Below are positions 1-46,411 of a stretch of DNA of 46,411 nt, piece by piece. The stretch's first letter is position 1, and every line of letters begins with the position of its first letter. This DNA comes from a virus. The translations under genes were made by a program, and so were the position numbers. The notes under the pieces are model-generated. The model had not been told where the DNA came from and did no database searches. It saw only the letters and a program-made list of their open reading frames with translations. Location: positions 1 through 46,411 of IMG/VR virus record IMGVR_UViG_3300042326_001103, one strand, 5' to 3'.

Positions 1-190
1 CCGGCCGGATCCTGGTTCTGACCAGCTGCGAGTTGATCTCCGAGGGGTTCGATCTCCCCACGGTCAACGCGGCTATTCTTCTTCGGCCCACTCATTCGTT
101 GTCCATGCACTTGCAGCAGCTGGGTCGCGCTCTCAGACCCTACCCCGGCAAGACTCACGCTGTCATCCTCGACCACGTAGGAAACTGCCT
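1..190. repeat. Terminal redundancy, left copy
   Basis: Bases 1-190 match 46222-46411 base for base except position 128 (C here, T at 46349). The difference is at a third codon position (CGC/CGT, both Arg). The repeat lies inside the helicase gene, so it most likely reflects a circular or circularly permuted genome cut at an arbitrary point, giving a unit length of about 46,221 bases, rather than a physical terminal repeat. Confidence 0.95.
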
Positions 191-563
191 GCGTCACGGC
201 TTGGCCGAGCAGGACCGCGACTGGGATCTCGAAGGACGCGAGAAGCGCAAGGCCAAATCCAAGCCGGTCGAAACCAAGCAGTGTTCGAAGTGCTTCGCAA
301 TCTTTGCCGGCACCGCCTGCCCGCAGTGCGGATCCGAACGCGAGATCGCTCCTCGGGAGATCGACGAAGTCGATGGCGAGCTTCAGCGCCTGTCCATCGA
401 GGACATCGCCAAGAAGCGCGACGAACGCCGCGAGGAAGGAATGTGTCGGACTCTGGAAGATTTCCGTGCCCTTGCCGCACGGCGTGGCTACAAACCGGGA
501 TGGGCTTTCTTCCGCTGGAAAGCACGCTCCCGCAAGACCAGTCTACTTACCTCCATCCTGTGA
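1..563 (+). CDS. Superfamily 2 DNA/RNA helicase, C-terminal part (continues from 45402-46411)
   Basis: This is the 3' part of a DEAD/DEAH-like helicase whose first 284 codons lie at the right end of the window; joined across the redundancy the protein is 460 residues. The frame is open from base 3. It carries the helicase C-terminal motifs: SEGFDLP, then QQLGRALRP (motif VI with arginine fingers) and a VILDH strand. After the core comes a zinc-ribbon-like pair, CSKC and CPQC, at bases 276-330, then a charged helical tail. ATP-dependent unwinding or remodelling during replication or recombination is the expected role. The stop codon overlaps the next gene's GTG by GTGA, so the two are probably translationally coupled. 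An internal TTG at 33 is not a credible start because the upstream frame is clearly homologous helicase. Confidence 0.9.
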   Translation, partial: GRILVLTSCELISEGFDLPTVNAAILLRPTHSLSMHLQQLGRALRPYPGKTHAVILDHVGNCLRHGLAEQDRDWDLEGREKRKAKSKPVETKQCSKCFAIFAGTACPQCGSEREIAPREIDEVDGELQRLSIEDIAKKRDERREEGMCRTLEDFRALAARRGYKPGWAFFRWKARSRKTSLLTSIL

Positions 564-931
564 CAGAATCCGAACTCCAAGCCCTGATCCTCCGCGCCGC
601 TGGTTCCAAGCCCCACGTCCGCGTGTTCCGCAACCAGGTCGGCGAGGGTTACGTCGGCAAGGCCCTGCGCGATCCCGAAGGCGTCTTCCTGATGGACGCC
701 CGTCATGTCCGTATGGGCCTGTTCCCCGGGTCCGGCGACCTCATCGGCTGGCGCACCCTGACCGTTACGCCCGACATGGTCGGCAAACCGATCGCCCAAT
801 TCCTCTCCATCGAAGTCAAAACCCCCACCGGCAAGGTCCGGCCCGACCAGATCAACTGGCTCGACCAGATCAACGCCGCCGGCGGACTCGCCATCATCGC
901 CCGCTCAATCTCCGACACCGACAACCTGTGA
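560..931 (+). CDS. VRR-NUC domain nuclease
   Basis: A 123-residue protein starting at GTG 560, whose first bases overlap the helicase stop (GTGA). It consists almost entirely of a VRR-NUC fold, a small PD-(D/E)XK nuclease domain: GLFPGSGDLIGW provides the G-x-x-D-L aspartate, FLSIEVKTPTGK the E-x-K catalytic strand, and RPDQINWLDQI the conserved glutamine helix. Stand-alone VRR-NUC proteins are common in phage replication modules next to a helicase, where a branched-DNA (Holliday-junction or flap) nuclease role is suspected; the actual substrate here is not known. The longer upstream reading in this frame overlaps the helicase and is not used. It ends in another GTGA overlap with the next gene. 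Confidence 0.88.
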   Translation: MTESELQALILRAAGSKPHVRVFRNQVGEGYVGKALRDPEGVFLMDARHVRMGLFPGSGDLIGWRTLTVTPDMVGKPIAQFLSIEVKTPTGKVRPDQINWLDQINAAGGLAIIARSISDTDNL

Positions 932-1128
932 ACGATACCCCATTACCATCACCAGCAATCCTCACCCAGATGGCCACCCAGACCGTCCCTAAACACCTCT
1001 CTCCCGAGGCCACCTACCGCTTCTACGAGCGTCTCGGCATGCTCTGCGGCAGCAACCCGCCCACACCTGAACAACTCCAGACGGCCCTCCTTGAGGCCAA
1101 CGAATACGACCTGAACTCCGAGGACTGA
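928..1128 (+). CDS. Small protein of unknown function
   Basis: A 66-residue product if started at GTG 928, which overlaps the nuclease stop by GTGA; an ATG at 970 would give 52 residues. The core is acidic and helical (LSPEATYRFYERLGML, then LQTALLEANEYDLNSED). No domain is recognised. Position between the nuclease and the primase-helicase suggests a replication-associated or purely regulatory small protein. The coupled start is preferred because this phage uses NTGA junctions throughout. Confidence 0.6.
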   Translation: MNDTPLPSPAILTQMATQTVPKHLSPEATYRFYERLGMLCGSNPPTPEQLQTALLEANEYDLNSED

Positions 1129-1156
1129 CACCTCCTCACAACCCCTACAAGCACCC

Positions 1157-3370
1157 ATGGAACTCCACGAACTCGCGGACGCACTCGCTGTCCGCGTTGA
1201 AGAACTCTGCACGCAACTCCTCCCCGCTGGCCGCCGCATCGGCACCCAGTGGATCGTCGGCAACGTCTTCGGCGACGCCGGCGACTCTCTGTACGTCGAA
1301 CTCCAAGGCCCCAAGCAGGGCCTCTGGTACGACCACGCCGCTGGTGAGGGTGGCGATCTCCTGGCCCTCGTCGCCCAGAACCAGACGCTACCCATCGGCC
1401 GGGCAGCCGCCTGGGCTCGCCAATTCCTCGGTATCCGCGACGATTACCAGCCCACCCAGCGCTCGTTCGATCCCCTCAAGCACGGCCACCGCAACGACGC
1501 CTCCCAGCCGTACCGCTACGGCACCGCCGCCTGGCCCTACCACAACTCGGACGGCACGATCCACGCCTACGTCGTCCGGTTCGACCTCCCGGACGGTTCC
1601 AAGGACGTCCGCCCCCTCCGGCTCCTCCCGCCCGAAAACCAACTCCCCGACCCACTCAACCCACGCCACTGGCGCTGGAAGGGCTGGCCCAACCCCGACC
1701 CGGTCCCTCTCTTCAACCTCCACGTCCTGGCCCGCCGCCCGAACGACCCCGTCCTCATCGTAGAGGGCGAGAAAACCGCTGTCGCCGCTTCCAAGCTCTT
1801 CCCGTCCCACGTCGTCATCACCTGGCAGGGCGGCTCCAAGCGGGTCGGCCGTGCGGTCCTCGATCCCCTGCTGACACGCGCCACCCCGATCATCCTGTGG
1901 CCCGACCACGACAAACCCGGCCGGGACGCCATGGTCTACCTGAAAGCCCGCCTGCCAGCCGCCCGCGTCGTCACCCTCCCGTCCTCCCTCCCCGACGGCT
2001 GGGACCTCGCTGACCCCATCCCCCCTGACGTTTCCATCCAGGGCCTCCTCGACGCCGCTGGCGACCTGCCACGCCCGGTTCCCGCTCAACCGGCGCCCGC
2101 ATCTCAAAACCCGCTCGACGACCTCCATTACGACCCGAACTCCGGCCAGTGGTGGACCCGAAACGCCTGGGGCGATTACGCCCAGATCAACGGCGAGCGT
2201 GTCCGTACCCTCTTCACCGAGTCTGGCGTCTCCCCCACCAAGGACCAGACCAGCGCCTCCGACGTGGACCGCGAACTCCTCCGCCGCACCCGGGACACCC
2301 GGATCCGCTATGCCGGCTCCGTCGCTGGTCACCGCGCCGGTCTCTACGGCAACATCCTGGTCACCGAATCCGTCGCTCCCCTCCCCGCTGTCCCCGGCGA
2401 CTGCGCCCGCATCCAGACCTACCTCCACAACCTCCTCGACCAGAACGACGACCAGTACTGGCGCCTCATCTTCTGGCTGGCGCTCCGTCGCCGCGCTGTC
2501 CTCACCAACACCTGGCGAGCTTCGCAAGCCCTCGCCCTCGTCGGCCCCGCCGCGTGCGGCAAGTCCTTCGTGCAGGCTGCCGTCATCACCCGGCTCCTCG
2601 GCGGCCGCATCGCCAAGCCCTACCGCTACATGTCCGGCGCCACCGAGTTCAACGGCGACCTCTTCGCCTCCGAACACCTCTGCATCTCCGACGAGGCACC
2701 CGGCCGCGATATCCACTCCCGGCGCTCCCTGGGCTCGCACATCAAATCCATGCTGTTCGACATCGACCAGTCCTGCCACCCCAAGAACCGCCAAGCCGTC
2801 ACCCTCCGCCCCATCTGGGCCATGTCCATCTCCCTCAACGACGAGCCCGAGAACCTCCAGGTCCTCCCGCCTCTCGACCCATCCCTAATGGACAAACTTA
2901 TCATCCTGCGCTGCGTCCGCCATCAACTCCCCTGGCCCGGCCCCGAAATCGAAGTCCTCCGCAACATCATCGACACCGAACTGCCAGCCTTCGCCCACTA
3001 CCTCGACGGCCTTACCGTGCCTGACCACCTCATCGAACCCCGCTGCGGCCTCAAGGCCTACCAGCACCCGGCCATCCTCGAAGAACTCATGCAGCTGTCG
3101 CCCGAGCACCAACTCATCGGCCTCATCGACACCGTGATCTTCGAGAACGAATTCCTCACCTGGCGAGGCACCGCCTCGGACCTGGAAACCGCTTTACGTG
3201 ACTCCAAGTATTCCCGCGAGGCCGACCGCCTCTTCCGCTTCAATACCGCGTGCGGCGTCTACCTCGCACGGCTCCATGAGCAGGATCCGGAGCGCATCAA
3301 GAAAACCAAGACCAACGGGAAGGTGAAGTGGTCCATCACGCCGCCTCAAAAATCCGCAGCCTTGGATTGA
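1157..3370 (+). CDS. Primase-helicase (TOPRIM primase fused to superfamily 3-like helicase)
   Basis: A 737-residue two-part replication protein. The N-terminal 100 residues (GLWYDHAAGEGGDLLALVAQ) look like the region that precedes TOPRIM domains in phage primases. The TOPRIM core is VEGEKT at residues 202-207 and DHDKPG at 250-255, the acidic metal-binding motifs of DnaG-type primases. The C-terminal helicase part has a Walker A loop, GPAACGKS, at 463-470 and an acidic SDEAPGRD stretch, resembling the P4/D5-like ATPases (DUF5906 type) fused to primases. It should open DNA and synthesise primers for a host polymerase, since no phage polymerase is visible. No classical zinc-finger cysteines are seen at the N terminus. 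The stop codon is embedded in the TTGACG box of the downstream promoter candidate. Confidence 0.9.
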   Translation: MELHELADALAVRVEELCTQLLPAGRRIGTQWIVGNVFGDAGDSLYVELQGPKQGLWYDHAAGEGGDLLALVAQNQTLPIGRAAAWARQFLGIRDDYQPTQRSFDPLKHGHRNDASQPYRYGTAAWPYHNSDGTIHAYVVRFDLPDGSKDVRPLRLLPPENQLPDPLNPRHWRWKGWPNPDPVPLFNLHVLARRPNDPVLIVEGEKTAVAASKLFPSHVVITWQGGSKRVGRAVLDPLLTRATPIILWPDHDKPGRDAMVYLKARLPAARVVTLPSSLPDGWDLADPIPPDVSIQGLLDAAGDLPRPVPAQPAPASQNPLDDLHYDPNSGQWWTRNAWGDYAQINGERVRTLFTESGVSPTKDQTSASDVDRELLRRTRDTRIRYAGSVAGHRAGLYGNILVTESVAPLPAVPGDCARIQTYLHNLLDQNDDQYWRLIFWLALRRRAVLTNTWRASQALALVGPAACGKSFVQAAVITRLLGGRIAKPYRYMSGATEFNGDLFASEHLCISDEAPGRDIHSRRSLGSHIKSMLFDIDQSCHPKNRQAVTLRPIWAMSISLNDEPENLQVLPPLDPSLMDKLIILRCVRHQLPWPGPEIEVLRNIIDTELPAFAHYLDGLTVPDHLIEPRCGLKAYQHPAILEELMQLSPEHQLIGLIDTVIFENEFLTWRGTASDLETALRDSKYSREADRLFRFNTACGVYLARLHEQDPERIKKTKTNGKVKWSITPPQKSAALD

Positions 3371-3403
3371 CGCAATCGCATCAACGTGTCATCGTTCTGA
3401 CGC
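3367..3403 (+). promoter_or_regulatory. Promoter candidate with -10 abutting the ATG
   Basis: TTGACG at 3367-3372, a 17-base spacer, CATCGT at 3390-3395, then 8 bases (TCTGACGC) and the ATG at 3404. A second TGACGC box ends right at the start codon. The spacing is ideal for a sigma-70 type promoter but the -10 is weak. The same layout occurs upstream of recT. A transcript starting 6-8 bases after the -10 would be nearly leaderless. Confidence 0.4.
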
Positions 3404-3823
3404 ATGAATGCAAAAACCATACTACGTAACATGAAACCCGGGGATCAGGTACGCGTCTCTGACGCACTGGTTTCCGAATCCGAACGAATGGGTGGATTCG
3501 CGGTCGATGGCAACTACCTCGTCTGCGTGAACGACCCGAAACGCAACAACGCGCCCATCATCTTCGGCGCCGACGGTTACCGGAAGGGATTCAGCTGGAT
3601 CAAAAACCTACCGCCTGTCGGGTGGACCGGAACGACCAGCGAACTCAAGGCGGCCGTTGGTGACGCTGAAACACTCACCTCCTTCGGTCGTCGTCTCCGC
3701 ATCTTCAATGAATCCACTGGATGCCTGGACCGAATGACCAAGTGCTCGACCCGCCCATGGCGCGTCAAGGAACATCCGGAGGATTACGACCTCTTCGACA
3801 CCTTCATCAAGGATCCCCAATGA
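3404..3823 (+). CDS. Protein of unknown function (139 aa)
   Basis: A soluble 139-residue protein not recognised as a family member. The N terminus (MNAKTILRNMKPGDQVRV) resembles a small beta-rich opening; the rest is mixed with several aromatic residues (WIKNLPPVGWTG). There is no membrane segment or signal peptide. It has its own promoter candidate directly upstream and overlaps the next gene by ATGA, so the two form a pair that ends at the terminator at 4204. Confidence 0.65.
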   Translation: MNAKTILRNMKPGDQVRVSDALVSESERMGGFAVDGNYLVCVNDPKRNNAPIIFGADGYRKGFSWIKNLPPVGWTGTTSELKAAVGDAETLTSFGRRLRIFNESTGCLDRMTKCSTRPWRVKEHPEDYDLFDTFIKDPQ

Positions 3824-4188
3824 ACATCCTCACTCGACTCATGCGCCTGCGAAGAGGCGACATCATTCATCGCGACGCAAACGATCCTGCCGTCTGGGAG
3901 AAGGCAGTCGCCTTAGCCAAGCTGATGCCTCACCTGAAGATCACGGAGTTCATCATCACTCCGATGCACAGCCACAAGAAAACCAACCTCGTCGTATCAA
4001 ACCCGCAAGACCAGATCACTCTTCCAATTCCAGGTTGCTACACCCTTCGAGACATCTGGCATCATCAATCAGAACCTAGACCTGAGTTTTTTGCGTTCGC
4101 ATCGCACTTCGGCTTCTTCTCCAAACGAAACCCGCATCTGGTGAAGAAAAAGAGATCAAAAACCGGAGTCACGTGGGTTATCCTGTAA
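3820..4188 (+). CDS. Protein of unknown function (122 aa)
   Basis: The start at ATG 3820 overlaps the previous stop (ATGA), which is why a longer upstream reading was not used. The product is basic, with a KKKRSKTG tail and several histidines and aromatic residues (RDIWHHQSE, FFAFASHFGFF). No domain is recognised. It is the last gene before the strong terminator, so it closes the replication operon. The local base composition is more AT-rich than in the primase gene. Confidence 0.65.
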   Translation: MNILTRLMRLRRGDIIHRDANDPAVWEKAVALAKLMPHLKITEFIITPMHSHKKTNLVVSNPQDQITLPIPGCYTLRDIWHHQSEPRPEFFAFASHFGFFSKRNPHLVKKKRSKTGVTWVIL

Positions 4189-4203
4189 ACTCGAAAACGT
4201 ACA

Positions 4204-4229
4204 CCCCCTTTTCAAAGGGGGCTTTTTTT
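4204..4229 (+). terminator. Rho-independent terminator
   Basis: CCCCCTTTTCAAAGGGGG (stem 4204-4221, 7 bp with a 4-base loop) followed by C and seven Ts. It lies 15 bases after the stop of the gene ending at 4188 and is a textbook intrinsic terminator for the plus-strand replication operon. Confidence 0.9.
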
Positions 4230-4511
4230 ATGGTAAATGGGGGATTTCAGCCCCCCCTCCTACTGCGTTTGACCCGCATAAACAGGGCTTCAAATCGATG
4301 TTTCTGGAAAATAGAGGGGGGGTATGGGATTCCTGGACTCCTTTATGGCTGCCCTATGCACGATGTTGTGTGGCTTGGTTCTGAAGCGGCGCTGCACATA
4401 AACCTGCACTGGGGAACCATTAAAGCATGGTTTAGTTCTATTACCCTCTACTAAGAGAACAGAAAAGCCTAAGGATCAGGGCAAAAACGCAGGGTGAGGA
4501 TCTGGAGATAC

Positions 4512-4532
4512 CCCTATGGTATCCCTATGGTA
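4512..4532 (+). repeat. Tandem 10-base direct repeat CCCTATGGTA
   Basis: CCCTATGGTA occurs at 4512-4521 and again at 4523-4532, separated by one base (11-base period, about one helical turn). It could be a small iteron-like protein-binding site in the non-coding region. Confidence 0.6.
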
Positions 4533-4708
4533 GCCCCTTGTGGTAAAGCGTTCTATGTCGGTTTGGAAAATGGCCTAGGTATTGGAGAGGGGGTCCCATG
4601 CAAACTGGTCGTCGGCCCGGGCCCCCACCCCCGGCACCCCGTGGGGACGGTCCCGCGCCAAAGGAATCCCTTAAACGTGCCCGCGCCCGCGCCCGCCCTC
4701 AAGGCACC

Positions 4709-4812
4709 GTGCTAGCACGTCGGCCCTTGGTGCTGGTCGGTGCTAGCAGTCGGATTAGCGCCGGGGGTCGGGGTCGGGGTCCGCGATCAGGGCGACGGGG
4801 TCCGGTGCTAGC
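4709..4812. repeat. Cluster of three palindromic GTGCTAGCA boxes
   Basis: GTGCTAGCAC at 4709-4718, and GGTGCTAGCA copies with GCTAGC at 4742-4747 and 4807-4812. The core GCTAGC is palindromic. GCTAGC occurs elsewhere in the genome at roughly chance frequency, so only the local clustering within 104 non-coding bases is notable. Confidence 0.55.
4763..4800 (+). other. G-run tract with quadruplex potential
   Basis: Plus-strand G-runs at 4763-4767, 4770-4773, 4776-4779, 4790-4792 and 4797-4800, with TC dinucleotides between the first three. This fits the general pattern for a four-run G-quadruplex, lying between two of the GCTAGC boxes. Confidence 0.45.
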
Positions 4813-4820
4813 ATCCCGGG

Positions 4821-5159
4821 TCAACCGAGATCCGGAGGGGGGCCGGCGGGGCTCACGTCCAAGATCGGGGCGGAGGGTTTTCCTTTTCCAGCGGCGGCGG
4901 GGCGGCGGGGGATCCCGAGAAGGTCAATCAGCTGGTCTTGCAAGGTGACCATGGCCCGGGCGGCGGAGATTCGTTCCTCGGCAGGGGCGGCGGGGTTTTC
5001 GACCAGTTCGCCCATCGTCTCGGCAGAGCGCCTAAGCCTGAGCACCATTTGCCCGGGCAAGGTGGCCCGAGCGATCCCCACAACCGCCTGACTCCGCGCC
5101 GCTCTTCTGGTCAACGTCCGGTGGTTCACCTCGGGCAGTTTATTTTCCAACGTCGGCAT
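4821..5159 (-). CDS. Protein of unknown function (about 112 aa), minus-strand orphan
   Basis: A lone minus-strand gene among plus-strand ones. The preferred start, MPTLENKLPEVNHR, is at 5159; an ATG five codons upstream (5174) is also possible. The protein is rich in Arg/Ala/Leu helices (ERISAARAMVTLQDQLIDLLG) and ends in a Pro/Gly-rich tail (SPAGPPPDLG). The APAEERISAARAMVTL segment recalls helical stretches in small terminase or regulator proteins, but no helix-turn-helix is clear. Its transcription would run into the GC-rich control region. A control-region regulator or small terminase are possibilities only. Confidence 0.55.
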   Translation of the reverse strand: MPTLENKLPEVNHRTLTRRAARSQAVVGIARATLPGQMVLRLRRSAETMGELVENPAAPAEERISAARAMVTLQDQLIDLLGIPRRPAAAGKGKPSAPILDVSPAGPPPDLG

Positions 5160-5236
5160 GGCATGACAGTGCATGACAGCACCCCAATTTCAACCAATGT
5201 TTACCGAGGTTTTTCGTAAAATCTCACACTGAGGGA

Positions 5237-5259
5237 TTGACGCATAAACCGCTTTATGC
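5237..5259 (+). promoter_or_regulatory. TTGACG box fused to an inverted repeat (operator candidate)
   Basis: TTGACG at 5237-5242 runs directly into a perfect inverted repeat, GCATAAA-CCGC-TTTATGC (5242-5259). It precedes the small membrane-peptide gene (ATG 5279) and the AAA+ module. No good -10 is seen at 17 bases, so the promoter is uncertain, but a -35 box next to a dyad is a common operator layout. Confidence 0.45.
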
Positions 5260-5278
5260 AAGACTACGGCTCCACGGT

Positions 5279-5392
5279 ATGAAAAACGAAACGAAACAAC
5301 GACTGAAAACGGTGGCAATCGCGGCCCTGATCGTCACCGCCATCCTGATCCTTGGCCAGATGGAACAAGCGGCCGGCCTTCCGAATCACTGA
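5279..5392 (+). CDS. 37-residue single-pass membrane peptide
   Basis: ATG 5279 to TGA 5392 encodes 37 residues: a basic start (MKNETKQRLK), a continuous hydrophobic helix (TVAIAALIVTAILILG, residues about 11-26) and a short polar end. It is probably anchored in the inner membrane with the N terminus inside. It stands between an operator-like dyad and the AAA+ gene, 20 bases upstream of the latter. There is no strong ribosome-binding site. It could be a membrane anchor, a small toxin-like or holin-like peptide, or superinfection factor; nothing in the sequence decides. Confidence 0.6.
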   Translation: MKNETKQRLKTVAIAALIVTAILILGQMEQAAGLPNH

Positions 5393-5412
5393 ACCCTAAA
5401 CACTGACAACCG

Positions 5413-6480
5413 ATGAATTACGACACTATGACCGTTCAAGACCTCCGCACCGCTTGCCGGGAGCGGGGGATCGGCTCCGGCACCCTGATCGCCGGCGCTT
5501 CCAAGGCTACGCTGGTTGAGGCTCTGACCTCGGGCCGCTGGCCGCAATCTGCCGGGCCTTCCCCAGATGCCGCTCAGGCGCTGGCTCAGGCGCTGGCCCT
5601 GATGATGCCGAAGCAGGGGATCGATGAAGACGCCGTGCGGCGGATCGTTCGCGAGGAAGTGCCCGCGCCGCGTGAAATCACGGTCCGGATTGACGGTGCC
5701 CCGGCCGTGACGATCGGCCGCCAGCACTGCCGTTTCCCCCTGCTGCTCTCGGGGGTTGCCGCTGGCGTCCACCTGTTGCTGGTTGGCCCGGCCGGGACCG
5801 GGAAGACTTCGGCAGCTGCCGCGACGGCGAAGGCCCTCGGGATTCCGTTTGAAGCTGTCAGCGTGGGCCCCCAGACGTCCAAGGCGGACCTGCTGGGGTT
5901 CGTTGACGCTGGCGGGACGTTTCACGACACTCCGTTGGTCCGGGCGTACCGCGACGGCGGGCTGTTCCTGATCGATGAGATGGACGCCGGGCACCCGGGA
6001 GTTCTCACGACGCTGAACGCCGCACTGGCGGGCGACTGGTTGAGCACGCCGGCCGGCATGATCCCGAAGCACGCCGGGTTCCGGTGCGTGGCATCGGCGA
6101 ACACGTGGGGCTCCGGGGCCTCCCGGGAATACGTGGGGCGGAACCCGCTGGACGCCGCGACGCTGGACCGGTTCGGCGCTGTCGCGTGGCCGCTGGATGA
6201 GAGCCTCGAAGCGGCGATGGTGGGCGTGCCTGAACCCGAGACGGCGTTTGACCTCGGGGCCGGCGGGACGATGGATGCGGCCGCGTGGCTCGCCCGGGTC
6301 CGGTCCGTGCGGGCGAGCGTTGAGAAGCAGCAGGTGCGGGCGGTGATTTCGCCCCGGGCCGCGAAGGCCGGCGTGGCGCTGTTCGCCGCCGGGTGGGGCC
6401 GGCAGTGGGTGGAGGAAGCGATCCTCTGGCGCGGCATGGCGGCCGATGCCCGGGCCCGCGTGGAAGGGGGTGCCAAGTGA
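5413..6480 (+). CDS. MoxR/CobS-like AAA+ ATPase with SAP-like N terminus
   Basis: A 355-residue ATPase. Residues about 6-37 (MTVQDLRTACRERGIG...SKATLVEAL) resemble a SAP-type helix-extended-loop-helix DNA-binding motif. The AAA+ domain has Walker A GPAGTGKT at 125-132, Walker B LFLIDE at 184-189, a sensor-1-like VASANTWGSG and an arginine-finger-like LDRFGAV, in the order seen in the AAA_5/MoxR/CobS group. These enzymes remodel client proteins, often with a von Willebrand A-type partner encoded next door. The gene overlaps the next one by GTGA, supporting an obligate pair. Codons are markedly GC-rich compared with the tail genes. Client and function in the phage are unknown. Confidence 0.85.
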   Translation: MNYDTMTVQDLRTACRERGIGSGTLIAGASKATLVEALTSGRWPQSAGPSPDAAQALAQALALMMPKQGIDEDAVRRIVREEVPAPREITVRIDGAPAVTIGRQHCRFPLLLSGVAAGVHLLLVGPAGTGKTSAAAATAKALGIPFEAVSVGPQTSKADLLGFVDAGGTFHDTPLVRAYRDGGLFLIDEMDAGHPGVLTTLNAALAGDWLSTPAGMIPKHAGFRCVASANTWGSGASREYVGRNPLDAATLDRFGAVAWPLDESLEAAMVGVPEPETAFDLGAGGTMDAAAWLARVRSVRASVEKQQVRAVISPRAAKAGVALFAAGWGRQWVEEAILWRGMAADARARVEGGAK

Positions 6481-7298
6481 GCCAGTGGACGCGAGTGGGG
6501 ACGACGGCGGACGGTCACGCTCACTGGGTCGCCCGGTGCGCGACGGCGGCGGAGTTCCTGAACCCGCCCGCCCGGCTCTCGGACTGCCGGGAATCCGAGG
6601 CGACGGATGATCCCCAGTGGCGCGGATCGGCGACCTACCTGCACGGGGAGGAACTGATCCGGGCTGGATGGCCCGATGGCGCGGCGAAGGCCCGGGAGAT
6701 GGCGGAGAAGCTGGACGGCGTGCTAGCGGCGGCCGCCCGGCAGGATGCGTTCCGGACCGAGTGGGACGTGGCCGGCGAAGAGCCAGACGTGGCCCGGTTT
6801 CTGGGTGGCGATCCCGAGTGCATGGCGGCCAGCGTGCCGGTGCCCGCCGAAGGCCCGGCCGGGACCGTGGTCCGGTTCGCCGTGAAAGGCGGCGGTTCGG
6901 CAATGGTTGCCGGCGAAGTATTCACGCGGGCGGCCGTCCTGATCGCGGCGGCCGTGGATCGCGCCGAAGCGGCCGGACGCCGGGCGGAGGTCTGGGTTTA
7001 CTACGCGGCGAAGTTCGGGCCTGAACTGGCGGAGACGTGGCACCTGCTGAAGGCGGCCGAGGATCCGCTGGACCTCCCGAGGATGGCCGCCGGGATGCAC
7101 CCGGCCGGGTTCCGTCGCATCGGGTGGCGCTGGCGGGAATCCCGGGCGTGCCTGAAAGAGTCGCACGGTTATGGGCGGAGCCAGACGACAGAACTGCCGG
7201 CAGAGCCCGGCGAGGTCCGACTGGACGCCGTGCAGGTTGGGCACCTGTTGCGGGGCACCGAGGCCGCTTGGCTGAAAGGGTTGGGGCTGAGTGCCTGA
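6477..7298 (+). CDS. AAA+ partner protein of unknown function
   Basis: A 273-residue protein from GTG 6477, overlapping the ATPase stop by GTGA. It resembles proteins of unknown function that accompany MoxR/CobS-like ATPases in other phages: an early aromatic motif (HGEELIRAGWPDGAAKA), a central FRTEWDVAGEEPDVARFLGG segment, then a Rossmann-like half with AGRRAEVWVYYAAK and LAETWHLLKAAEDPLD, reminiscent of a degenerate von Willebrand A fold. A metal-binding DxSxS motif was not found. Together with the ATPase it probably forms a chaperone-like or chelatase-like complex. The family assignment is from memory of such neighbourhoods and is moderate. Confidence 0.7.
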   Translation: MSQWTRVGTTADGHAHWVARCATAAEFLNPPARLSDCRESEATDDPQWRGSATYLHGEELIRAGWPDGAAKAREMAEKLDGVLAAAARQDAFRTEWDVAGEEPDVARFLGGDPECMAASVPVPAEGPAGTVVRFAVKGGGSAMVAGEVFTRAAVLIAAAVDRAEAAGRRAEVWVYYAAKFGPELAETWHLLKAAEDPLDLPRMAAGMHPAGFRRIGWRWRESRACLKESHGYGRSQTTELPAEPGEVRLDAVQVGHLLRGTEAAWLKGLGLSA

Positions 7299-7394
7299 GC
7301 AGAGCGCGGCCGGCCATTCGGGGCCTGCCCTCTCTGCCCAGAACGGGCCGACGGTTCCGGGCCGATCCCGGCAGGAAACACGACAGGAAAAACT

Positions 7395-8030
7395 ATGAAG
7401 ACAGAACAGAATGACCCCCGGACGGTGTTGGCGCGGAGCCTGCGGATTGACCCAGTAGCGCGCACCGTGACCCGGGGGCTCGACAGCTGGAACTCAGCGC
7501 TGGAATGGATCGGCGCTGACCTTCTCGAACGGGTTGGATGCGGGGCGGACGTTGATTGCTGGATTGATGAGGAGGGGGCCTTGCGCGACGGGCAGACTTT
7601 CTGGGTGCTAGGCGAGGGTCAGATGATCGCCGGCCGGGCCGTCATGGTGGGCGGGACCGGCGGGGAATGGGTCGATCTGCCGGTGCCAACCTGCGTCGCC
7701 GCAGCTGCGGTCCGGTGGGTTCCGGAGGCGTTTGCCGGGGTTGCGCAGGAGATCGCGGACAGTTCGCGGCCGGTCGCGGTCGCGTGGGACGCCGACGGGA
7801 TGGCGAAGCTGGAGCGGATCCAGCGGGAGTATGCCGGGAAGGTGGAACTGCTGGCGGTCGCGTCCGTGCCGGCGGTGTTGACCTTGGAACTCGGGGACGC
7901 GGTGACTGACGGGCTGGGCCGGTCTGGGTTCGTGGAGGCGATCAACGGGGACCGGGTGACGGTGCTGTACGTGGACGGCAAACGGAAACACGCGATGGCG
8001 GACCTGAAGCTGATCGACATGGTTGACTGA
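7395..8030 (+). CDS. Protein with DUF3846-like N terminus (211 aa)
   Basis: Residues about 25-95 (WNSALEWIGADLLERV, VDCWIDEEGALRDGQTFWVLG, IAGRAVMVGG) follow the pattern of the DUF3846 family, small proteins of unknown role common in phages and plasmids. The C-terminal 100 residues (helical, then beta-rich VEAINGDRVTVLYVDGKRKH) are not recognised. A ribosome-binding-like AGGAAAAACT precedes the ATG. The first 13 bases of the gene are identical to those of the gene at 8106, suggesting a shared origin of the start region. Confidence 0.7.
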   Translation: MKTEQNDPRTVLARSLRIDPVARTVTRGLDSWNSALEWIGADLLERVGCGADVDCWIDEEGALRDGQTFWVLGEGQMIAGRAVMVGGTGGEWVDLPVPTCVAAAAVRWVPEAFAGVAQEIADSSRPVAVAWDADGMAKLERIQREYAGKVELLAVASVPAVLTLELGDAVTDGLGRSGFVEAINGDRVTVLYVDGKRKHAMADLKLIDMVD

Positions 8031-8105
8031 CCCGGCGGCGCTCTGAATGCCAGCGGAGCGCCTGCGGATCGGTCCCCAGTAAGGACTGGCCGAGGAAGAA
8101 AACGA

Positions 8106-8381
8106 ATGAAGACAGAACCGAACTGTTACGACGCGGCCTTTGCAGCTGCGATGATCGGGCACCGGATGCCTGACTGTAAGCTGAACACAATCACCCGGGC
8201 CGCGCTGGCTGGGTGCGCGATCGCGGAAGTCGAGGCCGAGGACCTGATTCCCGAGGGCGGTTACGAGCCGTTGCTGGATCGGATCGCGGAGCGCCTGCAA
8301 CAGGTGGACTGGCCGGGAGCCGGCGTGACGGTATCGCAGGGAGTGCGGAACGTGCTGGCAGGAATGGGGGTGGCGAAGTGA
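8106..8381 (+). CDS. Small protein of unknown function (91 aa)
   Basis: The gene has one of the better ribosome-binding sites in the window (GAGGAAG, 8 bases before ATG). The product is helical and mildly acidic (AALAGCAIAEVEAEDLIPEGGY, LLDRIAERLQQVDWPG). No domain is recognised. It opens a run of three coupled genes: its stop overlaps the next start by GTGA. Confidence 0.65.
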   Translation: MKTEPNCYDAAFAAAMIGHRMPDCKLNTITRAALAGCAIAEVEAEDLIPEGGYEPLLDRIAERLQQVDWPGAGVTVSQGVRNVLAGMGVAK

Positions 8382-8698
8382 GCGCTCATGCTGCCGGCCC
8401 TTGGAAGGTCGTGCCCTGCCCCATCCATGCCGGGAAACATCCGTGCCATGATGCGCGCTGGATTATGACGGCCGATGCCGAGGTGGAAATGTCGGATTAC
8501 GTGCCGGATGATTGGGCGCTGTCTCAGGGGTCGATCGTTTGCCAGATGCGGGATCGCGACCCGCGAGACGCCCACCTGATTGCGGCTGCGCCTGAGTTGC
8601 TGGCGGCGATTGAGCGCCTGATCCATCCAGCTGCGGATGATTCCGACGTCGAGTTTGCTCGCGAGGTGATCGCCAAGGCCCGGGGAGGTGGCAAGTGA
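8378..8698 (+). CDS. Conserved phage protein, GPW...DAHLIAAAPELL family (106 aa)
   Basis: Started at GTG 8378, overlapping the previous stop. The protein begins SAHAAGPWKVVPC and contains RDAHLIAAAPELLAAIERL near the C terminus, the hallmark of a very common small phage protein family of unknown function (typically H-TPGPW at the start and A-x-LIAAAPELL later). Two Cys/His pairs (CPIHAGKHPCH) could bind a metal. It overlaps the next gene by GTGA. Confidence 0.75.
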   Translation: MSAHAAGPWKVVPCPIHAGKHPCHDARWIMTADAEVEMSDYVPDDWALSQGSIVCQMRDRDPRDAHLIAAAPELLAAIERLIHPAADDSDVEFAREVIAKARGGGK

Positions 8699-8961
8699 CC
8701 CTCTCAAAATGCACCCTTGCCGTGATCCTTGCCGCTCAGGCGTCGCGGGGATCGGGCCGGCCGGCGATGGATATCGTCGTGGACTGCCTGATGATCGCCC
8801 GAACCTGCGACCGCCTCGGGATCGGGTTGAGTCCGGAGGTCGAGACGTTTCTGGCCGGCTGCATCCGGGTCCGCGCCGAAATCCTGAGTCGCGATGCGGC
8901 CGAGGATCTGGTCAAACTCTGTATTGACTACTACGCAAAACGCTCTGCGGAATTGAATTGA
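8695..8961 (+). CDS. Small protein of unknown function (88 aa)
   Basis: GTG 8695 overlaps the previous stop (GTGA). An all-helical 88-residue product (AVILAAQASRGSGRPAMDIVVDCLMIARTCDRLG) with four cysteines but no ordered zinc motif. It ends the coupled trio upstream of the endolysin. No family is recognised. Confidence 0.6.
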   Translation: MTLSKCTLAVILAAQASRGSGRPAMDIVVDCLMIARTCDRLGIGLSPEVETFLAGCIRVRAEILSRDAAEDLVKLCIDYYAKRSAELN

Positions 8962-9019
8962 TTGTCAGGGTTTCAAGCGCGACCCTCTGCGTGACAGGCG
9001 GCGGGTCTGGCTTGGAATT

Positions 9020-9409
9020 ATGAAAGCCCAACTACTAGCAGCACTGATCGCCGTGGAAAGCGGCGGGAACGACATGGCTCGCGGCCGACATGGGGAGCTC
9101 GGGCCTTTGCAAATCCAGCCGGCTGTCGTCGTTGATGTCCGGAGGATAACCGGCCGACGGTACGCCTGGGGCTCGATGACCAATCGGGTGCTAGCATCCG
9201 AGGTCGCCCAGGCCTACCTCGGGCACTACGCCACGGAGGCCAGGATCGGGCGGCCCGTGACCGACCAGGACCGTGCCCGGATCTGGAACGGGGGCCCGGA
9301 CGGCTGGCGGCGCAGGCGCACGGCGGCGTACTGGAAACGAGTCGTCGCGGCGATGCGGCGGATGGATGAGCAACGAGTCGTTGCAGTGAAGATTTCCCCG
9401 CGCCAGTAA
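9020..9409 (+). CDS. Endolysin-like lysozyme/transglycosylase
   Basis: A 129-residue muralytic protein. The catalytic glutamate is E13 in AVESGGND, followed by the GELGPLQIQ strand and, later, ARIWNGGPDGW and AAYWKRV, the order found in small SLT/lysozyme-like phage proteins that cleave the peptidoglycan glycan chain. There is no signal peptide or membrane anchor, so release through a holin is expected; holin candidates are far away at 39.7-40.1 kb. The catalytic helix lies immediately at the N terminus. It could instead be used in another stage, but a lysis role is most likely. The C-terminal 30 residues are basic. Confidence 0.82.
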   Translation: MKAQLLAALIAVESGGNDMARGRHGELGPLQIQPAVVVDVRRITGRRYAWGSMTNRVLASEVAQAYLGHYATEARIGRPVTDQDRARIWNGGPDGWRRRRTAAYWKRVVAAMRRMDEQRVVAVKISPRQ

Positions 9410-9439
9410 CGCGGGAACGGAAAGCAAACTGAAAGAAGC

Positions 9440-9799
9440 ATGAACGAGAACGAGAATCAGATTCCGGATGAGGCCCCACTGGTGCCTCCCGCAGTCAGTC
9501 AGGCCGCATCGGCCTTGGGTCGTCGCGGTCGCGGTCGAGCGAAGACCATCACCGATGAGGATCGCCAGCGGCGCAGTGACCAGATGAAGGAGATCAACGC
9601 CAAGCGCGTGGTCCGGATTCAGGGCGTCGTGGTGAATGGGCCGCGTGGCAACACGACGATCCCACAAACGGTTAAGACCCCGCTGATCCAGCCGGTGACC
9701 AACCCGGCGATCGTGGATTCGATCAACCGCGCCTCGCAGACCCCGCCGCCGTGGCAGGGCCAGAAGGTTGCCCGGGTGCAGGGAAGGAGGGTCGAATGA
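9440..9799 (+). CDS. Basic, probably disordered protein of unknown function (119 aa)
   Basis: The N terminus is acidic (MNENENQIPDEAP), followed by a basic RGRGRAK segment and a charged helix (DEDRQRRSDQMKEINAKR). The rest is rich in Pro, Gln, Thr and Val, with little predicted fold. No domain is recognised; nucleic-acid contact through the RGRGR patch is a guess. The stop overlaps the next ATG (ATGA). Confidence 0.6.
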   Translation: MNENENQIPDEAPLVPPAVSQAASALGRRGRGRAKTITDEDRQRRSDQMKEINAKRVVRIQGVVVNGPRGNTTIPQTVKTPLIQPVTNPAIVDSINRASQTPPPWQGQKVARVQGRRVE

Positions 9800-9990
9800 C
9801 CCGGAAGGTGACCATTGAGATCACGGACGCCGATGGTGGGTTTCACCTGTCGATCGACGTGCAGCCTCCCATCCCAGAGGATGGCACCGTGCCTGAGCCG
9901 TCTGCCGCGCTGATCGCCGGCATGGTGGCACGGCGTGCGATTGAACAGCTGGTCCAGCAGCAGATGGGGGTGAAGAGTGAAACGAATTGA
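9796..9990 (+). CDS. Small acidic protein of unknown function (64 aa)
   Basis: ATG 9796 overlaps the preceding stop. The protein begins with beta-like strands (RKVTIEITDADGGFHLSIDV), followed by a proline-rich turn and a C-terminal helix (AALIAGMVARRAIEQLVQQQ). The stop codon lies 14 bases inside the HU-like gene. Unknown role; co-translation with the HU-like protein is likely. Confidence 0.65.
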   Translation: MTRKVTIEITDADGGFHLSIDVQPPIPEDGTVPEPSAALIAGMVARRAIEQLVQQQMGVKSETN

Positions 9991-10279
9991 GATCGCACGC
10001 CGGGTGTCCGAGGAGTGCGGCCTGCTGGTTCCGCACGCGAAGCAGGTGGTGGACTGCGTGATGGAACTGATGGCCGAGGAGATCCTGAAGGGTGAACTGA
10101 ACCTGCCGGATTTCGGTCAGTTCCAGGTGCGTTGGACGAAGCCGATGATCGGCCGTAACCCGCTGATCCCGGATGTCGAGATCCCGATTCCGCCGAGACC
10201 GAAGGTGTATTTCCGACCGTCGAAGGAACTGGCTGATCGGGTGATCAAAACCCTTGCGGTTGTGGGCAAGAAGAAGTAG
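9977..10279 (+). CDS. HU/IHF-like DNA-binding protein
   Basis: A 100-residue protein from GTG 9977. The two N-terminal helices (IEIARRVSEECGLLV, AKQVVDCVMELMAEEI) are followed by the LPDFGQFQVRW strand pair, a GRNPLIPDVEIPIP arm containing the conserved RNP, and a VYFRPSKELADRV closing segment: the HU/IHF plan. It should bend DNA non-specifically or at defined sites and may help replication, recombination or packaging. The extra C-terminal KTLAVVGKKK is basic. It is the last gene of the plus-strand block and is followed by a terminator. Confidence 0.85.
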   Translation: MKRIEIARRVSEECGLLVPHAKQVVDCVMELMAEEILKGELNLPDFGQFQVRWTKPMIGRNPLIPDVEIPIPPRPKVYFRPSKELADRVIKTLAVVGKKK

Positions 10280-10313
10280 GGTACCACCGCTTGTAGTTGT
10301 TAGGTTGTCACAG

Positions 10314-10348
10314 CCCCTGGGATCGCGAGGTCTCAGGGGTTTTGTTTT
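10314..10348 (+). terminator. Rho-independent terminator
   Basis: CCCCTGGGA - TCGCGAGG - TCTCAGGGG (one mismatch in the stem) followed by TTTTGTTTT. It is placed 34 bases after the HU-like gene and ends the plus-strand block at the convergence with the minus-strand block. Confidence 0.8.
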
Positions 10349-10388
10349 GGGGCGGGCTCTCCCTCCCGGCGTCCAGACCAGGAGAGAG

Positions 10389-10463
10389 ATGAGCCGATAC
10401 CAGACCGATGGATGGGAAAAACGTAAACCACCCCGGCCACGTCGGTTACCCGAAATGGGCTGA
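10389..10463 (+). CDS. Possible 24-residue basic peptide
   Basis: ATG 10389 is preceded by AGGAGAGAG, one of the strongest Shine-Dalgarno sequences in the window. It encodes MSRYQTDGWEKRKPPRPRRL plus four residues, Arg/Pro-rich. The reading frame overlaps the 3' end of the minus-strand gene at 10446 by 18 bases. It lies after the terminator, so its transcription is uncertain. Short length keeps confidence low. Confidence 0.3.
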   Translation: MSRYQTDGWEKRKPPRPRRLPEMG

Positions 10464-10655
10464 TAGCACGCCTGGGATCTTCCGCAGGTTCGCCAGGAGC
10501 GTGTCTGGATCTTGAGAGTTGGCCACGCAGATGCCGATAACATCCTTGCGAGCGCGGTCGCTGAGATCCTTGGTGTCGATCACGACAACCCGGTTACCGG
10601 ACAGGTGAATCCGATGGATGCCGGTGGATTGCTTGGATGGTGCGCTGGTCTTCAC
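10446..10655 (-). CDS. Small protein of unknown function (69 aa)
   Basis: The last gene of the minus-strand small-gene block. From GTG 10655 it encodes 69 residues, with a compact beta-alpha look: HRIHLSGNRVVVIDTKDL, then DRARKDVIGICVANSQD. No known domain. It overlaps the upstream gene by 62 bases, unusual for this block, so the true start may be further in. Confidence 0.5.
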   Translation of the reverse strand: MKTSAPSKQSTGIHRIHLSGNRVVVIDTKDLSDRARKDVIGICVANSQDPDTLLANLRKIPGVLSAHFG

Positions 10656-10797
10656 GGATCATGGCCTGGCAGCGCTTCGAGACCTGCTGGCACGTCCAGC
10701 ATGGCTCACGAAAGCAGCCGCAGCCGAGTCGCTCATGCAGCTGGCGGGCTATCGCTTTGAATCTGGAGAGTTCGTCGTTCTCGTGGTTGGTGTCCAT
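10594..10797 (-). CDS. Small cysteine-rich protein of unknown function (67 aa)
   Basis: A 67-residue helical protein with a CGCFREPCWTC cluster and another Cys (SKRCQ) that could hold a zinc ion. It overlaps both neighbours, by 65 bases at its start and 62 at its end, unlike the neat 4-base overlaps upstream. Charged N and C termini. Unknown function. Confidence 0.5.
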   Translation of the reverse strand: MDTNHENDELSRFKAIARQLHERLGCGCFREPCWTCQQVSKRCQAMIREDQRTIQAIHRHPSDSPVR

Positions 10798-10975
10798 TTT
10801 TGTGACGGTATCGGTGGATGGTTGCGTAGGAGACGGAGAGGATGCGTGCTAGCTCAGCGTCGGTGACGTGCATCGGGGCGCCTTTGATTGCCAGTCGCTT
10901 CTCAATGGGGATGCGGGGACGGCCTATTGGTTTTACGAGCCCGAGGAATCGTTTGATGAGTTGGATGAGGTTCAT
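10733..10975 (-). CDS. Helix-turn-helix DNA-binding protein (80 aa)
   Basis: The start ATG at 10975 overlaps the previous stop (ATGA). After a basic GRPRIPIEKRLAIKG segment comes a canonical helix-turn-helix, TDAELARILSVSYATIHRYR, as in resolvase- or MerR-like small regulators. It should bind DNA as a small transcription regulator. The GRPR...VT-AELA order recalls the C-terminal HTH of site-specific resolvases, but no catalytic domain exists. Confidence 0.7.
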   Translation of the reverse strand: MNLIQLIKRFLGLVKPIGRPRIPIEKRLAIKGAPMHVTDAELARILSVSYATIHRYRHKNGHQPRERRTLQIQSDSPPAA

Positions 10976-11514
10976 TCGCAGCTGTAGATTTCGGTGGTGG
11001 TTTTGAGATCCGTCGGCCACTCGGGCGTGACAAAAGACCGGTCGCAGAACAGGACCTTGTCGGTGGGCTGGATGGTCAGGCGGCCGTTGTCCAGCTGCAT
11101 GAAGCAGAACTCCTTGGCCTGTTCGGGATAGCGGGAGAATCCATCGTCGATGGGTGCGGCGGTGAAGAGATATTGGCCGGATTGGAATGTGTCAGAGCAT
11201 TTCACTACGGCTTCCATACCTCGGAGGTAGGTGTACTCGATCGTGCTGAACTCCCGACCGTAGCAGTCCCAGCGTTGAGCGTGGTCTTGGAGCCAGATGA
11301 TTTCAGGTTGTGGATGGAATGCTAGCGCGTGCGGCGGCACCGCCCGATAAACGGCCCCGCATTCGAGCATGATGGTGCAACCCCACATCCTGCCGGGAAT
11401 CGAGACCAGCCCGAACCAGACGCAGGGGATAAACCCGGTGCGGCTGGAGATGAAACGGGCATCGACGAAGCAGTATTGGTGGTGTGGCAGCTGGCCAGAT
11501 TGGGAGTAGGTCAT
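10972..11514 (-). CDS. Protein of unknown function (180 aa)
   Basis: Started at ATG 11514, which overlaps the previous stop (ATGA); an in-frame codon further upstream overlaps the previous gene and is not preferred. A mostly beta-strand protein rich in Cys, Tyr and Trp (QYCFVDARFISS, VWFGLVSIPGRMWGCTIML, WLQDHAQRWDCYG). The WGCTIMLECGAVYR segment and overall layout recall phage proteins of unknown function. No catalytic motif is recognised. Confidence 0.65.
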   Translation of the reverse strand: MTYSQSGQLPHHQYCFVDARFISSRTGFIPCVWFGLVSIPGRMWGCTIMLECGAVYRAVPPHALAFHPQPEIIWLQDHAQRWDCYGREFSTIEYTYLRGMEAVVKCSDTFQSGQYLFTAAPIDDGFSRYPEQAKEFCFMQLDNGRLTIQPTDKVLFCDRSFVTPEWPTDLKTTTEIYSCE

Positions 11515-11642
11515 GGGTTTTTGAAGTACGCCACCGTGCGTCGGCACGCGATGCAGGTGACCTTGGATTTGTCGGTGGTGGTTCGGGCGCTAGCACGTCC
11601 GCAGGCAGCGCGTTTGGATAGGTGGTTGTAGTGGGTGGTCAT
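11511..11642 (-). CDS. 43-residue zinc-ribbon-like phage protein
   Basis: A very small gene, ATG 11642 to TGA 11511, with ATGA overlaps at both ends, which strongly supports it. The product contains HYNHLSKRAACGRAS, TTTDKSKVTCIACRRT: a single Cys, then CxxC, matching a common tiny phage protein with the pattern H...ACG(R)...T-D...VTC-x-x-C. One zinc ion may be bound by the cysteines and a histidine. Role unknown. Confidence 0.75.
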   Translation of the reverse strand: MTTHYNHLSKRAACGRASARTTTDKSKVTCIACRRTVAYFKNP

Positions 11643-11905
11643 GGTTTCAGCGCCTCGAAGGCGATCTGAGATTCGGTCGAGCGGTTTCCTCGGTAGTCTT
11701 GGTTGGCGATCCTGCGGAGCGCAGATTCCAGGTAAAGGACACGCTTCTCAGCCTTGTCGCGCTCGCCGGCAATGCGAGCAACGTCAGCGTTTGCGGACAT
11801 GAGTAGGTCGATGCGGTCCTCCAGGTGCGCGATCCTGGCACGGGCCTCCTCCAACTCCTTGTACGTTTTGGTGGCGTCGATGGTTCTCATTTCTTCGATG
11901 GTCAT
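11639..11905 (-). CDS. Coiled-coil protein (88 aa)
   Basis: ATG 11905, overlapping the previous stop. Nearly the whole protein is charged heptad-like helix (YKELEEARARIAHLEDRIDLL, GERDKAEKRVLYLESALRRI). It resembles phage Rz-like or small scaffolding helices only in composition; there is no membrane segment. It may be a distant member of the coiled-coil pair just upstream (same size, same order, coupled). Confidence 0.7.
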   Translation of the reverse strand: MTIEEMRTIDATKTYKELEEARARIAHLEDRIDLLMSANADVARIAGERDKAEKRVLYLESALRRIANQDYRGNRSTESQIAFEALKP

Positions 11906-12258
11906 GGTTTGGATTCCTTGTTACGCCTCCAGCGGGTGACATCGTTGGCGTGTGTTGGATCACAGCTTTCGTCTATCGCATCTGCGAGAGCGTCTCCGAG
12001 TTGTTCCAGGCGGGAGATACGTTGTTTCAGTTTGTGGTTTTCGTTTGTTGCGATCGCTTCGTTGGTCATCGCGAAATCGAGTTCACGTTCGAGTTTCTTC
12101 AATCGGTCCGCGTGGTTTCGTGAACAAATACTCAAAAATTCCCAGCGCGGGCTTGGATGTAGCGACTGACTGTTAAACCAGTTTGATACCGCCATCGCTG
12201 CCGATACAATTGATGGTGGAACCTTATCAATGAGGCTGGGGTCGTGTTGAAGGTTCAC
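11902..12258 (-). CDS. Coiled-coil protein, paralogue of the upstream gene (118 aa)
   Basis: Started at GTG 12258, whose GTGA overlaps the previous stop; an ATG nine codons earlier (12285) is the alternative. Residues from RLKKLERELD through QRISRLEQLGDALADAID to RWRRNKESK match the neighbour at 12255-12521 (RRLERELT, ERIKRLEDAGDDCADLLDAI, KWHKAKEAK) in order and spacing, so the pair arose by tandem duplication. The N-terminal 45 residues are unique. Function unknown. Confidence 0.7.
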   Translation of the reverse strand: MNLQHDPSLIDKVPPSIVSAAMAVSNWFNSQSLHPSPRWEFLSICSRNHADRLKKLERELDFAMTNEAIATNENHKLKQRISRLEQLGDALADAIDESCDPTHANDVTRWRRNKESKP

Positions 12259-12521
12259 AGCTTGGCCTCCTTGGCTTTGTGCCATTTTTCAAAAGCTGCT
12301 GAATTATTGGGTCTGATCGCGTCTAAAAGGTCGGCGCAATCATCCCCCGCATCCTCCAGCCGCTTGATGCGCTCTTGCAGCCGCAGGTTTGCTTCATCCA
12401 ACAATTGCTGCTGCCGGATGATTGCGTTGGACGCGGTGAGTTCTCGTTCAAGCCTCCTGCACAGCATACCAAGATCGGCTACGTTGTGCGGAGTCGAATC
12501 TGATATTGGGGTGTCGCTCAT
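12255..12521 (-). CDS. Coiled-coil protein, paralogue of the downstream gene (88 aa)
   Basis: Started at ATG 12521 (MSDTPISD), overlapping the previous stop by ATGA. The motif series LCRRLERELTASNAII, RLQERIKRLEDAGDDC and FEKWHKAKEAKL is a long amphipathic helix, followed by a short acidic segment. Very similar in plan to the next gene. Small, coupled and helical; probably an oligomer. Confidence 0.7.
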   Translation of the reverse strand: MSDTPISDSTPHNVADLGMLCRRLERELTASNAIIRQQQLLDEANLRLQERIKRLEDAGDDCADLLDAIRPNNSAAFEKWHKAKEAKL

Positions 12522-12862
12522 TTGCACTCCTCCATCACCCCGCACGGGTGCCATGTTTTGCCGCCGTCGGTGCTATGTTCTCTGGCGTTCAACCAATAGG
12601 ATCTATCGTCTGAAGTTTCTGTGTCTATGATAATGCATCGTCCTTCCAATCCTTTGGTCCTCATTATTGCACCCAGCGGCACCTCATCCGCAGTCCACGG
12701 GCGGAGGACAGGGGTGGGTTTGATGCGGTATTCTGTGTTACCCCAGTCCCACCTCGGTACATGGATCTTTACCCACATTTCGTAATACCAATGTTCCACT
12801 TCCTTCCCATCCACAAATGCCTGCATTACTTTGATTGCTTCTTTGGTTTCTTCGATATTCAT
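12518..12862 (-). CDS. Conserved phage protein of unknown function (114 aa)
   Basis: The N-terminal 50 residues (EAIKVMQAFVDGKEVEHWYYE, WDWGNTEYRIKP) match a widespread small phage family that usually reads EAI-x-VMQA-x-x-DGK...W-W...YRIKP. The C-terminal half (GGKTWHPC) is more variable. No catalytic motif is known for the family. ATGA overlaps at both ends tie it to its neighbours. Confidence 0.78.
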   Translation of the reverse strand: MNIEETKEAIKVMQAFVDGKEVEHWYYEMWVKIHVPRWDWGNTEYRIKPTPVLRPWTADEVPLGAIMRTKGLEGRCIIIDTETSDDRSYWLNAREHSTDGGKTWHPCGVMEECK

Positions 12863-13020
12863 TTCGCCTCCTGTCTCTTTAGATATTCACTGACCGCTTC
12901 ATCTGCTACGTATTGCAGTTTGTAGCCTTTGCGCTTTGCGTATTCTTTGAGTCGCTTATGCGTGTCATCTGACACGATGAAAACCTTGGCCGTCGGACGT
13001 TTTTCTTTCACAGTTTTCAC
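12859..13020 (-). CDS. Ribbon-helix-helix-like protein (53 aa)
   Basis: Started at GTG 13020 (GTGA overlap with the previous stop). After a basic KTVKEKRPTA arm come one strand (KVFIVSDD) and two helices (THKRLKEYAKRKGY, YVADEAVSEYLKRQ), the Arc/MetJ ribbon-helix-helix plan. It would bind DNA as a dimer through the strand. A longer upstream reading overlaps the previous gene entirely and is rejected. Confidence 0.7.
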   Translation of the reverse strand: MKTVKEKRPTAKVFIVSDDTHKRLKEYAKRKGYKLQYVADEAVSEYLKRQEAK

Positions 13021-13226
13021 GGCTTCCCCTCCATGATGATGGACTTCACGAACCGCTTCTTTACCCCAATGGCCTTGGCCACGTAAGCCAGGCTCTGGCC
13101 CTCGTTCCATAATTTCCAGGCGCGTTTGGCGTTGAGTGGCGGCGTTTCGATTCGAGCCGGGGCCGCAGCTGGATCGGGGAAGCTGATCCATCCACGGGCT
13201 ACGGCGTTGGAAATCAATTCATTCAC
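13017..13226 (-). CDS. Helix-turn-helix protein ending in EGKP (69 aa)
   Basis: The C-terminal 35 residues form a helix-turn-helix (AKRAWKLWNEGQSLAYVAKAIGV, then KKRFVKSIIMEGKP). The N-terminal part is short and proline/alanine-rich. The protein ends right after the recognition helix, as does its upstream neighbour (NGGKP), suggesting a shared HTH family. Coupled by ATGA. Probable small regulator. Confidence 0.7.
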   Translation of the reverse strand: MNELISNAVARGWISFPDPAAAPARIETPPLNAKRAWKLWNEGQSLAYVAKAIGVKKRFVKSIIMEGKP

Positions 13227-13450
13227 GGTTTACCTCCATTGATTAAGTTCCAGATTACGCTGTTCGATCGTTTGAATTTCTTCGCCAACTCGCGATACGT
13301 GTAGGTTGGATTCTGGCGCTTGGCCTCGATGATCGCCTTGCACTCAGCATCGGTCATCTGCCTCCAGGTTCCCCTCGGTTGCTCTTCGATGATCGGAACC
13401 GGCGGCTGCTTACCGAGCACGCGCTCGATGGCTTCACGGGAGAGTTTCAT
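13223..13450 (-). CDS. Helix-turn-helix protein ending in GGKP (75 aa)
   Basis: MKLSREAIERVLGKQ is the preferred start (ATG 13450), overlapping the exonuclease gene's end by 17 bases. The recognisable part is a C-terminal HTH, DAECKAIIEAKRQNPTYTYRELAKKF followed by KRSNSVIWNLINGGKP, comparable to the downstream neighbour. The N-terminal half is proline-rich. Probable DNA-binding regulator; it may have arisen by duplication together with the next gene. Confidence 0.7.
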   Translation of the reverse strand: MKLSREAIERVLGKQPPVPIIEEQPRGTWRQMTDAECKAIIEAKRQNPTYTYRELAKKFKRSNSVIWNLINGGKP

Positions 13451-14228
13451 CTTTGAGGATCCAGGTAGGCGACTGGATGATCTGAGTGGAATCGCCGTTG
13501 TATCCCGGCCATGAATCCGTGTCTTCGCAGACCATCCACTGCCTGAGCCACGACTGCCAGGTGCGTGACCCGACTTCACAGGACTCGGTGTCCAGCTGGT
13601 ACACAGCGACCGCAAACGGCGCTTGGTCTTCGACGCAGACCCACTGCCAGGCGCGGGTCTCACCGGTAATGTCGCGGTATAAGTCCCGGTAGTACGCGGC
13701 CTGAACGTCGTAACGCAGCTGGCCAATCTGCCGCCGGAACCCGGCCTTGCTAGCATCGCGGCATTTCTTCAGGTCCACGATCACCGGGGTCGTGTTGGGC
13801 AACCAGTCGATCAGGCCCTTGCGCTCGCAGGACTCGAACTCGCCAAACATTCCGACCTGGGCCTTCCCTGGCTCGGCAAACAGCCGGCCGGCTACCGGGT
13901 GTTCGCGAACTGCCTCGACCATGCGCTCGACGGTTTCGATCTCCTCCTGCTTGAACACGGTCACGCCGCGCTCCTTGGTATCATCGCGCCATGCACGCGC
14001 TTCCTTGGTGCGGAAGTCCTCGTAGGGGGACGTAGTGTAGAGGTACGGCGTGCCGAGAACCTTGTGGTCCAGCAGGGAGCCGATGTTCATGGCCTCGGTA
14101 GGCTCGCGTTCTTCCTCGAAGCCGACCTCAGCGTGAGCCGGCGAGCGGCTGAATGCCTTGAGCGCAGAGACGTTGATTGCGGGGTGACTGCGGTACTGAT
14201 GTACGTCGATGGGATGGATGAGTTTCAT
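13434..14228 (-). CDS. RecE-like PD-(D/E)XK exonuclease
   Basis: A 264-residue protein from ATG 14228 (ATGA overlap with the upstream small gene). It has the layout of the RecE/Cas4-like exonuclease group (DUF3799 type): the start HAVNVSALKAFS-like segment (INVSALKAFSRSPAHA), GSLLDHKVLG, then catalytic aspartate D141 in KGLIDWL, D152 and K154 in VIVDLKK, and a Q176...Y179 helix (DVQAAYYRDL). It should degrade one DNA strand to expose 3' ends for the RecT-like protein upstream. No RecB-type helicase is attached. Together they form a two-component recombination system. Confidence 0.85.
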   Translation of the reverse strand: MKLIHPIDVHQYRSHPAINVSALKAFSRSPAHAEVGFEEEREPTEAMNIGSLLDHKVLGTPYLYTTSPYEDFRTKEARAWRDDTKERGVTVFKQEEIETVERMVEAVREHPVAGRLFAEPGKAQVGMFGEFESCERKGLIDWLPNTTPVIVDLKKCRDASKAGFRRQIGQLRYDVQAAYYRDLYRDITGETRAWQWVCVEDQAPFAVAVYQLDTESCEVGSRTWQSWLRQWMVCEDTDSWPGYNGDSTQIIQSPTWILKDETLP

Positions 14229-14428
14229 GGGTGGACTGAGTCGGTATTCTGCGGTTCTCCAAGCTGGGTTGACTCGCATTGCTGCTGACCTTGGTTCTCC
14301 GAAGGACATATCACTTGGTAACCCAGCCCCGTATTCCTTGTGGGCGTCGCAGTCGTAGCCGTCAGGGCTGTTTCACCCAAAGCAACACTCGCGCCGTCGT
14401 TCAACGATCCGTTTAAGCCGCTGTTCAC
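14225..14428 (-). CDS. Small protein between recT and exonuclease (67 aa)
   Basis: ATG 14428 overlaps the RecT stop and its own stop overlaps the exonuclease ATG (ATGA at both ends), so it is surely translated as part of the operon. The protein is Thr/Asn/Gln/Gly-rich and probably disordered (GSLNDGASVALGETALTATT, NQGQQQCES). No domain is recognised. It may simply space or couple the two recombinase genes. Confidence 0.65.
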   Translation of the reverse strand: MNSGLNGSLNDGASVALGETALTATTATPTRNTGLGYQVICPSENQGQQQCESTQLGEPQNTDSVHP

Positions 14429-15420
14429 TTCCCACCCCCCTTCGCTGCCTGACGAGCGATGCCCCGGCGGTTGCGGATCACCCAGTTGGCGAGTTCCTCG
14501 GGCAGGTCAGCGGCGGTCGGGTACGCCTCGGGGTTCGGCCACCAGCTGAGTTCGGTGGCCATGGCGACCAGCTGCTCGTAGGTGAGGCCGATAGACAGCA
14601 GCGTGCCCTCGACGGTTTCGACGTTCGATGCCGGCGGTGCCACAGGTGCGGGAACGGGCGCAGGCGCAGGCTCAGGTGCTGGCACCGGCTCAGGCGCGGT
14701 CGGGGTAGGCTCCGGTTCTGGTTCGACCCGTACCGGCGCCGGCTCCTGCACCACGACCGCCTCAGGCTCCTTCTTAACCTTGCGCGGCTTCGGCTCGGGC
14801 GGCGTCGGGGTCACGTCCATGACGACCGGCTTCACAACCTGCTGGGCCTCGGGCGTGTCGTGGATCTCCTCGGCGGTGTGCATACCAAGCGCGATCTCGG
14901 GCGCATAGGCGCGGGTCCAGAACGCAGCGGCGCGGTACTGGAGCATCTGTTCGGGCATGGTCTTCCACTTGGAACCGTTCTTGGAATACCAGCCCTCGGC
15001 CTTGGCCATGGCGATCGTCACCAGTGCGCCGACCAGTTCGAGGTTGCCCTCGCGCTCGACGGCGTAGGCGCGGCAGCCCCAGTCGTCGGCGCCTTCCTTG
15101 CCGACCCAGCGGAACCGCATCGGGGAGAACCGGCCGCAGCTGTTGACGGTGGCGATCAGGAACGCGGCACTCCAGGTGGGCTTGCCGTGGATGGGAACCA
15201 TCGACTGCATCACGGCCATGACTGAGGCGCCGATGCGCTGGCTCAGTTCAAGCGCGATGATGCAGTTACCGAGGTTGGCCTCGCCCCGATAGGAATCGGG
15301 AACGAGCGTGCTGGACGCAAGGGCCTTGGCCATGCGTTGGACGGACACGAACGCGTTCTCCGAAGAGAAGGCGCTCAGGGGTTGCGATTGCTGTGTGGCT
15401 ACTTGCAGTTGGTTGCTCAT
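14425..15420 (-). CDS. recT: RecT-family single-strand annealing protein
   Basis: A 331-residue protein. Residues about 25-190 match the RecT core: QRMAKALASSTLVP, NLGNCIIALELSQRIGAS, MVPIHGKPTWSAAFLIATV, CGRFSPMRFRW, TIAMAKAEGWYSKNGSKWK, QMLQYRAAAFWTRAYAPEI and GMHTAEEI. It should coat single strands and anneal homologous DNA, working with the RecE-like exonuclease downstream. A Pro/Ala/Glu-rich linker (about 200-265) leads to a helical C-terminal domain (LTYEQLVAMATELSWW). The gene starts the minus-strand block directly after a promoter-like sequence with no ribosome-binding site, so a leaderless message is possible. Confidence 0.9.
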   Translation of the reverse strand: MSNQLQVATQQSQPLSAFSSENAFVSVQRMAKALASSTLVPDSYRGEANLGNCIIALELSQRIGASVMAVMQSMVPIHGKPTWSAAFLIATVNSCGRFSPMRFRWVGKEGADDWGCRAYAVEREGNLELVGALVTIAMAKAEGWYSKNGSKWKTMPEQMLQYRAAAFWTRAYAPEIALGMHTAEEIHDTPEAQQVVKPVVMDVTPTPPEPKPRKVKKEPEAVVVQEPAPVRVEPEPEPTPTAPEPVPAPEPAPAPVPAPVAPPASNVETVEGTLLSIGLTYEQLVAMATELSWWPNPEAYPTAADLPEELANWVIRNRRGIARQAAKGGGK

Positions 15421-15458
15421 GCGTCAGTCACCGTATGGCAACTGACGCACAACGTCAA
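15421..15458 (-). promoter_or_regulatory. recT promoter candidate and inverted repeat
   Basis: On the minus strand TTGACG (15458-15453), a 17-base spacer, TACGGT (15435-15430), then 9 bases (GACTGACGC) to the recT ATG. Embedded in it is an inverted repeat, GCGTCAGT-N12-ACTGACGC (plus 15421-15448), that brackets the -10 and touches the ATG. The arms are also the TGACGC box seen at 3367-3403. A repressor binding the arms would cover the -10. Confidence 0.5.
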
Positions 15459-15461
15459 GCA

Positions 15462-18400
15462 CTACCGGCGAATCTTTTGCTGAATTTTTTCTCGGGCGTC
15501 TGCGCGCATCCGATCAGCGGCTTTGTCGATAACCTCAGCGGCATCATCGGGCTTCATCTTGAGCAAGCGGTCCCCGTTGCGTTCGATCCAAGTGCGGTAT
15601 CGTTGGCCGACATCCTTCTGGTAGGTGTAGGCTTCGTCGCGGTTCATTCGCCGGCGCTCGCCGCTCTCCTTCACGGTCACCGTGATGTTCGGCGTCGGCA
15701 TGAAGACGCCCTTGCTGGCAAGCTGGCCCAGTGTGTTCCAGGCCTTGTCCTCCTTGCGGAACTTCAACCAGCGGCTGTAGGGGTAACGCTCGACCTGCAC
15801 AGGCTCGCCCAGGACGTTCAGGATGGGTCCGGGCCCGATGCTCTGTCTGGCGAACGGCACCTGCTGAAGGAAGTATTCCATGCCGAGGTTGCCGGGCTCA
15901 GCGCGGTAGATCGACGAATCAATCCAGGCGTCGGCCTCCTTCATAATGTTCGGGATCACGGAGCCGGCCAGGCGCGCCAAGTATTTCGGCGTGGCCTTCT
16001 CAATGGTCTGGCTCACGTCGTACTTGTAGGCGTTGGCGAATCCTAGGAACTCGGTCAGGGCCGCGATGGCAGAAGAGTCCTTTACGATCAGCGCACCGGA
16101 GACAAACCCGTCCATGAGCTTTTCGGGAAAGCTCTGCTTGTTGTACTTCTCGGGGCTGTAAAGTTGCTGGTCGCGCAACTCGCCGATGGCGCCAAGAACT
16201 CCGCCGAATCCCAGCTGCCGATAGGAAATGTAGGTGTCGCCAACGCGGATCGAGTACGGCTGCCGACCTTCTGCCAGCAGCTGGTTGCGCTTCTCCGGGC
16301 TCAGGCTCTTGAATGACCCGGTGATATCAATGGCACGCTTCTTCTCATCATCATCATCGCCGAGGAACAAAGCAGCTGCGAATCCAGTCAGCGCAGTGCC
16401 GAGTGCCAGCTTTGAAAGCAGCAGATCACGGCGAGCCTCGCTGTACTTCAGGCCGAGTGCGGTGTCCTGGCGGCCGGGCGCCGATTGATACCAGCGCCAC
16501 AGGGCCACTGGAGCGAAGTAGTTCAGTAGTTCGTTCGCGTAGTTCGATGCAAACCGCACGAAGCTGGTGCCGCTCAGGAACTTTAACCCCGGCAGCTGAC
16601 GTTCAGCGGCATTCACGCCCTGATAGATCGCACCGGCCAGCCCCTGGGGCGTCTCGGTGAACGTGGACATCTGCCGAATATCGCGTGCTGTCAGTAGCAC
16701 TTCGACGGGCAGCGCCTCTTCGATGATCTCCCGGGTCCGGCGATTGACCAGTTCGGGCCGTGTGCCTTCGGCGATGGCGCGAGCGCGAGCATTGGCGACC
16801 GTTGTAGCCGATGGAAGCATATAAGCCTCCAGCAGTTTCGGATCCGTCTTGGCCAGCGTGTATGCCTTGGAAGCCGCATCCGACATCAACGCCGTCATGT
16901 GATCCAGCGCCTGCATCAAGCGGCTGACGTACTTCAGCTGAGAGATACCGCGCAGGAATAGGTTGCGAGACTCCTGCAATCCTTCGAGGGAATTTCCAGG
17001 GACATCCGGATTGAAGCTCACGCTGCGGTAAAGCTCACCCTTCCAGAGGATCGGCCAGAAGTCTTTGATCGCCTCGGAGAGACCTTTGCCAGCCGCCTTC
17101 AGAACCTTTCCGCCTTGAGTGCCAGCCATGCCGGCAAACATGGCAGTGTTCAGGGCGCCGTTCGCGATGTTCAGCGCGTTGTCCACCTGGGTTCTCGTTC
17201 CAGACAGTACGGCCGCGTACCAGTAATCCCGGAGAATGTCCTTCCAGTTGATGCCACCCTCCTTCTGCATCAGGCGGAACATTTGCTGGACGATCTCGTC
17301 GCGATTGATGCCAGCAGCGGATTGAGCTTTCTGAGCCAACGCGGTGAGCTTGCGTGCGGTCGTGCCGTCAATCGCGGCCACACCAAACTGGGGAGCGACA
17401 GCGTTGCGGAACGCCTGATCCCACAGCAACCGAGTCTCGGCGCCATCCTTCATCATGGCGATGTTGGAGTAGCGGAGGATGCGCGGGATCGACCGGAAGA
17501 TTTTCTCGCGGTCGTCCTTCTTCACCGTCGGCAACGGCACCTGCTTGCGGAACTCGTTGCGGAAGATCCGTTCCTGTTCTCGACCCCATGCCTCGGAAAA
17601 CAGCTTCACGATCTCCGAGATGCCCCGAGGCGGCAGATTGCGGAGGCCGGGTTGCGAGAGGATCTCTTCCAGCAGTCGATACTGCATGGAGCCTTGGCGT
17701 TGGTCGCTGGCGGTCAGGATGTCCGCCCAGTTGATATCCTCGCGGCGCAACACGTCTTTGGTGATGCGACGGAACTCGCGGCCGAACGCGTTGTTAGCGT
17801 TCTGCATCTGGATGCGAAGTTCTTCGATGGCCTGGCGGCCGGATGCCTGAAGCCACTGACGCACCTGGTCAGAGGTAAATTGCGGGAACGGCAACTGCGC
17901 CTGGCGCTCACGAACCAGATCGCGGAATGCTAGCAGCGGATGCAGATACCAGATGCTGTCGATGGCGGCGGCACGGGCGGCGAATGCCTGACCCAGCTGG
18001 GTGCCGGAACTCTTCCAGGTCGATTGAACCCGGCGAAGCAGGTCTTCAGCCCGGGCCAGTTCGATGGGGTTGTTGGCGCGAGCGATCTGGGTGAAGACCC
18101 GCTCCATGATCTGCTTGAAGACGAACTCACGGGCATCGGCGCCCATGTCGGTGGTCGCGGCCCATCGGAACGCCGCCTCCATGTCGGTGCCGAACGAATC
18201 GATCACGCGCTTGGATTCGGTCTGCCAGTTCTCGACCGTCTCAGGATTGATCTGGCCGGTGAAGTAGCCACGGGAGTCAACGCGCTCCTGGCCGGCGGCG
18301 GGTTGCGGAGGGGTAGCCGGAACGCTGCCCGGAACGTTCACGCCCTGGATGAACTCTGAGAAGCCAGCACGGGTGTCTTCGAGGTCAGCGACCTTGATCC

Positions 18401-21400
18401 GGCTGAAAATCTCTTCGATGCCGGCCTGAGTGGCCTTGGCCCAATCGCGGGTCTCGCGGTACACCCGCTGGGCAATCAGCGCGGCGCTCTGGAGGACGGC
18501 AGGCGGGATCTCGCGCAGCAGGCGCTTCAGCGAATCGCTGGCGCTCGGGCCGCCCGTGAACCCGGCCTTGGGCGTGATGGATTCGATCAGTTGACCGATC
18601 GCGTCTCGGACCTCGGCCGTGGCTTCTTTGAGCGTCTGAGGCTTGCCGGTGGGTTCGGGGCCAAGCTCGCGACCCTGGGCTTCAGCGGCAGCAACGGTGC
18701 CAGCAGCTTGTTGAGCGGGCGTGCCCTGAGAAACGGTCGGAAGCGGGGCGGCTTCCAGCGGCTTGGCGCGAGCTCGCTCATCGCCCTCAAGAGCCCATGC
18801 TGGCAGGTCGTAGTTATCCAGCCGGACCGGCATGATCAACGCCTTGACGCCATTGGCCGTCAAAACGCCAGGGCTCAGACGCAAGTCCTCACCTCTTTCG
18901 GCCGTCACTCTGAGATCAAACTCGGCGACTCCAACTCGCCGCATCGCCTGCACCAAGTCGGTCAACAACTTGATGTTGTACGAAGTTAACACCTTGGCTC
19001 CCGGACGAACATTGTGCGAGTAGCTGGACTTGCCAGGTGTCTCCGCAAAAAGACCAATCGTTCCGTCCCTGTTGAGAACGATGGATGCGTTTGCCCGATT
19101 GACCGCATCCTTTGATTCGGGATCGAACGCGGCCTGATACGCCTGATTCAGGACAGTGAAAAGCCGCTCCGTGTTGATCTTCGAGGAAACCGGAGTGGTC
19201 TGGCTTGGAATGATGTTGTCGATGTTCGGATACGCATCCTTGAACTCGACCTGCTTGCCGTTGCTATCAACCGTGATCGGCTTCGTTTTGGTTCCACCAG
19301 CATCGGCCTGAACCTCAAGCAGCGCCTTGCTGTTGCTTGCGACAACCCGCTTCCCATCGGAGAGGATTGCGGTCAGCGGAGATCCGGGTCGCGCAGCTGG
19401 GTCTGCGGTAAGATCGCCGGTCGCCTTGAGCGCATTCTTGGTGTTGAGCGTGCCCAACTTCAGCGCCTGCCTGGCTTCCGTGCGAGGCTTGGTCTCTCCA
19501 CCAACAGGTCCCACCGGAAACTTCTTGGCGATGTCTTTGAACCGCATCAGAGCGGCCTTGTAGTTCAACAAGGTGAACTCGCCGTCGCCAGGAACGGTGA
19601 TGACAATCTTGTCTGCACCAGCGGCATCTTCAGGCGCCGCCGCAATCGCCTCATCCAACTGCTCCAGCAGATACTGCTTCTGGGCACGCGGCGCCAAAGG
19701 CTCAGTCCCCTGCTTTTGTTTCGGAGACTGCTGAACCTCTTCGGCTTGTTTTCCAGCAGGCTCGGTTTGAGGAGCTTTGCTGATGGGTTTGGCGGGAGCG
19801 GGGGCCGGAGCCGGAGCCGGAGCGGGCCTCTCCGCTGCGGCAATCGGCTGTGGTGCCAGCACGATAACGGCGGGTTTCTTCTGAGTTCCGCCGGTGCTGA
19901 TGCGAGCCAATTCCTTAAGCTGGGCACGCACGGTCTTGCCATGTGCCCGAATCTTTTCGGGCGACATACCGGAGACCTCTACCGCCCAATCCATGAATTG
20001 CTGATCTGCCTCTGACGGTTTCTCCTGAGCAAGGATGTAAGCGGCTCGATCGAAGTCACTGCCTAACGTCGGCAGAAACACATTGCTGCCAAAGTTGTAC
20101 CGGGGAGTTGACCTCGCGAGTTCCTTTGGGAGCTTGGCGGAGTGGATTTGATCCGCAGGTGAAACGCCCTGAGCGGCGGGTGCAGGTCTCGGTGCTTCTC
20201 CGGCCGTCGCCTCTTGCTTGTCGCGCAGAATGAAACCTCGATCGAACGCAATGCCTGTTACTTGCGATTTCTCCTGCAAAACAAACTGATCATTCTCCCT
20301 GAATCCTCCAAAACGCGTGCGAAGAACCAAAGATTGTGCAGGGGTCAGTTTCTCAATCTGGTACAGACCTTTTCCAACAGCCGCAGCCTTGGCTTTGATG
20401 GCCTGAAACACCTTATTGATCTGACTGGGAGTGGGTTCTTTTCCAGCGGTCTTGCGGACGCCTGGCGCCAAGTATCCTTGAGGAAGTGCCTGCGGATACT
20501 GTTTCCTCAAGAACTCAATGCGCGCCTCGGGAAGGCGATCGAGGATTTTTGCGATGATCTGCCTACCATCTTCGGCCGCACGTTGAAGTGCCTGCCAATA
20601 TTCTTCTCGACCGTTTTCCGGGGTGTAATACTGGCGAACCTCGGTTTCGCTGATGTTGTTGGCAGTTGCGATTTCCTCGACTCGATCGAGGTAATACTGC
20701 TGCTCGGTCATTTGTTCGACCGGCTTCGTTGCAGGCGCCGGCGCCGGTTTCTGAACCATCTTCTGCAACCGGTTGACCGCCTCCTGGTAGGACGCACGGA
20801 GTTCGCGGCCCGTGATGTTTTCGAGGTCGGCAACGATCATCGCAGCGGCTTTGACCGGGTCATTGCCCGCCGCCTGCAACGCGTCTCGGACCACGTTGTC
20901 GGGATCCAGTTTGGCCTGAATGACCGGGGACGGAGTGATGGCAGCTGGAGCCGGAGTCTGTCCAGGCGCAGTCCAACCCGCCTGCTCATCGAACGACCAG
21001 CCAGCACGTTCCAGTTCGGAGACGCGGTTGGCCAGCGTCTCGAACCGATCGAGTTCGTCTGGAGTCAGCAGGTCGGAAGCAGGCGCACCACCGAGAGCAT
21101 CGATGGTCGCGTTGTACTCCTGCGTTTCCTCAACTGTCAGCGGCTGGACTTGCGCTTCGGCTTGGGTCCCTTGGCCTTCGGCAGGCCGCCCTCCTCGATC
21201 CACTTCTTGCAATCCCACTTGGGATCCTTCGCGGCGAAGCACGCCTTCATCTGAGCCTTGTTCTTGAACGGCATTTTCTGGGGTGGTTGTGGTTTCGGCT
21301 GCCAGCATCGCTTTGATCGCGAGGCGTTGCCGGTAAGATTCGAGAGTCTGAGCCTGATCCTCCGACAGCATCCCGCTGTCCTCGACAGCAATCAGCTGGT

Positions 21401-22874
21401 CGAGTTCATCCTGCTCATCGGTGGTCAGGCCGGTCTCGGGGGAGACAGCGGCGGGGGCAGCAGCTGGAGTGGGCGCAGGAGCAGGAGCAGGAGCAGGAGC
21501 GGGAGCGGGAGCGGGCGTAGGTGCCGGCTCAGGTGTCGGAGTAATGGTCGGAATCTTACCGGTCACCTCGATCACGCCACCACCAGCCGGCGCTGGCAGC
21601 GTGACATCCGGAGGCATTTTCAATCCTAATGCCTCCTGGCGCTTCCTGACATCCTCCTCAGTGATCTCAGGTTCGAGCGAGTAACCCTCGGTCGGAGTCG
21701 TGTCTTCGATGCCGGTGACGGTCGCATTCGACAGCGGCAGCGGGTTCTTCGGATCGGCGCCGTTGGCAGCCACGACAGAGTTCGCCAGGTTTACATTGCG
21801 CCTTGATCCAATCACACCGCCGACCAGACCACCCGAGGCACCACCGATGAATCCAGCTTCGGCGACGCCGTCCATAATCCCGCGTTCGGGATCGTAGATC
21901 GACTTGGCAGCCATGTTTCCAAGCGTCTGCTCAAGCGACTCCTGGAGTCCTTCGCTTACTGTGCCCTCGATGCCGCCGCGAGCCATCTCCTGAGCGCGTT
22001 TCGATGCAGTCTGAGGAATCAGGCGCTCGACGAGATTGGCGCTGTACTTGCCCAGCGTGCTGCGACCAGCGGCGCCGGATCGCATCCCCGGGATCTTGCC
22101 AGCAACACCCAGCGCACCCTCGGTGACAGCACCGATCGGGGCCGTGGCAAGGAACGCACGGTTCTTCAGTGTCTCGGCGCGGCTGCGAAGATCCGAGGCG
22201 GTGTCGTAATCGCCAACTGCCAATGCCTCGGCGATCCGTTGGTTGATCACACGATCGGCGTCTTCAGCACCGGCCTCACCAGCCTGAAGGCCGTACAGCG
22301 CGCCAGCGCCGATGGCGGATCCAATGGTTGCGGCAGCGCCAACAGGTCCCGCAGCCAATCCACCAACCAACGCACCTGGAAGCACTGAAAGCGTGCTCCC
22401 GACTCCGCCCATAACCTGAGCGGGAATCGTTTCTTCGGCACCGGGAAGGCTAGGGAATGCCTCGGCGCCAAATTCACGAATCGCCCTGCCAGCTTGCGTA
22501 AGTGCCCCGGGGCCCTCGGGTTCAACGGTTTGCTGAATCGGCCGACCAGTGAAAGGATTGACCGTCGGAGGAGGGAAAAACTTTGCAGCCCGTTCAGCAC
22601 CCTGGAGCATAAGCCCAGTGCCTTCGGTGAACGCCCTCGGAAGAGCACCCGCCTGGGCACCGACAGTCTCCAGTGTGCCGACTTCCCCCGCCCGAAACTT
22701 AGCAGCCTCCTCGGACTCAGTCTCTGCTGCCAACTCCTGCCGGCGGCGATCGAGCAACCCCTGGCGAATCGCCTGGTAATTCTCACGGACGTAGGACTTG
22801 GCCTGCTCGTCCGTAATGTCATCAGGGAACGCGAGCCGGCCAAGCTCGCGTCCGAAATCAATCTCGATCGCCAT
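15462..22874 (-). CDS. Giant internal virion/ejection protein candidate (2470 aa)
   Basis: By far the largest gene, at the end of the tail operon, like the big internal virion or ejected proteins of short-tailed phages. The N terminus (FGRELGRLAFPDDITDEQAKSYVRENYQAI) is followed by a helical region with Gly/Ala membrane-like stretches (about residues 160-200). Pro/Ala-rich linkers follow at about 450-475 and 1000-1050 (PAPAPAPAPAPA). The C-terminal 600 residues look like the large polyvalent protein group: YVSRLMQALDHMTALM, FLSGTSFVRFASNYANELL, a hydrophobic LSKLALGTALTGFAAALFLG, then GFGGVLGAIGELRDQ and IPNIMKEADAWIDSS. No lysozyme motif was recognised. Residues about 534-579 are translated from a segment that also holds a small gene in another frame (see 21137-21274). 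It may be processed or ejected at infection. Confidence 0.72.
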   Translation of the reverse strand: MAIEIDFGRELGRLAFPDDITDEQAKSYVRENYQAIRQGLLDRRRQELAAETESEEAAKFRAGEVGTLETVGAQAGALPRAFTEGTGLMLQGAERAAKFFPPPTVNPFTGRPIQQTVEPEGPGALTQAGRAIREFGAEAFPSLPGAEETIPAQVMGGVGSTLSVLPGALVGGLAAGPVGAAATIGSAIGAGALYGLQAGEAGAEDADRVINQRIAEALAVGDYDTASDLRSRAETLKNRAFLATAPIGAVTEGALGVAGKIPGMRSGAAGRSTLGKYSANLVERLIPQTASKRAQEMARGGIEGTVSEGLQESLEQTLGNMAAKSIYDPERGIMDGVAEAGFIGGASGGLVGGVIGSRRNVNLANSVVAANGADPKNPLPLSNATVTGIEDTTPTEGYSLEPEITEEDVRKRQEALGLKMPPDVTLPAPAGGGVIEVTGKIPTITPTPEPAPTPAPAPAPAPAPAPAPTPAAAPAAVSPETGLTTDEQDELDQLIAVEDSGMLSEDQAQTLESYRQRLAIKAMLAAETTTTPENAVQEQGSDEGVLRREGSQVGLQEVDRGGRPAEGQGTQAEAQVQPLTVEETQEYNATIDALGGAPASDLLTPDELDRFETLANRVSELERAGWSFDEQAGWTAPGQTPAPAAITPSPVIQAKLDPDNVVRDALQAAGNDPVKAAAMIVADLENITGRELRASYQEAVNRLQKMVQKPAPAPATKPVEQMTEQQYYLDRVEEIATANNISETEVRQYYTPENGREEYWQALQRAAEDGRQIIAKILDRLPEARIEFLRKQYPQALPQGYLAPGVRKTAGKEPTPSQINKVFQAIKAKAAAVGKGLYQIEKLTPAQSLVLRTRFGGFRENDQFVLQEKSQVTGIAFDRGFILRDKQEATAGEAPRPAPAAQGVSPADQIHSAKLPKELARSTPRYNFGSNVFLPTLGSDFDRAAYILAQEKPSEADQQFMDWAVEVSGMSPEKIRAHGKTVRAQLKELARISTGGTQKKPAVIVLAPQPIAAAERPAPAPAPAPAPAKPISKAPQTEPAGKQAEEVQQSPKQKQGTEPLAPRAQKQYLLEQLDEAIAAAPEDAAGADKIVITVPGDGEFTLLNYKAALMRFKDIAKKFPVGPVGGETKPRTEARQALKLGTLNTKNALKATGDLTADPAARPGSPLTAILSDGKRVVASNSKALLEVQADAGGTKTKPITVDSNGKQVEFKDAYPNIDNIIPSQTTPVSSKINTERLFTVLNQAYQAAFDPESKDAVNRANASIVLNRDGTIGLFAETPGKSSYSHNVRPGAKVLTSYNIKLLTDLVQAMRRVGVAEFDLRVTAERGEDLRLSPGVLTANGVKALIMPVRLDNYDLPAWALEGDERARAKPLEAAPLPTVSQGTPAQQAAGTVAAAEAQGRELGPEPTGKPQTLKEATAEVRDAIGQLIESITPKAGFTGGPSASDSLKRLLREIPPAVLQSAALIAQRVYRETRDWAKATQAGIEEIFSRIKVADLEDTRAGFSEFIQGVNVPGSVPATPPQPAAGQERVDSRGYFTGQINPETVENWQTESKRVIDSFGTDMEAAFRWAATTDMGADAREFVFKQIMERVFTQIARANNPIELARAEDLLRRVQSTWKSSGTQLGQAFAARAAAIDSIWYLHPLLAFRDLVRERQAQLPFPQFTSDQVRQWLQASGRQAIEELRIQMQNANNAFGREFRRITKDVLRREDINWADILTASDQRQGSMQYRLLEEILSQPGLRNLPPRGISEIVKLFSEAWGREQERIFRNEFRKQVPLPTVKKDDREKIFRSIPRILRYSNIAMMKDGAETRLLWDQAFRNAVAPQFGVAAIDGTTARKLTALAQKAQSAAGINRDEIVQQMFRLMQKEGGINWKDILRDYWYAAVLSGTRTQVDNALNIANGALNTAMFAGMAGTQGGKVLKAAGKGLSEAIKDFWPILWKGELYRSVSFNPDVPGNSLEGLQESRNLFLRGISQLKYVSRLMQALDHMTALMSDAASKAYTLAKTDPKLLEAYMLPSATTVANARARAIAEGTRPELVNRRTREIIEEALPVEVLLTARDIRQMSTFTETPQGLAGAIYQGVNAAERQLPGLKFLSGTSFVRFASNYANELLNYFAPVALWRWYQSAPGRQDTALGLKYSEARRDLLLSKLALGTALTGFAAALFLGDDDDEKKRAIDITGSFKSLSPEKRNQLLAEGRQPYSIRVGDTYISYRQLGFGGVLGAIGELRDQQLYSPEKYNKQSFPEKLMDGFVSGALIVKDSSAIAALTEFLGFANAYKYDVSQTIEKATPKYLARLAGSVIPNIMKEADAWIDSSIYRAEPGNLGMEYFLQQVPFARQSIGPGPILNVLGEPVQVERYPYSRWLKFRKEDKAWNTLGQLASKGVFMPTPNITVTVKESGERRRMNRDEAYTYQKDVGQRYRTWIERNGDRLLKMKPDDAAEVIDKAADRMRADAREKIQQKIRR
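21137..21274 (-). CDS. Overprinted 45-residue small phage protein inside the ejection protein gene
   Basis: In another frame of the same strand, ATG 21274 to TGA 21137 encodes MPFKNKAQMKACFAAKDPKW, then DCKKWIEEGGLPKAKG and a basic KPKRKSSR tail. This strongly resembles a known class of tiny free-standing phage proteins that start MPFK(S/N)KAQ and contain aCFA and a W-containing helix. By hand count 41 of its 45 codons end in G or C, whereas the same bases read in the large frame give only 20 of 44, the reverse of what is normal here. The large frame product there is a Gln/Glu/Gly-rich low-complexity stretch. So the small frame looks ancestral or active. No ribosome-binding site is visible. 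Confidence 0.6.
   Translation of the reverse strand: MPFKNKAQMKACFAAKDPKWDCKKWIEEGGLPKAKGPKPKRKSSR
21473..21516 (+). repeat. Hexanucleotide repeat encoding a Pro/Ala linker
   Basis: Tandem GCAGGA/GCGGGA units on the plus strand; on the coding (minus) strand they give alternating Ala-Pro in the 2470-residue protein. Similar tracts occur near 19796-19835 and in recT near 14640-14720. Slippage-prone length polymorphism is expected. Confidence 0.75.
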
Positions 22875-22885
22875 GGTCTTGAGTG

Positions 22886-23929
22886 TTATCGGCCCGGAAG
22901 CGGAGGCAAACCTTGAATTGACCGGAAGTCGATCACTCGGTTCGTGCCCTGCGGAATCGCTGAAGGAGCCGCAGCACCCGTCCGAATGCCACGGCGTTCA
23001 GCGCGGCGTTTGCGCTCCAATGCGAGATCGGCTTGAATCTGTTCAGGGGTTCGGCCGATCGCAAAAGCAGTGTCCTCAACGACCTCAAGGTTGCCATCTT
23101 TGTTTCGGACAAGGTTGAGGTCTTCGACGTTTTTGTCCTGAAGAGTCAGCAGCTGTTTTTCGGCGGCATCGATGTCGTCGAAAAGACCGGGTTCCTTGGG
23201 TGTCGTGGTCGCACGCGCAGCAGCAATGGCAGCAGATCTTTCAGGCGTGATTGGGATTCTGGCCTTTCCTCCGTCGGGCAGATCGATTGTTTCGTACCCG
23301 AGGTTTTCAGGCTTGGCCTTCGGCTGCATCTTGAACTGAGTCACCGGAGTCGGCCGGAATCGAGCGCCATCGATCATCACATCTTGCGACGTGTCTTCAG
23401 GCTGGCGCAGAAGATCAGTCGAAAAGCCAAACGCCGGAACAGGTTTTTCGGAAACTGGAAAATAACCGGCCCTGAGCATGGAGTCTTTGATTGCCTTCGC
23501 TTCGGCCGCACGGCGATCGATGCCAGCAGCACGCGCAGCCATAAACTGCGGCGTCTGCATGATCCTCGGACTGATAGGGCCGATGTCTTCTCCTCGGGCA
23601 GCAAGCGCACCGTATGCAGCACCAAGTTGTCCCTCCTCTTCGCCCACCTGCTTGGCGGCCTGAGACGCCTGGTAATCGATGGTCCCATCAGGTTTACGCA
23701 CCAGGTATTTGCCGAACTGGGTCGCACCTTGAGCCTCGCGTTCCCCGGCCGTCGCCAGCCGCGCCGCCTCGCGTTCAGCGATAATGTCTTGATAATACTG
23801 CTGCCGAACACGCGCCTCTTCTTGGCGCGCTACGATCTCGTCGGCGCGACGTTGACGCTCCTGTGCCAGGCGGGCACCCGCCATGTACGAAGCTCCGATG
23901 TTTTCGAGTCCTGAGAAAGGGTTTGCCAT
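22886..23929 (-). CDS. Internal virion protein candidate (347 aa)
   Basis: A helical, charged protein. The start MANPFSGLENIGASYMAGAR is followed by a long heptad region (QERQRRADEIVARQEEARVR, YYQDIIAEREAARLAT), a middle section with APRIMQTP-like loops, and a C-terminal QADLALERKRRAERR helix. Position between two other ejection-type candidates and the lack of enzyme motifs suggest an ejected or portal-associated structural protein. ATG 23929 follows the previous stop by three bases. The family was not identified. Confidence 0.6.
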   Translation of the reverse strand: MANPFSGLENIGASYMAGARLAQERQRRADEIVARQEEARVRQQYYQDIIAEREAARLATAGEREAQGATQFGKYLVRKPDGTIDYQASQAAKQVGEEEGQLGAAYGALAARGEDIGPISPRIMQTPQFMAARAAGIDRRAAEAKAIKDSMLRAGYFPVSEKPVPAFGFSTDLLRQPEDTSQDVMIDGARFRPTPVTQFKMQPKAKPENLGYETIDLPDGGKARIPITPERSAAIAAARATTTPKEPGLFDDIDAAEKQLLTLQDKNVEDLNLVRNKDGNLEVVEDTAFAIGRTPEQIQADLALERKRRAERRGIRTGAAAPSAIPQGTNRVIDFRSIQGLPPLPGR

Positions 23930-23932
23930 AAA

Positions 23933-24664
23933 TTAGCCTCCCATGAGTTTGCGTTGAGTCGAGACCAGATCGCTTTCGCCGCCGGTGCCCTTGGCCCCCA
24001 ACTGGGCGAAACCAAGATTGGTCAGGCCGGATCCGAGAGACCCAAGCCCCTGCCCAACGACGCCACCCGCAGACGGCATACTAGCCACGCCGGCCAGCGC
24101 GTTCATGCGGGAAATGCGTTCCTGCTCGCGCAACTGAGCCAGCTGCTGCGGCGTGAACTCGTAGTTCGCCAGCGGCGCCATCGGGGTGGTCCCGAGAATG
24201 TCCGAGAACAGGCGAGCGCCTTCCTGCTGCGCTTGAAGCGTGGTCCTGCCGATGTCGCGAGCAGTGAGACCCTGGGCCGCCTTGCTGCCAGCAAACCCGC
24301 CCTCGAGCGCCTTGGCTGCGCTCTTGCGCTGGATCTGACTTACAACGTCAGGCGGAAGCTCGCCACGAAGCAGAGCCAAAGCATTCTGTGCTCTTGCAGC
24401 CTGCGCCTGCTCATACCCAGGAATCGAAAGCCCGAGGTTTTCGAGAAGCTGCTGGCGGGTCACCGCAGTGCGCTGTGATTCCAACTCACGCGTGCGCGGA
24501 GCCAGCTGCTCGGCTTCGCCAATGACGGCTGGAATATCCAGTCCTGGCGTCTCGGCGGCTTGGCGCGCCTGCCTTCGTGCGGAGCTTGCAGACGATGCCT
24601 GAAGCCCCATCCCAACGCCAGCAGTGGCCACACCTGCCGCAATAGCTGTTCCTACAAATGACAT
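23933..24664 (-). CDS. Internal virion protein candidate with N-terminal membrane-like helix (243 aa)
   Basis: The N terminus (FVGTAIAAGVATAGVGMGLQ) is a Gly/Ala-rich hydrophobic helix, followed by an Ala/Gln-rich amphipathic body (SSARRQARQAAE, AARAQNALALLRGEL) and a Gly-rich C terminus (GGVVGQGLGSLGSGL). This composition is typical of the small ejection protein of podoviruses (T7 gp14-like position in the operon). It overlaps the cupin-like gene by 13 bases. Assignment is by composition and position only. Confidence 0.6.
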   Translation of the reverse strand: MSFVGTAIAAGVATAGVGMGLQASSASSARRQARQAAETPGLDIPAVIGEAEQLAPRTRELESQRTAVTRQQLLENLGLSIPGYEQAQAARAQNALALLRGELPPDVVSQIQRKSAAKALEGGFAGSKAAQGLTARDIGRTTLQAQQEGARLFSDILGTTPMAPLANYEFTPQQLAQLREQERISRMNALAGVASMPSAGGVVGQGLGSLGSGLTNLGFAQLGAKGTGGESDLVSTQRKLMGG

Positions 24665-25101
24665 GGTAAGTATTTGTTGTCCCTCATGTAAGTGAGGTCG
24701 TTTTTGATCTCTTCGTGATCTTTTTTGTTCTCAGGATTCGGATGCACCGTGATCCAAACGGTGTCCTCATGGATCAAAATTGCCCGTCGCGTCTGCGGCA
24801 AGGTGATGCCGTGTGTTGGCGCCGTGTATGTCGCCAACCCTTCGGTTTCACTGATCACCGTGAGCTTTCCTTTCATCAGAAAAAACGGGTGATCGAACTT
24901 GTGAATCCGACTAGTGATGATCGACCCAGCTGGCGCGAAAATTTCCCGCACGTACATCCCCACGGGGTAGGTATGTTTCAACGGACACTCTTGCTGCGGC
25001 TTGTCCGCGACAAACGCCTCCCACCGATCTAGGCGGTCATCAAAGCAGATGCCGTCGTCGGTCAGAAACTCCAACCACGTGATGGGCTTTTCGACCTCCA
25101 T
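24652..25101 (-). CDS. Cupin-fold-like protein (149 aa)
   Basis: A short beta-rich protein. The central YVREIFAPAGSIITSRIHKF, HPFFLMKGKLTVISE and GITLPQTRRAILIHEDTVWI read like a single cupin barrel: alternating short strands, a His in the IHKFDHP position and a late His (HED). Metal ligation is possible through the two histidines but the classic motif is incomplete. It lies in the tail operon between the adaptor candidate and the ejection proteins, so a structural role is as likely as an enzymatic one. The start overlaps the previous stop by one base (TGATG). Confidence 0.6.
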   Translation of the reverse strand: MEVEKPITWLEFLTDDGICFDDRLDRWEAFVADKPQQECPLKHTYPVGMYVREIFAPAGSIITSRIHKFDHPFFLMKGKLTVISETEGLATYTAPTHGITLPQTRRAILIHEDTVWITVHPNPENKKDHEEIKNDLTYMRDNKYLPCHL

Positions 25102-26189
25102 CAGATGAACCCTCCAAACCGATATTGAATCTTCGCAGACCCGAAAGGTTGCACGTTGACCACCGTGCGCTCGTTCGGGCTGTAGGCTTCGAGTTCATTC
25201 CGCAAGCTCCGCAGGGCAAGCTGGATCTCGCGCTCGGCCTCGGTGTACTGATTCCGGTCCTCCTTCTGGATGGCCTTCATCATGTGCTTGATCGCCTGGA
25301 GATTACCGATGAACAGCCAATCCGAATCCACGACTGCGGGAATGAAGTCTAGGCGCACGATGGCTTCGACCACCGTGTTGGTGCAGTTCTCATCTGGAGG
25401 CACACAGCCGTCGCCATGGTCGATGCAGTCGTTCTGTGCTTCGGCGTTGCACCCGGAGGTGCCACCGCAGACCTCAGGCATTCCGATCAGGTAGGTGCGG
25501 CGATACTCCGGATTCTGCTCACTCGGACCCCAGACGGCGATCTGAGTCAGTAGGCCGGAAAGCTGGTTCTCGGATTGAATCGTCAGGCTTCCTTGAGTCA
25601 GCGGCTTCTGGGCGCCGGTCAAACCAGGCTGCTTGAAGAGCTTGGTGGTGGTCACAAACGCCTGAACCGCAGGATTCGGCAAGGTGACGTACTCGCCCCA
25701 CACGTACTCGCCGGTCACCGTATCCAGCGTGCGGATCGGGTGCCCGTTGGGGTCTAGCCCTTGGAGAAGCACGCGCTTTCCGGCGTCGGCCGTCAGCTGC
25801 GGCGTCACCCTGATGTAGCAGTTACCCACTGAATCCCGGAACTGGGTGACCATACCGCGATCCAGCAGCTGGTCCTGCTCGCAGCCTTCACGGCCGCAAC
25901 CGGTGCGTGGCGCCCGCTCGTCAGTCTGGAACTCGTACCACTGGTTCTGGATCGGGATGTTGTAGCCGCAGACGTTCATCGCCTCGATCGTCTTGACCTC
26001 GCGAGGCCAAGTGATGCAGCCGGCGGTGACGCAGACGCGGAGCTTCTTGTACGTGCCCCACCACTTGCCCATGTCTGCCAGGCGCGCCTGAGCCTCGTTC
26101 AGCAGCTGGAGAAAACGATCGTCGCAGGTGGCGAGACCGACAGCCTGCGGGATCGTGGAGTTCTTGGCTTGGGCGAGGGTCTTTCTCAT
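25101..26189 (-). CDS. Tail adaptor or tail-tubular protein candidate (362 aa)
   Basis: A 362-residue protein with many cysteines (CGREGCEQDQ, CGGTSGCNAEAQNDCIDHGDGC). The beginning TCDDRFLQLLNEAQARLADMGKWWGTYKK, then CVTAGCITWPREVKTIEAM, follows the pattern of short-tail adaptor proteins (helical opening, then W-P-R-x-V). The end LALRSLRNELEAYSPNERT, KIQYRFGGFI would be the distal part. A role joining portal to tail is inferred from order; the identity is not certain. Cys-rich loops could form zinc sites. Confidence 0.6.
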   Translation of the reverse strand: MRKTLAQAKNSTIPQAVGLATCDDRFLQLLNEAQARLADMGKWWGTYKKLRVCVTAGCITWPREVKTIEAMNVCGYNIPIQNQWYEFQTDERAPRTGCGREGCEQDQLLDRGMVTQFRDSVGNCYIRVTPQLTADAGKRVLLQGLDPNGHPIRTLDTVTGEYVWGEYVTLPNPAVQAFVTTTKLFKQPGLTGAQKPLTQGSLTIQSENQLSGLLTQIAVWGPSEQNPEYRRTYLIGMPEVCGGTSGCNAEAQNDCIDHGDGCVPPDENCTNTVVEAIVRLDFIPAVVDSDWLFIGNLQAIKHMMKAIQKEDRNQYTEAEREIQLALRSLRNELEAYSPNERTVVNVQPFGSAKIQYRFGGFI

Positions 26190-26190
26190 G

Positions 26191-27150
26191 TTAGCGGATG
26201 GCTCGGGCCATGACCTTCCATTTGGATTCGTCGATCGCCGTTGGAACTCCGGTCGATTTGCTGTTCACCCAGATGTTTGCCGTGCCAGCAGCGCGCACCA
26301 TTCCGATTGATGTCGTGTTTGAAAAACACGTCACGGCGATACCATAGTTGGTTGTCCACGAAAGTGATCGTGCGGAAATGCAGTCGTTCTGAGCGTAACC
26401 CGCATCGCCACCGGCATCCGTGCAGATGATCCCAATGTCCCAGCTGAGAGGATCCACGCTGAAGCCGTGAGTGAACGTCACGGATCCGCCGGCTGCTGGA
26501 AACGCCTGATAGTTGGCCACCGGCGTGATGTATCCGCTTTCCCAGACGGTCGCGGGAGTCGAGTTAGTGCGGAGGAACTGACGATCGGTGCCAGGTGTGA
26601 ACCCAGCCGCACTCACGTTGAGACCCGGATTCAGCAGTTGGAATTGGGTGCCGTCGTAGACCACGACGCACATCTTGTTCGCGACGATGTCGTTCGCGAC
26701 CAGTGCAGTGGTTCCGAACTTCGTGATCGCCTTGGCCGCCAAGCCATCGACCGCCAGCGTCGTGGCTCCCGTGTTGGCAGCGTTCGCGATGAACGCGTAG
26801 CACACGCCGGGTCGGTACGCCTGATTCACGCCAGGAGAGGCCGGGGTCAGCGTCAGCGTGTAGGCGTTAGCGGCGCCACCACCAACGCCATACGTGAACT
26901 GAGTCGAAACGCGAGCCCACCCTGCCGGTGCTGTGCTGTTGTACTTCAGCACTTCGACCGGATTCTGGTTGGCGTCCAACCGCAGCCAGTACAAGCCAAG
27001 CGAAGCAGGGGCAACGGTGTTGGCCGACCATTCTGGTGACGTGATGATCTGACCAATCAACGCCTGAGCATAGGCGTCAAGGCGGTCCTGCTCGCTGGCG
27101 TAGCACTGCGGAGGCGGAAGAAGCCCGGCTGAGATGTCAACGTTTGCCAT
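26191..27150 (-). CDS. Tail fibre-like protein (319 aa)
   Basis: Residues about 110-175 contain the familiar fibre strand series, NTGATTLAVDGLAAKAITKF, ANDIVANKMCVVVYDGTQF and QLLNPG, found in many phage tail fibre and baseplate proteins (the NTGAxTL...G...I...G..L..gdI..g......YdG..FqL.. pattern). The N terminus (PQCYASEQDRLDAYAQAL) could attach to the tail. The C-terminal half is Ser/Thr/Gly/Asn-rich and likely forms a beta tip. It is downstream of the tail-spike. Confidence 0.75.
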   Translation of the reverse strand: MANVDISAGLLPPPQCYASEQDRLDAYAQALIGQIITSPEWSANTVAPASLGLYWLRLDANQNPVEVLKYNSTAPAGWARVSTQFTYGVGGGAANAYTLTLTPASPGVNQAYRPGVCYAFIANAANTGATTLAVDGLAAKAITKFGTTALVANDIVANKMCVVVYDGTQFQLLNPGLNVSAAGFTPGTDRQFLRTNSTPATVWESGYITPVANYQAFPAAGGSVTFTHGFSVDPLSWDIGIICTDAGGDAGYAQNDCISARSLSWTTNYGIAVTCFSNTTSIGMVRAAGTANIWVNSKSTGVPTAIDESKWKVMARAIR

Positions 27151-27152
27151 GG

Positions 27153-30100
27153 TCAGATGCGGTAAAGGTAATCGTTAGGCTTGCACGGGCCGGGGTCGCA
27201 TTGAATGTCGAGACACCCCTCTGGGCAATCCAAATAGAAGGTTTGCTGAAGAGGCGCAACACAACGACTAGGTCGCCCTGGCAGAAAACTGGAGCCGAAT
27301 TTGCCACCGTTGTTGATGAACAGTTCGTTGCCCGAAAGACGGCGCACCGTGTTGCACCGGATCTGTACGTTTTCGACATACCGGAAAAAGTTGCCGCTCT
27401 CGGTCACCGTGGCGACATCGGTGCCAGCGTTGGCAACCTGGAAGGTCGTCGTGGTCGGCATTCCGGTCACGATGAACTGACCGTTGAACGTTGGATCCGA
27501 GAATCCTTCGAGCGTCACGTGATAGCCCAGCTGCATATTGTGGGCCTTGGTCGTGGTGTAGGTGGCTACACCGCCGGCGCGGGACCGGGCTGACATCCGG
27601 ATCTCCCACGGGAAGTTGACCGGCTTGTTGATGCCTACAAAGTCGTCGGTGGACGCCGGAGAGGTCGTGTTGACACCTAAATTATCGACAGTGAACGAGG
27701 TCGAGCTTGGTGACGAAGTGACCGTGAAAACCCCGTTGAATGTCCCATCCGCAACGCCAACGATGGAAACCTCCATGCCCGGCTGAATCTCATGCGCCGA
27801 TACCGTCGTGATCGTTGAGACGCCGCCTGACCTCACGGCTGAAGAAATCGGGATCTGGTAATCCGTCGGGTAGTAGTAGGCGCTGCGGTTAACGTCGTGG
27901 TTGTTGATCACGAATACCGCATCGAGAGGCGCGAGCGCCGGCTGGTAATACCAGCTGTCGGGACCGGTCAGCAGCACGTCGTTGTACTCGATCAGGAGGT
28001 CCCTGTGAGCCGCGATCCAGGCAGCGTATGACGGCGGATTCGTGAAGCCGAACTGAACCGCTGTCGCGTACCAATCCTGCACGGTGAGCGCCATGAACGC
28101 CGAGACGTTCAGCGCGGAATTGTGGTGAACGTGCGTTCCGATGTGCTGGAACGTATCAACGTAGAAGCAGGTGCCTGTGAATCCGTCGAAGTTGTTGTAG
28201 CGGACCTCGGCGCCGAACGTGTCACGTGGAGTAATGCCGTGAACAGGGCACTGCTGGGTGAGCGGGTTTGGGCCACCCTCGATTCGGTTGTACTCGAACA
28301 CGCAGTCGGCCGCGAGGATCCGCAGCGGGCGAGGAAGCAGGACGCTTCCGACGGCCATGTAGGTGTCAGGATAATCGACACCCGCTTGAATGACCGAGAA
28401 CTTCGTATCGCTGATGATCGTTGCGACCGTGTAGGTGCCGTTGAAAGTCGGATCGCTGACTCCCAGAAACACGACAGAATCACCAACGCGCAATCCGTGT
28501 CGTTCGGTTGTCGTGTAGGTGGCTCGACTGGTAGCATTGACTCGCGACGCCGCGATAACCGTCACCAGCATGGATGAATAACCGCCGATCGCACACTGAG
28601 TGTTCGCTTCTGATGTCCCGGGGTGAATCGTAGCCTGAACCGAGTTGCGCCCCTGGTATCCGAACCGATTGCGGCGGACGATCGTGCCGTGTGACCGGTC
28701 AACGACGGTGGACGGTAAAAACGATTTCAGGACGAACGTCTCGGCGTCTGCGATGCCGACTCCAAAGTCGTAGAACTCGCAGTCTTGAACGATGGTGTTT
28801 TCCCCAACCAGGTTCAGCCCTGCGACGGTAAACAACGAGTTGACACCGGCTTTCGTTTGAGGAGTCAGGGCTACGTCTGGAGCCGTCCAAGACTTGGCAA
28901 TGTTGGATCGCAGCTGGTACGTGCCGTTGTCCGCAAAAATGCCCGTGTCAGGCCCGGCATTGATTGCGGTGAACTGATTAGGAAACGGCGCTCCGGTCAC
29001 GATGAACGTGCCGTTCATGGTGGGATCTGCCAGGCCAGTGATAATCACTGTTTCGCCGCCCGTAAATCCATGGGTGCCAGCAGTGTCGTAGTATCCAACT
29101 CCAGTGAGGCGCTCGTATCCGATTACCGATGTCGCGGCGCCGACATTGATGCAGTAGACCTCTTGAGCCGACAGAAAGCCGGCCACCACGAAACTTCCGT
29201 TGAATGCAGGATTCGAGAACCCCGTGACGGTGATCGAGTCGCCAACCGTGTACCCAAAGTTGAAATCCGGATGCTTGGTGTAGATCGCGAAATTGAACGC
29301 GTTCCTGGTGACTCCGATTAACGGGCACCTCATGTCCCGCTGGAACGTCAGCGACGTGACGTTGATCACCGGACCGAAGCCATTAAACGTGCCGTCATTT
29401 GACGACCCGGATGTCACAACGCCGTCGATGTAATGCGAGTAGGTGCTCTGATTGCTCGGTGCTGGCAGCACGGGTGGGGAATAGGCAGGCGGCGCGCTGA
29501 TCTGAAACTTAGCGGGAAACGCCGTGGTGTACGTGTTGATACCAGCAGTCCGCTCCACCGAAACGATGGTGATGTCTTTCGGCCCGTTGTTGACATAGTT
29601 GCCGTCGAACGTGATGCCTTCGATGGTGAGATTCTTGCAGTTCGTCGCACCCACTGGCATCGACGGGTAATTCGCAGGATTCGAGACCAGGCCGCCGGTG
29701 CCAGTGTAATTCCCTAGGCACTTTAATGGCTGGATGTTGAAGCCAAACGAATCACCACGGGTGGTCGATGTGTGGTTGGCAAACTTCACCCGCGTCTTAC
29801 CAGCGCCCTTGCCGGTAAAAGCGATGTTGTCGCGCAAAGTGAATGTAACCGTCTGGCCATTTCTCGGATCAACAATGCTTCCACCGTAACCCAGCGGTAT
29901 CGAAGAGGTGTAACCGCCTCCGATCAGGTTGATCCATCCATCTTCAGTAACAAGGGCGCTGTTTCCTCCCGGAACTGTTGCGGTAAATTGAGTAGGACTG
30001 ACAACAGCATCGACGCGAAAACCAAGTTGGGCCGCACCGATTCCATTAAACGTGGGATCCGTGAACCCATCCAAAGTGATCAGTTCTCCAACGACGAGAC

Positions 30101-30305
30101 CGTGTGGGGTCGCTGTAGTAAACCCCGCAACGCCGCCAAAACGAAAGCGGCTGGTGATCTTGGCTCCCGGGGCCGACCCAATCAGGAACGTGCCTTCTGG
30201 AAAGTCGCACCGGCCCGAGTACATCAGGCAGAGGTTGATCGCCCACGCACTGTTTCGCAGCCCGCAAGGATCGGCACCGTAATCGACTGGGTTTGAGGAA
30301 GGCAT
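27153..30305 (-). CDS. Tail-spike with pectate-lyase-like helix and FCCH-like repeats (1050 aa)
   Basis: Started at ATG 30305 (MPSSNPVDYGADPCGL), immediately after the previous stop (TAAaATG). The N terminus has the classic tail-spike opening, NPVDYGADPCG...FPEGTFLIG. Parallel beta-helix rungs follow (CKNLTIEGITFDGNYV, NTIVQDCEFYDFGVGI, RILAADCVFEYNRIEGG, IEYNDVLLTGPDSW). Between them lie six copies of a roughly 50-residue module of the type HGLxxGDxVxIxGFxDPTFNGxFxV. The module pattern is similar to the FCCH domain reported in ubiquitin-activating enzyme E1 and in many phage proteins. Such spikes bind and often degrade surface polysaccharide; catalytic residues cannot be assigned from sequence alone. 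Confidence 0.8.
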   Translation of the reverse strand: MPSSNPVDYGADPCGLRNSAWAINLCLMYSGRCDFPEGTFLIGSAPGAKITSRFRFGGVAGFTTATPHGLVVGELITLDGFTDPTFNGIGAAQLGFRVDAVVSPTQFTATVPGGNSALVTEDGWINLIGGGYTSSIPLGYGGSIVDPRNGQTVTFTLRDNIAFTGKGAGKTRVKFANHTSTTRGDSFGFNIQPLKCLGNYTGTGGLVSNPANYPSMPVGATNCKNLTIEGITFDGNYVNNGPKDITIVSVERTAGINTYTTAFPAKFQISAPPAYSPPVLPAPSNQSTYSHYIDGVVTSGSSNDGTFNGFGPVINVTSLTFQRDMRCPLIGVTRNAFNFAIYTKHPDFNFGYTVGDSITVTGFSNPAFNGSFVVAGFLSAQEVYCINVGAATSVIGYERLTGVGYYDTAGTHGFTGGETVIITGLADPTMNGTFIVTGAPFPNQFTAINAGPDTGIFADNGTYQLRSNIAKSWTAPDVALTPQTKAGVNSLFTVAGLNLVGENTIVQDCEFYDFGVGIADAETFVLKSFLPSTVVDRSHGTIVRRNRFGYQGRNSVQATIHPGTSEANTQCAIGGYSSMLVTVIAASRVNATSRATYTTTERHGLRVGDSVVFLGVSDPTFNGTYTVATIISDTKFSVIQAGVDYPDTYMAVGSVLLPRPLRILAADCVFEYNRIEGGPNPLTQQCPVHGITPRDTFGAEVRYNNFDGFTGTCFYVDTFQHIGTHVHHNSALNVSAFMALTVQDWYATAVQFGFTNPPSYAAWIAAHRDLLIEYNDVLLTGPDSWYYQPALAPLDAVFVINNHDVNRSAYYYPTDYQIPISSAVRSGGVSTITTVSAHEIQPGMEVSIVGVADGTFNGVFTVTSSPSSTSFTVDNLGVNTTSPASTDDFVGINKPVNFPWEIRMSARSRAGGVATYTTTKAHNMQLGYHVTLEGFSDPTFNGQFIVTGMPTTTTFQVANAGTDVATVTESGNFFRYVENVQIRCNTVRRLSGNELFINNGGKFGSSFLPGRPSRCVAPLQQTFYLDCPEGCLDIQCDPGPCKPNDYLYRI
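27390..30165 (-). repeat. Six interspersed FCCH-like modules in the tail-spike
   Basis: Copies at approximately 29930-30165, 29120-29290, 28900-29100, 28370-28550, 27650-27840 and 27390-27580. Each encodes an HG-L-x-x-G-(D/E) start, a VxxxGxxDPTFNGxF core and an FxVxxxG end, e.g. TPHGLVVGELITLDGF, RHGLRVGDSVVFLGVS and KAHNMQLGYHVTLEGF. A shorter DGTFNG fragment lies near 29395. A seventh full-size relative lies in the neighbouring gene (about 31760-31960). Confidence 0.7.
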
Positions 30306-30306
30306 T

Positions 30307-32346
30307 TTATGCTGAGAGTAGCGGACAGGCGACGCGACTGAGGTCGCCGTAAATATCCTCCTGAAGGCGTTGAGCAACCATTGCCACACGCTTGAGGCGG
30401 AACCGGCCCGTGTTGACGTAGCGAAGTTGGAACTCATAACCATCTCTGGTAAACCCGCCGGTCTGCACGTCGCACTTGTCCGGGGGTTGCGGTAGGGCAA
30501 TGCGCGATCGCGTAGGCGGCTGGTAGTATTTGACCTCCTGGCAGTTGATCACCGCCGGAGGGCAGGAAATCTCACCGGGCTCGCAGTTGCGGTACTTGGC
30601 GCAGTCCTTGAACTCGGCCCACGGCTGCCAGCACTCGCCTTCGTTGGCCTTGAAGTAGACTTTGGATTCAATGTCGCCCATCACCTGGTCGTACCATTGC
30701 TCAGCGCTCACCAGGCGCTTCTTGTTGGTAGGCTCTGCGAAAGTCAGCGAGCGCGTCTCAATGGTCCAGTCGATCGGTGCATCATCGAACCCATCGAAGT
30801 CGAACTGGCCGTTCTTGGTGACCTCGTACAGACCGATGTAGTCCTGGTTCAATCCAAACATGAAGCATCGCTCCTGCTTTTGGATTCGCACCGTCAGCAT
30901 CTGGAGGATATCAACCCCAGTCCAGACGCCTTCCCACGCCGGTGGCAGCTTCCGTCCCATGCCAGAGACAAGATCGAAATCCATCACAACCATTCCACGA
31001 TGCACGACACCACGGCCGTTGACCTTCTGCGGCTGGATGGTCATCAGCATCCGGTTGTCGAAGTTCACCGCACTGGCGGCTGTCAGGTAGAACTCAGTGT
31101 CGTATGCCAGCGCCCTAACGACCTGACGGCTGATCGGCGTGTTGCCAAACTCAGTAAAATCTCGGCGAGCGTAGATCAACGACCGGATGCCATCTTGAGC
31201 GCGGAAAAACAGGTCGCCGTTCACCGCCACGATGGACTCATGGTTGAACGACCCAAAGTTCAGCAACGCGAACCGCTGGATCGGATAATCGAGATCCTTC
31301 CAAACATCCCGATCGACCGGGGCGTTGAACGCGTAGGTCGCGGTGGGCGTGAAGACCAGCAGGTCGCCGTCTCCCAGCGACGTGTCCAGGTTGGCGGCAA
31401 ACGCCAGTCCAGTGATCGGGCCGTTGGAGACTGCAAAAGCGCCGCCTTCATTGAGGAACGTGTTCTCGGTGAATCGAATGACGCTGTCGCGCCCGTAGCC
31501 TGGATCGCCGTAGACCAAGTCACCGCCGTAGTATTCTGAGCCGTTCGCGACCCAGAGACGCCCCTTGCCGTAGGCCATTGGGCCGCCGGTCGGGACTTCC
31601 TCGCCAGTGGCCCTGCGAATAGTCGCACCGTTGTAGAGGTAGGGAACATTGATCGTGTCCTGCACGATCAACCAGTTCTCGGCCTGCTGAAAGTAGACGT
31701 GCGGCGCCTGCGGGCTGTTCGCCAGCATCTGGTAGCCAACGAACAATGGACCCAGCAGCGGACCTGCGTCGATGCCGGGTGAGTACGTCGTGAAAGTGGT
31801 CGGTGACGGCACCGAATCCACAACGAAGTCGCCGAAGAATCCGGTCGGGAAAAACGCACCAACGGGCTCTGGAAGTCGCACGACCATGCCGGGCGACAGG
31901 CCGTGCGGAGCGCTGCATACGTAGGTGGCGACGTTGCTGGCACGGCCACGAGTCAGAACGGTGAACTGAAACCCGATCGGAGTCAGGTCGGTCACCTTAA
32001 AACCGTTCTGGATGTCAATCTGGTAGACCTTGCCGCTGATCGACGCGAACAGGTACGGAGCGCCAGAATCGGAAACGTAGGTGCCGCAGCCCTGGAAGAA
32101 TCCGTTCAGGAAAGAATCACGGACGGCGCGGTTGTAGTAACCGCCTTGGTAGACCACATCCGGGTCATCGAACGTCAGGCCCTTCACCCAGATTCCCGGT
32201 CGCGCCTTGGGAAACCCGCCGCGCACAGTCGTGTTGACCGCCCAGGCCAGCTGGTTGGGTTGAATCAGTGACGGCGAAAAACCGCTATCCACCCCGCCTT
32301 CAGCGGTGAGGAGGCCATCAACGATGCGATTTTTTTCGGCGACCAT
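30307..32346 (-). CDS. Propeller-like tail hub/tubular protein candidate (679 aa)
   Basis: The preferred start is MVAEKNRIVDGLL (ATG 32346); an ATG at 32361 adds five residues and one at 32388 overlaps the terminase side. The opening AEGGVDSGFSPSLIQPNQLA-WAVNTTVRGGF is characteristic of phage tail proteins that line the tube. Repeated strands (GKVYQIDIQNGFKV, MAYGKGRLWVANGSEY, VNGDLFFRAQDGIRSL) suggest a beta-propeller as in T7 gp12- or P22 gp10-type proteins. The segment APHGLSPGMVVRLPEPVG...FVVDSVPSPTTF is an FCCH-like module shared with the downstream tail-spike. Cys-rich C terminus (CAKYRNCEPGEISC). Confidence 0.68.
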   Translation of the reverse strand: MVAEKNRIVDGLLTAEGGVDSGFSPSLIQPNQLAWAVNTTVRGGFPKARPGIWVKGLTFDDPDVVYQGGYYNRAVRDSFLNGFFQGCGTYVSDSGAPYLFASISGKVYQIDIQNGFKVTDLTPIGFQFTVLTRGRASNVATYVCSAPHGLSPGMVVRLPEPVGAFFPTGFFGDFVVDSVPSPTTFTTYSPGIDAGPLLGPLFVGYQMLANSPQAPHVYFQQAENWLIVQDTINVPYLYNGATIRRATGEEVPTGGPMAYGKGRLWVANGSEYYGGDLVYGDPGYGRDSVIRFTENTFLNEGGAFAVSNGPITGLAFAANLDTSLGDGDLLVFTPTATYAFNAPVDRDVWKDLDYPIQRFALLNFGSFNHESIVAVNGDLFFRAQDGIRSLIYARRDFTEFGNTPISRQVVRALAYDTEFYLTAASAVNFDNRMLMTIQPQKVNGRGVVHRGMVVMDFDLVSGMGRKLPPAWEGVWTGVDILQMLTVRIQKQERCFMFGLNQDYIGLYEVTKNGQFDFDGFDDAPIDWTIETRSLTFAEPTNKKRLVSAEQWYDQVMGDIESKVYFKANEGECWQPWAEFKDCAKYRNCEPGEISCPPAVINCQEVKYYQPPTRSRIALPQPPDKCDVQTGGFTRDGYEFQLRYVNTGRFRLKRVAMVAQRLQEDIYGDLSRVACPLLSA

Positions 32347-32389
32347 GACGCTTGAAGCCATTGAAAGGCCAACCCATGATTCCCGCAAG

Positions 32390-34162
32390 ATGAATGAAAG
32401 CCCCGATTACTTGTCTATACCGTGGCGTACAAAAGACCGTTTCTTGATCGAGGCTGAGATGGTGCGTCGCGGCGGATACATCCAAAACGGAGGCGTGAAG
32501 TACGGGCGCGGCAAATCCTACCACTTCCGCCAAGCCATGACTGCGCTCTGGCCGCACTTCGACTGGCACGACTGGTCTGATCTCCTGATCCAGACATTCG
32601 TCGAGAACCAGGAGGTCGGCATCATGGGGCCGGGGTCATCTGGCAAGACATACAATTCAGCAGCGTTCGGACTCTGCACGTTCTACATCTACCCAACCGG
32701 CACCTCGATCATCATGTCGTCAACGACGCGTGAGGGTCTCCAGCTGCGAATCTGGGGCTCGATCAAGGAGCTTCACAACAAGGCCAAGGCGAAGCGCGAG
32801 TGGCTCCCGGGGCGCGTGATTGAAAGTCGATTCATCCTGACCAGTTCGGATGAAGATGCCGAGGCACAAGACTTCCGTGATGGCATCATCGGCGTGGCGT
32901 GCAAGGTCGGAGGTACGTTCGTGGGCCTGTCGAACTACGTCGGCTTGAAGAACGACCGCGTCATGTTGATCGCGGATGAAGCGTCGCTGATGGGGCGCGG
33001 CTTTCTGGATTCAGTCGCCAACCTCCGCAAGAACCCGGTGTTCAAGCTGATCGCGATGGGTAACCCGAAAGACCGCAACGACGCGCTAGGCGTGGTCTGC
33101 GAGCCGCACCCTACCATCGGTGGCTGGGAGGGGCTTGAGTACCTCGAAAAGACTCGCACCTGGAGAACGCGGGCGCCCGGCGGTGTGGCCGTCCAGCTGT
33201 GTGGGTACGACACGCCGAATGCGAAGTTTCCCAAGGGCACCAACCCGTACAAGGGCATCATCACGCCGGAGCAGATTCAGGCGGATCTCGACTACTACGG
33301 CCGGGACTCGTTGCAGTTCTCGATGATGAACCTTGGCGTGCTGCCTCGGGACGGCGGCACCAGGCGCGTGGTCACGATGTCCTTGTGCGAGCAGAACCAG
33401 GCGTTCGACGAACCAATCTGGGAACGTGCCGACAAGCTCACCAGAATCATCGGCATCGACGCTGCGTACTCGGGCGTCGGCGGCGATCGCTGCGTAATGA
33501 CAGACCTTACGTTTGGGCCGGATTCATCGGGGCGCATCGTGCTAGCATTCAGTGAGGCGCCGATTGTTATCCCGGTTACCGCAGTCAAGGCGCAGCAGGC
33601 CGAGGAGCAGATTGCCGAGTACGTCTTACTGTACTGCAAGCAGCGCAATATCTCACCGGAGCGTGTTGGGTTTGACTCCACGGGGCGCGGCACGCTCATG
33701 TCTGCGTTTGCTCGGTTGTGGTCCCCCGAGGTTGTTCCGATCGAGTTCGGTGGCCGGCCAAGCGAGCGCCCGGTGCGAAAGGGAGATCCCAAGACTGAAC
33801 GAGAGGCCTACGGCAAGATGGTCACCGCGTTGTGGTATTCGTCGCGCCTGTTGATCGAATCCAAGCAGCTGCGGAAACTGCCCCGCGAAGTGGCCGAGGA
33901 AGGCGCGATGCGCGAGTGGGGTATCGCCCGCACCGGGTTGATCGACGTTGAGCCCAAGAACAAGACCAAGGAGCGCATGGGCCGGTCGCCTGACCTTTGG
34001 GATTCGTTTGTGGTCGCACTCGAAATGGCGCGCCGAAACGGTTTTGAGATTGCAGGCGGTCAGGGGGTTGGTATTGTCAAGCGACAGACACCAAAGTGGC
34101 TGACACGTCTGTCAGACAAGCGGCGCACGATGGCGTCTGAACATTCGCTAACCTATTCATAA
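32390..34162 (+). CDS. Terminase large subunit
   Basis: A 590-residue packaging motor from ATG 32390 (MNESPDYLSIPW); a longer upstream reading would overlap the divergent tail gene. The ATPase domain has Walker A GPGSSGKT at 80-87 and Walker B VMLIADEA. The nuclease domain has its acidic residues in IIGIDAAYSG, RVGFDSTGRG and SPDLWDSFVVAL. It translocates DNA into the prohead and cuts it. It binds the portal at 35231. No small terminase was recognised next to it; candidates are small unknowns nearby or the orphan at 4821. Only about 43 bases separate it from the divergent minus-strand tail gene. Confidence 0.93.
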   Translation: MNESPDYLSIPWRTKDRFLIEAEMVRRGGYIQNGGVKYGRGKSYHFRQAMTALWPHFDWHDWSDLLIQTFVENQEVGIMGPGSSGKTYNSAAFGLCTFYIYPTGTSIIMSSTTREGLQLRIWGSIKELHNKAKAKREWLPGRVIESRFILTSSDEDAEAQDFRDGIIGVACKVGGTFVGLSNYVGLKNDRVMLIADEASLMGRGFLDSVANLRKNPVFKLIAMGNPKDRNDALGVVCEPHPTIGGWEGLEYLEKTRTWRTRAPGGVAVQLCGYDTPNAKFPKGTNPYKGIITPEQIQADLDYYGRDSLQFSMMNLGVLPRDGGTRRVVTMSLCEQNQAFDEPIWERADKLTRIIGIDAAYSGVGGDRCVMTDLTFGPDSSGRIVLAFSEAPIVIPVTAVKAQQAEEQIAEYVLLYCKQRNISPERVGFDSTGRGTLMSAFARLWSPEVVPIEFGGRPSERPVRKGDPKTEREAYGKMVTALWYSSRLLIESKQLRKLPREVAEEGAMREWGIARTGLIDVEPKNKTKERMGRSPDLWDSFVVALEMARRNGFEIAGGQGVGIVKRQTPKWLTRLSDKRRTMASEHSLTYS

Positions 34163-34166
34163 CCTT

Positions 34167-34592
34167 ATGGCCTCATTCAACAAAGTCATCCTGATCGGCA
34201 ACCTCACCCGAGACATCGAACTCAAGCACCTCCCGAAGGGGACGGCGGTCTGCAACCTGAGCTTGGCGGTGAATCGCCGCTGGAAGACTGAATCCGGCGA
34301 GGAGAAGGAGGATGTTTACTTTGCTGAGTGCAAGGCGTTCGGGAAGCAGGCTGAAACGATCGCTCAGTACGTCAAGAAGGGTCACCCGCTGATGGTTGAG
34401 GGACGCCTGACCCGTGAAGAGTGGGACGACAAGAAGACCGGCGAGAAGCGCTCTACCACTCGAATCATGATCGAGACCTTCCAGTTCCTGAAGGGACGCG
34501 ATGAAGGTGCCGCGCCAGCCCCGCGACGTGAGACTGCACCGGCCGCTGCTGCCCCGAAGCCTGATCTCGACGAAGATGATGTTCCGTTCTAA
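34167..34592 (+). CDS. ssb: Single-stranded DNA-binding protein
   Basis: A full-length 141-residue bacterial-type SSB: OB-fold start FNKVILIGNLTRDIELKHLP, VCNLSLAVNRRWKTESGE, AECKAFGKQAETIAQYVKKG, then a short Ala/Pro-rich linker and the acidic tip DEDDVPF that binds replication partners. The sequence closely recalls Verrucomicrobia/Planctomycetes SSBs, hence a host hint. Its position between terminase and portal is odd because the other replication genes are elsewhere. No ribosome-binding site; the ATG follows the terminase stop by 4 bases. Confidence 0.93.
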   Translation: MASFNKVILIGNLTRDIELKHLPKGTAVCNLSLAVNRRWKTESGEEKEDVYFAECKAFGKQAETIAQYVKKGHPLMVEGRLTREEWDDKKTGEKRSTTRIMIETFQFLKGRDEGAAPAPRRETAPAAAAPKPDLDEDDVPF

Positions 34593-34601
34593 ACCTCACC
34601 C

Positions 34602-34874
34602 ATGAACCGACTGACGTTTCCTCCGGGCGGGTGGCAATTCTACGAGCCCAAGACCAACTGGAGCCCGAAGGATGTCATAAACTACGGTTTCTACGAAATG
34701 GCCAACCTGATTCACCAGCATCGGGTTGCGAACAGCATTCCGTCCACAATCGACCAGGCAATCTCTGACCTGGAGGCTTACACTCGGGCGCGGTTCCCCC
34801 AAATGGCGGCCACTCCATCCCACACGACGAATGTACAACCAAGGACTTCAGGCTGTCGCTCGTGCGGCCGCTAA
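34602..34874 (+). CDS. Small conserved-looking phage protein (90 aa)
   Basis: Starts MNRLTFPPGGWQFYEPKTNW, then MANLIHQHRVANSIPSTIDQ, and ends CRSCGR. The GGW-x-F.P.T.W beginning is seen in small proteins next to portal genes in related-looking phages, but no name is assigned. The C-terminal CxxC could bind zinc or act as a handle. It overlaps the next gene's start by 44 bases in another frame. It may be a small terminase or head-associated factor; unknown. Confidence 0.68.
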   Translation: MNRLTFPPGGWQFYEPKTNWSPKDVINYGFYEMANLIHQHRVANSIPSTIDQAISDLEAYTRARFPQMAATPSHTTNVQPRTSGCRSCGR

Positions 34875-35223
34875 ATTGCGCCAGACGGCTCAGGGAGCGC
34901 GGATCCTGGCAGAATGGCTAGGTGAGGGTGGCACGCCTGTCGATCGCCAGAAGGCGCAGGACCGCATTGATACCTGCAACCGCTGCCTGCACAACAAACC
35001 CACGGATGCGCGGTCGATTACCAAGACCGTTGCCGAGGTCATTCTGGAGCAGGAGCAAGCTCGCAACGATATGGCCATGTTTCTACACGGCGAGGGCCTT
35101 GCGGGCACCTGTGACGTCTGCGGCTGCTACCTGAAGCTGAAAGTTTGGGTGCCGCTCAACTACCTCGGAGACACGGAAATGCCTGATAAATGCTGGATTT
35201 CGCACGAACGGAAAGCAATCTGA
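34831..35223 (+). CDS. Zinc-binding-like protein next to the portal (130 aa)
   Basis: The start is ATG 34831 (MYNQGLQAVARAAAKL); the longer frame overlaps the previous gene. Two cysteine groups, CNRC (residues about 50-53) and CDVCGCYLK...DKCW, are spaced like a zinc-binding site. Between them lies a helix (VAEVILEQEQARNDMAMFLHGEG). It has no enzymatic motif. The location between a small gene and the portal suggests head assembly, but this is inference. Confidence 0.7.
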   Translation: MYNQGLQAVARAAAKLRQTAQGARILAEWLGEGGTPVDRQKAQDRIDTCNRCLHNKPTDARSITKTVAEVILEQEQARNDMAMFLHGEGLAGTCDVCGCYLKLKVWVPLNYLGDTEMPDKCWISHERKAI

Positions 35224-35230
35224 GGTCAAT

Positions 35231-37501
35231 ATGAGTTTCAAAGAACCGAGTAAAGTCTGGAATGTGGTGAGCGCCATGCTTGAGGCAGAACAGCCTCGAT
35301 CTCGCAACCGCGCCCGCATCAACGCGACGTTCAACGGCAACCCTCCCTACAGCGATGAGGAGGCCCGGGACAACCGCATCCAGACCAACGTGAACTTCCT
35401 GGAAGGCACCCGGATCATTCATGCCTCCCGCCAGCAGTTCACCAACGCGTTCCTGAAGCCGCAGAATTACTTCTCGGTTGGTCTCGATATCGGCCCCCGC
35501 GATAAGCGCACCCAGTGGGGCAACATCATCACGAAGCAGTTGAACCGCATAATGAAGCGGTCCCCGAAATACTCCACGGTCTTGGAGTCTCAGTTTGCAG
35601 CCACCGTGCTTCACGGTATCGGCCCCGTCACCTGGCTTCGTGATCGCGACTGGTGCCCATCGGCTCGCGGCACCGAGGACATTCTGGTCCCGACAAACAC
35701 GCTGACCACGATGGAGAACCTGTCGCACTTCGCGATCTACACGTCCTTCACGGCAGCGGACCTCATCCGAATGACCCGGGGCGAGAACGTGGACCCCGGC
35801 TGGAATCTGAAGCTCGTGAACCAGTTGCTGGCCAACATGATCCAGAACGAGGCGACCAGTCTCCAGGTGAACGACTGGTCCGGCCAATACTTCCCCGAGA
35901 AGGTTGAGGAAGATTTCAAGGAGAACTCTGGCTACTGGGGTTCCGACGCGACGCCGGTGCTGCGCTGCTACGATTTCTACTTCCTAGACACGACCAGCGA
36001 CGACCCCTCCTGGCGCCGCCGGATCATCGTGGACCAGTACAACAGCGGCATCGGCAATATGCAGACCGCTGGCCAGTGGCTCTTCGATGCCGGCGACCGG
36101 TGCTACGGCCGTGATATCTTCGAGTTGATGCACGTTCAGTTTGCCGACGGCGCTGTCGTGCCGCCGTTCCGCTGGCACTCGGTGCGTTCACTGGGCTACC
36201 TGCTTTACGCGGTCTGCCATCTCCAGAACCGGCTACGCTGCAAATTCACGGACTCTGTGTTCGAGCAAATGCTCTGGCTCTTCCGCAACGTCGCCGAGGG
36301 TGACGCTGAGCGGATGGAGAAGATCGACCTGTTCAACATGGGCGTGATCCCCGAGGGCCTGTCGTGGGTTCCGCAGTCTGAGCGCCACGTCGTGGATTAC
36401 ACGATGCTGTCGGGTGCCATGACTATGCACCGGCAGATCATGGCCGAATCCAGCGCGGCCTACACGCAGGACGTCAACGACGGTTCCTCGAAGGAACTGA
36501 CAGCGACCGAGGTGATGGCCCGCGTAAACAACGCCAACGCGCTGATGGGCTCGATGCTGACCCGCGCCTACACCCAGCAGACCTTCCAGTACCGCGAGAT
36601 CGCTCGCCGGTTCTGCACGATTGATCATCCCGACTGCGTTCAGTTTCGCCGCAAGTGCGAGGTCGAAGGCGTTGACCCATCCGTCTGGAACAACCTGGAC
36701 AGCTGGGACATCATGCCTGAGCGCGTTATGGGCTCCGGCAACAAGATGCTTGAGATCGCCCAAGCCGATCGCCTCATGGCTATCCGGCCGCTGCTGGCAC
36801 CGGATTCACAGGCCGAGGTGGTTCACATGTACGTCGAGGCCAACACCGACGATCCCCTCCTGGCGAACCGGCTGGCACCGGTGGACAACAAGCCGGTCTC
36901 CCCGGCCGTTGAGCGCGCTACGCTGGCTTGGGGCACACTCATCGACGGTCAGCCGGTGGTTATCGCCAGCGCGATCAATCGGCCCGAGTACATCCAGACG
37001 CTCCTGCAAATGCTCGGGGCGTCGATCGGCAAGATCGAGCAGGCTGGTGGTATGCCGACCATGGAGCGTGTCCTAGGCCTTGCGAACGTGATTCAGCATA
37101 TCCAGGAGCAGATGCAGCTGATTTCCCAAGACCCCGGCCAGGAGCAGAACATGAAGCTCTACAACGACGGCATCAGCCAGGCGTCGAACTACATCAAGGG
37201 CTACGTGCAGCGTCTTCAGGAGCAGGCTCAGGCTCAGGCCGAAGCCGGCGCAGCTGGCAACGGTATGGACGCCCAGACGGCGGCCAAGGTCCAAGCGATG
37301 CTCATCACCGCGCAGTCGAAGTCCGAGATCGCCGCTGCGAACGCCGAGCAGAAGCGCATCCAGAAGCAGGTCGCCTTCGATCAGGACCAGCAACGCAAGA
37401 ACGCTAGCACGATCGCCGAGGCCCAGCGTAAGGGCGCCATGACTCGGGCGGACATCGCGGCCATGGATCTCAAGACTCAGGCAAACATCCTCAACCAATG
37501 A
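35231..37501 (+). CDS. Portal protein
   Basis: A 756-residue portal, larger than usual for a podovirus. It has a ribosome-binding site (GAGG). The start VWNVVSAMLEAEQPRSRNRARINATFNG, then the wing and clip regions (NIITKQLNRIMKRSPKY, FAATVLHGIGPVTWLRDRDW), a stem-like YVEANTDDPLLAN and a long Gln/Ala-rich C-terminal coiled region (QEQAQAQAEAGAAG, AEQKRIQKQVAFDQDQQRK) match portals that carry a barrel extension. It forms the DNA entry ring at the prohead vertex. Identity is inferred from position after terminase and from these features. Overlaps the next ATG by ATGA. Confidence 0.82.
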   Translation: MSFKEPSKVWNVVSAMLEAEQPRSRNRARINATFNGNPPYSDEEARDNRIQTNVNFLEGTRIIHASRQQFTNAFLKPQNYFSVGLDIGPRDKRTQWGNIITKQLNRIMKRSPKYSTVLESQFAATVLHGIGPVTWLRDRDWCPSARGTEDILVPTNTLTTMENLSHFAIYTSFTAADLIRMTRGENVDPGWNLKLVNQLLANMIQNEATSLQVNDWSGQYFPEKVEEDFKENSGYWGSDATPVLRCYDFYFLDTTSDDPSWRRRIIVDQYNSGIGNMQTAGQWLFDAGDRCYGRDIFELMHVQFADGAVVPPFRWHSVRSLGYLLYAVCHLQNRLRCKFTDSVFEQMLWLFRNVAEGDAERMEKIDLFNMGVIPEGLSWVPQSERHVVDYTMLSGAMTMHRQIMAESSAAYTQDVNDGSSKELTATEVMARVNNANALMGSMLTRAYTQQTFQYREIARRFCTIDHPDCVQFRRKCEVEGVDPSVWNNLDSWDIMPERVMGSGNKMLEIAQADRLMAIRPLLAPDSQAEVVHMYVEANTDDPLLANRLAPVDNKPVSPAVERATLAWGTLIDGQPVVIASAINRPEYIQTLLQMLGASIGKIEQAGGMPTMERVLGLANVIQHIQEQMQLISQDPGQEQNMKLYNDGISQASNYIKGYVQRLQEQAQAQAEAGAAGNGMDAQTAAKVQAMLITAQSKSEIAAANAEQKRIQKQVAFDQDQQRKNASTIAEAQRKGAMTRADIAAMDLKTQANILNQ

Positions 37502-37761
37502 TTCAAACCCCCAAGCAAGAGTTTCAGCGCGACAAGGATCGCGTGATGGAGCTTGAGCGCCTACTGGACAACGCCAACTTCCAAGCCGCGCTGTTGGCTG
37601 CCTTCAACAATCTCTGCTGGAACCTGCCAGCATCCGAAAACCCTCAACACGGCTGGAACGCTAACTGCCGCCGGCAGGGCGCCAAGGCGTTGATCGAGGA
37701 GCTTCATGGGTTGGTGACCACGCAGAGAGAAAAACCGACCGTAAAACAGAACCTTGAATGA
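37498..37761 (+). CDS. Small protein of unknown function (87 aa)
   Basis: ATGA overlaps at both ends (with the portal stop and the scaffold start). A mainly helical product: MIQTPKQEFQRDKDRVMELE, FQAALLAAFNNLCWNL. No domain recognised. Being sandwiched between portal and scaffold, it may be a head-assembly accessory factor. Confidence 0.65.
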   Translation: MIQTPKQEFQRDKDRVMELERLLDNANFQAALLAAFNNLCWNLPASENPQHGWNANCRRQGAKALIEELHGLVTTQREKPTVKQNLE

Positions 37762-39005
37762 ACTTGCTGCTATCACCTGACGCGCCAACTGAACGGGGCG
37801 CAGATTACACTGAAGCCTTCGCCGGCATCGACGCGCTCGAAGGCAACGCGCTTGAAAACCCGATGGGGTCGCCGGCGCCTGCCGCTCCTGTCGCGCCACA
37901 AACGCCAGAACCGGTCGCCACGCCAGAACCGCAGGCGGTCACACCGGCTGCCCCTCAGAAGAACGAAGACCTGTTCAACCTCGACAAGTTGGTCTCCCCC
38001 AAGACCGAGGTTGCTGCACCTGCCAAAACGCCGGATCCGGCCCCGAAGAATGAGCCTGCCTCGTTGAAGCAGTTTCGCGAGCAGTACGAGATGACCAAGA
38101 AGGAGCGCGACGATCTGGCCTCCAAGATCCAGGAGCTTGAGCGCGCCAAGGCTGACGGCACCCGTAAGGAGGTTGAGGAAGCCACGAAGTCTCTCAAGGC
38201 GGAGATGGATGCGATCCGCAAGAACGCCGAGGAACTCGATACCGAGGTCCGCTACCTGAACTACACGCGTTCCAGCGATTACAAGCAGAAGTACGAGACG
38301 CCCTTGCGCGATGCCTGGCAGACGGCCCTGGGGGATATCGAAGGTATCCGCGTCACCGATGAAGACGGCACTGAGCGCGACGCCAATCACCAGGACATCA
38401 TGGTGCTCTTGAACGTGCCGGTGGCCAAGGCGGCTATCATTGCTCAGGAGACGTTTGGCCCGGCAGCGCCCGAGATCATGGCGCACCGCCGCCGGCTCAT
38501 CGAGTTGACCCAGGCGCGGGACAAGTCCATCGCCGAGTGGAAAGAGAAGGGCGCCCAGCGCGAGGTCGAATCAAAGAAGCAGCTGGAGAGTCGCCAGACG
38601 CGCTCGCGTGACCTGTTTGAGTCGCAGTTTGCCGACTACGAGAAGACCCACGCTCAGCTGTTCGGCCGTGACGACAGCGATGAAGAAGGCAACAAGCTCC
38701 TGGACGAAAGCGACCGCCTGGTCCGTATCGCACTCAAGGGCGAGGGCATCGACGCCGACATGGGCTACGACGACAAGGTTGACCTCATCACGAAGGCTCA
38801 GGCCCAGGTTGCTCTGCGGGCGCGGGCCTACGGGCGCGAGCGCCTACGGGTGATCCGCCTCCAGCAGAAGGTGGCCGAACTTGAAAAGAAGGTCGGCAAG
38901 GTCCGGTCGTCTGAACCCGGCCAGGGCGAAGGCACCTCGACCGCTACCCGGGTGTCGCCAAAGAACGCGGAGGACGCGATCGACGAACTGCCATCAGCGT
39001 ACTAA
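37758..39005 (+). CDS. Scaffold-like head protein (415 aa)
   Basis: The N terminus is Pro/Ala/Glu-rich and disordered (APAAPVAPQTPEPVATPEPQ), followed by a long coiled-coil (EMTKKERDDLASKIQELERA, EVEEATKSLKAEMDAI), more helix (DKSIAEWKEKGAQREVESKK) and a basic C-terminal helix (RVIRLQQKVAELEKKVGKV) next to a Ser/Pro tail. This is the composition of phage scaffolding proteins, which guide capsid assembly and leave the shell. Genetic order portal-scaffold supports it, although the capsid gene is not next to it but on the other strand at 43.3-44.9 kb. Confidence 0.78.
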   Translation: MNLLLSPDAPTERGADYTEAFAGIDALEGNALENPMGSPAPAAPVAPQTPEPVATPEPQAVTPAAPQKNEDLFNLDKLVSPKTEVAAPAKTPDPAPKNEPASLKQFREQYEMTKKERDDLASKIQELERAKADGTRKEVEEATKSLKAEMDAIRKNAEELDTEVRYLNYTRSSDYKQKYETPLRDAWQTALGDIEGIRVTDEDGTERDANHQDIMVLLNVPVAKAAIIAQETFGPAAPEIMAHRRRLIELTQARDKSIAEWKEKGAQREVESKKQLESRQTRSRDLFESQFADYEKTHAQLFGRDDSDEEGNKLLDESDRLVRIALKGEGIDADMGYDDKVDLITKAQAQVALRARAYGRERLRVIRLQQKVAELEKKVGKVRSSEPGQGEGTSTATRVSPKNAEDAIDELPSAY

Positions 39006-39154
39006 CGGGCGGCCTTGCGCCTACCAGCAGCGGCTCGGCGTTGGAACTCTTCCGCGCCGAGCTTTTTTCTGCCGATGGATGCCGCGAGAGCGCGAGGATC
39101 ATCCGCACCTTGATTCTTCAGCTTGCGGACCAGTTTGGCGTATTTTGTTTGCAT
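39002..39154 (-). CDS. Small basic helical protein (50 aa)
   Basis: The start MQTKYAKLVRKLKNQGADDP (ATG 39154) is preferred over a longer reading. The product resembles small phage proteins with a KYA-LVRKLK...DP-ALAA-IGRKK pattern followed by a basic tail (AAGRRKAAR). Its stop overlaps the stop of the scaffold gene in a convergent arrangement (4 bases). Role unknown; the basic tail suggests nucleic-acid contact. Confidence 0.65.
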   Translation of the reverse strand: MQTKYAKLVRKLKNQGADDPRALAASIGRKKLGAEEFQRRAAAGRRKAAR

Positions 39155-39158
39155 AGAG

Positions 39159-39407
39159 TCACTTCCAGGCCCGGCAGGACCAATACTTGGCAGACAGCTT
39201 CGTTCCCGGGGTGTCGCAGTTAAACCGCGCATGGAATCTCTTCCGGTTCTTCGGGATGTGCTTCTTGATCGGCATTTTGGGGTCGCCGAAGCGAACCAGT
39301 CGCACCTTGCCGTCTTCCTTGGCCAGCACGGCAGACTTCTTGGACGCGCCCGGGGTTGACTTGGGCTTGTTGTAGCCGGCGAACTTCTGGCCTCGGTACG
39401 TGATCAT
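39159..39407 (-). CDS. Small conserved phage protein, IKK...FHARFNC...YWSC type (82 aa)
   Basis: Started at ATG 39407, overlapping the previous stop by ATGA. The sequence runs KVRLVRFGDPKMPIKKHIPK, NRKRFHARFNCDTPG, SAKYWSCRAW, matching a recurring small phage protein with the order FGDP-M-IKK...RxSFRARHxC...ARYWSCxxW (a DUF6321-like pattern). Two cysteines and a histidine could bind metal. Function unknown. Confidence 0.75.
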   Translation of the reverse strand: MITYRGQKFAGYNKPKSTPGASKKSAVLAKEDGKVRLVRFGDPKMPIKKHIPKNRKRFHARFNCDTPGTKLSAKYWSCRAWK

Positions 39408-39619
39408 TTGGTCTTGGGCAGAGCGTACCACCCAGCTGGAAGAGTGACCTTATCCGGACCCGATAGCTTTCCGTCCTTGTCGAACGCGTACACGCGAGCG
39501 CGGACGGGCTCTGCTAGCATCACCGGATCACCGTTTGGGACCAGGATCACCTTGGTCTGGCAGCCCAGGAAGATGGGCAATGCGATCAGCCAGATCAGAC
39601 TTAAGAGCTTTGGGTGCAT
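39404..39619 (-). CDS. Small lipoprotein, lysis-associated candidate (71 aa)
   Basis: The N terminus is a lipoprotein signal, KLLSLIWLIALPIFLGC, with the lipobox cysteine at residue 20. The mature part (QTKVILVPNGDPVMLAEPVR, ARVYAFDKDGKLSGP, TLPAGWYALPK) is short and beta-like. Its 5' 92 bases overlap the upstream gene in another frame, the layout seen for Rz1-like outer-membrane spanins. The mature domain is not proline-rich, so the spanin idea is tentative. Exported and lipid-anchored is the firm part. Confidence 0.72.
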   Translation of the reverse strand: MHPKLLSLIWLIALPIFLGCQTKVILVPNGDPVMLAEPVRARVYAFDKDGKLSGPDKVTLPAGWYALPKTK

Positions 39620-39698
39620 TTCCGTCTTGGACTGTCGGCGCAGGCGTTTCCCGGATCCAGTCCAGGAACGCCTTCACCAGTTGGTAGATCCAGTTCAA
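39528..39698 (-). CDS. Small amphipathic protein overlapping the lipoprotein gene (56 aa)
   Basis: The chosen start is TTG 39698, because its TTGA overlaps the holin stop exactly as in the block's other junctions; an earlier in-frame codon at 39743 is possible. The N-terminal LNWIYQLVKAFLDWIRETP is an amphipathic or membrane-dipping helix; the remainder is polar (APTVQDGNAPKALKSDLADR). It may be an inner-membrane partner of the overlapping lipoprotein gene, but it is shorter than typical i-spanins. Confidence 0.55.
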   Translation of the reverse strand: MNWIYQLVKAFLDWIRETPAPTVQDGNAPKALKSDLADRIAHLPGLPDQGDPGPKR

Positions 39699-39877
39699 GG
39701 AGCCGGCGGAGTCTTGGACTTCCGGTTGTTCCAAGCTGACCACGCGACCGCGATGATCGTGATCACGGCACCTGCCAATTCGTTGGCCTGGTCAACGGTG
39801 ACGATACCCTTGGCAACAAGGAACCCGCCCCCGAATGAGAGGCCGTGGCGGACGATGGATTTGATGGAGTCGTTCAT
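39695..39877 (-). CDS. Holin candidate (60 aa)
   Basis: A very short membrane protein: HGLSFGGGFLVAKGIVTVDQ, ANELAGAVITIIAVAWSAWNNRK. Two hydrophobic segments separated by an acidic turn and ending in a charged patch correspond to the Pam3-gp28-like small holin plan. It would make inner-membrane pores to release the endolysin at 9020. Start ATG 39877 overlaps the previous stop (ATGA). Confidence 0.72.
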   Translation of the reverse strand: MNDSIKSIVRHGLSFGGGFLVAKGIVTVDQANELAGAVITIIAVAWSAWNNRKSKTPPAP

Positions 39878-40080
39878 TTCAGTCCTATCCTACCAATCAG
39901 TTGTGCCAGCACAACCAAAACCCCGAGGCCACCAAACAGCTTCCATTGGAACTGCTTGAGGCCTTCGAGGGTGGCTTTAATTCCGTGGATGTCGGAGACC
40001 ATCCCAGCGTCTTTATCACCGATGATGGTCTCCAGTCTCACGATACGTACCTCAAGGTTGTGTAGGCTCTCCTCCGGCAT
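39874..40080 (-). CDS. XhlA-like membrane protein (68 aa)
   Basis: Start at ATG 40080 (MPEESLHNLEVRIVRLE). The first 40 residues form a coiled coil (LHNLEVRIVRLETIIGDKDA, IHGIKATLEGLKQFQW) and the last 20 a membrane helix (KLFGGLGVLVVLAQLIGRIG), the layout of haemolysin XhlA-type proteins, which act with a holin. The next gene is the holin candidate, supporting a lysis module. It overlaps the preceding gene by 29 bases. Confidence 0.72.
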   Translation of the reverse strand: MPEESLHNLEVRIVRLETIIGDKDAGMVSDIHGIKATLEGLKQFQWKLFGGLGVLVVLAQLIGRIGLK

Positions 40081-40237
40081 TGGCGGGGGCGGGTTGGGAT
40101 GCTGCCAGCAGAATCTTGTCCTGGAGCGGGATTCCGACGCGACCGTTTTGGCTTCCGCCGGCACGGATGGCGATCTCGATCAACTGGACGAGGTTCTGAG
40201 CTTCGGTTTGGTTGATTGTCAGCGTGATTTCGTTCAT
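40052..40237 (-). CDS. Small phage protein of unknown function (61 aa)
   Basis: MNEITLTINQTEAQNLVQLI, then EIAIRAGGSQNGRVGIPLQD, is a strand-helix layout seen in common small phage proteins. The upstream 30 bases hold two or three TGAC repeats (TTGACGCTGACATACGCTGACGC), suggesting regulation like recT. Its function is unknown; it is upstream of the lysis-like genes. Confidence 0.68.
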   Translation of the reverse strand: MNEITLTINQTEAQNLVQLIEIAIRAGGSQNGRVGIPLQDKILLAASQPAPANAGGEPTQP

Positions 40238-40263
40238 GCGGCGTCAGCGTATGTCAGCGTCAA
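40238..40263 (-). promoter_or_regulatory. TTGACGCTGAC repeat upstream of the 61-aa gene
   Basis: On the minus strand the sequence reads TTGACGCTGACATACGCTGACGCCGC and then ATG. It shares GCTTGACG with the recT and helicase upstream regions and the ending CTGACGC near ATG with recT and 3404. The -35 to ATG distance here is about 26 bases, shorter than in the others, so a promoter is less certain than a binding site. Confidence 0.4.
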
Positions 40264-40643
40264 GCAGCTGGCAACTCTGGGGTAGACATATCAGGAGCGG
40301 GAGGCTCTGGCGGCGGAACCACCGGCACCCACGGCAGCGGCGGAGCGATGATCGGCGGGTTGATCTGGTTCTCGATCTGCGCGGTGACGTTCGCTTCGAT
40401 GGCGGTCTTATCGACTCCATTGCTGTAGCACCAGCCGAGAACCTGATCCTGCGTCAAATCTTCGTAAGGCGTGAACGAATCAGTCGGCGGAGCGAACGAC
40501 GCGCTGCCGTAGCAGGTGCCGCTGTACTGATCCTGCGAGCCGTTGCACCTCCAGTCGGCGGTGATAACGACATCGGAGTAGGTGCCTTCGACTTTGCGGA
40601 CGAGAAGGCGTTCGATGATCCAGACAATGGAGATGGTGGTCAT
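40260..40643 (-). CDS. Tail fibre-associated phage protein of unknown function (127 aa)
   Basis: N-terminal beta strands (TTISIVWIIERLLVRKVEGT, YSDVVITADWRC), then FTPYEDLTQDQVLGWCYSNG and a long Pro-rich C terminus (APPLPWVPVVPPPEPPAPD). This matches a cyanophage-like family (DUF7936 type: W-x-V..., then the FTPYE-LTE-x-V-x-W motif, then PLPW). It is next to the S74 tail fibre, so a tail-fibre accessory role is likely. Cys pairs could be structural. Confidence 0.75.
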   Translation of the reverse strand: MTTISIVWIIERLLVRKVEGTYSDVVITADWRCNGSQDQYSGTCYGSASFAPPTDSFTPYEDLTQDQVLGWCYSNGVDKTAIEANVTAQIENQINPPIIAPPLPWVPVVPPPEPPAPDMSTPELPAA

Positions 40644-40649
40644 GGTAGA

Positions 40650-42542
40650 TTAGGCTTCGAGTGCTTCAACGCGGGCGGTGAGTTCTTGGATGGCTTTCAC
40701 AAGCACAGGAATGAGGTCTTGGCGAACGGACTTGTAGGGAGCTTCACCTTCGGGGGCGTTGTCGCGCCACTCGTCCACAAGCTGCGGGAATACCTGCTCA
40801 AACTCCTGAGCGATGAAACCCCTATCGCCTTTGATGTCCTTACCTTTACCAGCCTTCCAATCGAACTTGCGGGGCTTGAGGGCAAGAATCGCACCAAGTC
40901 CAACGTCTAGGTCTTGGATGTTCTCTTTGAAGCGAGCATCAGAGATGGCCGAAATGGTCGTGTTTGTGGCGAAGACAGTGCCAGCCATGCCAACGTAAAA
41001 ACGATAAGCACTGGCACCAGTAGAATATGTATCCCAAGCAGTGCTACCGTTTGTGGAGTCCGATTGGGTACTAGTAAACGAACCATTAGCTTTAATCTCG
41101 GAACCAACAGTTGCAAAATTGCTCGCTGCTTTTCCAACCAGCAACCGCCCGCTCGCGTCGAGCGTCATCGCTTGGGTGAAGGTGATGGCGTTTCCAGCGG
41201 TGCCGCTGGGGGCGTTCCACCAAGTATGAACACCTGCGTTTTGGCGATAAAACGATGCGGCTGCGGTGGTAATGTAGGTGTTAGAGGCACCGCTATTTAC
41301 AAACGCATTGTCAGAAAGGAAGGTAAATCCACTTGCGGATTGCCAAAGTGCGCCAGTCGCTCCGATTTGCAGTGCGCGATACGAACTATTCCACGCACTC
41401 GGCGTAACCCCCACGCCGACGTTGCCGGAGGAGTCGATCAACATCCGAGTCGTAAACGTCTGCGAACCGATCGCGGCTTGGTTAGAATTCTGAAACGCTA
41501 AATTTCCCAAACCTCCACTAATTCGATAACCGTAATAATCGCTTCCAGTGCCAGTGTATCGCTGCCACTCAGCAATCGGATTGTCAAAAGCAGAGGTGAT
41601 TCTAAATCTTGGCGTCCCAGCACCAGTAAGACCAACATCTAGATTCGCACTCGGCACAACCCCCACGCCGACGTTGCCGGCGGAGTCAACCAAGAATTGA
41701 GCAGTTCCAACCTTCTGAACCTCAAACAGGTTTGACGTAACACCCGAGTTGGTGTGATTAACAACAAGCGACTTTTTATTGAACTCTCCGGATTCGATGT
41801 ATGCTCCGTTCAATCCAGAAGCAAAAGCCGCGCTGACATACAGTCGATAGTTTGAAGGTGTAGCCCCCACGCCCAGCCCCGTGGAGTTCAGGGTCATGGC
41901 GGTGGTGCCGCTCAACGAAAAGTCGAGAGTAGAACCACCGATTGAAAGAGGCTGGAACGAAGCAGCACCAGTATTATCAACACCAGTGATAGACGATTGA
42001 GATGAATTAAAAGCAAACCTTACGCCCTTACTTACACCGTTTATCAAGGCGTTTGTAGTGTCTGTCCCATTAACATGAAAAGGTGCTAAAGGACTAGCCG
42101 TGCCAATACCCACTCTATTGCTCGCCGAATCCACCTTCAGCGTACTCGTATCCACCGTCAGATCGCCGGTGATGGTGGCGGTGCCGGTAACCGTCAACAG
42201 GTTGGCAGTCTTGTTCCACAGGAACTGCGGATCCCCTGCCAGCACGCCACCATCATTGAAGATCACCTGCCCATTCGCACCCACGCCACCTGGGGCTGGC
42301 GGAGCGTACAGGAACTTCATCAGCTGGTTTGCGATGATCGACTCGATGTCGGACTTCGGCTGCGTAATGATCTGGTAGAACTCGTTCCACAGCTGTTGTG
42401 TGGTCAGGTTCGGGTTGAGCGGCGTGCCGGCGTTGGCGTTGGCCAAGGTTGCGGCGACGACTGACCGGACGGCAGAGATGGAATCCAGGTTCAGCACCTG
42501 CTGCGCATCGGTCCTTAGGGTTTGAATGGATGGGGTGGACAT
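40650..42542 (-). CDS. Tail fibre/spike with C-terminal S74 autoprotease chaperone (630 aa)
   Basis: The C-terminal ~97 residues form an intramolecular chaperone of the endosialidase (peptidase S74) type: ISDARFKENIQDLD with the expected cleavage serine at about residue 534, then KPRKFDWKAG, RGFIAQEFEQVFPQLV, and the closing coiled-coil (IPVLVKAIQELTARVEALEA). The body is a Ser/Asn/Gly-rich beta fibre with repeated SAGNVGVGVxPS-like segments (at least four). The chaperone trimerises the fibre and then cuts itself off. It should bind the host surface. Its distal part is a likely host-range determinant. Confidence 0.88.
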   Translation of the reverse strand: MSTPSIQTLRTDAQQVLNLDSISAVRSVVAATLANANAGTPLNPNLTTQQLWNEFYQIITQPKSDIESIIANQLMKFLYAPPAPGGVGANGQVIFNDGGVLAGDPQFLWNKTANLLTVTGTATITGDLTVDTSTLKVDSASNRVGIGTASPLAPFHVNGTDTTNALINGVSKGVRFAFNSSQSSITGVDNTGAASFQPLSIGGSTLDFSLSGTTAMTLNSTGLGVGATPSNYRLYVSAAFASGLNGAYIESGEFNKKSLVVNHTNSGVTSNLFEVQKVGTAQFLVDSAGNVGVGVVPSANLDVGLTGAGTPRFRITSAFDNPIAEWQRYTGTGSDYYGYRISGGLGNLAFQNSNQAAIGSQTFTTRMLIDSSGNVGVGVTPSAWNSSYRALQIGATGALWQSASGFTFLSDNAFVNSGASNTYITTAAASFYRQNAGVHTWWNAPSGTAGNAITFTQAMTLDASGRLLVGKAASNFATVGSEIKANGSFTSTQSDSTNGSTAWDTYSTGASAYRFYVGMAGTVFATNTTISAISDARFKENIQDLDVGLGAILALKPRKFDWKAGKGKDIKGDRGFIAQEFEQVFPQLVDEWRDNAPEGEAPYKSVRQDLIPVLVKAIQELTARVEALEA

Positions 42543-42545
42543 AGG

Positions 42546-42950
42546 TCAGACAAATTCAGCAAACGTGTACGAGGGATTGCCGGCGGTTGCAGCGACGCTG
42601 ATTGCGCCGATGTATCCGTCCAGCATTAAAGCGTCAGAGTGCTTTGAACCGGTGTTGTGAGCCGGAAGCACGATGTGGTAATCGGAAGTAGTGGCCCCGG
42701 TTCCGAACTTCACAAACAACTCTTCGTTCTTCTGGTTCTGGAGCGTGAATTTCTTCCGCGCCGAGTTGGCGGCAGACGTCGCGCCAGTAGTCCGCAACCC
42801 ACCCAGGCTGGTCGTGGTTAACGGCGCACCTGGTGCAGCAGCCAAAATCTGGTTTAGCAAGGTCACCATGTAGGTGTCCTTGATGCCCGGCGACAGGCAG
42901 TCGAAGCACCCGCTGAGCGAGGCGATCTCCTGGGAAGTTAGGGCTGGCAT
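42546..42950 (-). CDS. Structural protein candidate (134 aa)
   Basis: Start MPALTSQEIASLSGCFDCLS (ATG 42950). The N-terminal helix and CFDC are followed by TYMVTLLNQILAAAPGAP and a beta-rich C terminus (YHIVLPAHNTGSKHSDALML, GAISVAATAGNPSYTFAEF). It resembles small phage virion proteins (head decoration or fibre-attachment) in composition, but no family is assigned. Located between the capsid block and the S74 fibre. Confidence 0.65.
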   Translation of the reverse strand: MPALTSQEIASLSGCFDCLSPGIKDTYMVTLLNQILAAAPGAPLTTTSLGGLRTTGATSAANSARKKFTLQNQKNEELFVKFGTGATTSDYHIVLPAHNTGSKHSDALMLDGYIGAISVAATAGNPSYTFAEFV

Positions 42951-42951
42951 A

Positions 42952-43224
42952 TCAGGCTTCCTCCTCCATGTCTTCCATCTCCATCTCAGGACCTTCGGCC
43001 TCCATCTCTTCAACGTCCTGACGACCGGACTCACCCAGCGTGATGCCGTCGAATCCGATGATCTCGATGGTTCCACGCGGCGTGGTGCGCCAGTCAACCA
43101 TGGCAGTGCCAGACTCGCCTTCGAGGCGCAGTTCCTTGGGCGGCGTGAACTCGACAACTTCGACTTCGGCGCCCATACGGCCCATGCCGTCCATCTTTCG
43201 TTTACCCATCATTTGTCCGTACAT
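42952..43224 (-). CDS. Acidic Met-rich protein of unknown function (90 aa)
   Basis: A good ribosome-binding site (AAGGAAAGG) precedes ATG 43224. The first 18 residues are Met/Gly/Arg-rich (MYGQMMGKRKMDGMGRMG); the middle is beta-like (VDWRTTPRGTIEIIGFDG); the end is very acidic (EEMEAEGPEMEMEDMEEEA). The sequence suggests a small head-associated protein but no family is recognised. Confidence 0.62.
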   Translation of the reverse strand: MYGQMMGKRKMDGMGRMGAEVEVVEFTPPKELRLEGESGTAMVDWRTTPRGTIEIIGFDGITLGESGRQDVEEMEAEGPEMEMEDMEEEA

Positions 43225-43292
43225 CGTAAAATCCTTTCCTTAGTGAGAGGCTGCCAGCATCCCGGACGCTCCGGGCGGCTGCCAGCACCTCA

Positions 43293-43316
43293 GGGGCTCC
43301 CCCGAAGGAGAGCCCC
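43293..43316. terminator. Hairpin after the capsid gene, possible attenuator
   Basis: GGGGCTC-CCCCGAAGGA-GAGCCCC, a perfect 7-bp stem located 14 bases downstream (minus direction) of the capsid stop. No T-run follows, so it is more likely an RNA-stability hairpin or partial terminator that lowers expression of later genes than a full terminator. Confidence 0.5.
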
Positions 43317-43329
43317 GTTTGGTGGTAGC

Positions 43330-44934
43330 TTAGATCGCGAACTCCAACGTGACGTTGGTGCAGGGCACAACCTCGGTGGTGGTGCCGAGCGCGCTGCTCG
43401 CCAGCTGGATCAGGTTGCCAGACACGACGCTCCAGGTGCCGGACGCGCTGCCGAACTCGGCATCCCAGACCGTCTGCAACGCGGCGACCAACGCGGCCGG
43501 AGTGGCCTCGCTGATGCCAGCATTGGTGACGATGTTGTCGTCGCACATGATGCCGGTGGTGCCGATGACGTAGTTGCCAGCGTCGTTCGGAACGGCCGTG
43601 AACTGAACGGTGACTCCGCAGACAGGATCCGCCGAGTTGTAATCCTGCGCCGGATTGCCGGGGTCGGCCTCGCAAACCGGGATGATTTCGATGCATCCAC
43701 GATCAACCTTGTGGAAGATCGCCTCAAGCCACTCCGGATGCTCAGGCTTCACGGCCAACTGGAAGTCGGCGATGAACTTGCCCTTGTTTCCACGGCTGTT
43801 GTCGATCGGCTTGCCAGCACAGTCCGCGCCCAAGTCGTTGGTCGCGAACTTCCAACGCCCACCGTAATCCCGAACCATGAACGGCATATTCGGGTTCACG
43901 GCCTCGGGGCGGAACGGCATCACGCGCAGAGCGCGAGGATTGTTGATGTAGCTGATCTGGTACTGGGCCTTGTCGTAGTCTTCGTTGAAGACAGACTTGA
44001 TGCCCTCGGTGGCAGCCACATTCTTGTACGGCAACACTAGCGTGTAGTTGCCCGGGGTCGCCGTCGCGTTGAAGCGCAGCGGGAACTGGAGCACCTTCAC
44101 CATGAAGTCGCCGACGTAACCCATGAAGCCGTACTTGTAGAACTCCTTGGCGGCCGGGGCGAAAACGCCGAAGCGCCAAGCATCGTACAAGGTAGCGTTG
44201 GTCTTCGACAGATACCGGAAGGTATCCTTGTCGGTGTGCAGCTGGAGGGAATCATATCCGTCCTTGCCGGCCTGGATGGCGCCCAGGAAATACTGCCGAG
44301 TCACGCGGGACTGGAGGATCTCCGGGGTCAAGCGACCTAGCGAAGCGGCGGTGATCGCAGCAGCGGCGTTGTCGGTCACACGCAGCGTGGTGTAGCCGGC
44401 GCCAACCCAAGAGAAGTTGATCGGAGGCAGACCAGCAGCGCACGCGAAGGCGTTACCTCCCAGCAGCGAACTGGAAAGCTCAGCGGCCTTGCGCTGGAGG
44501 TAGTACGTGGTGATCCAGTTCGTAGCGGGGCGAAGAACGTCGTCGATGATCTGACGGAAGTGCTCCTTGGCCTTCGTCTTCGTCATAATCTGGTCGAAGC
44601 ACAGGATGTCAGAACCCCATGACTGCTTCTCCAGCGAGTATTCGTTGCGGCTCCAGCCCCAACCGATCTTGTTCTCGGTAGGGTCGCACGGCTGACCGGT
44701 ACAGGACGCACCGGTCGGATTCTCCCAGGCGCCAGTCACGTTCGGGAACACGCTGTTGAAGCGGTCGAAACGATGGGTGGTGCCGGAATACGCGTCGAAC
44801 GATCCGGTGTTGTAGTATCCGATCATCCCGTCAAACGGGCGGATATCCTTGAGGACTTCCTTGTCGTACACAGGTTCCTGCGAGACGAGGAAGGAAGCAA
44901 ACTGCTTACAGCTGATTACATTTCCACTGGCCAT
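43330..44934 (-). CDS. Major capsid protein candidate (534 aa)
   Basis: The gene has a clear Shine-Dalgarno (AGGAG). The 534-residue product has the traits of a HK97-type capsid subunit in this size class: an N-terminal helical segment (VISCKQFASFLVSQEPVYDK), long spine-like helices (KEHFRQIIDDVLRPATNWIT), a globular YKYGFMGYVGDFMVKVLQFP and a beta-rich C terminus (VVSGNLIQLASSALGTTT). Cysteine-rich insertions are present (CTGQPCDP, CEADPGN). It lies on the opposite strand and away from portal and scaffold, an unusual arrangement. Major capsid is the best reading because it is the only large, soluble, well-expressed-looking structural gene left, but a family match could not be checked. Confidence 0.72.
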   Translation of the reverse strand: MASGNVISCKQFASFLVSQEPVYDKEVLKDIRPFDGMIGYYNTGSFDAYSGTTHRFDRFNSVFPNVTGAWENPTGASCTGQPCDPTENKIGWGWSRNEYSLEKQSWGSDILCFDQIMTKTKAKEHFRQIIDDVLRPATNWITTYYLQRKAAELSSSLLGGNAFACAAGLPPINFSWVGAGYTTLRVTDNAAAAITAASLGRLTPEILQSRVTRQYFLGAIQAGKDGYDSLQLHTDKDTFRYLSKTNATLYDAWRFGVFAPAAKEFYKYGFMGYVGDFMVKVLQFPLRFNATATPGNYTLVLPYKNVAATEGIKSVFNEDYDKAQYQISYINNPRALRVMPFRPEAVNPNMPFMVRDYGGRWKFATNDLGADCAGKPIDNSRGNKGKFIADFQLAVKPEHPEWLEAIFHKVDRGCIEIIPVCEADPGNPAQDYNSADPVCGVTVQFTAVPNDAGNYVIGTTGIMCDDNIVTNAGISEATPAALVAALQTVWDAEFGSASGTWSVVSGNLIQLASSALGTTTEVVPCTNVTLEFAI

Positions 44935-45144
44935 ATTGGCTCTCCTGCCTCGGGGTTTACTTCACCTACCCCTCCGAGACAACGAGGCAGATTGCAGGTC
45001 TGTTAAGACCATCAATCCAACCTCGGTGGCGAGTCCGAGCCGTGGAACCGGCGAACGCCCTTCGGCGCTCTTTGCCAACTGGAATAACGCGCCCAGTTCG
45101 CGCCCGGTTGACGAAACCGGGCTATGCGTCGTGCGGGAAGCGTG
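44935..45144. other. Intergenic leader upstream of the capsid gene
   Basis: About 210 bases between the RHH gene and the capsid gene. Besides the hairpin at 45102-45122, no convincing gene is present; a minus-strand 73-codon frame here has Arg/Pro/Ser composition typical of a non-coding reading. The region should hold the capsid promoter, but no strong -35/-10 pair was found. Confidence 0.55.
45102..45122. terminator. Perfect 8-bp hairpin after the RHH gene
   Basis: GCCCGGTT-GACGA-AACCGGGC, 23 bases downstream (minus direction) of the RHH stop at 45145. No T-run follows on that strand. It may end or weaken the RHH transcript before the capsid gene, or stabilise it. Confidence 0.5.
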
Positions 45145-45339
45145 CTAGCGGCTCTTCCGAGTGTCAACGCGTTTCTTGGAGGACTCGATCGCACGATCAT
45201 GCTCGCACCGCAGGACATGGTCCTCGATCGCAATGATCAGCACCGCAGTTTTCGTCCGGCGGGCTCGAATCGCCTCATCTTCCAGCATCTGGGCCACCTC
45301 AATCGGCAACCGGTAGCTCACTCGAATCGTGTTACTCAT
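45145..45339 (-). CDS. Ribbon-helix-helix regulator (64 aa)
   Basis: The start MSNTIRVSYRLPIEVAQMLE (ATG 45339) is preferred. The first strand TIRVSYRLP is followed by two helices (EVAQMLEDEAIRARRTKT, AVLIIAIEDHVLRCEHDR): the Arc/MetJ fold of small DNA-binding dimers. Its basic C terminus (SSKKRVDTRKSR) may add contact to DNA. It faces a palindrome (CTTGACacGTCAAG) shared with the helicase promoter, a likely operator for self- and helicase repression. Confidence 0.75.
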   Translation of the reverse strand: MSNTIRVSYRLPIEVAQMLEDEAIRARRTKTAVLIIAIEDHVLRCEHDRAIESSKKRVDTRKSR

Positions 45340-45345
45340 GCCGGC

Positions 45346-45391
45346 GAGTGTGCAGCTTGTGCTTGACACGTCAAGCCGCAGAACGCAGCCT
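45346..45391. promoter_or_regulatory. Divergent promoter with overlapping -35 palindrome
   Basis: CTTGACACGTCAAG (45362-45375) contains TTGACA for the plus direction (17-base spacer, CAGCCT at 45386-45391, 10 bases to the helicase ATG 45402) and TTGACG for the minus direction (17-base spacer, ACACTC at 45351-45346, 6 bases to the RHH ATG). The two -35 boxes share the palindrome. Both -10 boxes are weak. Confidence 0.5.
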
Positions 45392-45401
45392 GCGGCTCAC
45401 G

Positions 45402-46411
45402 ATGGAACTGCGCCCCTACCAAAACCAGCTTGCTCAGGATATCCGCTCTGCGTTCGGGTCTGGCGCCAAACGGCCGCTGGCGGTAAGCCCCACTGGATCC
45501 GGCAAGACGGTCCTCTTCAGTTACATCACCTCGCAGGTCCTGCAACGCGGATCCCGGGTGATTATCGTGGCGCATCGGAAGGAAATCCTTGAGCAGATCG
45601 GCGCCACGCTGAAGCGCGTCAACGTGCCGCACGGATTCATCCAGTCCGGAAAATTCATGGCTCAACAATCTGCCATGGTCGCCTCGATCCAGACGCTCGC
45701 CCGCCGGTTCGACAAAGTCCCCGAACCCGACCTGGTCATCATCGACGAGGCGCATCACGCGGTCTCGAAGTCCTACATCGAGATGTTCGCGACCTGGCCG
45801 AAAGCTAAGTTCATCGGCGTCACGGCGACCCCAGAGCGTCTCGACGGCAAAGGTCTCGGTGCCGTGTTCGATCGCATGGTCATGGGGCCTACCGTGGGCT
45901 GGCTCATCGACAACGGATTCCTTGCCCGGCCGGTCTACTACGCTCCCCGGGAGGCTGTGGATCTCTCAAGCGTCTCGAAGCTCGCCGGCGATTACAATCT
46001 CGGTGAGGCGGCCGAGGTAATCGACACCCCAAAAATAACCGGCGACGCGGTAACGCACTACCGGCGCTTTTGCCCAAACCAGCGGGCGGTGGCCTTCTGC
46101 ATCTCCGTCGCTCACTCGCAGCACGTTGCGGCACAGTTTGAAGCCGCTGGCGTCCCGGCAGCGTCGATCGACGGCCAGCTGGATCAGGAAACCCGCAAGA
46201 AGCGCGTGGAAGACCTGACAGCCGGCCGGATCCTGGTTCTGACCAGCTGCGAGTTGATCTCCGAGGGGTTCGATCTCCCCACGGTCAACGCGGCTATTCT
46301 TCTTCGGCCCACTCATTCGTTGTCCATGCACTTGCAGCAGCTGGGTCGTGCTCTCAGACCCTACCCCGGCAAGACTCACGCTGTCATCCTCGACCACGTA
46401 GGAAACTGCCT
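45402..46411 (+). CDS. Superfamily 2 DNA/RNA helicase, N-terminal part (continues at 1-563)
   Basis: Runs off the right end; the same frame resumes at base 3 of the window. Starts MELRPYQNQLAQDIRSAFGS, with Walker A SPTGSGKT at residues 29-36, DEAH at 115-118, VTATPERLDG (motif III-like) shortly after, and CISVAHSQHVAAQF starting the second RecA-like lobe. The complete protein is 460 residues. It is transcribed divergently from the RHH regulator, with a promoter-like box very near the ATG. It resembles small phage-encoded DEAD/DEAH helicases associated with nucleases. Confidence 0.9.
   Translation, partial: MELRPYQNQLAQDIRSAFGSGAKRPLAVSPTGSGKTVLFSYITSQVLQRGSRVIIVAHRKEILEQIGATLKRVNVPHGFIQSGKFMAQQSAMVASIQTLARRFDKVPEPDLVIIDEAHHAVSKSYIEMFATWPKAKFIGVTATPERLDGKGLGAVFDRMVMGPTVGWLIDNGFLARPVYYAPREAVDLSSVSKLAGDYNLGEAAEVIDTPKITGDAVTHYRRFCPNQRAVAFCISVAHSQHVAAQFEAAGVPAASIDGQLDQETRKKRVEDLTAGRILVLTSCELISEGFDLPTVNAAILLRPTHSLSMHLQQLGRALRPYPGKTHAVILDHVGNC
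46222..46411. repeat. Terminal redundancy, right copy
   Basis: The 190 bases repeat those at the start of the window with a single difference at 46349 (T instead of C), silent in the helicase frame. The mismatch may be strain variation in the sampled population or a read error. Confidence 0.95.

Follow-up and report, generated by a model that had tools for sequence, protein, structure and literature searches.

The immI region of phage P22 has a layout with the ribbon-helix-helix (RHH) repressors Arc and Mnt, and an RHH domain is also found in MatP, a larger chromosome organiser with many chromosomal sites that is not known to be a promoter repressor. The available part of PMC2629481 describes immI as holding mnt, arc and the antisense RNA sar and as controlling ant, and includes in its reference list a title on the autogenous control exerted by Arc. 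The locus considered here lies in the virus record IMGVR_UViG_3300042326_001103, the whole 46,411 nt of which were analysed and are referred to below as the window. It resembles immI in that a small phage-encoded RHH-type protein is the proposed repressor; the complex of Arc with DNA ranked fourth among the structure matches to this regulator, and a sequence search of the PDB with the regulator profile returned neither Arc nor Mnt. Unlike in P22, there is one RHH gene, one palindrome holding the −35 boxes of both proposed promoters, and a helicase gene as the neighbour.

Phage PY54 likewise has divergent regulators, cI and cro, with a single Cro operator, and the mRNA mapped for each repressor is leaderless, starting at the AUG, which is a precedent for divergent leaderless regulator mRNAs (PMC4488713, in the part available). 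However, the same excerpts place these proteins in the Cro/CI type rather than the RHH class, put the cro promoter up to 40 bp from the operator, and indicate that Cro reportedly does not repress itself. AmrZ is an RHH DNA-binding protein that represses its own promoter, as is proposed here, although its half-sites are GGC (available text of PMC3325190). The MatP site matS, GTGACRNYGTCAC (PMC6907758, in the portion available), is a palindrome with TGAC...GTCA half-sites like that of the present locus, from which it differs in having a 3-bp centre, and the MatP-matS complex (4d8j) ranked eighth in the structure search. CopG and CopASO, the latter an antitoxin, are further RHH DNA-binding proteins among the structure matches. 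The switch proposed below is known in kind, from Arc and Mnt of P22 and from phage repressor regions generally, and this instance of it unusually compact and strongly conserved.

The putative RHH-type regulator gene, an ORF of 64 aa (45145-45339, minus strand), and the gene for a DEAD/ResIII-type helicase (45402-46411, plus strand) are divergent, with 62 bases separating the regulator ATG from that of the helicase at 45402. The latter gene is cut by the end of the window and, by its reading frame, continues at 3-563. Because the two ends of the window overlap by 190 bp (1-190 against 46222-46411, a repeat of helicase gene sequence in which 189/190 positions are identical), the helicase cut at the right end resumes at the left; the record, though classed as linear, is probably a nearly closed circle or a permuted genome. 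Primase- and nuclease-like genes are found at the left end. No match among phages was obtained for the DNA of 44400-46411 or for the regulator, and patterns for close regulator relatives matched 56 stretches in a bacterial genome collection, none of which was confirmed. The top-ranked helicase relatives in isolates belong to Synechococcus phages, with 47-48% identity among the best 20 of 2739 records, whereas the primase and terminase-like proteins point away from such phages. These hints conflict, and searching via DNA, regulator and helicase relatives found no host.

Between the two genes lies a palindrome (45361-45376), the proposed RHH operator, in which perfect 7-nt arms, GCTTGAC at 45361-45367 and GTCAAGC at 45370-45376, surround the centre AC; CTTGACACGTCAAG is found at 45362-45375. 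As the initial annotation had it, this one palindrome contains −35 boxes for both of the divergent genes: TTGACA on the plus strand (45363-45368), facing the helicase, and TTGACG on the minus strand (45374-45369), facing the regulator, abut exactly, with a gap of zero. The sequence TTGACNNGTCAA is present as a single copy in the window and occurred in 2 of 20,000 Markov-random 62-mers with the same dinucleotide make-up. Any 7+2+7 dyad was found in 83 of the 20,000 random 62-mers and five times in the window, dyads whose arms are 7 nt long and 0-8 apart are present in 98 of the 4635 62-bp stretches of the window, and the window has three copies of CTTGACNNGTCAAG with at most two mismatches, against 1.88 expected. 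As a bare dyad the palindrome is only moderately unusual; its strength lies in its conservation.

Relatives were collected by searching viral contigs with the helicase and the regulator separately, the regulator being searched again with alignments. This yielded 34 core loci by protein similarity alone and L031 by its helicase, whilst L139 was found through a scan for the palindrome itself, so that its own palindrome is not independent evidence. The exact CTTGACACGTCAAG lies upstream of the regulator in 36 of the 36 loci returned for this protein, at 21-22 nt from the ATG in the 34 core loci; for L031 and L139, sequence inspection gives distances of 22 and 23 nt, respectively. These sites are not mere copies of one sequence, because there are 22 distinct upstream stretches among the regulator loci (one incomplete) and because the helicase has just 3 invariant columns among 116 fourfold ones across the rows used for counting conserved columns, namely 19 distinct rows out of 31 aligned. 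In the same 19 distinct sequences the 16 contiguous columns of TGCTTGACACGTCAAG are invariant, as is each of the two −35 boxes (19/19), and the symmetric G-C/G-C flanks beyond the hexamers are also kept, the last C in 18/19. Two far more distant lineages were also compared: in L031 (the same as L130) and L139, whose regulators are 34% and 42% identical to that of the window and whose helicases share 44/132 and 48/131 fourfold sites with it, the palindrome is identical and the remainder of the gap has diverged. A search of four records of the lineage (those of L139, L130, L003 and L028) gave one copy of CTTGACNNGTCAAG in each at up to one mismatch.

Conservation in related phages, which the initial annotation had proposed as a check, is accordingly complete among regulator loci, so that the idea withstands the refuting condition named there, loss of the palindrome with both genes retained. 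The conservation does not extend to helicase relatives lacking a regulator match: none of 47 such loci has TTGACACGTCAA within 400 bp, even with one mismatch allowed, as all differ from it at two positions or more. This comparison covered the 48 non-core helicase loci with enough upstream sequence (L044, which lacks it, was omitted), of which L031 was the sole positive. In a midpoint-rooted tree of 16 chosen helicases, the RHH-bearing lineages group together (support 98/97), with L032 as their sister. Neither a regulator match nor the palindrome was found in L032, which retains the helicase, the leader RNA described below (55.5 bits) and the 534-aa gene behind it (57% identity). On these comparisons, the presence of the palindrome in this lineage follows that of the regulator gene rather than that of the helicase.

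The assignment of the regulator to the RHH class in the initial annotation agrees with structure comparison, within limits. The AlphaFold model (pLDDT 82) has helices at 13-25 and 30-54 following an N-terminal stretch, with no strand in the monomer; CopASO, Arc, ORF56, MatP, CopG and AmrZ are among the leading Foldseek matches, the best E being 0.26 and none of the 89 matches reaching 0.001. The predicted fold is RHH-like by the pattern of these matches, not by their significance. Matches to Pfam are weak as well: the window protein matched TraY alone, at 17.9 bits against a cut-off of 21.3, and among nine members TraY was matched by six, RHH_1 by two and CopG_antitoxin by one, with a best E of 3.2e-5. 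Residues R6, S8 and R10 are among the 11 that are invariant in 9/9 aligned regulators, down to 34% identity. In the available part of PMC3325190, AmrZ reads bases with Lys18, Val20 and Arg22, alternating ribbon residues at i, i+2 and i+4, and by analogy R6, S8 and R10 are presumed to be the base-reading positions of the ribbon. Invariant presumed reading residues combined with an invariant site should be the pattern expected of a cognate pair.

A scan for sigma-70 promoters gave one site in 6.4 kb (2.3 expected) and none at the palindrome, and for this reason conservation was used to place the −10 boxes. On the helicase side the proposed −10, CAGCCT (45386-45391, plus strand), is invariant in 19/19, lies 10 nt before the ATG and follows the −35 box after the 17-base spacer that the initial annotation had given to both promoters. 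That spacing does not carry over to the regulator, for which 17 bases would give ACACTC; the conserved hexamer here is CACACT (45347-45352, minus strand), 7 nt before the ATG, which fits a 16-base spacer and is kept in 18/19, with CACAAT in L028 and TACACT in L031. Both proposed hexamers are far from TATAAT. Operator and promoters overlap as sequence features, the −35 boxes falling inside the palindrome and conserved hexamers following at 17 and 16 bases. The distances of 7 and 10 nt from −10 box to ATG suggest that both mRNAs are leaderless or nearly so, the regulator message possibly being fully leaderless. Shine-Dalgarno pairing is weak or absent at the two divergent starts (+0.3 and −1.7 kcal/mol), a situation common among 23 chosen starts and so not distinctive in this genome.

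Further conserved bases are found between the helicase −10 box and the ATG, where CGGCTCA (45393-45399, plus strand) is invariant in 19/19. The longer stretch CAGCCTNCGGCTCA (45386-45399) is invariant in the same number of distinct core sequences and includes a small dyad, AGCC-TNC-GGCT, of which the centre alone is variable; it is absent from L031 and L139, and is perhaps a second site. An inverted repeat at 45374-45381/45390-45397 was considered as a hairpin and dropped, as its full 8-bp arms are lost in relatives and AGCC-TNC-GGCT alone is kept. Pairs of TTGACG and C/T-A-N-N-N-T placed 17 bases apart are also seen close before other starts, at 3367 before 3404 and at 15458 before 15420, a hint that a nearly leaderless promoter type may be common in this phage. 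If the switch is as proposed below, the grammar it suggests for this unisolated phage group is TTGACR, 16-17 bases and a hexamer of the A-N-N-N-T type close before the start. A looser pattern (TTGACR, 15-18 bases, C/T/A-A-NNN-T/C) was rejected as standalone evidence, as it fits 10 of the 34 TTGACR sites in the window, several of them not before a recognised start.

In L020, L022, L024 and L029, 208-214 bp of extra DNA lie between the element and the helicase, starting exactly at the ATG behind CACG; the inserts of L020 and L022, when translated, give ORFs of 67 and 69 aa. A further 57 bp are added in L015, L016 and L037, which in L015 can be read from that same ATG as an N-terminal extension in frame. 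The exception is L018, which has lost the ATG behind the element and whose helicase begins 9 nt further on; L030, with a partial helicase match, was excluded from this comparison of the gap between element and helicase. For the most part, then, the element behaves as one unit, remaining beside the regulator and preceding whatever begins at that ATG.

Copies of the palindrome elsewhere were considered as signs of a wide regulon, an idea that was rejected: 32 of the 46 stretches found in viral contigs belong to this lineage, and the remainder are near chance with one exception. These other 14 stretches fall into seven groups by flanking sequence (judged by eye), against five stretches for one permuted 16-mer. 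The exception is the otherwise unrelated phage G001 (IMGVR_UViG_3300025108_000091; loci L146, L151 and L291-L293), with six exact copies of TTGACACGTCAA, five of them placed as −35 boxes, with hexamers starting with TA at 17 bases, between co-directional ORFs. No RHH_1 match was found in G001, nor any DNA-binding domain in the 10 ORFs scanned, the DNA polymerase aside. A motif derived from G001 matched 37 stretches, and a search of the open-access subset of the literature for the 12-mer, in both readings, found no mention of it. The arrangement in G001 is a sign that the full palindrome may act as an operator independently of divergent −35 boxes, which supports reading it as such; equally, another protein may read the palindrome, and this makes the RHH protein less compelling as its necessary reader.

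We consider it on balance probable that the locus is an autorepressing RHH switch, in which one palindrome is both the operator and the two −35 elements and its occupation closes the regulator's own promoter together with that of the replication genes. The data on which this rests are the element itself, its conservation, the hexamers at −10 spacing, the RHH-like model and the co-occurrence of site and regulator. From these we infer binding by the regulator, repression, the start sites and the timing, as follows. The 62 bp would constitute a two-way promoter, the 16-bp palindrome serving as operator of the divergent RHH protein and as both −35 elements. While little regulator is present, host RNA polymerase would start in either direction, and the abutting −35 boxes should prevent simultaneous binding. 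As the 64-aa regulator accumulates, a dimer, or a pair of dimers, would settle on the palindrome and cover both boxes, switching off the regulator gene and the helicase/replication operon, such that autorepression is coupled to shut-off of the replication genes. Both mRNAs would probably begin at, or a few bases from, the start codon, and the next leftward gene, with its own probable palindrome-free promoter and structured leader RNA, may escape the switch. If true, this would be a clean instance of a two-way phage switch of very small size, for which the data already contain natural controls: deeply diverged proteins whose site is identical, a sister lineage that has neither, and genes inserted at the start codon. 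A more extended version is possible, and is put forward tentatively: a self-contained bidirectional cassette of about 62 bp, whose RHH operator is both −35 elements and whose leaderless transcripts never fire together and are closed in one event, would be passed on as a unit, with new first genes inserted at its ATG, beside a structured leader RNA that matches no Rfam family and whose own promoter releases the gene behind it from the switch.

Among the points against the switch are the distance of the −10 hexamers from consensus and the fact that two back-to-back −35 boxes alone would make most of the palindrome. The second of these is the substance of an alternative that we regard as unlikely, in which the palindrome is a by-product of abutting divergent −35 boxes, any switching would be mutual exclusion between RNA polymerases, and the RHH protein binds elsewhere. 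Head-to-head TTGACA and TTGACG are indeed sufficient to spell TTGACACGTCAA, and both proposed −10 boxes are conserved, in its favour; however, the symmetric bases outside the hexamers are conserved too, unlike at the second promoter described below, the regulator match and the palindrome are missing together from L032, and the full palindrome in G001 stands at co-directional promoters, where a second −35 box is unneeded.

The same phage is the source of a different and rather improbable alternative, that the palindrome is read by a protein of the host or of another phage, the RHH gene simply lying next to it: six exact sites, five of them as −35 boxes, exist there alongside no RHH_1 match. Within the present lineage, however, the palindrome accompanies the regulator and not the helicase, and the single copy of CTTGACNNGTCAAG (at most one mismatch) per record in L139, L130, L003 and L028 also speaks against such a reader. 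It is very improbable that the site is instead part of a replication origin or a relaxosome-like one, where a TraY-like RHH protein would act on DNA together with the helicase and would be no repressor. The weak TraY matches in 6/9 members (best E 3.2e-5), the adjoining helicase and the primase- and nuclease-like genes at the left end of the window fit such an origin, whereas the conserved hexamers at −10 spacing to start codons on both sides do not, and neither does the entry of extra ORFs between element and helicase whilst the element stays beside the regulator; RHH_1 and CopG match some members as well, and TraY may be just the nearest RHH profile.

The initial annotation had further extended control by the site to a capsid block on the regulator side, and this part is not supported. 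The next leftward gene (43330-44934, minus strand), which encodes 534 aa and had been called capsid, is unconfirmed as such: its structure model is unusable (pLDDT 39), and sequence searches gave nothing useful, with no PHROG or Pfam match, no match among phages and no useful match to PDB sequences. In addition, a probable second promoter, TTGACA N17 CACGCT (45139-45167, minus strand), occupies the 3' end of the regulator gene, in front of the leader RNA, and has no palindrome. When 13 chosen core loci were examined together with L139, L130 and L032, each core locus, along with L139 and L130, had TTGACR and, after 17 bases, a hexamer whose second position is A; in L032 a plain TTGACG-N16-TACAAC precedes the leader RNA. 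The box is in the regulator's frame (GTTGAC, Val-Asp) in 13/15 rows, so coding may contribute to its retention; the exceptions are L272 and L139, where it lies out of frame, with its TGA as the stop codon, and yet is kept. The third bases of both the Val and the Asp codon are invariant in 18 aligned rows, and G precedes TTGAC in 15/15. The next leftward gene thus probably has its own promoter, free of the palindrome.

Analysis of the palindrome led in this way to a strongly covarying, structured leader RNA of about 200 nt in front of the 534-aa gene (44935-45132, minus strand; match to RNA model R1 at 44987-45128). In 16 chosen rows, from which the structure itself was derived, 18 of the 44 pairs have changed on both sides and 97.6% of cells are paired (0/500 shuffles; slid controls at most 50.5%), and the window copy has a folding z of −3.5. 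Rfam gave no match to the leader at the gathering threshold, with two weak sub-threshold matches elsewhere in the stretch, and the RNA is possibly more novel than the palindrome. The model, built from the window, L139 and L031, was searched against 66 chosen sources, four of which scored below an E of 0.01: these three and L032, which is outside the model. The next were L049 (E 0.15) and L292 (E 0.19). The leader comprises several hairpins with compensatory changes together with a long, fully invariant helix, and its position is shared by L130, L139, L032 and the core loci.
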